From a virus, in the IMG/VR virus record IMGVR_UViG_3300009183_000314, positions 1 through 27,180 of that record: a DNA stretch of 27,180 nt; one strand, written 5' to 3'. How positions within the stretch are numbered: the stretch's first letter is position 1; every line of letters begins with the position of its first letter. The notes beneath the pieces are model-generated. The model was not told the DNA's origin, searched no databases, and worked only from the letters and a program-made list of their open reading frames with translations. The position numbers and the translations under genes were made by a program. Positions 1 to 27,180 of the stretch are shown in pieces.

Positions 1-457
1 GAGGACCAATGATAAATCTACGGATTGGATTTTCTGGTTTCTTGTCTTCACCGATCGGATCTTCAACAACAAAACCTTGGAAGATGTAACTACGTTTCTT
101 CCAATACTTACGACCCATTTCCTCTAATGATTTATCTTTAAACCAACCACGTACTTCTGACAAGATTGGACAAACTGTACCATCATTGTACATTTCCACA
201 CATGGAACTTGTACCTGTACTGGACGTGAATCTGTTTCACCTTTGATTCCAGCAAATGGTAATTTGATCATTGCACGTTCTACCCAGAAGAATGTGTTGT
301 TCGGATTGCCATCAGGAAGTAAACGGATAACCGCTTCTTTGCCTTCTTGCATATTCCAGTGTGGGTAAATTGCGTTGTCGCCGCCGCCTGTTGATTGTCC
401 TGTGGACTTTGATTGTGCTTCTTGAAGTTTCGCACGAATTTCTGCTAATGTAGCCAT
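1..457 (-). CDS. 32: Single-stranded DNA-binding protein gp32, N-terminal part (runs off left edge)
   Basis: The first 152 residues of a T4 gp32-type protein, which coats ssDNA during phage replication, recombination and repair. Seen: an N-terminal Leu/Lys/Glu-rich helix like the gp32 self-association region, a Gly/Ser linker (residues about 18-27), then a core with EAVIRLLP near residue 41, matching the T4 'AVIRFLP' strand. The T4 zinc-site spacing is partly kept: C86 and C96 are ten apart like T4 C77 and C87, but the residue matching T4 C90 is Leu99 and no His matches H64. The start at 457 is supported by a GGAGG ribosome site with 8-nt spacing. The gene has its own sigma70-like promoter. 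The acidic C-terminal tail lies outside the window. The family call is firm; the zinc statement is an alignment by eye. Confidence 0.9.
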   Translation of the reverse strand, partial: MATLAEIRAKLQEAQSKSTGQSTGGGDNAIYPHWNMQEGKEAVIRLLPDGNPNNTFFWVERAMIKLPFAGIKGETDSRPVQVQVPCVEMYNDGTVCPILSEVRGWFKDKSLEEMGRKYWKKRSYIFQGFVVEDPIGEDKKPENPIRRFIIGP

Positions 458-513
458 TTTATATGCCTCCTATGTTATGCCTAAAATGTTTTATGCCTTG
501 TACGCATAGTATT

Positions 514-542
514 ATTATGCGCTTTTTATTTATCAAGGTCAA
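514..542 (-). promoter_or_regulatory. sigma70-type promoter for gp32
   Basis: On the minus strand TTGACC (537-542) is followed after exactly 17 nt by CATAAT (514-519). It lies about 60 nt upstream of the gp32 start. The spacer itself contains GATAAATA, a T4-late-like motif, so early/middle and late initiation could overlap here, as T4 gene 32 is also read at both times. The second part is inference. Confidence 0.75.
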
Positions 543-579
543 CGATTATCTGATAATTTTTTGAGTGTGTTTTACCAAA

Positions 580-975
580 TCAACCGTGGACTTGTCTGTA
601 CTTCATTAATGCTAACTGTCTTGCCAAAAACAGTCGCCATTGTATATATTCTGATAAACCGTCTGGGTTATCGTCTGTGATATGAGTGTGTATTTTCTGT
701 AGATCTTCTCGGCGATATGTCGTGATGATATCATCGATTTCGAGAAAGTCGTCTTCCCAGTCATCAGCAAATGCAGTAATCTTATGCGGTTTGCCTTGAA
801 ATATCTTAGGCTTGCTTATCCGCTGGACGCTTACACGGACCCGTCCGCTTTGTGTCGCAGTCAGGGGTTGGGCAACGGTAACTTTGGGCTTCCCAATAGT
901 TTCGGTCCCATTTGCTGCCAAACTTGTCATTGCTATCGTTATGATCAGTAGAATAAATTTTACTGAGCGTATCAT
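580..975 (-). CDS. Small exported protein of unknown function
   Basis: A 131-residue protein not recognised from any family. Seen: a Sec-type signal peptide (basic MIRSVK, then a hydrophobic stretch to about residue 18, with a likely cleavage near the SLAA sequence at 18-21), a basic middle region (about 40-65) and an acidic helix-prone segment (about 70-90) ahead of a C-terminal part rich in Arg, Leu and Gln. No cysteines. It should act in the periplasm or outer envelope of the infected cell. The start at 975 has GAGG seven nt upstream. It stands between the 60-residue exported protein and gp32, has its own promoter and no obvious terminator, so transcripts may run into gp32. Two exported proteins side by side suggest a small module acting on the host envelope (inference). 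Confidence 0.7.
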   Translation of the reverse strand: MIRSVKFILLIITIAMTSLAANGTETIGKPKVTVAQPLTATQSGRVRVSVQRISKPKIFQGKPHKITAFADDWEDDFLEIDDIITTYRREDLQKIHTHITDDNPDGLSEYIQWRLFLARQLALMKYRQVHG

Positions 976-1020
976 GGTGTGTCCTCATTAACATATCAAT
1001 CCCCTTTACAGGTCTATACT

Positions 1021-1049
1021 ATAATAACGCCTTACCGAGACAAAAAGTT
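1021..1049 (-). promoter_or_regulatory. Putative promoter of the 131-residue exported protein gene
   Basis: Minus strand: AACTTT (1044-1049), 17-nt spacer ending in GCGT, then TATTAT (1021-1026). The same AACTTT, 17-nt spacer, GCGT and TAT.A. arrangement is found in front of the 60-residue exported protein gene at 1326-1354. The predicted leader is about 40 nt. Confidence 0.5.
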
Positions 1050-1063
1050 TACAGAAATTTTAG

Positions 1064-1077
1064 CCAAAAGAAAGGGC
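1064..1077. repeat. 14-nt direct repeat, copy 1
   Basis: CCAAAAGAAAGGGC, identical to 1379-1392. It forms the U-tract and first stem arm of the terminator here. The two copies bracket the 60-residue exported protein gene with its promoter. Confidence 0.8.
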
Positions 1078-1090
1078 TCCGAAGAGCCCT
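1064..1090 (-). terminator. Rho-independent terminator after the 60-residue exported protein gene
   Basis: Minus strand: AGGGCTC, TTCG loop, GAGCCCT, then TTCTTTT. A 7-bp GC-rich stem with a stable UUCG tetraloop. It begins 6 nt past the stop codon at 1097. Confidence 0.9.
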
Positions 1091-1096
1091 ATCATA

Positions 1097-1279
1097 TTAC
1101 TTCTTAGCAGGTTCTGCTTTCTTTTCTTCTTTCTTAGCTTCTGTTTTTGCAGGAGCTGCGTCTTTCTTAGCTTCTACCTTTGCTGGAGCTGCTGCTGGAG
1201 CTGCTGGAGCTTTAGGTGCGTCTGCTGCGAAAGCTGCTGATGCGAAAAGTGTTGCGATTAAAGTTGCGATTAATTTCAT
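1097..1279 (-). CDS. Small secreted Ala/Lys/Pro-rich protein (probable moron)
   Basis: A 60-residue protein with a classic signal peptide (MKLIATLIATLFASAAFA, cleavage expected after AFA at residue 18) and a mature part of about 42 residues made only of Ala, Lys, Pro, Glu, Asp, Val, Thr, with repeating KxEAKK-type units and a basic tail. It should be disordered and strongly charged in the periplasm. Small exported proteins of this composition are common in Betaproteobacteria, where their role is mostly unknown; I base that on general familiarity. The start has AGGAAA upstream (spacing about 8). It has its own promoter and own UUCG terminator and is bracketed by a 14-nt direct repeat, the layout of a moron acquired as a unit. 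Function not known. Confidence 0.8.
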   Translation of the reverse strand: MKLIATLIATLFASAAFAADAPKAPAAPAAAPAKVEAKKDAAPAKTEAKKEEKKAEPAKK

Positions 1280-1325
1280 TTTAAAGTTTCCTTTATATAA
1301 ACACAGGCAACATTACCTGCGTACT

Positions 1326-1354
1326 TATATAACGCTTTTGCTCAAATGAAAGTT
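1326..1354 (-). promoter_or_regulatory. Putative promoter of the 60-residue exported protein gene
   Basis: Minus strand: AACTTT (1349-1354), 17-nt spacer ending in GCGT, TATATA (1326-1331). Same architecture as the promoter at 1021-1049. The leader of about 40 nt carries the AGGAAA ribosome site. Confidence 0.5.
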
Positions 1355-1378
1355 GACATCTTGGCTAAGATATTTTGT

Positions 1379-1392
1379 CCAAAAGAAAGGGC
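1379..1392. repeat. 14-nt direct repeat, copy 2
   Basis: CCAAAAGAAAGGGC, identical to 1064-1077, 315 nt away. It is the U-tract and first arm of the terminator at 1379-1404. Confidence 0.8.
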
Positions 1393-1404
1393 ACCTAAGT
1401 GCCC
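1379..1404 (-). terminator. Rho-independent terminator after the 605-residue structural gene
   Basis: Minus strand: GGGCAC, TTAG loop, GTGCCC, then TTTCTTTTGG. It lies 22 nt past the stop at 1427 and would insulate the late packaging block from the small exported genes. Confidence 0.85.
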
Positions 1405-1426
1405 GATCTAACTGCGACGAATTATT

Positions 1427-3244
1427 TTACATGCCTGCTAATTCTTTCACTCTTGCTAATTCTGCTAATTCTGGATTTTGATCAGTTGATTGTTGTGGAG
1501 CCATTCTTTCGACCATTTTACGAGCAACCTGTTCTGCCTGTTCGCCAAACTTCTTGCCTACCATTGTGGCAACGCCTTCTGGGCCTTTAGGGAATGTACC
1601 TGAATCTTTATCATAAAAGCTGTGAATAAATTCTGCAACTTCTTGAACATTCATTTTCATACCTTTCTGAGCCAGCGATCTTGCACTATCCATTCCTGAT
1701 CTGTTAGGATTGTTTGGTTTCTTAAATGCTGACTTTTCATCAGCATCAAATGGAGCCTCGTCATCTTCCTCATCTCTTTCTTTAGGATCATCGCTGGCCA
1801 TTTGTGGTTCTTCTGCTGGGGCTTCTTGACCTGCTTCTGGCTCTTCTACATAATCTCCGAAATCAAGTTGATCTACAACTTCAGGAGCATTTTGTTCTAA
1901 CCAATCCTTAACCAAGCCGCGTGTGCATGAATCTGGGTCTTCTTTAGACTGTGCTTTAATGGCTTGATCAAGTTGTGGGTCTTCAATAATACCTTTTAGA
2001 CTTTCGATAGCATTACTACCATCTACGCCTGCTGGAAAATGTTGGCCTACAAGTTCTTGTAATTCTTTGAGTGCTGCCTGTTGTTCATCTGGGTCTTGAC
2101 TTTGTATTGCTGATTCTTCGCCTAAGTTCATTGCCCACTGTTCGAAACGTGCAAACGGATCTTCATATGTATCGATGTCCGCTTCTTCGTTGGCTATCTC
2201 TTCCTGAGTTGTCATAGCGACTATGTCGTCATAGCCTAAAGTGTTTTCCTCTTGCATTAAACGATATAATACCGGAAACACAGATGCGATATCTTCTTTA
2301 AAATTACGTACTGTAAATTGATCTTTAAATTGTTCTACTACTTCTTGTGGAATTTCCATTGGTTGTTGAGCCTGGAATGATTCTCTGTATGCCTCATAAT
2401 GACTTTGTTTTGATAATTTTGCAATTGTTTCACGTAGTCGATTTAATTGTTCTGTAGATCTTTCAACAACATTATTAGTATCGCTATTCATTAGATCGTT
2501 ACGAACAACATAGTTACCAAAGCTCTTGAGTTGAGCGATTTCTTCACTCATACGGATAATACTTTCACCGATCTCATCATATGGTTTACCGCCGTTAGCA
2601 ACGTGACGCTGCATAGCACGGGCACCACTCAAGTGAATGAAAGGATATTTGAATCGTTCGCCGTCTTGATTTTCAACAAACAAACCTGCAATATTACGAC
2701 TTCTTGCACCCGGTGCCATGTCGTCTTGCAGTGCTTGACTATGTTTAATAATCAAACGTGTGTTTTCTAATTTTTGATAGCTAACGGTTTTAGATCCGTA
2801 TAGGCTGCTTTCACTCATAATACTTTCTCCGACAGGTGTTTGTACTGTATTCATTTCTGGTTTAGGTTGTGCGTATTGACTTAGAAACTCATAATCTCTT
2901 TTATCGAGATTATCTTTAGCAATATCGCGAGTATCAAAATTCAATAGTCTACGCTTGGCAAACATACGCAATTCTTTTAGGAAACCGTACCAGTTATCTT
3001 TTTGTGGATCGTCCATACCTTCAGTAATTCCGTTACTGAAGTAAACTTTCATTGAATTAGGTTCTGCTAAACTGATACTAACATGCCCAATTGGGTTTTC
3101 ACCTTCCATATAATCAAAATCAAAGAATCTTGCTTCTTCTGGATTGATAGTAATTTGACCTGTTTCCGCACCAAGTTTTAACCCGGTGAAGCGGCTTCTA
3201 ATTTTATAGAATAAATCTGTTGCGATATTGTTTCTTGCGTCCAT
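1427..3244 (-). CDS. Putative virion structural protein (605 residues)
   Basis: A large protein next to terL, of a type I associate with T4-like marine phages, where it is usually listed as structural; I cannot give it a T4 name. Seen: a folded N-terminal part, a Gln/Glu-rich helical middle, a strongly acidic low-complexity linker (about residues 465-505, EEDDEAPFDADE within it), and a conserved-looking C-terminal domain with FIHSFYDKDSGTFPKGPEGV. The longest open frame opens with TTG at 3259, but I choose ATG at 3244: a late-promoter motif ends 5 nt before it, exactly as at seven other late genes with 4- or 5-nt spacing, and the TTG lies inside that motif. No Shine-Dalgarno. It is followed by a terminator at 1379-1404, so it is its own transcription unit or the tail of the terL unit. 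Confidence 0.75.
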   Translation of the reverse strand: MDARNNIATDLFYKIRSRFTGLKLGAETGQITINPEEARFFDFDYMEGENPIGHVSISLAEPNSMKVYFSNGITEGMDDPQKDNWYGFLKELRMFAKRRLLNFDTRDIAKDNLDKRDYEFLSQYAQPKPEMNTVQTPVGESIMSESSLYGSKTVSYQKLENTRLIIKHSQALQDDMAPGARSRNIAGLFVENQDGERFKYPFIHLSGARAMQRHVANGGKPYDEIGESIIRMSEEIAQLKSFGNYVVRNDLMNSDTNNVVERSTEQLNRLRETIAKLSKQSHYEAYRESFQAQQPMEIPQEVVEQFKDQFTVRNFKEDIASVFPVLYRLMQEENTLGYDDIVAMTTQEEIANEEADIDTYEDPFARFEQWAMNLGEESAIQSQDPDEQQAALKELQELVGQHFPAGVDGSNAIESLKGIIEDPQLDQAIKAQSKEDPDSCTRGLVKDWLEQNAPEVVDQLDFGDYVEEPEAGQEAPAEEPQMASDDPKERDEEDDEAPFDADEKSAFKKPNNPNRSGMDSARSLAQKGMKMNVQEVAEFIHSFYDKDSGTFPKGPEGVATMVGKKFGEQAEQVARKMVERMAPQQSTDQNPELAELARVKELAGM

Positions 3245-3249
3245 AAGTA

Positions 3250-3257
3250 TATTTATC
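3250..3257 (-). promoter_or_regulatory. T4-type late promoter motif, abutting the 605-residue gene
   Basis: Minus strand GATAAATA, then TACTT, then ATG at 3244. It overlaps the terL stop codon. In T4 the late -10 element spans about -13 to -6, which would put transcription start on the A of this ATG. Confidence 0.65.
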
Positions 3258-4842
3258 AAAACCCTGTGCTGATAAAGATCGGCATAGGCAGCTGATCTTC
3301 TGTTAATTTTTCTGTCATTTTATCGTAGATCTTAGGATCCCAATCTGCTAATACATCCGCCATGCGTATGACCAACAGTGTACTGGAAACAAGGTCATCG
3401 TGTTCGCCTGTTTTTGCGCCAAATCCCACTCCGTGTGCCACAAATGTTTTAAGTTCAGAAATCAAAGGCTTAGAATATATCTTCATTTTTCCTGTTTCTA
3501 ACAGATTTTTCAGTTGGCTACAACAGGATATTTTACTACGGTGTGTGGTGTTAAATCCTTTGCGGAATTTACGTACATGTCCTCTACGTATCGGTTCACT
3601 TAAGAATAGCCCGTGGAAGTTTTCCTCTCCGAGATCATTAATAACAATCAGAGCTGCTTCTCCAAGTGTGTTATTTTCAACACTATAGTAGATCTGTGGA
3701 GCACTGCCTTTTTCTACACCTCGATCGTTAATGTAACGACATATTTCTCGTAGATGCTTAACCTGACTTTGTATTGGAGTTAAGTTATGATGCCATTCTG
3801 CTACCTGTTCCATGCTGGGCATTTCGTACACTTGAATAGCACCAAAGTCGCCTCCTGTGCCAAGACTTGGATCAAGTGCCACAAGATATGTGCAACGTGG
3901 ATCAATGTCTTTATACCAACGTGTTTGCCCCATGGTCATTATAGGATCGATACCTTTCATTTCAGCAAGACGTACTGCGTTAATTAAGGTTTCGTCGAAG
4001 ATCAAGAACTCGCAGTCAAATTCACGGCGGAAACGCTCTTCACCGATTTTACTGCGCTCAGTAGCGGCCCACTTTTCGTCACGGTCTGGATGTTCTGCCC
4101 AGTGTGCAAAGTATGGAAAGAATCCGTTAGTACCGAGTGTTTGTTCGTTACCAAATTCATCAAACTTTTTATTTGCTTCAGTCCAAATTAATGCAAACTG
4201 ATCTTCGTCTGAGTTTGGTGTTGATGTAATGATACACTTACCACCTGTTGATAATGTTGGACTTAGGGCAGTCCAAAACTCTTTGGCCTTTTCGGGCGGC
4301 TGTACGAATGCAAACTCATCACAGTAAATTAATGAAAGAGATTTACCACGACCAGTATTTTCTGTAGTTGTTACAGCTTGAATACGTGCTCCGTTATCGT
4401 ATTCAATGGTATTTCTGTTGTATGAATAAACACCAGCACGAATGAAGTCTGGCAGATTCTCGTAACCAAAACGGTAACGATTCATAATATCCTGCGCACC
4501 TTCATACTTGTGAGCAGCGATCAGTACCTGTGCTTCAGGAACAAACATCGTATACCAAAGCAAGTATGCACAGGCACAGGTTGTTTTGCCCATCTGACGT
4601 GGTAACATGGCCACACACTGTTTGTTTTCGTGATAGGCCTGTATTAATTTTTCTTGATAATCGTAGGGGACGAACGGAATACTACCACGCACGGGATGTT
4701 GAATTTTCAAGAAATTCTTAGCAAAATATAATGGTCCGTTAACCGGATCCATACATGCTTCAAGGTGCTTGACTTCCTCAAGAGTATACTTTTGAGGAGC
4801 ATGTGCTTTTTTAATTAAATTACCGTCTAAACTTTTTGCCAT
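3256..4842 (-). CDS. 17: Terminase large subunit gp17 (ATPase/nuclease)
   Basis: The DNA-packaging motor: the N-terminal ATPase translocates DNA into the prohead and the C-terminal RNase H-fold nuclease cuts the concatemer. Seen: Walker A-type MLPRQMGKTT (residues 79-88, Lys86; the same Arg-Gln-x-Gly-Lys-Thr-Thr form as T4), Walker B LIYCDEF (Asp175, Glu176), coupling motif TSTPN (206-210), then nuclease acidic residues Asp324 in VALDPSLG, Glu389 in SVENN and Asp482/Asp483 in EHDDLV, matching the T4 triad D401/E458/D542 in order. At 528 residues it is shorter than T4 gp17 (610), mostly at the ends. A late motif lies 4 nt before the ATG and there is no Shine-Dalgarno. It is separated from terS by two other genes, unlike T4. 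Confidence 0.97.
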   Translation of the reverse strand: MAKSLDGNLIKKAHAPQKYTLEEVKHLEACMDPVNGPLYFAKNFLKIQHPVRGSIPFVPYDYQEKLIQAYHENKQCVAMLPRQMGKTTCACAYLLWYTMFVPEAQVLIAAHKYEGAQDIMNRYRFGYENLPDFIRAGVYSYNRNTIEYDNGARIQAVTTTENTGRGKSLSLIYCDEFAFVQPPEKAKEFWTALSPTLSTGGKCIITSTPNSDEDQFALIWTEANKKFDEFGNEQTLGTNGFFPYFAHWAEHPDRDEKWAATERSKIGEERFRREFDCEFLIFDETLINAVRLAEMKGIDPIMTMGQTRWYKDIDPRCTYLVALDPSLGTGGDFGAIQVYEMPSMEQVAEWHHNLTPIQSQVKHLREICRYINDRGVEKGSAPQIYYSVENNTLGEAALIVINDLGEENFHGLFLSEPIRRGHVRKFRKGFNTTHRSKISCCSQLKNLLETGKMKIYSKPLISELKTFVAHGVGFGAKTGEHDDLVSSTLLVIRMADVLADWDPKIYDKMTEKLTEDQLPMPIFISTGF

Positions 4843-4846
4843 ACTT

Positions 4847-4854
4847 TATTTACT
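4847..4854 (-). promoter_or_regulatory. T4-type late promoter motif, abutting terL
   Basis: Minus strand AGTAAATA, then AAGT, then ATG at 4842 (4-nt spacing). Confidence 0.65.
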
Positions 4855-4883
4855 GAAAAAAATAGGCTCCGAAGAGCCTATTT
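4855..4883 (-). terminator. Rho-independent terminator after the 230-residue acidic protein gene
   Basis: Minus strand: AAATAGGCTC, TTCG loop, GAGCCTATTT running into a T-tract. A 10-bp stem with a UUCG loop, immediately upstream of the terL late promoter. Confidence 0.9.
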
Positions 4884-4901
4884 GGTTTTATTGCATTATA
4901 A

Positions 4902-5594
4902 TTATTTTGCTTTAGCTTCTTCTAAACGCTGTAATAATTCTGCACGAATGTTAGCACGTAGGGTGTCTGTGCTTTCGTATGCGCCAGCAGCCATTGGATT
5001 ATCTCCGCGATATGGCTTACCGCTGAAGCTCTTCTTAGGCTTGTTTAAATCGTTGCCGTCTGGAATAGCTGCACTAATATCTTTATATTCTGGCTCTGAA
5101 CCATTTAAAGAATTGCCAAACGCTTCGTCCTTTTCTTTCTTCTCCATGTCATGGTCATCCATGTCATGATCGCCGTCGTGGTCTCTATCAAGGCCTTTGA
5201 TCTCAATCTCTGGCTCGCCGCCTGGTTTCCCGTCATTGTCTGCATCTAAGTCAGGCAACATTTTCAAAGGTGCTGCACTTGGGGTAATAGAAGTAATAGA
5301 TGGTTCAATTCCTAATTTAGGTAGACCTGGCTCTTCTGCACCTTTCTGATTGATCATGTCTGGGTTAACCTTTGTCATGATCTTCATTAATTCTGCAATG
5401 TCATCTAAGCCTTGTGCATTAAGGTTAACAGTCATTGATGGAGGCGGTGTTTCTTTATGAGCATCTCCCATTGGAGGTGTCATGCCCATTGGTTCGCCGC
5501 ATTCTTCTACAGGTGTATCCACTGTTGGTTGAATAGTTTCAGTTGCTGGCTGATCAAGCTCGCGCATCTTAGCCATTAAATCATTAAAGTTCAT
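4902..5594 (-). CDS. Acidic virion-associated protein with Asp-rich repeats (230 residues)
   Basis: Not a T4 homologue I can name; similar acidic proteins occur beside head genes in marine T4-like phages, so a head/scaffold role is plausible but unproven. Seen: an N-terminal helix (FNDLMAKMRELDQ), a Pro/Met-rich region (about 22-50), a helix around residues 58-85, then an Asp-rich segment (about 112-152) containing DLDADNDGKPG, GLDRDHDGDHD and DMDDHDME, and a C-terminal part with KPYRGDNPMA and a final helix (TLRANIRAELLQRLEEAKAK). The D-x-D-x-D-G pattern resembles calcium-binding loops. The start at 5594 has GGGAG seven nt upstream and lies 1 nt past the stop of the preceding gene, so the two are translated from one transcript. 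A strong terminator follows. Confidence 0.7.
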   Translation of the reverse strand: MNFNDLMAKMRELDQPATETIQPTVDTPVEECGEPMGMTPPMGDAHKETPPPSMTVNLNAQGLDDIAELMKIMTKVNPDMINQKGAEEPGLPKLGIEPSITSITPSAAPLKMLPDLDADNDGKPGGEPEIEIKGLDRDHDGDHDMDDHDMEKKEKDEAFGNSLNGSEPEYKDISAAIPDGNDLNKPKKSFSGKPYRGDNPMAAGAYESTDTLRANIRAELLQRLEEAKAK

Positions 5595-5595
5595 A

Positions 5596-6153
5596 TTAAC
5601 TCCCTATGGCGCTTTTAGCACCTTCCTTGTTTTGTTTAATCTTAGGCAGTTTATATTCACCTTGCCCGTTTTCTTTCTTCTGTTGTTTAGCTGTCTTGGC
5701 CAAATCTTTTAAGAAACCTTTGTTGAACTCAGCACCAAAGTAATCTTTTTGTTTGATTTTGTCAGCTTCTTTGTATTCGCCGTCGGCTAACAATGCTTTG
5801 CCGCTGGGTTCCATGTCTACTGTATTATGATCGATTTCTACAGCGTCTCCGCCGTTTCTTACAATAAAGTTAGATTCTGGAATAAACCATTGTACATGTT
5901 CTGCAATCTCTGGGGCAGTAATTGGATATTCGCACACAACTTCGAAGGTATGTACTTCTACATTGTTTAATTGTGGAAAATCCAACGGTGTTGCTTGGAT
6001 TGGAGTTTTTGATTTTTCGATGATTGCCGGATTAGCTTTGCCAATACAATCTTTTAGGTTACTAACAAAGTCTGCAGGCAATTCACCTGCTACCTTTAAT
6101 CTAAAAGGGTATGATTTTTTGCTTTCAGCAAGATATTCTTTAAAATTCTTCAT
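5596..6153 (-). CDS. Putative internal head protein with a capsid-targeting N-terminus (185 residues)
   Basis: The first eleven residues, MKNFKEYLAES, align without gaps to the capsid-targeting sequence of T4 internal proteins (MKTYQEFIAEA in IPIII): M1, K2, E6, A9, E10 identical and the rest conservative. LAE at 8-10 fits the gp21 prohead-protease rule (Leu/Ile-x-Glu, cut after Glu). I infer the protein is loaded into the prohead and trimmed to about 175 residues. The rest is a mixed alpha/beta region (about 15-110) and a Lys/Gln-rich basic C-terminus (from about 125), suited to DNA contact. No named homologue. The late motif is 5 nt before the ATG; start unambiguous. Caution: similar N-termini occur on many T4-like virion proteins, so the role could be scaffold-related rather than injected. 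Confidence 0.65.
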   Translation of the reverse strand: MKNFKEYLAESKKSYPFRLKVAGELPADFVSNLKDCIGKANPAIIEKSKTPIQATPLDFPQLNNVEVHTFEVVCEYPITAPEIAEHVQWFIPESNFIVRNGGDAVEIDHNTVDMEPSGKALLADGEYKEADKIKQKDYFGAEFNKGFLKDLAKTAKQQKKENGQGEYKLPKIKQNKEGAKSAIGS

Positions 6154-6158
6154 AGTAA

Positions 6159-6166
6159 TATTTAGT
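6159..6166 (-). promoter_or_regulatory. T4-type late promoter motif, abutting the 185-residue gene
   Basis: Minus strand ACTAAATA, then TTACT, then ATG at 6153 (5-nt spacing). It overlaps the terS stop codon. Confidence 0.65.
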
Positions 6167-6644
6167 CCTTTTGACCCAATTTCTTAAGCAATTCGTTACG
6201 ATCTGTAATCACATATCCGACGCCATTTAACACATCGTTAGGATCTTCTGGGGAATCTTTATCCATCTTCAGCTTCTTAAGCTGTAGGTCTACTGCTTTT
6301 AGTTTTTTATCTAATTTGGCAGTTTTAGCAGTGATAGCATTACCCAACATACTCGATGCTACTTCAAATAACCGTGCGCTGTAACGTACTTCTACGTTCA
6401 TGCCGAGGTCCATTAAATCGTCATAGGCTTTTTCTGCTTTATCTGCAAGAAGATCAAGCTCGTCATCACCAAGATCGTTAAGTTCTTGTATCTGCGGCAA
6501 TGTGCTGGTTATTCTTTGAATTTCTCTGCTGGTTTTTTCTATGCTGTCTACTGCCTCGTGGGTCGGTTTTTCTACCGGTAGAGCGACTTCCTCAACAGGT
6601 GTAGATTCTTCAAGATTAAAAAGTTCTTCTAATTTTTTAGTCAT
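6162..6644 (-). CDS. 16: Terminase small subunit gp16
   Basis: The regulator that binds DNA and stimulates gp17 during packaging; in T4 it forms rings through a central coiled coil. At 160 residues it matches T4 gp16 (164). Seen: an acidic flexible N-terminus (about 1-35), then a long helical hairpin: residues 62-80, the conserved-looking DLMDLGMNVEVRYSARLFEVASSML part (76-100; T4 has LMD...HMEVFATLMG), and a Lys/Leu helix LDKKLKAVDLQLKKLK. The C-terminal tail is polar. The call rests on length, helix pattern and context rather than strong identity. It is downstream of gp4 and two genes away from gp17. A late motif variant (GATAAGTA) lies 4 nt before the ATG, with no Shine-Dalgarno. Confidence 0.8.
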   Translation of the reverse strand: MTKKLEELFNLEESTPVEEVALPVEKPTHEAVDSIEKTSREIQRITSTLPQIQELNDLGDDELDLLADKAEKAYDDLMDLGMNVEVRYSARLFEVASSMLGNAITAKTAKLDKKLKAVDLQLKKLKMDKDSPEDPNDVLNGVGYVITDRNELLKKLGQKD

Positions 6645-6648
6645 ACTT

Positions 6649-6656
6649 TACTTATC
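6649..6656 (-). promoter_or_regulatory. Variant T4-type late promoter motif, abutting terS
   Basis: Minus strand GATAAGTA, then AAGT, then ATG at 6644 (4-nt spacing). G replaces the third A of the usual TAAATA; the same variant occurs at 17445-17452. It overlaps the stop of gp4. Confidence 0.5.
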
Positions 6657-7092
6657 TACGTTTACTGCCTTGATGGAAAATCTCGCCTTCGTTTATAACA
6701 CGAAATCTAATACCCTGTTGCTTACACCAAGCATTGGCTGCTTCCCATTTGGCCATATTTTTAACATACTGCTGTTGATTATACTGACTCTTGCCAACTT
6801 TTTCTAACACTGTTTGGCTTTCGGGTTTGACTTCAACAACTTCTGCGTGTTTGCTGCCTTTTTTATCGTTGTAAACAATAAAGAAATCAGGCACATATAT
6901 TGTATACTTGCCTGTCAGCGGATCCCTATAGGGAATTTGTATACTTTCGCTGGCCCACTTTTCAACACCTTGATGCTCGTCCAGCATCCTCATGAAAACA
7001 AACTCCCAGCTGCTGCGAGCTAATGGTGTTTTCTTCCCGACATACTTTTCGGGATTTTTCATTTCAAATTTACCTTGTGCAAATTTTGCCAT
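6652..7092 (-). CDS. 4: Head completion protein gp4 (TnsA-like nuclease fold)
   Basis: T4 gp4 (150 residues) stabilises the DNA-filled head and belongs to the PD-(D/E)xK/TnsA-like nuclease superfamily; this protein has 146. Seen: basic N-terminus with the gp4-typical FEMKNPEKYVGKK (9-21), SSWEFVFMRMLDE (28-39; Glu30 as the first acidic ligand), WASESIQIPYRDPLTGKY (46-63), YVPDFFI (66-72; Asp69) and EVKP (87-90; Glu87, Lys89). These give the full E...PD...E-x-K signature, so it may be an active nuclease trimming DNA ends. The ATG overlaps the stop of the upstream gene as TAATG, implying translational coupling in the 8550-6652 transcript. Confidence 0.92.
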   Translation of the reverse strand: MAKFAQGKFEMKNPEKYVGKKTPLARSSWEFVFMRMLDEHQGVEKWASESIQIPYRDPLTGKYTIYVPDFFIVYNDKKGSKHAEVVEVKPESQTVLEKVGKSQYNQQQYVKNMAKWEAANAWCKQQGIRFRVINEGEIFHQGSKRR

Positions 7093-7460
7093 TACGCTGC
7101 TATATTTCTGGATTGATTTGGAATAACCGGTGTTGTTCTAAATCCCAAGGTGCTGATAGCTGCACGATTGTTATTAAGTATTTCGCCAACCAACTGACTT
7201 AACTCTAATTGATCAACGCCCTTTAGACTGTCTAATATTTTTCCGATCGGAGTACCATCTATTTTGGCCTGTTTTAATAGTGTTGCAGAAAGTACTCGAG
7301 CCGATTCAGAACTGAAACCTTTTTTCTCAAAGAATCCCAATGTAACGTCTACATCGTTAGAATTAAATTCTAATGGCCCTTGTCCATAAGAATCAAAAAA
7401 TAATTTAGTGCCAGCGGCGCTGTCTTCGATCTGTTGTGGGGGTAAATTGCTCTGTGTCAT
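7092..7460 (-). CDS. Conserved T4-like phage protein of unknown function (122 residues)
   Basis: I recognise the type: a short protein beside tail genes in marine T4-like myoviruses, with a first motif F-x-x-Y...PL.F.S..VD..LGFF.K.GF and then a helix-rich region AxxLLxQAKIDGxxxxxxLDxLKGVDxxxLxxLVGEILNNNR and a C-terminal RNIAA. No function is known to me. No signal peptide or membrane segment. The start at 7460 is 1 nt past the stop of the 362-residue gene and it ends in a TAATG overlap with gp4, so it is translated as the middle cistron of a three-gene late message. A tail or baseplate assembly role is only a guess from position. Confidence 0.75.
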   Translation of the reverse strand: MTQSNLPPQQIEDSAAGTKLFFDSYGQGPLEFNSNDVDVTLGFFEKKGFSSESARVLSATLLKQAKIDGTPIGKILDSLKGVDQLELSQLVGEILNNNRAAISTLGFRTTPVIPNQSRNIAA

Positions 7461-7461
7461 A

Positions 7462-8550
7462 TTATGCTTGATTACTGCTAATTATTTTCTTTTCTACAGC
7501 CGTAGTTGTATCTGTATTACTTGAGCTCTTAGGAAATACTGCACCAACTACACCACCAACTGTGCTGACCGCAGTGGCAATACTTGCAGGATTGCTTAAA
7601 ATATTAATTGCTTCGTTCTTAAGACCTTCTTTGGTAAGATCTTTAAAGTTTTTATAAGTATTGACTGTCTTGATTGCAGTTCCAAGAAATCCGCCAAAGC
7701 TATCAAAGGTATTTCCATTGCTTACATCACCAAATATACTTTCAAGGCCATCGAGAACTCCGCCGGGTCCTGTCAGTGAAGCTACGCCGCCGCCTGCAAC
7801 AGATAATGGGCTTGGCACAAGGTCGTAATGTAATGTGGCAAATCCTTTGGGACTATTAACTGTGACATTACCTGCAGAATATTTTACAGCTTCGTATTCA
7901 AGAGACATTTGACTTTCAAGTCCGTCGCCTTCTGCATAGGCAACTGATCCGTGATTCCAACTTTTAATTCTTGGATTTACCAATGTATAACCAATGAATC
8001 TTCTACGACTCATGGTATAGATACTGACAGATTTAAAAAAGTCTGTGGTCTTATCGTTGTCCATACCGTAACGAAAGTTATCCATTGGTGTCTTTGTGGC
8101 TCTTACATGAGTAGCGCCGTATGCTGACTGCGGTTGATGACGATCAGCAATATAGTATCCGTAGTAGATAGCCCACATGGCATTGACAATACCCGCACTG
8201 TCGTCATGTAGTGCAATGTTTACTGGTTCGTAGTTAAAATTCTTGTAGACAATTTTCTTTCTATTGTATTGATTTTTTACAACACTATCAAAATTGTACT
8301 TAGGCAAGTCTGCTGACTTGACCAATAGGCCAACTTCCTCTCCGTGACCGTTAAGATCAAATGCCGGAGCACGGTGTGCTGTTTTATCTATTTCAAAATG
8401 TACATAGAAAAGAAACTTAGTTCTTGGCGACAGTCGAAACGTATCGTCAATGAATAAGCGTGTAGCGTGTTGCCAGTTAGATACCAAACCCTTAGGATTA
8501 GTTAATCCAGTACCGACACCAGTAAGGAAACGTGTGAATTTATTGGCCAT
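7462..8550 (-). CDS. Putative baseplate/tail-tube-associated structural protein (362 residues)
   Basis: A virion protein of the T4-like marine group. Seen: N-terminal NWQHATRLFIDDTFRLSPRT, then a beta-rich region with GLLVKSADLPKYNFDSVVKNQYNRKK (about 75-100) and NYEPVNIALHDD followed by NAMWAIYYGYY, resembling the tail-tube-like fold shared by T4 gp19, gp48 and gp54 (strand 'VKSADLPK', long hairpin, then a helix). The C-terminal 110 residues are Gly/Ser-rich with two hydrophobic helices (about 290-345), unusual for a tube protein and possibly membrane-active or an assembly tail. I infer a tube-initiator or baseplate cap role; it could be the gp54 or gp48 counterpart but I cannot choose. Late motif 5 nt before the ATG. 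First gene of the transcript that includes gp4. Confidence 0.6.
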   Translation of the reverse strand: MANKFTRFLTGVGTGLTNPKGLVSNWQHATRLFIDDTFRLSPRTKFLFYVHFEIDKTAHRAPAFDLNGHGEEVGLLVKSADLPKYNFDSVVKNQYNRKKIVYKNFNYEPVNIALHDDSAGIVNAMWAIYYGYYIADRHQPQSAYGATHVRATKTPMDNFRYGMDNDKTTDFFKSVSIYTMSRRRFIGYTLVNPRIKSWNHGSVAYAEGDGLESQMSLEYEAVKYSAGNVTVNSPKGFATLHYDLVPSPLSVAGGGVASLTGPGGVLDGLESIFGDVSNGNTFDSFGGFLGTAIKTVNTYKNFKDLTKEGLKNEAINILSNPASIATAVSTVGGVVGAVFPKSSSNTDTTTAVEKKIISSNQA

Positions 8551-8555
8551 ACTAA

Positions 8556-8563
8556 TATTTATG
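8556..8563 (-). promoter_or_regulatory. T4-type late promoter motif, abutting the 362-residue gene
   Basis: Minus strand CATAAATA, then TTAGT, then ATG at 8550 (5-nt spacing). It sits directly downstream of the gp19 terminator. Confidence 0.65.
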
Positions 8564-8567
8564 CCAC

Positions 8568-8592
8568 AAAAAAACCCAGGTTAATTCCTGGG
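8568..8592 (-). terminator. Rho-independent terminator after gp19
   Basis: Minus strand: CCCAGG, AATTAA loop, CCTGGG, followed by seven T. It closes the gp18-gp19 unit and is followed at once by the next late promoter. Confidence 0.9.
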
Positions 8593-8611
8593 CTTCTTTG
8601 TTTAAGAGCTA

Positions 8612-9265
8612 TTACCCTTGCTGGCCTAATGCGCCAGTTACTGCCTGTGTAGCTACCTGACGACCAACTGCTGCACCGATACCACCCTCGATACTTACGT
8701 CGGACTTGTCTGCGCCCCACTGTTCCATATTATCAAAACGGATGCTTAGAGCAACTGTAGCATGTTCGTTAGTACCGTATGCTAATTCGCCGTAGTCTGC
8801 ATTTTGAATGAAACAACCATACAGGTTAAATGTTTCAAGTGTTTTTGGAGCAAGGTTTGCATTACCACCGTCGAGGATTTCAATACGTGTAGTAAATTTG
8901 TAATCAATACCTGAACGTGCAGATGCTTGTTCGATAAAGTCAAATTGTTTCTGTAGTTGTTGACCAACTAACTTCTGAACTTGACCACTTGCATCGTCAC
9001 GTAATGTTAATGTTACCATTTCAAAACTGTGCTTACCTGCAAGGTATACTTTTGAGTTATAAACATCAAGTGTCATTTCTTCAAATGAAACTTTAGGTCT
9101 TGTAACATCCTGAACTTGCTTGGTTAATTCTGTTGCTGCTGCAACACCAAAGCCCAGGAGAGTCACTCTAAAGCGATATTTTAACTTAGGCATTAGTAGC
9201 ACTTGTGTGCTACCTGCCGTGTTAGTTGTAGGTATACCTAAATTGTTTAATGATGTAATTGCCAT
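8612..9265 (-). CDS. 19: Tail tube protein gp19
   Basis: The inner tail tube subunit, stacked in hexameric rings and surrounded by the gp18 sheath. At 217 residues it is longer than T4 gp19 (163), with extra residues at both ends. Seen: YRFRVTLLGFG (30-40), QVQDVTRPKVSFEEMTLDVYNSKVYLAGKHSFEMVTLTLRDD (about 51-92, the family's most typical stretch; quoted here as key elements VTRPKVSFEE and FEMVTLTLRDD), a helix with FDFIEQ, and LYGCFIQNADYGELAYGTNEHATVALSIRFDN, here shortened to its typical elements LYGCFIQN and VALSIRFDN. The C-terminal 35 residues are Gly/Ala-rich. The start at 9265 has AGGAG 10 nt upstream within the end of gp18; the genes are 2 nt apart, fitting a joint high-level late transcript. 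Confidence 0.93.
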   Translation of the reverse strand: MAITSLNNLGIPTTNTAGSTQVLLMPKLKYRFRVTLLGFGVAAATELTKQVQDVTRPKVSFEEMTLDVYNSKVYLAGKHSFEMVTLTLRDDASGQVQKLVGQQLQKQFDFIEQASARSGIDYKFTTRIEILDGGNANLAPKTLETFNLYGCFIQNADYGELAYGTNEHATVALSIRFDNMEQWGADKSDVSIEGGIGAAVGRQVATQAVTGALGQQG

Positions 9266-9267
9266 TT

Positions 9268-12200
9268 TTAAATCTCTCCTGTGTTCTTGACACGCAATGG
9301 AATGTAAATGAACTCAACAGCTTTAACAGGTTCAATTGCGATGTCAACCCATAATTCGTTGCGATCGATTCTTGCTGGTGTGTTATTGCTTTCATCACAA
9401 ACAACTGCAAAGTCATACAGAGCTCTTAAACCTACGAGTTCAAGTAACAAGCTCTGGCATGCCTGCTTGATTTCATCACGTGTGATTGAATCATTTGGTT
9501 CAAAAATGTACGGACGAGCAAGTTTGTTTAGTTGGCTACGTAAGTAAACTACTAAACGTGCTACGTTAATGCGATCCAATGCTGATGCATTTCTTGCACG
9601 AGTCTTTTGACCAAAGTTAATTAAACCAACACCGTTAAAGAATGTAATCGGGTTAATCTTCAAGTCATACAATGTATCACGTTGACCTTCATTCAATGCT
9701 ACTGTTTGGAATTCACCAGTAGCAGCATCAATGTAACCAACTGCTGTTGCGTTAGTAATACCACCGCGTCTTGTACCTGCTGGAGCAAACCATGGGTAAG
9801 AAGCGTTGTCACTTAATGCAATAGTTTTCAACATCATGTGTGAGCTTGGAACAACTGCGTTTGAACCACCTAAGTCTGTTGTGAAACCACTTGGATAGAA
9901 CACGCCTAAGTATTCGTCATATGTAACGATGCCCTTGTCGCCGTTGTCTGTTACTAATTCTGCATTAGTACCCCAATTTGTTAATGTTGTAGCATCAGAT
10001 GCCAAACGTAATGGTGTATCACCGATAACAAATGCTGTTACACCACGGTCGATGTTTAGGTTAACAAGATTGCTCATTACTTCAGGATATCCTGGAGCAG
10101 CAATAATGTTAAAGTTACGACGTTCTTCATCACGGATTTCAGCACTTGTATCAATTGCCGACTTCATTGCAGCTACTACAACTGCACGTTGAGCGTGGTG
10201 TAGGAATGTGCCTGAACCATCTTCTGCATTCGGTGAAGCTGTAACCCAACGAGCTTGCTCTGTATAGCCGCTCATTTGTTCTGGGGTAACTACAGCATTG
10301 CCTAAATCGCTGGCTGTTGCATCATAACGTTCATTACTTAATGTTTGATCAATAAAGTTTGTAACATATTTCTTAACATTGCCGTCTGATCTACGTGTGT
10401 TCCATAACAACATACCTTTTGGATATAGTGCTGGGTCTGGAGCATCTGGGTCTAAGTAGTTGTCGGATAATAGTGTAGCAATAGTTGCTGCGGTATTACC
10501 TGTAGGACCGGATGAACCATAACGTGCATCAGCAAATAGGATACCTTCTTCTGTAGTTTGATCAGTTTTGTCAACTAATTCCCATTTCTCGGAAGCAGGA
10601 ACACCTTGGATGTTGCTGTCATAACGATAGATAGTTGGGAAATTTTCTAAGTCAGCAGTGCTGATCCACAAATCATTATCCTGGAATGTTACGCCACCTG
10701 TGTACGGATTGCTCGCTGACACTGTAGGACCTGCTGCTTTTGTAGAAGCAAATGTGTTTTTGTATCCAGTCCATGTACGACCGTTGTGTACCATAATATC
10801 AATTTCGCTGACACTTGAGTTATACCATAACTGTTCTTCTGCCGGGTCGTTCTGTGGTGCGCTTGGAGCAGCAATAAAGTTGCTGGCTGCCAACGGCTCC
10901 CAATTTGAAGCAAGATAGCTCTGAGATGCTGCTGTTGCTAAAGGACCGCTACCGTCTGTTGCAGAACCAACTGACAAGTTATAGAAATTTTCTGTACCTG
11001 TCAATGCGTTGATATTGTAAGGTGTAAAGATATCTGCCAGTGGAGTACTTGTACCATCAGTGAATCTAATATCGCCGCCAAGGTTGTGGTAAATCTGTAG
11101 TTTGTTGTCTGAGGTAACTGCTGCTTCAACGTTAACAAATCCAGCTGCGTTAATTGCTGTTGCAATTTTTTCAGCGTCATCAGCATCACCTAAGAGTGCA
11201 TTGCTGGTTGCTGAGCTTAACGTAATTGTTTTTGCTGTATCCAGTGCAACTTGACCTTTTAATGATTCTGCCATTGTAAAGGTATTTGTACCAGCTGTTA
11301 ACGATCCTGTAGTAATTACAGAAGACGTAATAGTTGTATATGCACCTACACCTGCAGCACGTTTCCAAACACGGAATGTTGCTGTTTCTGGGAGTGCATC
11401 ATATTTTGTATCTTCGTTGGCATTAGTTTGAACAAACAATGTCGTAGTTTCTAATTTTGCACCGCCACCTGCACGATCGAGATAATACAGAGCTGCGTTT
11501 GTAGAAGCATATAAGTATGCATCATATGAAACCCAAGTTTCTGTTATTGCGTTCCAACGCTTGGCAATCCAACGTGCTCCTGCATTTGGTTCTGTAGTTT
11601 TGATCCATACTGAACCCGTTGGGCGACCGTATGCCATTGTAGCATCGCCTTCGTCATCACTGTCACCGCGTTTAAATGTAGGAACTTGTGTATGAGGACT
11701 TTGTACTAACTTAGGACCATGGTACGTACCTGCTGTGATATTAATACCTGCTGAGCTAATAACTCCAGGAGCAGATGCGTTGCCAATTGTAATAGCATTA
11801 GATAGTGAACTATCGCCCACTGTATCAGTTTGAGCGTCAGTGTAAAGATATAATTTGCTGCCAACTGCTTTTGCTGTAATACCAGTGCCGCCTGTAGTTA
11901 AGATATTAATCTTATTAGCCACTGATGAAGCAGTATCAGATGTTGAAACACTGATTTGTGTTCCGTTGATTTCAAATGTGCCCGCTGTAGGAGTTGCTGC
12001 TACAGATCCGCCAATGATCGTCGGGTGGCTTGCTGCCCATTTCTTAGAACCAACTAATACCCACTCGCCTGCATTGACTGCTGTGCCACCACCGCCAGCA
12101 ACACCGCCATTGCCTGCTGACTTGTAGTAAATTCTTGCAGTTTCTTTGGCTGCTGTAAATGTACCGCTACCATCAACTGTTTGGAATACAACTGCGTAAT

Positions 12201-12786
12201 CACCAATTTGACCTACGCCTGTTTTTGGTGCATACCCTGTATTTGCATCAATTCTTGATGCATCGTCGTCTGTTAAGATGATTGGCAATTTTAATGTAAA
12301 TTTCTGGCCACCGACTGTCGAAGCTGCTGCACCGTTCCACTCTTGGATACCCCAAGCTGTAGAAGTTGCATCTATCCACCATTGTCCGTCATCTGGATTT
12401 GCTCCCGGGGCGGAACCTGCTGCTACTAATTGCGATAAATCAACGTCAGCACGTACAATAAATGCTGCATTGCTTACCCCGAGTAAGCTATAAGCTGCTA
12501 ATAGACCGTATTCGTTACGTTCACCACCGTGTACTGGGTTAGATGAAGTTGTCTTTTCAAAGAAAGGTACACCGAAAGCATCAACAAGATCTTTCTGACT
12601 TGTAACCTTAAATGCCTTGCCAGCATTTGTCTTAGTGGTTGCAGTGGCAGTACCTGTGCCTGCTGCGTTTTGTTTGTCCTGGGCTGTTGCCACAACGATC
12701 AATGGAGTAGTACCAGGTTCTGCTGGTGTGTAAAAACTCTCGTCGATAACTGTTACGGCTACGCCTGGTGATTGTAATGTCGCCAT
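9268..12786 (-). CDS. 18: Tail sheath protein gp18, greatly enlarged
   Basis: The contractile sheath subunit. At 1172 residues it is far longer than T4 gp18 (659). Conserved ends: N-terminal LQSPGVAVTVID (4-15), a VTSQKDLVDAFG strand-helix (about 60), AAYSLLGVSNAAFIVRA (about 97-113); C-terminal core from about residue 740 with RNFNIIAAPGYPE, ITFFNGVGLINFGQKT, SALDRINVARLVVYLRSQL, FEPNDSITRDEI and the last strand VDIAIEPVKAVEFIYIPLRV. Between about 125 and 740 lies a Thr/Ala/Gly-rich insertion with several W-rich hairpin modules and a possible Ig-like part, probably displayed on the sheath surface. The start has AGGAGA eight nt upstream and a late motif about 35 nt upstream, so this message has a real leader, unlike its neighbours. 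Trp-containing modules also occur in gp14, gp15 and the fibre proteins here. Confidence 0.95.
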   Translation of the reverse strand: MATLQSPGVAVTVIDESFYTPAEPGTTPLIVVATAQDKQNAAGTGTATATTKTNAGKAFKVTSQKDLVDAFGVPFFEKTTSSNPVHGGERNEYGLLAAYSLLGVSNAAFIVRADVDLSQLVAAGSAPGANPDDGQWWIDATSTAWGIQEWNGAAASTVGGQKFTLKLPIILTDDDASRIDANTGYAPKTGVGQIGDYAVVFQTVDGSGTFTAAKETARIYYKSAGNGGVAGGGGTAVNAGEWVLVGSKKWAASHPTIIGGSVAATPTAGTFEINGTQISVSTSDTASSVANKINILTTGGTGITAKAVGSKLYLYTDAQTDTVGDSSLSNAITIGNASAPGVISSAGINITAGTYHGPKLVQSPHTQVPTFKRGDSDDEGDATMAYGRPTGSVWIKTTEPNAGARWIAKRWNAITETWVSYDAYLYASTNAALYYLDRAGGGAKLETTTLFVQTNANEDTKYDALPETATFRVWKRAAGVGAYTTITSSVITTGSLTAGTNTFTMAESLKGQVALDTAKTITLSSATSNALLGDADDAEKIATAINAAGFVNVEAAVTSDNKLQIYHNLGGDIRFTDGTSTPLADIFTPYNINALTGTENFYNLSVGSATDGSGPLATAASQSYLASNWEPLAASNFIAAPSAPQNDPAEEQLWYNSSVSEIDIMVHNGRTWTGYKNTFASTKAAGPTVSASNPYTGGVTFQDNDLWISTADLENFPTIYRYDSNIQGVPASEKWELVDKTDQTTEEGILFADARYGSSGPTGNTAATIATLLSDNYLDPDAPDPALYPKGMLLWNTRRSDGNVKKYVTNFIDQTLSNERYDATASDLGNAVVTPEQMSGYTEQARWVTASPNAEDGSGTFLHHAQRAVVVAAMKSAIDTSAEIRDEERRNFNIIAAPGYPEVMSNLVNLNIDRGVTAFVIGDTPLRLASDATTLTNWGTNAELVTDNGDKGIVTYDEYLGVFYPSGFTTDLGGSNAVVPSSHMMLKTIALSDNASYPWFAPAGTRRGGITNATAVGYIDAATGEFQTVALNEGQRDTLYDLKINPITFFNGVGLINFGQKTRARNASALDRINVARLVVYLRSQLNKLARPYIFEPNDSITRDEIKQACQSLLLELVGLRALYDFAVVCDESNNTPARIDRNELWVDIAIEPVKAVEFIYIPLRVKNTGEI
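10560..12411 (-). other. Surface-type insertion inside gp18 (approximate borders)
   Basis: About 615 residues not needed for the sheath core. It holds beta-rich, low-charge sequence with modules such as GQWWIDAT...EWNG, GSVWIKTTEP...WNAITETWV, EQLWYNSS...VHNGRTW and NDLWISTA...YRYDS. Borders are set by eye from where T4-like sheath sequence stops and resumes. Confidence 0.6.
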
Positions 12787-12820
12787 GTACCTATTCTCCT
12801 GGTAATAGTTTTGCTCAAAG

Positions 12821-12828
12821 TATTTACC
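12821..12828 (-). promoter_or_regulatory. T4-type late promoter motif for gp18-gp19
   Basis: Minus strand GGTAAATA. Predicted start about 6 nt downstream gives a leader of roughly 29 nt carrying AGGAGA (12795-12800), the strongest Shine-Dalgarno among the late genes. Confidence 0.6.
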
Positions 12829-12880
12829 AGTAAATCATAAAAATGCCCTGTTATAGCAGTATAAAAAGGGGCGGAAAAGG

Positions 12881-12888
12881 CTTAAATA
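12881..12888 (+). promoter_or_regulatory. T4-type late promoter motif, abutting the zinc-binding protein gene
   Basis: CTTAAATA, then AATTT, then ATG at 12894 (5-nt spacing). This decides the start codon over the in-frame ATG at 12843. Confidence 0.65.
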
Positions 12889-12893
12889 AATTT

Positions 12894-13229
12894 ATGAGAC
12901 CGCTTTGTAGGTGCGGGCAGCGACCCCGTGCAATTAATTATCGAAAAGGCACAAAGATCTATTACAGATCCCTATGTGAAATCTGCTTGGCTCACGGAAT
13001 AGGGCATGGCATCCCTCGATGGCAACGGGCAGGTTATAAACTGAAACTGCAATGTGACAAATGCGGACATAAAAGTCCGCATCGAGAAGTGTTTAGAGTA
13101 TTTCATGTTGACGGCGATCTAAACAACTGTCGTCATACTAATTTAAAAACTGTATGCTGTAACTGTGCTCAGGTTTTAAGCAAGGAAGGTATTGTGTGGA
13201 GACAGGGTGATCTCATTGCTGATTATTGA
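12894..13229 (+). CDS. Zinc-binding HNH-like protein (111 residues)
   Basis: A small Cys-rich protein of a type conserved in T4-like marine phages. Seen: C5-x-C7 and C28-x2-C31 (first zinc knuckle), C54-x2-C57 and C88/C89..C91 (second), with VFHVDGDLNN (69-78) between, followed by NLKTVCCNCAQVL (83-95). The His71-x-Asp-Gly...Asn-Asn...Cys-x-x-Cys order is that of a treble-clef HNH domain, but the last His of the usual 'NCH' is Ala92, so nuclease activity is doubtful. It ends KEGIVWRQGDLIADY. I chose ATG 12894 because the late motif ends 5 nt before it; the in-frame ATG at 12843 lies upstream of that promoter and has no ribosome site. The last 54 nt overlap gp1 on the other strand. Confidence 0.75.
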   Translation: MRPLCRCGQRPRAINYRKGTKIYYRSLCEICLAHGIGHGIPRWQRAGYKLKLQCDKCGHKSPHREVFRVFHVDGDLNNCRHTNLKTVCCNCAQVLSKEGIVWRQGDLIADY

Positions 13230-13829
13230 TTTAGCATGATTGTATAGATCGTCAATACTACCATTATTATCCAATATAACATCAAACTCTGTTCCAACCC
13301 ATGCTGTTTCGGAAGCATGAATTTTACGCATCTTTAGTTCATTCATAGCAACGTTTTTGCCTTGATTTGCTTCGACAGCAATGTCATACCAATCGGGCAA
13401 GTCGCCTCTCTGTACCCAAACAATAATGCCACCCGCATCGCGAATACTTTGAATTTCATTAGGAAACCGACAATCGCTGATTACCACGTGGTCTTTACTA
13501 TTTCGAAGTTTATTTTCGAGACTGGCGATCCATATATCATCATGGAACCCTTTGCGACATACTTCAGTGCCCCAATACTGTAAGACCCAGCGTGGAGTAA
13601 GTGTCGGCATTGAGAGTCGTTCTGCCCACCAAGGGTCTACCTGTTCACGCCACTCACGTGCTTCTTTGGTGCGCCCTTCAAGGAAAGTTCTATCCCATCC
13701 AAAGACTGCTGCAACAGAGTCTTTAAGAGTAGATGCAAAACTTTCTCGTCTAAATTCGTGGAAATTAACCAGATAGTCAGCGACTGTGTCCTTGCCGCTG
13801 CCGATAAACCCGCAGATACCTATAATCAT
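13176..13829 (-). CDS. 1: Deoxynucleoside monophosphate kinase gp1
   Basis: Phosphorylates dNMPs to dNDPs for phage DNA synthesis; T4 gp1 is 241 residues, this one 217. Seen: P-loop GFIGSGKDT (7-15, Lys13), the substrate-side segment FASTLKDSVAAVFGW (31-45), LQYWGTEVCR (about 83-92) and a Walker B/LID region VVISDCRFPNE (114-124), all typical of the gp1/dNMP kinase family. It is the one clear nucleotide-metabolism gene inside the structural block and differs from its neighbours in having a consensus sigma70 promoter (TTGACT-17-TATAAT) and an AGGAGA ribosome site, so it should be read early. Its 3' end overlaps the zinc-binding gene on the opposite strand by 54 nt. Confidence 0.93.
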   Translation of the reverse strand: MIIGICGFIGSGKDTVADYLVNFHEFRRESFASTLKDSVAAVFGWDRTFLEGRTKEAREWREQVDPWWAERLSMPTLTPRWVLQYWGTEVCRKGFHDDIWIASLENKLRNSKDHVVISDCRFPNEIQSIRDAGGIIVWVQRGDLPDWYDIAVEANQGKNVAMNELKMRKIHASETAWVGTEFDVILDNNGSIDDLYNHAKSIISNEITLSPHNTFLA

Positions 13830-13848
13830 AATTGTCTCCTATAAGACT

Positions 13849-13877
13849 ATTATAATACAGATTTTTTAAAAAGTCAA
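13849..13877 (-). promoter_or_regulatory. Strong sigma70 promoter for gp1
   Basis: Minus strand TTGACT (13872-13877), 17-nt spacer, TATAAT (13849-13854): both hexamers at or one base from consensus. It fits in the 54-nt gap after gp13. Confidence 0.88.
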
Positions 13878-13883
13878 AGGAAT

Positions 13884-14642
13884 TTAACCAATTATCCAGG
13901 TATAGCCCATACCGCCGGATACAGAAGTTTTTAGATCTTCCATTAGTTTATCCATTTCAGTCTGTGCTTCTGTTTTCATAGCGGCGCCGTTTAATGCGCT
14001 GCCGCCTTGTGGTCCTGCAATCTGAGCAAACTTCTCTCGAGCCTGGCCAAGCATCATTTTACAATTGGCTAAAGAATAGTCTTTGATCCACTGTCCTGCG
14101 TAGGTATCGCCGATGATAGTGAAGTCTGGTTTAGAATTATAGACCTGTAACATCACTGACTCTTCGCCACGTGGACGTTGATGAATGGTTAATTTACGGC
14201 TGGAAGGTTCCCAGGTAAAGTTAATAAAACTGCCAAACATTTTACCCACAAGTTCTTGATATTGAGCAAATAATTCATAGGTCAATAAGCCGCCCATGCT
14301 GGTTGCACTCAACAGATAGGTGTTAGTGTAGGCCATGTTAAATGGCTCAAATACTGTACCGCCATTTCCGCCGCCTGTGCGTGATCCAATGCTTCGACGA
14401 TAAATCTGTCGAACCTGCTGGATTTCTTTAGGCAGTATGTATTCGTTTGTATCTGTTAACAGATTTAAAAATACATGGCTTTCCTCAACAGCATTATCGC
14501 TGCGCTGACGGAATACCGCAAGTGCTTTGTTTAGTGCTGTTTCGTAATGAATTGGGTCTAACTCTACGTCGATCATGCCGTCGCCCAGCATGGTTTTGCA
14601 GTAGTTAAACACGTCTTGTTTTGCTTGATCGTTTGAGCTCAT
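13884..14642 (-). CDS. 13: Neck protein gp13
   Basis: T4 gp13 and gp14 form the neck that joins the filled head to the tail. At 252 residues it is shorter than T4 gp13 (309). Seen: N-terminal AKQDVFNYCKTMLGDGMIDVELDPIHYETALNKALAVFRQR in which MLGDGMIDVEL and the following helix match the T4 start '[24 protein letters not shown]' in pattern; then LLTDTNEYILPKEIQQVRQIYRR, a Gly-rich loop (about 90-98), FNMAYTNTYLL, and YTGQ/AGQWIKDYSLANCKMMLGQAREKF near 180-205 as a packing helix. The late motif is 5 nt before the ATG. It is encoded opposite to gp14 and gp15, with which it must assemble. Confidence 0.85.
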   Translation of the reverse strand: MSSNDQAKQDVFNYCKTMLGDGMIDVELDPIHYETALNKALAVFRQRSDNAVEESHVFLNLLTDTNEYILPKEIQQVRQIYRRSIGSRTGGGNGGTVFEPFNMAYTNTYLLSATSMGGLLTYELFAQYQELVGKMFGSFINFTWEPSSRKLTIHQRPRGEESVMLQVYNSKPDFTIIGDTYAGQWIKDYSLANCKMMLGQAREKFAQIAGPQGGSALNGAAMKTEAQTEMDKLMEDLKTSVSGGMGYTWIIG

Positions 14643-14647
14643 ATAAC

Positions 14648-14655
14648 TATTTATC
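14648..14655 (-). promoter_or_regulatory. T4-type late promoter motif, abutting gp13
   Basis: Minus strand CGATAAATA (core TAAATA at 14648-14653), then GTTAT, then ATG at 14642 (5-nt spacing). Part of a back-to-back pair with 14661-14668. Confidence 0.65.
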
Positions 14656-14660
14656 GTAGC

Positions 14661-14668
14661 GGTAAATA
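14661..14668 (+). promoter_or_regulatory. T4-type late promoter motif, abutting gp14
   Basis: GGTAAATA, then TATGACT, then ATG at 14676 (7-nt spacing). Only 5 nt separate it from the divergent motif for gp13. Confidence 0.6.
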
Positions 14669-14675
14669 TATGACT

Positions 14676-15941
14676 ATGCCAAGACTCTCGTTATACCGTC
14701 CCGAAAAGGGCAATGATTACAAATTTATCGATAAAACAATCTGGGAAATGTTCCAAGTTGGTGGCGTCGATGTGCTGGTGCACAAGTACATAGGGCCAGG
14801 TGCTGCATCTACGGCTGCAGATAATACTTTTACAACGCCCACATATTCCAGTGATAATCCATCACACATACAGGATCTACTGTTTCTTGAAAACCGCGAT
14901 CGTAAATATGACCCGGACATTTATCTGTTACGTGGTGTTTATAATATTGCAGATATAGATTTTAATCTAAGTCAGTTTGGTTTATTTCTCCAAAACGATA
15001 CAATTTTTATCACGTTCCATATTAATGATACCGTTGAAAAAATTGGTCGTAAGATCATAGCAGGCGATGTTATTGAATTACCGCACCTAAAAGATGATCA
15101 TGCACTCAATGATCTGCAGTTTGCATTAAAACGTTTTTATGTTATTGAAGAAGTTAACCGCGCCAGTGAGGGCTTTTCAGTAACTTGGTATCCACATTTG
15201 TATCGTGCAAAATGTAAACCGTTGGTAGACAGTCAAGAATTTAAAGATATCCTCGACGGAGCCGCAGGTGAAGGCAGTGATCAAAGTCTACGTGATATCA
15301 TGTCGACCTATGAAAAAGAAATGCAGATCACACAGGCAGTGCTCAATCAAGCAGAAAGCGATGCACCTAAGAGTGGATACGATACTACCAGTTTCTATAC
15401 ATTGGTTAAAGATGAAGATGGAAATGCTGCACTGGTAACAGTAGATACTACTGGCATGGATGCTTCAATTCAAACTCAGGCCACTGATGAAAATGGTGTT
15501 CCATTAGTAGATGCCAATGGAGATCCAGTATATGTTGGACCAACAGCCAGCTCAATGTTACAGACTGCTGATGCTGAAGGGTATCGTGGTTACATCACAC
15601 AAGATGGTATCCCTTCAAATGGTGCTCCGTTTACCGCAGGCATTGCTTTCCCAGTAAACCCTGCAGAAGGCCAGTTCTGTTTAAGAAAAGATTATATGCC
15701 GAATAGATTGTTTAGATTTAATGGAACACGGTGGATCAAGACTGAGGACGTACAACGTATGACTATGAGTAACTTAGGAACTGATGATGTTGTTTCAGGA
15801 CAACGATTCGAAGGAAAAGATATTCGCAAGACACAAAAAACCAGTTTTATCAATAACGATACAGTTACTAATATTGATGGACACCAAGTTAAAGAAAAAC
15901 AAAGCCTATCAAAGGCATTACGACCACAGGCGGATGAGTAA
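14676..15941 (+). CDS. 14: Neck protein gp14, with C-terminal extension
   Basis: Partner of gp13 in the neck. At 421 residues it exceeds T4 gp14 (256). Seen: N-terminal core with DVLVHKYIGPG, ENRDRKYDPDIYLLRGVYN, SQFGLFLQNDTIFITFHIN and AGDVIELPHLKDD, which follow the T4 order (VEVYYVPRE-like strand, FFSNFGMQVQDEVTLSI, GDLIYFP); then FYVIEEVNRASEGFSVTWYPHLYRAKCKPL (about 155-185, key parts VTWYPHLYR). The last 200 residues are extra and end with a hairpin module, DYMPNRLFRFNGTRW, of the kind also found in gp15, gp18 and the fibres. I prefer ATG 14676 to ATG 14670, since 14670 lies 1 nt after the late motif and would be upstream of the expected transcript start. The stop overlaps gp15's ATG (TAATG). 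Confidence 0.82.
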   Translation: MPRLSLYRPEKGNDYKFIDKTIWEMFQVGGVDVLVHKYIGPGAASTAADNTFTTPTYSSDNPSHIQDLLFLENRDRKYDPDIYLLRGVYNIADIDFNLSQFGLFLQNDTIFITFHINDTVEKIGRKIIAGDVIELPHLKDDHALNDLQFALKRFYVIEEVNRASEGFSVTWYPHLYRAKCKPLVDSQEFKDILDGAAGEGSDQSLRDIMSTYEKEMQITQAVLNQAESDAPKSGYDTTSFYTLVKDEDGNAALVTVDTTGMDASIQTQATDENGVPLVDANGDPVYVGPTASSMLQTADAEGYRGYITQDGIPSNGAPFTAGIAFPVNPAEGQFCLRKDYMPNRLFRFNGTRWIKTEDVQRMTMSNLGTDDVVSGQRFEGKDIRKTQKTSFINNDTVTNIDGHQVKEKQSLSKALRPQADE

Positions 15942-17449
15942 TGGATTATTTTTATGACGGTCAGATAAGACGCTATGTAACACAGTTTATGCGTATCTTT
16001 ATTGGTTTCAAATATAAAACCGGTGGTGACACTCCTGAAGAGCGTAATGTTCCAGTACTGTACGGCGATATGACTCGTCAAGTGGCCAGCATTATCAAAG
16101 ACAACAGTGAAAATAAAATGTCTACGGTACCGCGTGTGGCCTGCTATATCAGCGGTCTTGAATTAGACACCACTCGTCTAAGCGATGCTACATTTATCAG
16201 TAAGGTCAACATTCGTGAACGCAGATACGAAGATGTCGCTGGCAACATTGAATATCAAAATACCCAAGGTGGTAATTATACTGTTGAACGTTTAATGCCA
16301 ACTCCGTTTAAACTTTCAATGAAAGCAGAGTTATGGACTTCAAATACCGATCAAAAGTTACAGTTGCTGGAACAGATATTGGTATTGTTTAATCCCAGTC
16401 TTGAAATACAGACCACAGACAACTATATCGATTGGACCAGTTTGAGTGTTATTGATTTAACTTCAACGAATTTCAGTTCAAGATCTATTCCACAGGGCGC
16501 AGAATCAGAAATCGATATCTGTTCTATGGAATTTTCAATGCCTATTTTTATCAGTCCGCCAAGTAAAGTTAAACGTCTTGGTGTTGTACAGTCTGTTATT
16601 AATAATGTATTCACTGAGCAAGGCGATATTGTTGATCTTGAAGACCTTGTCTACAATAGACGTACAGGCACATTCGCTACTACTACAAACAGATATCGTG
16701 TGCTATTGTTCAAAGCTAATAACGGACAAGATTATGATTACGAATTAACATTAGTTAACCCAGATGCTGCGGTACTGGCACTGGGCCTTGATCAGAAATC
16801 AATTAAGACAGGTGCTCCGGTTGACTGGAATTCTATTCTCGAAGTGCAAGGCGGTATCAAACCAAACAGTCAAGCGTATTTCAAACAGGCATCGGGTTAT
16901 GATATGGTCGGAAATATCGCAGTTAATCCAGTCGATCCGACTATTATGATAGTAACATTTGACCGCGATACTATTCCTCAGAATACTTTGATCAACAGCA
17001 GTATCAATGGGATTGCGGCTCGCGGAACTGTAGATGCAATTATCGATCCTTACAAATATAATCCTATAGAAGTATACGGATCTACTGCGGCAATACCCTT
17101 AGGCTTGAGATTCTTAATGCTCGACGATGTTAATAACAGTGCTAACACAGGCGGATTAATAAGTCGTGGACAAGATCCCGCAGACGGTAGCTCACGAGAT
17201 CCTTATGACGGCCCAGATGGTTGGAAAGATTCTCAAGGATACGATCCTGTAATAGCGGCAAATTCTATCATAGAATGGAACGGTATTACGTGGAAGAAAA
17301 TTTGGAATCCTGTTGGTGCTGATGTCCCAACATATATCCAAAATCTACGCACAGGTATCAAGTATCGCTGGGACGGCGAGCAGTGGCTCAAGGCCTTTGA
17401 AGGCGAGTATGCGCCAAACTTTTGGGGATTCAAGCTCGATCCTTTATAA
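15941..17449 (+). CDS. 15: Tail sheath stabiliser/terminator gp15, with C-terminal extension
   Basis: T4 gp15 (272 residues) caps the finished tail and joins it to the neck. This one has 502. Seen: N-terminal YFYDGQIRRYVTQFMRIFIGFKYK, close in pattern to T4 'YFYNSSFRRYATLMGDLFSNIQIKR'; VPVLYGDMTRQVASI (matches T4 VPITYASKE); VACYISGLELD; RLMPTPFKLSMKAELWTSN and LQLLEQILVLFNPSLEIQ (T4 PSPIKMIYELSIFTR and QIVEQILPYFQP); then FSMPIFISPPSKV (T4 GWMYPPV). Residues about 215-502 are an added region ending with two Trp hairpin modules (IIEWNGITW and YRWDGEQW). Translation is coupled to gp14 through TAATG. A TATAAGTA late motif for the next gene overlaps its stop codon. Confidence 0.88.
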   Translation: MDYFYDGQIRRYVTQFMRIFIGFKYKTGGDTPEERNVPVLYGDMTRQVASIIKDNSENKMSTVPRVACYISGLELDTTRLSDATFISKVNIRERRYEDVAGNIEYQNTQGGNYTVERLMPTPFKLSMKAELWTSNTDQKLQLLEQILVLFNPSLEIQTTDNYIDWTSLSVIDLTSTNFSSRSIPQGAESEIDICSMEFSMPIFISPPSKVKRLGVVQSVINNVFTEQGDIVDLEDLVYNRRTGTFATTTNRYRVLLFKANNGQDYDYELTLVNPDAAVLALGLDQKSIKTGAPVDWNSILEVQGGIKPNSQAYFKQASGYDMVGNIAVNPVDPTIMIVTFDRDTIPQNTLINSSINGIAARGTVDAIIDPYKYNPIEVYGSTAAIPLGLRFLMLDDVNNSANTGGLISRGQDPADGSSRDPYDGPDGWKDSQGYDPVIAANSIIEWNGITWKKIWNPVGADVPTYIQNLRTGIKYRWDGEQWLKAFEGEYAPNFWGFKLDPL

Positions 17450-17452
17450 GTA
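17445..17452 (+). promoter_or_regulatory. Variant T4-type late promoter motif, abutting the Nudix-like gene
   Basis: TATAAGTA, then GTTG, then ATG at 17457 (4-nt spacing). It overlaps the gp15 stop. Same A-to-G variant as in front of terS. Confidence 0.5.
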
Positions 17453-17456
17453 GTTG

Positions 17457-17849
17457 ATGCAACAACGTGCCGGATTACTTTTCTTAGCTAAAACTACCAG
17501 TCGCATTTTGCTGATCCTTGAAGATCAGAAATGGACTGTGCCTACCTTTGCAAGAAACTCTGTACTACTCGAGGATGCTCAAGACCTACTGTCTAAATAT
17601 AGTCAAGGTCGTATAATGCCAATTGAGCTTTACCTATCAGAAGATAGAGGATTTGAATACGGTACTTACGTTTGCCTTGTTGATCAAGAATTCTTAACCA
17701 CTGCTAAAGAAACGATTGCTTGGAGTAATTTTGATCATTTACCAAAACAACTACATAATGGCCTTAAGGCTACATTAAATAATCAGTTGATTAGAGTAAA
17801 AATAGAAACCATACTGGAGTTAGAACGTGCTAACAATACTAAAATCTGA
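17457..17849 (+). CDS. Degenerate Nudix-like protein lacking the Nudix box
   Basis: A 130-residue protein with the outline of a Nudix hydrolase fold: first strand AGLLFLAKTTSRILLILED (5-23) followed by KWTVPTFA, where active members have 'W.lPGG', then GTYVCLVDQEF (about 69-79) and a C-terminal AWSNFDHLPKQLHNGLKATL (key part WSNFDHLPKQLH) as in the 'rW...eLP..lhp' end of the family. The catalytic box GX5EX7REUXEEXGU is absent: the segment between (LLEDAQDLLSKYSQG) has no REUXEE. It is therefore probably a non-catalytic binder, of nucleotide or protein, or a structural use of the fold. ATG 17457 is chosen over TTG 17454. It overlaps the next gene by 23 nt. Homology is by eye only. Confidence 0.6.
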   Translation: MQQRAGLLFLAKTTSRILLILEDQKWTVPTFARNSVLLEDAQDLLSKYSQGRIMPIELYLSEDRGFEYGTYVCLVDQEFLTTAKETIAWSNFDHLPKQLHNGLKATLNNQLIRVKIETILELERANNTKI

Positions 17850-18102
17850 ACGCTTTCAAAAAGAATATAAAGAATTTTCTGAACAAATTGAAAAGATCGA
17901 AGATGAAAATTTCAAAAGTGAAATGACAGCATTGCTGGAGAAATTAGTCAATGAAGTAAAGACCATTGACGCTCAGGCACAGGAATTTATGTTCGGTCAA
18001 AAACCAGTCCAGTCAGCTGCTGAAACCAGAAGCGCCGTTACAGAAATTCGCGGTCGGATAGTTCGAAAATTATCCGACTATCGAGAAGCCAATCCCAATT
18101 AA
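17827..18102 (+). CDS. Small coiled-coil protein of unknown function (91 residues)
   Basis: Not recognised by function. Almost all helical: residues 6-32 (SERFQKEYKEFSEQIEKIED), 30-55 with heptad-like Leu/Val spacing and a final helix about 64-86 (TRSAVTEIRGRIVRKLSDY). Acidic and Lys-rich, no Cys, no signal peptide. Likely forms a helical bundle or oligomer. The start is GTG at 17827 with GGAG 8 nt upstream; the gene overlaps the Nudix-like gene by 23 nt in another frame, indicating coupled translation. Its stop codon shares a TTAA palindrome with the stop of the convergent giant virion gene. It may be a neck or tail assembly factor by position (inference). Confidence 0.7.
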   Translation: MLTILKSERFQKEYKEFSEQIEKIEDENFKSEMTALLEKLVNEVKTIDAQAQEFMFGQKPVQSAAETRSAVTEIRGRIVRKLSDYREANPN

Positions 18103-21100
18103 GCCTGCGCTTCGCCCCAACGTAGAATAATATTCGACGGAGTTGCCGTACCCGATACCTTATAGACGTTAATAGCTAACACATCTGGTCCGTTAGGGAA
18201 AGCACCGCGCCCACCAATCGTTGTAGCAGTTAACTCTTTTAACTCTGTTAGATCCAATACTTCTGAATTTCCTGGATTAGCAATAAACGAGAATACCTGC
18301 TCTCCTGGTAGTGCGTATGGGGATCCAAATTGGAACTTTAATGTATCGCTGGCATTATATGTACTGTTAGATGTCTGCGTTAATGTTACACGATAGACTG
18401 TTGTTGCTCCAAATGTTCTTGTTGTAATAGCTGCTACAGAAGTACCTGCTGGGAATTTTGTTTGATCTGAAGCAACCTTTGTACCAACAGTAGCTCCTGA
18501 TGCGACCCATGTTGTGCTATCAAAGAACAAGAAGTTTTTAGTTACATAGGAGGCTGCACTACCTGCTGCGGCATTGGTTACAGTAATATCATTACTGGCT
18601 CCAGCTGTAGATGTTAAGTTTGCAGCAGCACTCATGACAATTCTTGTATAGCTAACACTACTGATAGTAATGTATCCTGTGGTAATAGAGCTGATGCTCT
18701 GTCCACCACTGAGGAAGGTATTTGTAGTATAGGTTAATCCAGTAGGTGTACCAGCAGTTGTTGTAAGAGCTGAACCACCAGTAGTGGTTAAGGTAAATGT
18801 TGTTGATCCGTTAGTAACAGAAATTCTATAGGTCGTAGGATTTGTATATCCAGTAATAGACCCCGTTCCGCCATATGTACCACTAATAACAACGTTCATT
18901 CCAACAGCAAGATAAGTTGACGTACAGCTAAACTGTCCTGCTGTACCTGTAATCTGAACGCCTGATAAAGTTGCAGCAGTTGATAAACTTAATGTGTCAC
19001 CTACTGCAATACCAGATGTTGCATAAGAAGTATCTGTAATTAAGAAATCAGTTCTTGCCGTAGATAAGGCACTACCATATGTTGAAGTAGCCGCTGATGT
19101 TGCAGTAACAGTTGAATTATTTCCTGAACCGGGTGTGGTTGATGAATTTGGAGCGCCACTCATAATAATTCTGGCATACGCTGTACTTGTAATGGTACAA
19201 TAATTTGTTGTAATCGAACTGATTGTCTGGCCGCTTGTTAAGAATGTTGCCACTGACAATACATCAGTTACTGCCACAGTACTTGCTTGACTGTTCGGTA
19301 TCAGGAAATCAGTTCTGGCAATGTTTAATGCAGTATTATATGTAGTAGCGAATGCGCTGGTAAATGTTACGTTAGCCACTGCGGTATTTGTAGGACTGTT
19401 AGCGTTAGCATTAGCACTCATTACTACCCTTGCATAATTTATCGAATTAATAGTAATATAGTTTGGAGTTACGCTGATTACACGCTGCCCACCTGTTAGA
19501 TATGTTGCTACACTCAATACATCGCCGACACCTGCACCCTGTGAAACAGTAGTTGTAAATGCTGCATATGAAGTCTGCGTAATTAAGAAATCGTTTCTGG
19601 AATTGCTAAATGCAAATTGATACGTTGCATTTTGAATCGATGTTACCGCAGGTGCTGTTGCTGTTTGAGTAGTTGCATTAAATGATGTTGCAGTAATATT
19701 ATTAGTTGCCGCTGCAAATGACTTGGCTGTTAATGTAGTAGAAAATGCTCCCTGAACAGTGGCAGTGGTTGTGTATGTCGCTCCAGCCCATGTTACAGAA
19801 CCACCAGACGCAATTTGTGCAAAACTTGGTTGTCCACCAGCAGCAGCGTTTGATAACCCAGTCCATGTAATCTTTGTAGGATCTTCTGGGTAGTTGCTTG
19901 GATTTAATACACCTTCAATAACAATTGCTCCGCCTCCAGCAACACTGTCACTGGTTACAGAAATACTGCCTAATAATAATTGCGCACGATTTAATAATTC
20001 TTTTTCACCAAGGTCGCCTATTTGTGCGTTAGAAACACTTGGAGCCAACCGAATCAAGAAAGCTGTTGCTTTATCAACAGTTGCTGATACACCAGTAGCA
20101 GCATAGTTAAAAATGTATCCACGGTCACTGTCAAACTGTCCGTCAATCATAAATGCTGAACCCCAGTGACTGATGATCGGAGTTACTGTATTAGATACTA
20201 AGATAACCCCTGACCGTACGTTGTGTGCAGCGGCTGCTCCAGCAGTAAAGTTTCGTTGCGAGCCTGCAGTAAACTGTGTTAATGATGCACTTCTGGTTGC
20301 GCCGGTTAGGGCAGTATCAGTGCGTCCTGTATAGCGTATTAATTCATTGTCAATTAACACAGTGCCTGCGTTAGGGAAGTAGAATGTATTATCTAACGGA
20401 ATAGTAGTTTGAACATCAGTCATTGCTGATGATAGTATACTTCTTGCACCTTCGTTAACAACTTCATAGCGAACAGGTTGGTTACCTGTACGCATATATG
20501 CTTCGGTATTTACGTTGCTGTTACGGAATCTATGACACCATATATAGTTACCGTCTGGGCCACGTAACATAAAATCAATAAATCCAGCACCGTACCAAGT
20601 ATGTTGGATACCAATCATCTGCATCTTTGTGACATCGAGATTATATCCGCTGGGCCCGGATCCGTTACATGCATCAAGATTCCATTGTTCTTGTGGAACT
20701 ATGATGTCAATAGTTTTACAAATTTTTACATCTGAAGCATTAGATACTCCTCGATAGTCAGGAGTTACAGTCAACGATGTATCGCTTATGATCTGACCAA
20801 CAATGTGTGTCATGCCACGTATTACCACACGATCGCCTGCTGCTAACTGTTGTGTAAATCTGGTATTGGTTCCAGTTACTGAATTACCATTAGCGTTAAT
20901 GCTTATAGAACCTGCGAGCTGAGATGTACTGCTTCTACGAACAATGGCCATTCTAATACCGTCGTACTGCCAGAACATACCGTTTTGTTCATCAAATATG
21001 CCTGCTCGAACAGTTGAACCGTGCCAGTTTCTTACGGACATCTGACAAGGACTGCCTAATATCGCAGTAGTTGCTCCGAGTGTTTGTATCGCCAACATTG

Positions 21101-24100
21101 AGAACACACGTTCATTACTAATATCGGTGACTGTATATACTCCATTATATCCAGAAGTTGTTACTCCAGTGATAACAATTTGTGCTCCAACTTGACATCC
21201 GTGATCAGTGTCGTCTGTGGTTACTGTAATCACACTGCCGACGGCAGTGCCTGTGGCTGTTAAACTTCGCAAATCGTAACTTGGAGCAAACAGCGCACCA
21301 GTATTATACTGTACACCCTTACCAGATTGATAACGAATATATTTCTTACTCATACGTATTGCGCTGGCACCGTGGCTTGGCGAAGCTGTACCTAACTGTA
21401 CACCGCCGTCAAATGGTCTGTGTACAAAGAAACTGTCTGGCCTGGCATATACTGTACCAATTAATGTATTGGCTATTGTACCTGCTGCTCTCGCTGTATA
21501 TCTAAGAGTCGTAGGTGTTGGAACTTGTTCCACAAAGAACGGTCCAGCTGCGAGCTGTGCACCGGTTCCTGCACTACTAATAGAAACCGTAATAGTGTCT
21601 CCTGGTATAAGTCCATGTGGTGATGGCATAGTTACTTCAATAGACGCAATAGCACTGTAAGTTATGCTGGTGTCTCCCGAATTAATCGATGCGTTTGTTA
21701 CTTCGCTGATTGTAAATGCACTGATAAAATTCTTAGTAGGAGCAGTAATTGGTGTTCCTGTAGTTCCTGAAATAGATTGTAGTAGTCCACCAGCAACTAC
21801 TGTTAAAATATTAATTGTTGCATCACCGTTTCCAACACCAGAAATAGTAATAGTATCGCCGATTGTGTAGTTTGCTCCAGATTGATTAACAACTACGCTG
21901 GTTACTGCATCACCATCTGTTAAAAGGTCTACAGTTAAACCAGAGCCAGTACCGCCTGTGGTAGATACGTTAGTGTAACTAACTGTTACGTATCCAGTGC
22001 CGCCAACGAGAGTGGCATTATTAAAAGTTCCAACCGTATTTCGAGGACTGGCGGTACTAACTGTTGCTGTGGCATTGTTTGTAGAGGTCGCTCCACCAAG
22101 AGATGCACCAGCAATAGTAATGGTGTTGCCGGCAGCATAGCCCGTGCCCGGAGTTGTAACTGTTGTAGTATAGCTGCTACCGTTCCTTGATACAGTAAAC
22201 ACACCGCCTGTACCGGATCCGTTTGTTGCACTTTGGCTTAATCCTGCGTAACTTGCCGCAGTACCAATAATTGCTGACGTTAACGGACCGCTAATAGTAA
22301 CATCGTTGCCTGTGACATCCGTAACTGTCACTGCGGTACCATCACCTCGATCAAACACCAAGCCTGCACTGATACCAGTCGTACTATTAACAGTTAATAC
22401 AGTTCCTCCAATTGGCGCAAGGGTAGTTAATTTAGTTGATGCTACAGTCCCGCCAGTGCCTGTTACTGCCGTAACCTGAGCACCAGAAACAATGCCAGTA
22501 CCGGTTAATGGTGATCCGACCGGTGGAGGAGAACCAGTGAACCCGATAATATCTCTTCCTGCGGCTGTTGCTAAACTGGTAGTAACAGTTCCCGAAGTAC
22601 CGCTGGAAAATAAGTTAAACACTGGGCTCGAAATGCCGGCACCTGTATAAAATGCACCTCTGCGCAATTGTGTATATGTTGAGGCTAATACGTCGCCGTT
22701 AGTTGTTCCAACTTTTGATTTAGCATAATAATAAAATGTAGTTGATGTATCAACACCGGCAATAAGGAACGAACCTTCAGCACGGCTAAAACCAGAAATA
22801 CTATTTGCCAATGCTTTAATAGTAATTGCATTACCTACAGATAATCCATGAGATGATAATGTAGTAACAGTAATTTTACTGGCGCCAGTTCCGCTGGTAC
22901 CGGCCGAAGCGTCAGTAACCACGTTAACTACTGAAATATCGCTACCTGGAATTTCATAGATAGCCGGATAGTTACGCATCAGAGCAAGAGCCTGCCACTT
23001 AGTGGGCTGTAGTCCATACTCAAAGTCAGCGTCAAGCATGGATTGTGGGATACCCACTTTCATACGTTCCATTGCATCTCTGCCAGCTTCGTTCATTCGA
23101 ACCGCCTGTTCTTTACCTTCGACAAATATTTGAATATTGTCAGTGACCATCATGTTGCGGGTGTCAATATCTAATGTGATTGTGGTAATTTTTTCATTGC
23201 CGTATAGTGCGCCTGCAAAATCACTGTCAAAGTCTTCTGAATATGTAACTTCAGCTGCTGCATCTGTGTCGGCAAAGTTATACATAATAGTATTTCTTGA
23301 TGCGTTGGTAATCAGCAAGAAATCTTTTAATTTGTAATAACCTGGCATTTTAATATAACCACGATTTGTGATCTTAGTCGGAAGATATGTAACTCCGTAT
23401 TGTATCACATCAAGAATTATATTAGATAATTCTTTTAATCGCGTAGGGGAGAATGTCTCCGGTGTGTTTCCATTGTCAATTACTTGGCTGACTGCTGTTT
23501 GTCTTGCACCAAAGGCAACATTCGCCCAGATGTAATTGTCGATTAGATCACGAATAAATGTATGTGCTGCAACTTCTGGCATGCGATCACCGTCGACTTG
23601 CGGAACACCGTTCTCCCAATAATAACTGGCGTTGAAAATAGTTTGTCGATTACCGCCATGTTTTAGGTCGCTGATATATCCTTCAATTACATAGCTGACA
23701 TCTCTGCGACATTTTTCTGCGTTATATGTATAGTAGACATATGGTTCAATATTATTAGCCACGTTATAGGCAATAAATGCAATAGTTTCTTCTTGGATAA
23801 ATCTTTTATTTGATTCCAGTAATGCTACGGCATTGGTTAATAATCCACCATTCTGAGTATCTGGTGCGACCGGAGTTGGTAATGCAGACGGCCCTGTGCT
23901 AATGGTGTTAATGACATAATTAAACAAGGTAGTTAGTCGAGAAATGCCGGCAGCTTCAGCAGCAGCGCCAGTGATAACAGTTTGTGTAAGAGTTGAATTT
24001 AATCTTGTATAGGTAGTGTTGGTTAAAATATTTGTTGTTATCTTTCCACGGAGCCAGGTATCTACATCAACTTCAACAGTTGGTGTAAGAATTTGAATAA

Positions 24101-24410
24101 CGCCGTTGATATAATAACGACTTGCAATTGCATAAGTTGATGAATTTCCACCATACTCTAAATCATAAATCATTGCATCTAAGATATATTCTATATCTCT
24201 TTTGCATTTGTTTGATCTTGTCGTATCGTAGAGGTAGCCAATAAATGGGCTGACTAACGCAGCGATCTGTTGACGGATGTATGCATCCATTTCTTGAATT
24301 AAAAAATCTTTGTTTGCTTCAAGCAACGCTACAGTTTTAGGATACTGTCCGTATGCCGGAGGTATTTCTCCTGGGACAAACTTATAATTCGAAATCTGCT
24401 TCTTTGCCAT
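18099..24410 (-). CDS. Giant multidomain virion protein (2103 residues)
   Basis: A very large structural protein, of the kind found in marine T4-like phages next to fibre genes; likely tail-fibre or baseplate-attached. Domains in order: two copies of a helical module, about residues 25-105 and 195-275, each with LLE.NK.F..EE/M...I and KC(K/R)RD(I/V).Y(I/V)...I.DL..GGN; a region to about 480 with KMPGYYKLKDFLLITNA; beta-rich stretches with SHGL..G..ITI and GTGYAAGNTITIAG / GANYTIGDTITISG units (about 490-1000); a conserved-looking centre with FFVHRPFDGGVQLGT, KYIRYQSGKGVQYNTG, GMFWQYDG, GIQHTWYGAGFIDFM (about 1015-1290); and a C-terminal Thr/Ser-rich array of four repeats (18330-19620). Start at 24410 has GAGGAA upstream. 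Co-transcribed with the 193-residue fibre gene. Confidence 0.75.
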   Translation of the reverse strand: MAKKQISNYKFVPGEIPPAYGQYPKTVALLEANKDFLIQEMDAYIRQQIAALVSPFIGYLYDTTRSNKCKRDIEYILDAMIYDLEYGGNSSTYAIASRYYINGVIQILTPTVEVDVDTWLRGKITTNILTNTTYTRLNSTLTQTVITGAAAEAAGISRLTTLFNYVINTISTGPSALPTPVAPDTQNGGLLTNAVALLESNKRFIQEETIAFIAYNVANNIEPYVYYTYNAEKCRRDVSYVIEGYISDLKHGGNRQTIFNASYYWENGVPQVDGDRMPEVAAHTFIRDLIDNYIWANVAFGARQTAVSQVIDNGNTPETFSPTRLKELSNIILDVIQYGVTYLPTKITNRGYIKMPGYYKLKDFLLITNASRNTIMYNFADTDAAAEVTYSEDFDSDFAGALYGNEKITTITLDIDTRNMMVTDNIQIFVEGKEQAVRMNEAGRDAMERMKVGIPQSMLDADFEYGLQPTKWQALALMRNYPAIYEIPGSDISVVNVVTDASAGTSGTGASKITVTTLSSHGLSVGNAITIKALANSISGFSRAEGSFLIAGVDTSTTFYYYAKSKVGTTNGDVLASTYTQLRRGAFYTGAGISSPVFNLFSSGTSGTVTTSLATAAGRDIIGFTGSPPPVGSPLTGTGIVSGAQVTAVTGTGGTVASTKLTTLAPIGGTVLTVNSTTGISAGLVFDRGDGTAVTVTDVTGNDVTISGPLTSAIIGTAASYAGLSQSATNGSGTGGVFTVSRNGSSYTTTVTTPGTGYAAGNTITIAGASLGGATSTNNATATVSTASPRNTVGTFNNATLVGGTGYVTVSYTNVSTTGGTGSGLTVDLLTDGDAVTSVVVNQSGANYTIGDTITISGVGNGDATINILTVVAGGLLQSISGTTGTPITAPTKNFISAFTISEVTNASINSGDTSITYSAIASIEVTMPSPHGLIPGDTITVSISSAGTGAQLAAGPFFVEQVPTPTTLRYTARAAGTIANTLIGTVYARPDSFFVHRPFDGGVQLGTASPSHGASAIRMSKKYIRYQSGKGVQYNTGALFAPSYDLRSLTATGTAVGSVITVTTDDTDHGCQVGAQIVITGVTTSGYNGVYTVTDISNERVFSMLAIQTLGATTAILGSPCQMSVRNWHGSTVRAGIFDEQNGMFWQYDGIRMAIVRRSSTSQLAGSISINANGNSVTGTNTRFTQQLAAGDRVVIRGMTHIVGQIISDTSLTVTPDYRGVSNASDVKICKTIDIIVPQEQWNLDACNGSGPSGYNLDVTKMQMIGIQHTWYGAGFIDFMLRGPDGNYIWCHRFRNSNVNTEAYMRTGNQPVRYEVVNEGARSILSSAMTDVQTTIPLDNTFYFPNAGTVLIDNELIRYTGRTDTALTGATRSASLTQFTAGSQRNFTAGAAAAHNVRSGVILVSNTVTPIISHWGSAFMIDGQFDSDRGYIFNYAATGVSATVDKATAFLIRLAPSVSNAQIGDLGEKELLNRAQLLLGSISVTSDSVAGGGAIVIEGVLNPSNYPEDPTKITWTGLSNAAAGGQPSFAQIASGGSVTWAGATYTTTATVQGAFSTTLTAKSFAAATNNITATSFNATTQTATAPAVTSIQNATYQFAFSNSRNDFLITQTSYAAFTTTVSQGAGVGDVLSVATYLTGGQRVISVTPNYITINSINYARVVMSANANANSPTNTAVANVTFTSAFATTYNTALNIARTDFLIPNSQASTVAVTDVLSVATFLTSGQTISSITTNYCTITSTAYARIIMSGAPNSSTTPGSGNNSTVTATSAATSTYGSALSTARTDFLITDTSYATSGIAVGDTLSLSTAATLSGVQITGTAGQFSCTSTYLAVGMNVVISGTYGGTGSITGYTNPTTYRISVTNGSTTFTLTTTGGSALTTTAGTPTGLTYTTNTFLSGGQSISSITTGYITISSVSYTRIVMSAAANLTSTAGASNDITVTNAAAGSAASYVTKNFLFFDSTTWVASGATVGTKVASDQTKFPAGTSVAAITTRTFGATTVYRVTLTQTSNSTYNASDTLKFQFGSPYALPGEQVFSFIANPGNSEVLDLTELKELTATTIGGRGAFPNGPDVLAINVYKVSGTATPSNIILRWGEAQA
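18330..19620 (-). repeat. Four imperfect protein repeats at the C-terminus of the giant virion protein, one with a nested insert
   Basis: Each unit begins with (A/S)R(T/N)DFLI, continues with (D)VLS(V)AT(F/Y)LT(S/G)GQ, (I)SSIT..Y.TI.S..Y(A/T)RI(V/I)MS, and ends Thr/Ser/Ala-rich. DFLI-type anchors lie near 19590, 19308, 19045 and 18530. The third unit is interrupted between LSLSTA and TFLSGGQ by about 85 residues (18722-18975) carrying VQITGTAGQFSC and TFTLTTTGGSAL. Confidence 0.7.
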
Positions 24411-24424
24411 TTAATATTCCTCTA

Positions 24425-25006
24425 TTAGCTCATTGCTATTGACATTGCGATTGCTCGACCGTCTACATATTTTTTATTTGTTGCGTGTGTAACTGCTGTT
24501 GGCTTTGTAGCCACAACAATGTTTGTATCTGCGGTTATATCCCCAGCAACTTCTAATGTAGTCAGTGTGCCTACCGTTGATAAATTTGAATTAACTACAG
24601 TGGTGTTTATTGCTGTTCCTGTTAATGTATTAGCAGCAGCGGGCACAGTTACATTTGTACTACCATTAAATGGTACACCGTTAATATTTCTTGCAGTTGC
24701 CAGCGTCGATGCCGTATTGGCATTTCCTACTACATTGCCCACTACTTGGCCAACAAATTTATTAGCAGTTACATCACCTACTACAGATAATGCATTCCCA
24801 ACGTCTACATCAGTCTGGAATATAGCTTTTGGTACAACAGAAATTGCTGAAGAATCTGCAGAATCAATAACGCTAACTGTTACTTTTGTAAAACTGGGAG
24901 ATGTAACCGGTTTTACTTCCCATGCGGTTCCGTTCCAGATCCACGAATCTGATCCGTTGGTAAATGTTTGGTTTAGTGTTGGATTATTAGGAAAATTTAT
25001 AGCCAT
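24425..25006 (-). CDS. Short tail-fibre-type protein (193 residues)
   Basis: Seen: an N-terminal module NFPNNPTLNQTF...SWIWNGTAWE (4-31) typical of phage fibre attachment ends; a long repetitive beta section with FVGQVVGNVVGNANTASTLATARNINGVPFNGSTNVTV (about 84-121; the ATARNINGVPFNGS part is a common phage fibre element); and a C-terminal PTAVTHATNKKYVD (about 169-182) that in many fibres precedes a coiled-coil or head domain. Here the protein stops a few residues later, so the receptor-binding tip may be on another polypeptide. It follows the 383-residue gene by 32 nt with a late motif between them, and is 14 nt from the giant gene. Receptor role is inferred. Confidence 0.7.
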   Translation of the reverse strand: MAINFPNNPTLNQTFTNGSDSWIWNGTAWEVKPVTSPSFTKVTVSVIDSADSSAISVVPKAIFQTDVDVGNALSVVGDVTANKFVGQVVGNVVGNANTASTLATARNINGVPFNGSTNVTVPAAANTLTGTAINTTVVNSNLSTVGTLTTLEVAGDITADTNIVVATKPTAVTHATNKKYVDGRAIAMSIAMS

Positions 25007-25025
25007 AGTTATATCTCAATGTAAC

Positions 25026-25033
25026 TATTTAGC
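25026..25033 (-). promoter_or_regulatory. T4-type late promoter motif for the 193-residue and giant virion genes
   Basis: Minus strand GCTAAATA. The ATG at 25006 is 19 nt further on, with a weak GAG ribosome site in the predicted 13-nt leader. Confidence 0.5.
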
Positions 25034-25038
25034 TAAAA

Positions 25039-26190
25039 TTAAAGACCAGCGAAGCTCTTAACTGTAAGAGACCCCACCATGCCTACGTGTCCTGAGCACT
25101 GATAACGGTATCCGCCGGATATTCCGTCTGGAACTTTCCAGTATAAAGTTCCGGCGGTTTTCCCCTGTGCTGCGCTACCAGTGGATACTACGCCCAGTGT
25201 TGAAACGTGTACCAAACCAGTATTGTAATTAACACCCGTAGGATCTTGTATCTGGAAGGGATGTCCTGTACACTGTAAATTAAATGCTATAGTAGTTCCA
25301 GAAATTGCGTAAACTGTAGGGTTGTCGCCCGAATATTGATCGAATTGATATGCAGCAGCTAATCTATTGGTAACATTTAGACGGGTTATTGCAGGCAGAT
25401 AAACCTTATCTACAGTTAATCCTGCTGCTGATACATCGCTGATATCTGCCCAGCTGTCAATTGCATATTCGTTGTGAATTTCGACAGCATTTGTAGCAAC
25501 ATCGGTAGTGATTGCAATACCAGTCCCTGCTGTAATTGTTAATGAACTACTGGTTGATCCAGCTACTATGTTGGATTGTCCAGTAACTGATATAGTAGAA
25601 AATGCTGAAGATTCTACAGAATTTACCCAAGTTGTTCCATTGAATTTTAATACCTGATTTGTTGTTGGGCTCGATACTACTACATCGGATAATTCGTCAA
25701 GCATAGTAGCACCACCGCCACTACCGCCGCCTACATTGTCAGTTCCGTTAACCCAAACGCTGCCATTATATTTTAATACCTGGCCAGATGTTGGATTTGA
25801 AATTGCAACGTCGGTTAGGTCAACTACAGCAGTTGCACCAGTGCCACCACCGCCAGCGCCGTAGCTGGGGGTATTTGGTTGTACCCACTGTGTGCTGGTA
25901 CCGTCATTGTAATAAATGTATAATCTGCCGTTGGCAGTATTAAACCAAATAGTACCTGCTTGTACTGCGCTGCCAGTTGGGGGAGTTGCTCCAAGAGCTG
26001 CTCCGATTACACTTTCTGCGTTAGAAAGGTCTGCTTTAAGTAGAGGAATACCGCCCGAAGTTTGACCATCATATAGTCGTAATGTATTGTCTGCTTGGTC
26101 GTAAAATACTTCTCCGCGGGCCCCCAGCTTTCGATCTAAGTAATCTTTAGCCTGGGGAATTATTCGTATGTTGCTCGATACTTTTGACAT
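25039..26190 (-). CDS. Tail-fibre-type protein with a C-terminal cupredoxin-like domain (383 residues)
   Basis: Seen in order: an N-terminal part with RGEVFYDQADNTLRLYDG (about 25-42) and GTIWFNTANGRLYIYYNDG (key part of 79-97), both fibre-type hairpins; Gly-rich linkers; two tandem copies of a module L.DV....P...QVLK(Y/F)NG..WVN (about 123-153 and 165-195); a beta segment with SLTITAGTGIAI; and a C-terminal domain (about 287-383) in which GHPFQIQ (His310) and YRYQCSGHVGMVGSLTV (Cys365, His368, Met371) carry the four type-1 copper ligands in the order and C-x2-H-x2-M spacing of amicyanin. Domains of this look occur in other marine phage fibres as I recall, but copper binding is not established for this one. 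GAGG lies upstream of the start, with a leader from a late motif at 26215. Confidence 0.75.
   Translation of the reverse strand: MSKVSSNIRIIPQAKDYLDRKLGARGEVFYDQADNTLRLYDGQTSGGIPLLKADLSNAESVIGAALGATPPTGSAVQAGTIWFNTANGRLYIYYNDGTSTQWVQPNTPSYGAGGGGTGATAVVDLTDVAISNPTSGQVLKYNGSVWVNGTDNVGGGSGGGATMLDELSDVVVSSPTTNQVLKFNGTTWVNSVESSAFSTISVTGQSNIVAGSTSSSLTITAGTGIAITTDVATNAVEIHNEYAIDSWADISDVSAAGLTVDKVYLPAITRLNVTNRLAAAYQFDQYSGDNPTVYAISGTTIAFNLQCTGHPFQIQDPTGVNYNTGLVHVSTLGVVSTGSAAQGKTAGTLYWKVPDGISGGYRYQCSGHVGMVGSLTVKSFAGL
25042..25332 (-). other. Cupredoxin-like domain of the 383-residue fibre protein
   Basis: His310 (25261-25263), Cys365 (25096-25098), His368 (25087-25089), Met371 (25078-25080) read directly as CAT/TGC/CAC/ATG. 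The beta pattern (TTIAFNL, HVSTLGVV, GTLYWKVPDG, YRYQC, GSLTVKSF) is that of a plastocyanin-like sandwich. Confidence 0.65.
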
Positions 26191-26214
26191 AAGTCGTATT
26201 ATCCTCTAATTTAG

Positions 26215-26222
26215 TATTTATT
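26215..26222 (-). promoter_or_regulatory. T4-type late promoter motif for the 383-residue fibre gene
   Basis: Minus strand AATAAATACTA, extending the T4 consensus TATAAATACTA over its right half. Predicted leader about 20 nt containing GAGG. Confidence 0.6.
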
Positions 26223-26268
26223 TCTAATGTGACTACGTCCAAGAATCGCAATTGTGTGCTCTACGGCC

Positions 26269-26276
26269 GTTAAATA
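26269..26276 (+). promoter_or_regulatory. T4-type late promoter motif upstream of the oxygenase genes
   Basis: GTTAAATA, with ATG 28 nt further at 26305 and GAGG between. A TATAAT at 26281-26286 lies nearby but has no good -35 at 16-18 nt, so I favour the late motif. Confidence 0.45.
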
Positions 26277-26304
26277 CGTATATAATTAATTAAAGAGGCG
26301 GCAC

Positions 26305-26946
26305 ATGACTGAAAATACAACACCTGGCGCAGATGGATTAATACCTAAAAAAGTTGCCAAAATATTTCCAACATATATTCTTGGATACGATAATCCAAAT
26401 CATGAGATTCAAAACAAATCATTGATTGAGGTTTTAGAAACTATGGAGTTTACTCCAGGCCCGCATCAGCCCTATCAAACCATTGATAATCATTTAGAAC
26501 AACATGCTGGATTTTCAGACTTTTTTAAATGGGTCGATATCTGCTTAGAAGACTATCGTAGAACATTCAAGTATCACTGCGAAGAATTTAAAACTGTAAT
26601 TGCGTGGGCAAACAAAGCCGACCAAGCCGGTGCTCACAGAATGCACGTACACCCCAACAGTTTTATTTCTGGGATTTATTATATTTCAGAAAATCCCAGT
26701 CCTACATTTTTTGAAGACCCTCGCTATCAAATACGCAGCGGTCTTACAGTGGCATCACACGCTCAAATAGCAGACAATGTCTGGCCTTGCCCTTCTGAAA
26801 CTGGATCCTTGGTATTATTTCCGTCCTGGTTGCCGCACTACACCGATGCACAGCCGTTTGAAGGGTGGAGATATACAATATCAATGAATGTTATGCCTGC
26901 CGGTTACACTAACAAAGGCAGCTTGACTGAGTTAAAATATGGCTAA
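26305..26946 (+). CDS. 2-oxoglutarate/Fe(II)-dependent oxygenase family protein
   Basis: 213 residues, phage 2OG-oxygenase type (the 'SGIYYIS' subfamily). Seen: a helical N-terminal half; then HRMHVHPNSFISGIYYIS (key His111, His114, His116), PTFFEDPR, and GSLVLFPSWLPHYTDA with His178 as distal ligand, followed by WRYTISMNV with Arg189 placed to bind the 2-oxoglutarate carboxylate. A canonical HxD pair is not obvious: the motif reads H-V-H-P-N, so the exact iron ligands are uncertain. Such genes sit near tail and fibre genes in cyanophages and pelagiphages and may hydroxylate a protein, possibly a virion component; substrate unknown. The start has AAAGAGG upstream. Its end overlaps the next oxygenase gene by 8 nt. 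Confidence 0.82.
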   Translation: MTENTTPGADGLIPKKVAKIFPTYILGYDNPNHEIQNKSLIEVLETMEFTPGPHQPYQTIDNHLEQHAGFSDFFKWVDICLEDYRRTFKYHCEEFKTVIAWANKADQAGAHRMHVHPNSFISGIYYISENPSPTFFEDPRYQIRSGLTVASHAQIADNVWPCPSETGSLVLFPSWLPHYTDAQPFEGWRYTISMNVMPAGYTNKGSLTELKYG

Positions 26947-27180
26947 TTTTAAATTAACTGATTTTATTTCGGTGCAGAAAGACATTATACCTAAAGACGT
27001 CTGCGAACAGGTTATCAAAGACACAGAAAATATTAATTGGACTAAACACGCTTGGTATGACCCAGAAGAAGATAAAAGCACTTCATTTGAAGATAAAGAG
27101 TTAGATGTGCTATTTCCGCCAGGAAATATATCTCAATTGTTGTTTAAATATGTCACTGAACAATTTAGCAAATATGGCGA
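26939..27180 (+). CDS. Putative second 2OG/Fe(II) oxygenase, N-terminal part (runs off right edge)
   Basis: The first 80 residues are visible: MANFKLTDFISVQKDIIPKD then CEQVIKDTE, NINWTKHAWYDPEED, a LDVLFPPGNISQLLF segment and FKYVTEQFSKYG. The pattern 'IIPKDVCEQVI...W..H.WY' is that of the N-terminal helical part of phage prolyl-hydroxylase-like oxygenases; the iron and 2OG motifs would lie beyond the window, so the call rests on the N-terminus and the neighbour. The ATG at 26939 lies inside the end of the preceding gene (8-nt overlap, different frame), indicating translational coupling and a shared transcript. Confidence 0.55.
   Translation, partial: MANFKLTDFISVQKDIIPKDVCEQVIKDTENINWTKHAWYDPEEDKSTSFEDKELDVLFPPGNISQLLFKYVTEQFSKYG

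Follow-up and report, generated by a model that had tools for sequence, protein, structure and literature searches.

What would a fold of the blue-copper type be doing at the end of a virus tail protein? Folds of this type are familiar from electron carriers and from domains of oxidases and reductases. The question is raised by an IMG/VR virus record of 27,180 bases, analysed over its whole length and referred to here as the window. Pfam and PHROG profiles identify in it genes for terminase, head closure, tail tube, tail sheath, a sheath stabiliser (T4 gp15-like) and virion structural proteins, and because of this gene set its source is a T4-like contractile-tailed phage. The tail sheath protein (window positions 9268-12786, minus strand) is long, at 1172 amino acids, and the general sheath family PHROG 23 covers only its last ~490 residues. 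On the plus strand, a 2OG-Fe(II) oxygenase gene (26305-26946; PF13759, 7e-17) precedes another open reading frame (26939-27178), of which only the start lies inside the window.

The protein of interest has 383 residues, of which residues 121-380 match PHROG 677, 'baseplate wedge tail fiber protein connector' (E = 8.5e-29); it is the C-terminal half of the family that is matched. Its neighbours are a 193-residue tail-fibre-like protein and a 2103-residue virion structural protein. Residues 14-103 are similar to cyanophage structural proteins (tblastn; PHROG 3304 and 9729), and residues 1-280 contain two fibre-type repeats, DLTDV..NPTSGQVLKYNGSVWVN and ELSDV..SPTTNQVLKFNGTTWVN. A T4 gp9/10 N-terminal domain (T4_gp9_10_N, PF07880) was not matched in the protein by Pfam. 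We are firm in regarding the domain under study as the C-terminal part of a baseplate/tail-fibre-connector-type protein. The original prediction had set the domain at the tip of a tail fibre: it is C-terminal here, but the best family is that of a connector, and in about half of the family copies the open reading frame continues beyond the domain. Similarly, the limits first given, the last ~97 residues (25042-25332, corresponding to residues 287-383), correctly mark a C-terminal unit but start slightly late, as the homologous unit begins at about residue 281 (25350). The four putative ligands, His310, Cys365, His368 and Met371, are exactly where they had been placed (Table 1), and they take four of the nine cysteine, histidine and methionine residues of the protein (2 Cys, 4 His, 3 Met).

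Table 1. Coordinates of the tail/baseplate protein, its parts and the predicted ligand residues in the window.
Feature	Position	Strand	Basis
Tail/baseplate protein, 383 aa	25039..26190	-	Open reading frame; PHROG 677 match
N-terminal and middle part, residues 1-280	25351..26190	-	Sequence; tblastn; PHROG 3304 and 9729
Cupredoxin-like (predicted) C-terminal domain, residues about 281-383	25042..25350	-	Profile match 281-378; AlphaFold; PDB fold matches
His310, predicted first ligand, in GHPF motif, at the position of the plastocyanin PHN histidine	25261..25263	-	Plastocyanin alignment
Cys365, predicted thiolate ligand, final residue of modelled strand 87-93	25096..25098	-	Alignment; AlphaFold model
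His368, predicted second His ligand, loop between the last two strands	25087..25089	-	Alignment; AlphaFold model
Met371, predicted axial-type ligand	25078..25080	-	Alignment; AlphaFold model

Kinship with cupredoxins was reached through family profiles only. Searches of the whole protein against Pfam and NCBIfam returned nothing useful, and phmmer against the PDB gave zero matches. The window domain scores 14.0 and 13.3 bits against PF00127, below the cut-off of 21.2. Among family members, 18 of 24 match PF00127 at E <= 0.5 (best 3.5e-6), and one relative matches the NCBIfam amicyanin model TIGR02657 at 7e-6. A profile built from 24 relatives detects plastocyanin (1.4e-3) and, at 2.6e-4, a nitrite reductase that contains a cupredoxin domain (9cck). 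The printed profile alignments bring all four residues (His, Cys, His and Met) into register with the plastocyanin ligands, in agreement with the amicyanin-like C-x2-H-x2-M spacing that had been pointed out. An hhalign comparison of the domain family with seven cyanophage plastocyanins and two bacterial cupredoxins gave a probability of 90; the Cys, His and Met were aligned and His310 fell off the plastocyanin ligand histidine. Overall, His, Cys, His and Met are correctly placed both in sequence and relative to the strands.

The AlphaFold model of residues 273-383, built with an alignment of 80 sequences, has a pLDDT of 88. In it, Cys365 closes one strand, His368 and Met371 lie in the next loop and His310 stands just before a short strand; this predicted order of strands and ligands is the cupredoxin layout. 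The best PDB match found by Foldseek is amicyanin (E = 8.6e-4, probability 1.00), with further matches to more amicyanins, purple cupredoxin, rusticyanin and plastocyanin, at modest TM-scores to solved cupredoxins (0.37-0.57). Ig domains are also among the fold matches. To settle the family, we modelled a close but shorter phage relative (L044), which reached a pLDDT of 91 and for which the 50 best PDB matches listed consist entirely of cupredoxins and of copper enzymes that contain such a domain, with plastocyanin and amicyanin leading; a cupredoxin among these matches, 4hcg, was solved with zinc. Both models point to the Greek-key beta-sandwich of cupredoxins, and given TM-scores of just 0.34-0.59 the window domain would be a divergent member. 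We interpret the profiles and models to indicate that the last ~100 residues are a cupredoxin-like beta-sandwich with a complete predicted His2-Cys-Met type-1-style site, which upholds the central claim of the original prediction.

The site is also conserved. A first alignment of relatives proved too diverse for a pattern search; five scans of viral contigs yielded a family of 190 distinct domains. The full H/C/H/M set is present in 183 of them, and free variation of the ligands among homologues was not seen. The remaining seven comprise two domains whose C-terminal end is incomplete and five that lack both histidines. Considered column by column, His occurs at position 310 in 184/190 domains, Cys at 365 in all 186 that have a residue there, His at 368 in 183/188 and Met at 371 in 186/188, which places these columns among the best conserved in the domain. 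The ligand histidines behave as a pair: both are present in 183 domains, neither in five, and no domain is mixed. The histidine losses (L011, L190, L210 and L050/L051) occupy separate positions, two of them (L190 and L210) on long terminal branches, in a domain tree that has few columns and many weak forks. One of these ligand-poor members (L210) groups with the window domain, is 43% identical across the whole protein, and has GLSM in place of GHPF and GRIAM in place of GHVGM. Since some lineages are without the histidines, the metal would be dispensable at least there.

Two other explanations for this conservation were considered and rejected. One of the viral-contig scans used ligand-spanning peptides, and another was seeded from a ligand-less member with peptides free of both ligand histidines; almost every relative recovered by the latter nevertheless has HCHM, which argues against a search artefact. 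A disulfide role for Cys365 cannot hold for the family in general, as 128 of the 225 distinct proteins that carry the domain have no cysteine besides the ligand one (in single-cysteine proteins, that cysteine is the ligand one in 128/128). Separately, we observed one phage lineage (L050-L054; open reading frames at ~5010 and ~5809, with other coordinates in L052) that carries a ligand-free copy together with a more distant, ligand-bearing copy in the adjoining open reading frame.

The original prediction also pointed to similar sequences in other marine phages, and this proved accurate. A search of 50,697 phage records with the domain found matches in 273, almost all from Synechococcus or Prochlorococcus phages. 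Eleven cyanophage isolates picked from these matches, and thus having at least one copy each by construction, carry 1-4 copies; those located are mostly in structural-type proteins, and the main copies retain the four ligands. In Syn9, the PHROG 677 gene, annotated as T4 gp10-like, is flanked by fibre and baseplate-wedge genes. The baseplate-wedge protein beside this connector (Syn9, L294:6691-10854, and the matching gene in L296, L300, L301 and L304) holds a second, more distant stretch, GHPMQFSTT...YYYC..H..MSG, which is internal. S-CREM2, whose virion proteome was examined as possible proof of display, has no copy of the domain.

The domain is also found behind collagen-like stretches of phage proteins. 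In bacteria it lies at the end of surface-type proteins from Flavobacteria and their relatives, from a myxobacterium and from an actinomycete; some of these carriers also have DUF7282, CHRD or collagen repeats. In Bacteroidota surface-type proteins (L307-L310), the HPF...C..H..M domain is terminal and follows DUF7282 or CHRD-type repeats. This breadth, which encompasses T4-like cyanophage baseplate-wedge/connector proteins, collagen-like fibres and bacterial surface-type proteins, was missed in the original prediction. What the phage structural-type and bacterial surface-type carriers have in common is exposure outside a cell. When ranked by variability, the loop positions beside the ligands fall at the 98th (367), 87th (369) and 79th (370) percentile.

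Variable loop positions, combined with the extracellular exposure of the carrier proteins, favour a metal-clamped display module with a variable face. Specifically, we suggest that the domain is such a beta-sandwich module on the baseplate or fibre of T4-like aquatic phages, a reading that we consider to have an even chance of being correct. The four ligand residues would bind one soft metal ion, preferably copper. The metal would clamp a loop at one end of the sandwich and so give a stable, protease-resistant module, and the variable loop residues around it may contact the host surface or neighbouring virion proteins. The role would be structural or adhesive rather than redox. From sequences and models we infer that a metal is bound and that its identity is copper; virus particles probably carry a metal, and most likely this one. 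Copper is expected from the ligand set, yet zinc-bound cupredoxins exist (4hcg). Phage assembly takes place in the cytosol. Most bacterial cuproproteins, by contrast, are periplasmic or membrane-bound (PMC3817396). For these two reasons, loading of the metal would be likelier after lysis or at the host surface.

An alternative is that the domain is a sandwich derived from cupredoxins whose site holds zinc or iron, or is usually empty, with the ligands persisting as fold-supporting residues. The zinc in 4hcg would be consistent with this, as would the natural members that lack both histidines in otherwise intact proteins, including the relative that is 43% identical over its whole length (L210). 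Counter to this, all-or-none retention of the histidines and the long branches that follow their loss fit a working metal site better than they fit packing. Furthermore, Cys, His, His and Met together in a cupredoxin fold are a copper signature. We regard another metal or an empty site as rather unlikely.

About equally improbable, in our judgement, is that the metal site serves as a recognition device that binds a copper- or other metal-bearing receptor or complex of the host. Two points speak against such use: known cupredoxins hold their metal themselves and mostly keep it buried, and the domain is also present on bacterial proteins of the surface type, which are not components of phages. 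We know of no receptor for recognition of this kind. Arguing for it are the virion-type protein, the C-terminal location of the domain in the window and the variable loop around invariant ligands, as well as an analogous proposal for iron in tail fibres, the Trojan Horse (PMC11705849).

The full type-1 ligand set with amicyanin spacing could instead indicate a redox-active blue copper centre that donates or accepts electrons at the host envelope, or that mimics plastocyanin. Electron carriers do matter to such phages, given that a true plastocyanin is also encoded in 8 of the 11 sampled cyanophages. However, a conserved docking partner should hold constant the residues next to the histidine that cupredoxins expose, and these residues vary strongly and are often polar. 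Additionally, the carriers are phage structural-type proteins and surface-type proteins of unrelated bacteria, among which no shared partner is seen. Mimicry of a host electron carrier, which had been raised among the original suggestions, is disfavoured because few parts of the domain vary as much as the loop around this histidine. Electron transfer is an unlikely role on the sequence evidence, and we give a redox centre little weight. Finally, that there is no metal site, and that the residues are a chance arrangement in an ordinary Ig-like fibre domain, is extremely improbable: Ig domains are indeed among the weak fold matches of the window model, but the idea is already contradicted by the conservation of all four residues and the joint pattern of the histidines, and it leaves aside the profile matches to cupredoxins and the solely cupredoxin matches among the 50 listed for the shorter relative.

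Returning to the metal-clamped display module, we should consider a more far-reaching version, which we put forward tentatively and think less than likely. The virions of T4-like cyanophages and their relatives may be copper proteins, with type-1 sites that are loaded outside the cell and a metal state that controls the stability or triggering of the attachment apparatus. If so, very abundant phages would be copper-dependent and would constitute a pool of bound copper in the ocean. More generally, a conserved blue-copper fold in marine cyanophage tail proteins suggests that metal supply could affect virus stability, infection and the trace-copper chemistry of the sea. Natural ligand-free relatives, one of them close to the window protein (L210), represent a ready-made control.

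How does the domain compare with known systems? It shares with type-1 cupredoxins (plastocyanin and amicyanin; PF00127, TIGR02657/TIGR02656) a predicted beta-sandwich and the order of a His followed by Cys-x2-His-x2-Met at amicyanin spacing, with ligands that align residue by residue. It differs in that those proteins are secreted electron carriers, whereas here we find a domain of a phage structural-type protein, in that the window member falls below the PF00127 cut-off, and in that GHPF replaces PHN. Between its first His and the strand that carries the Cys, the window domain also has a longer insert (about NYNTGLVHVSTLGVVSTG) than its short relatives. Compared with PHROG 677 of marine T4-like cyanophages (Syn9, P-SSM7 and Syn19), the C-terminal half is the same, including HPF...C..H..M, and the isolates keep the four ligands; the Syn9 member, however, starts with the T4 gp9/10 N-terminal domain (1.3e-10), which the window protein lacks at the Pfam level.

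By sequence, a related HPF...C..H..M domain is present in the At5g54830-like domain (PF25489) and in bacterial surface-type proteins with DUF7282 or CHRD. These proteins are cellular rather than virion parts, and the PF25489 matches are below the cut-off of that family. Literature searches, which covered open-licence papers, returned no paper on cupredoxin domains in phage tail proteins. The closest precedent for a metal is iron, which is held in tail fibres of the T4 gp37 type by His-x-His motifs and for which a Trojan Horse in host recognition has been proposed (PMC11705849). In both cases a phage tail protein would hold a metal ion, as predicted here, and a role in host recognition has been proposed; in the window domain the ligands are His2CysMet, the fold is another one and another metal is expected. 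Thus, if the sequence comparisons and models are correct, a type-1-style site in a cupredoxin fold on baseplate and fibre proteins would put a known fold to a new use.
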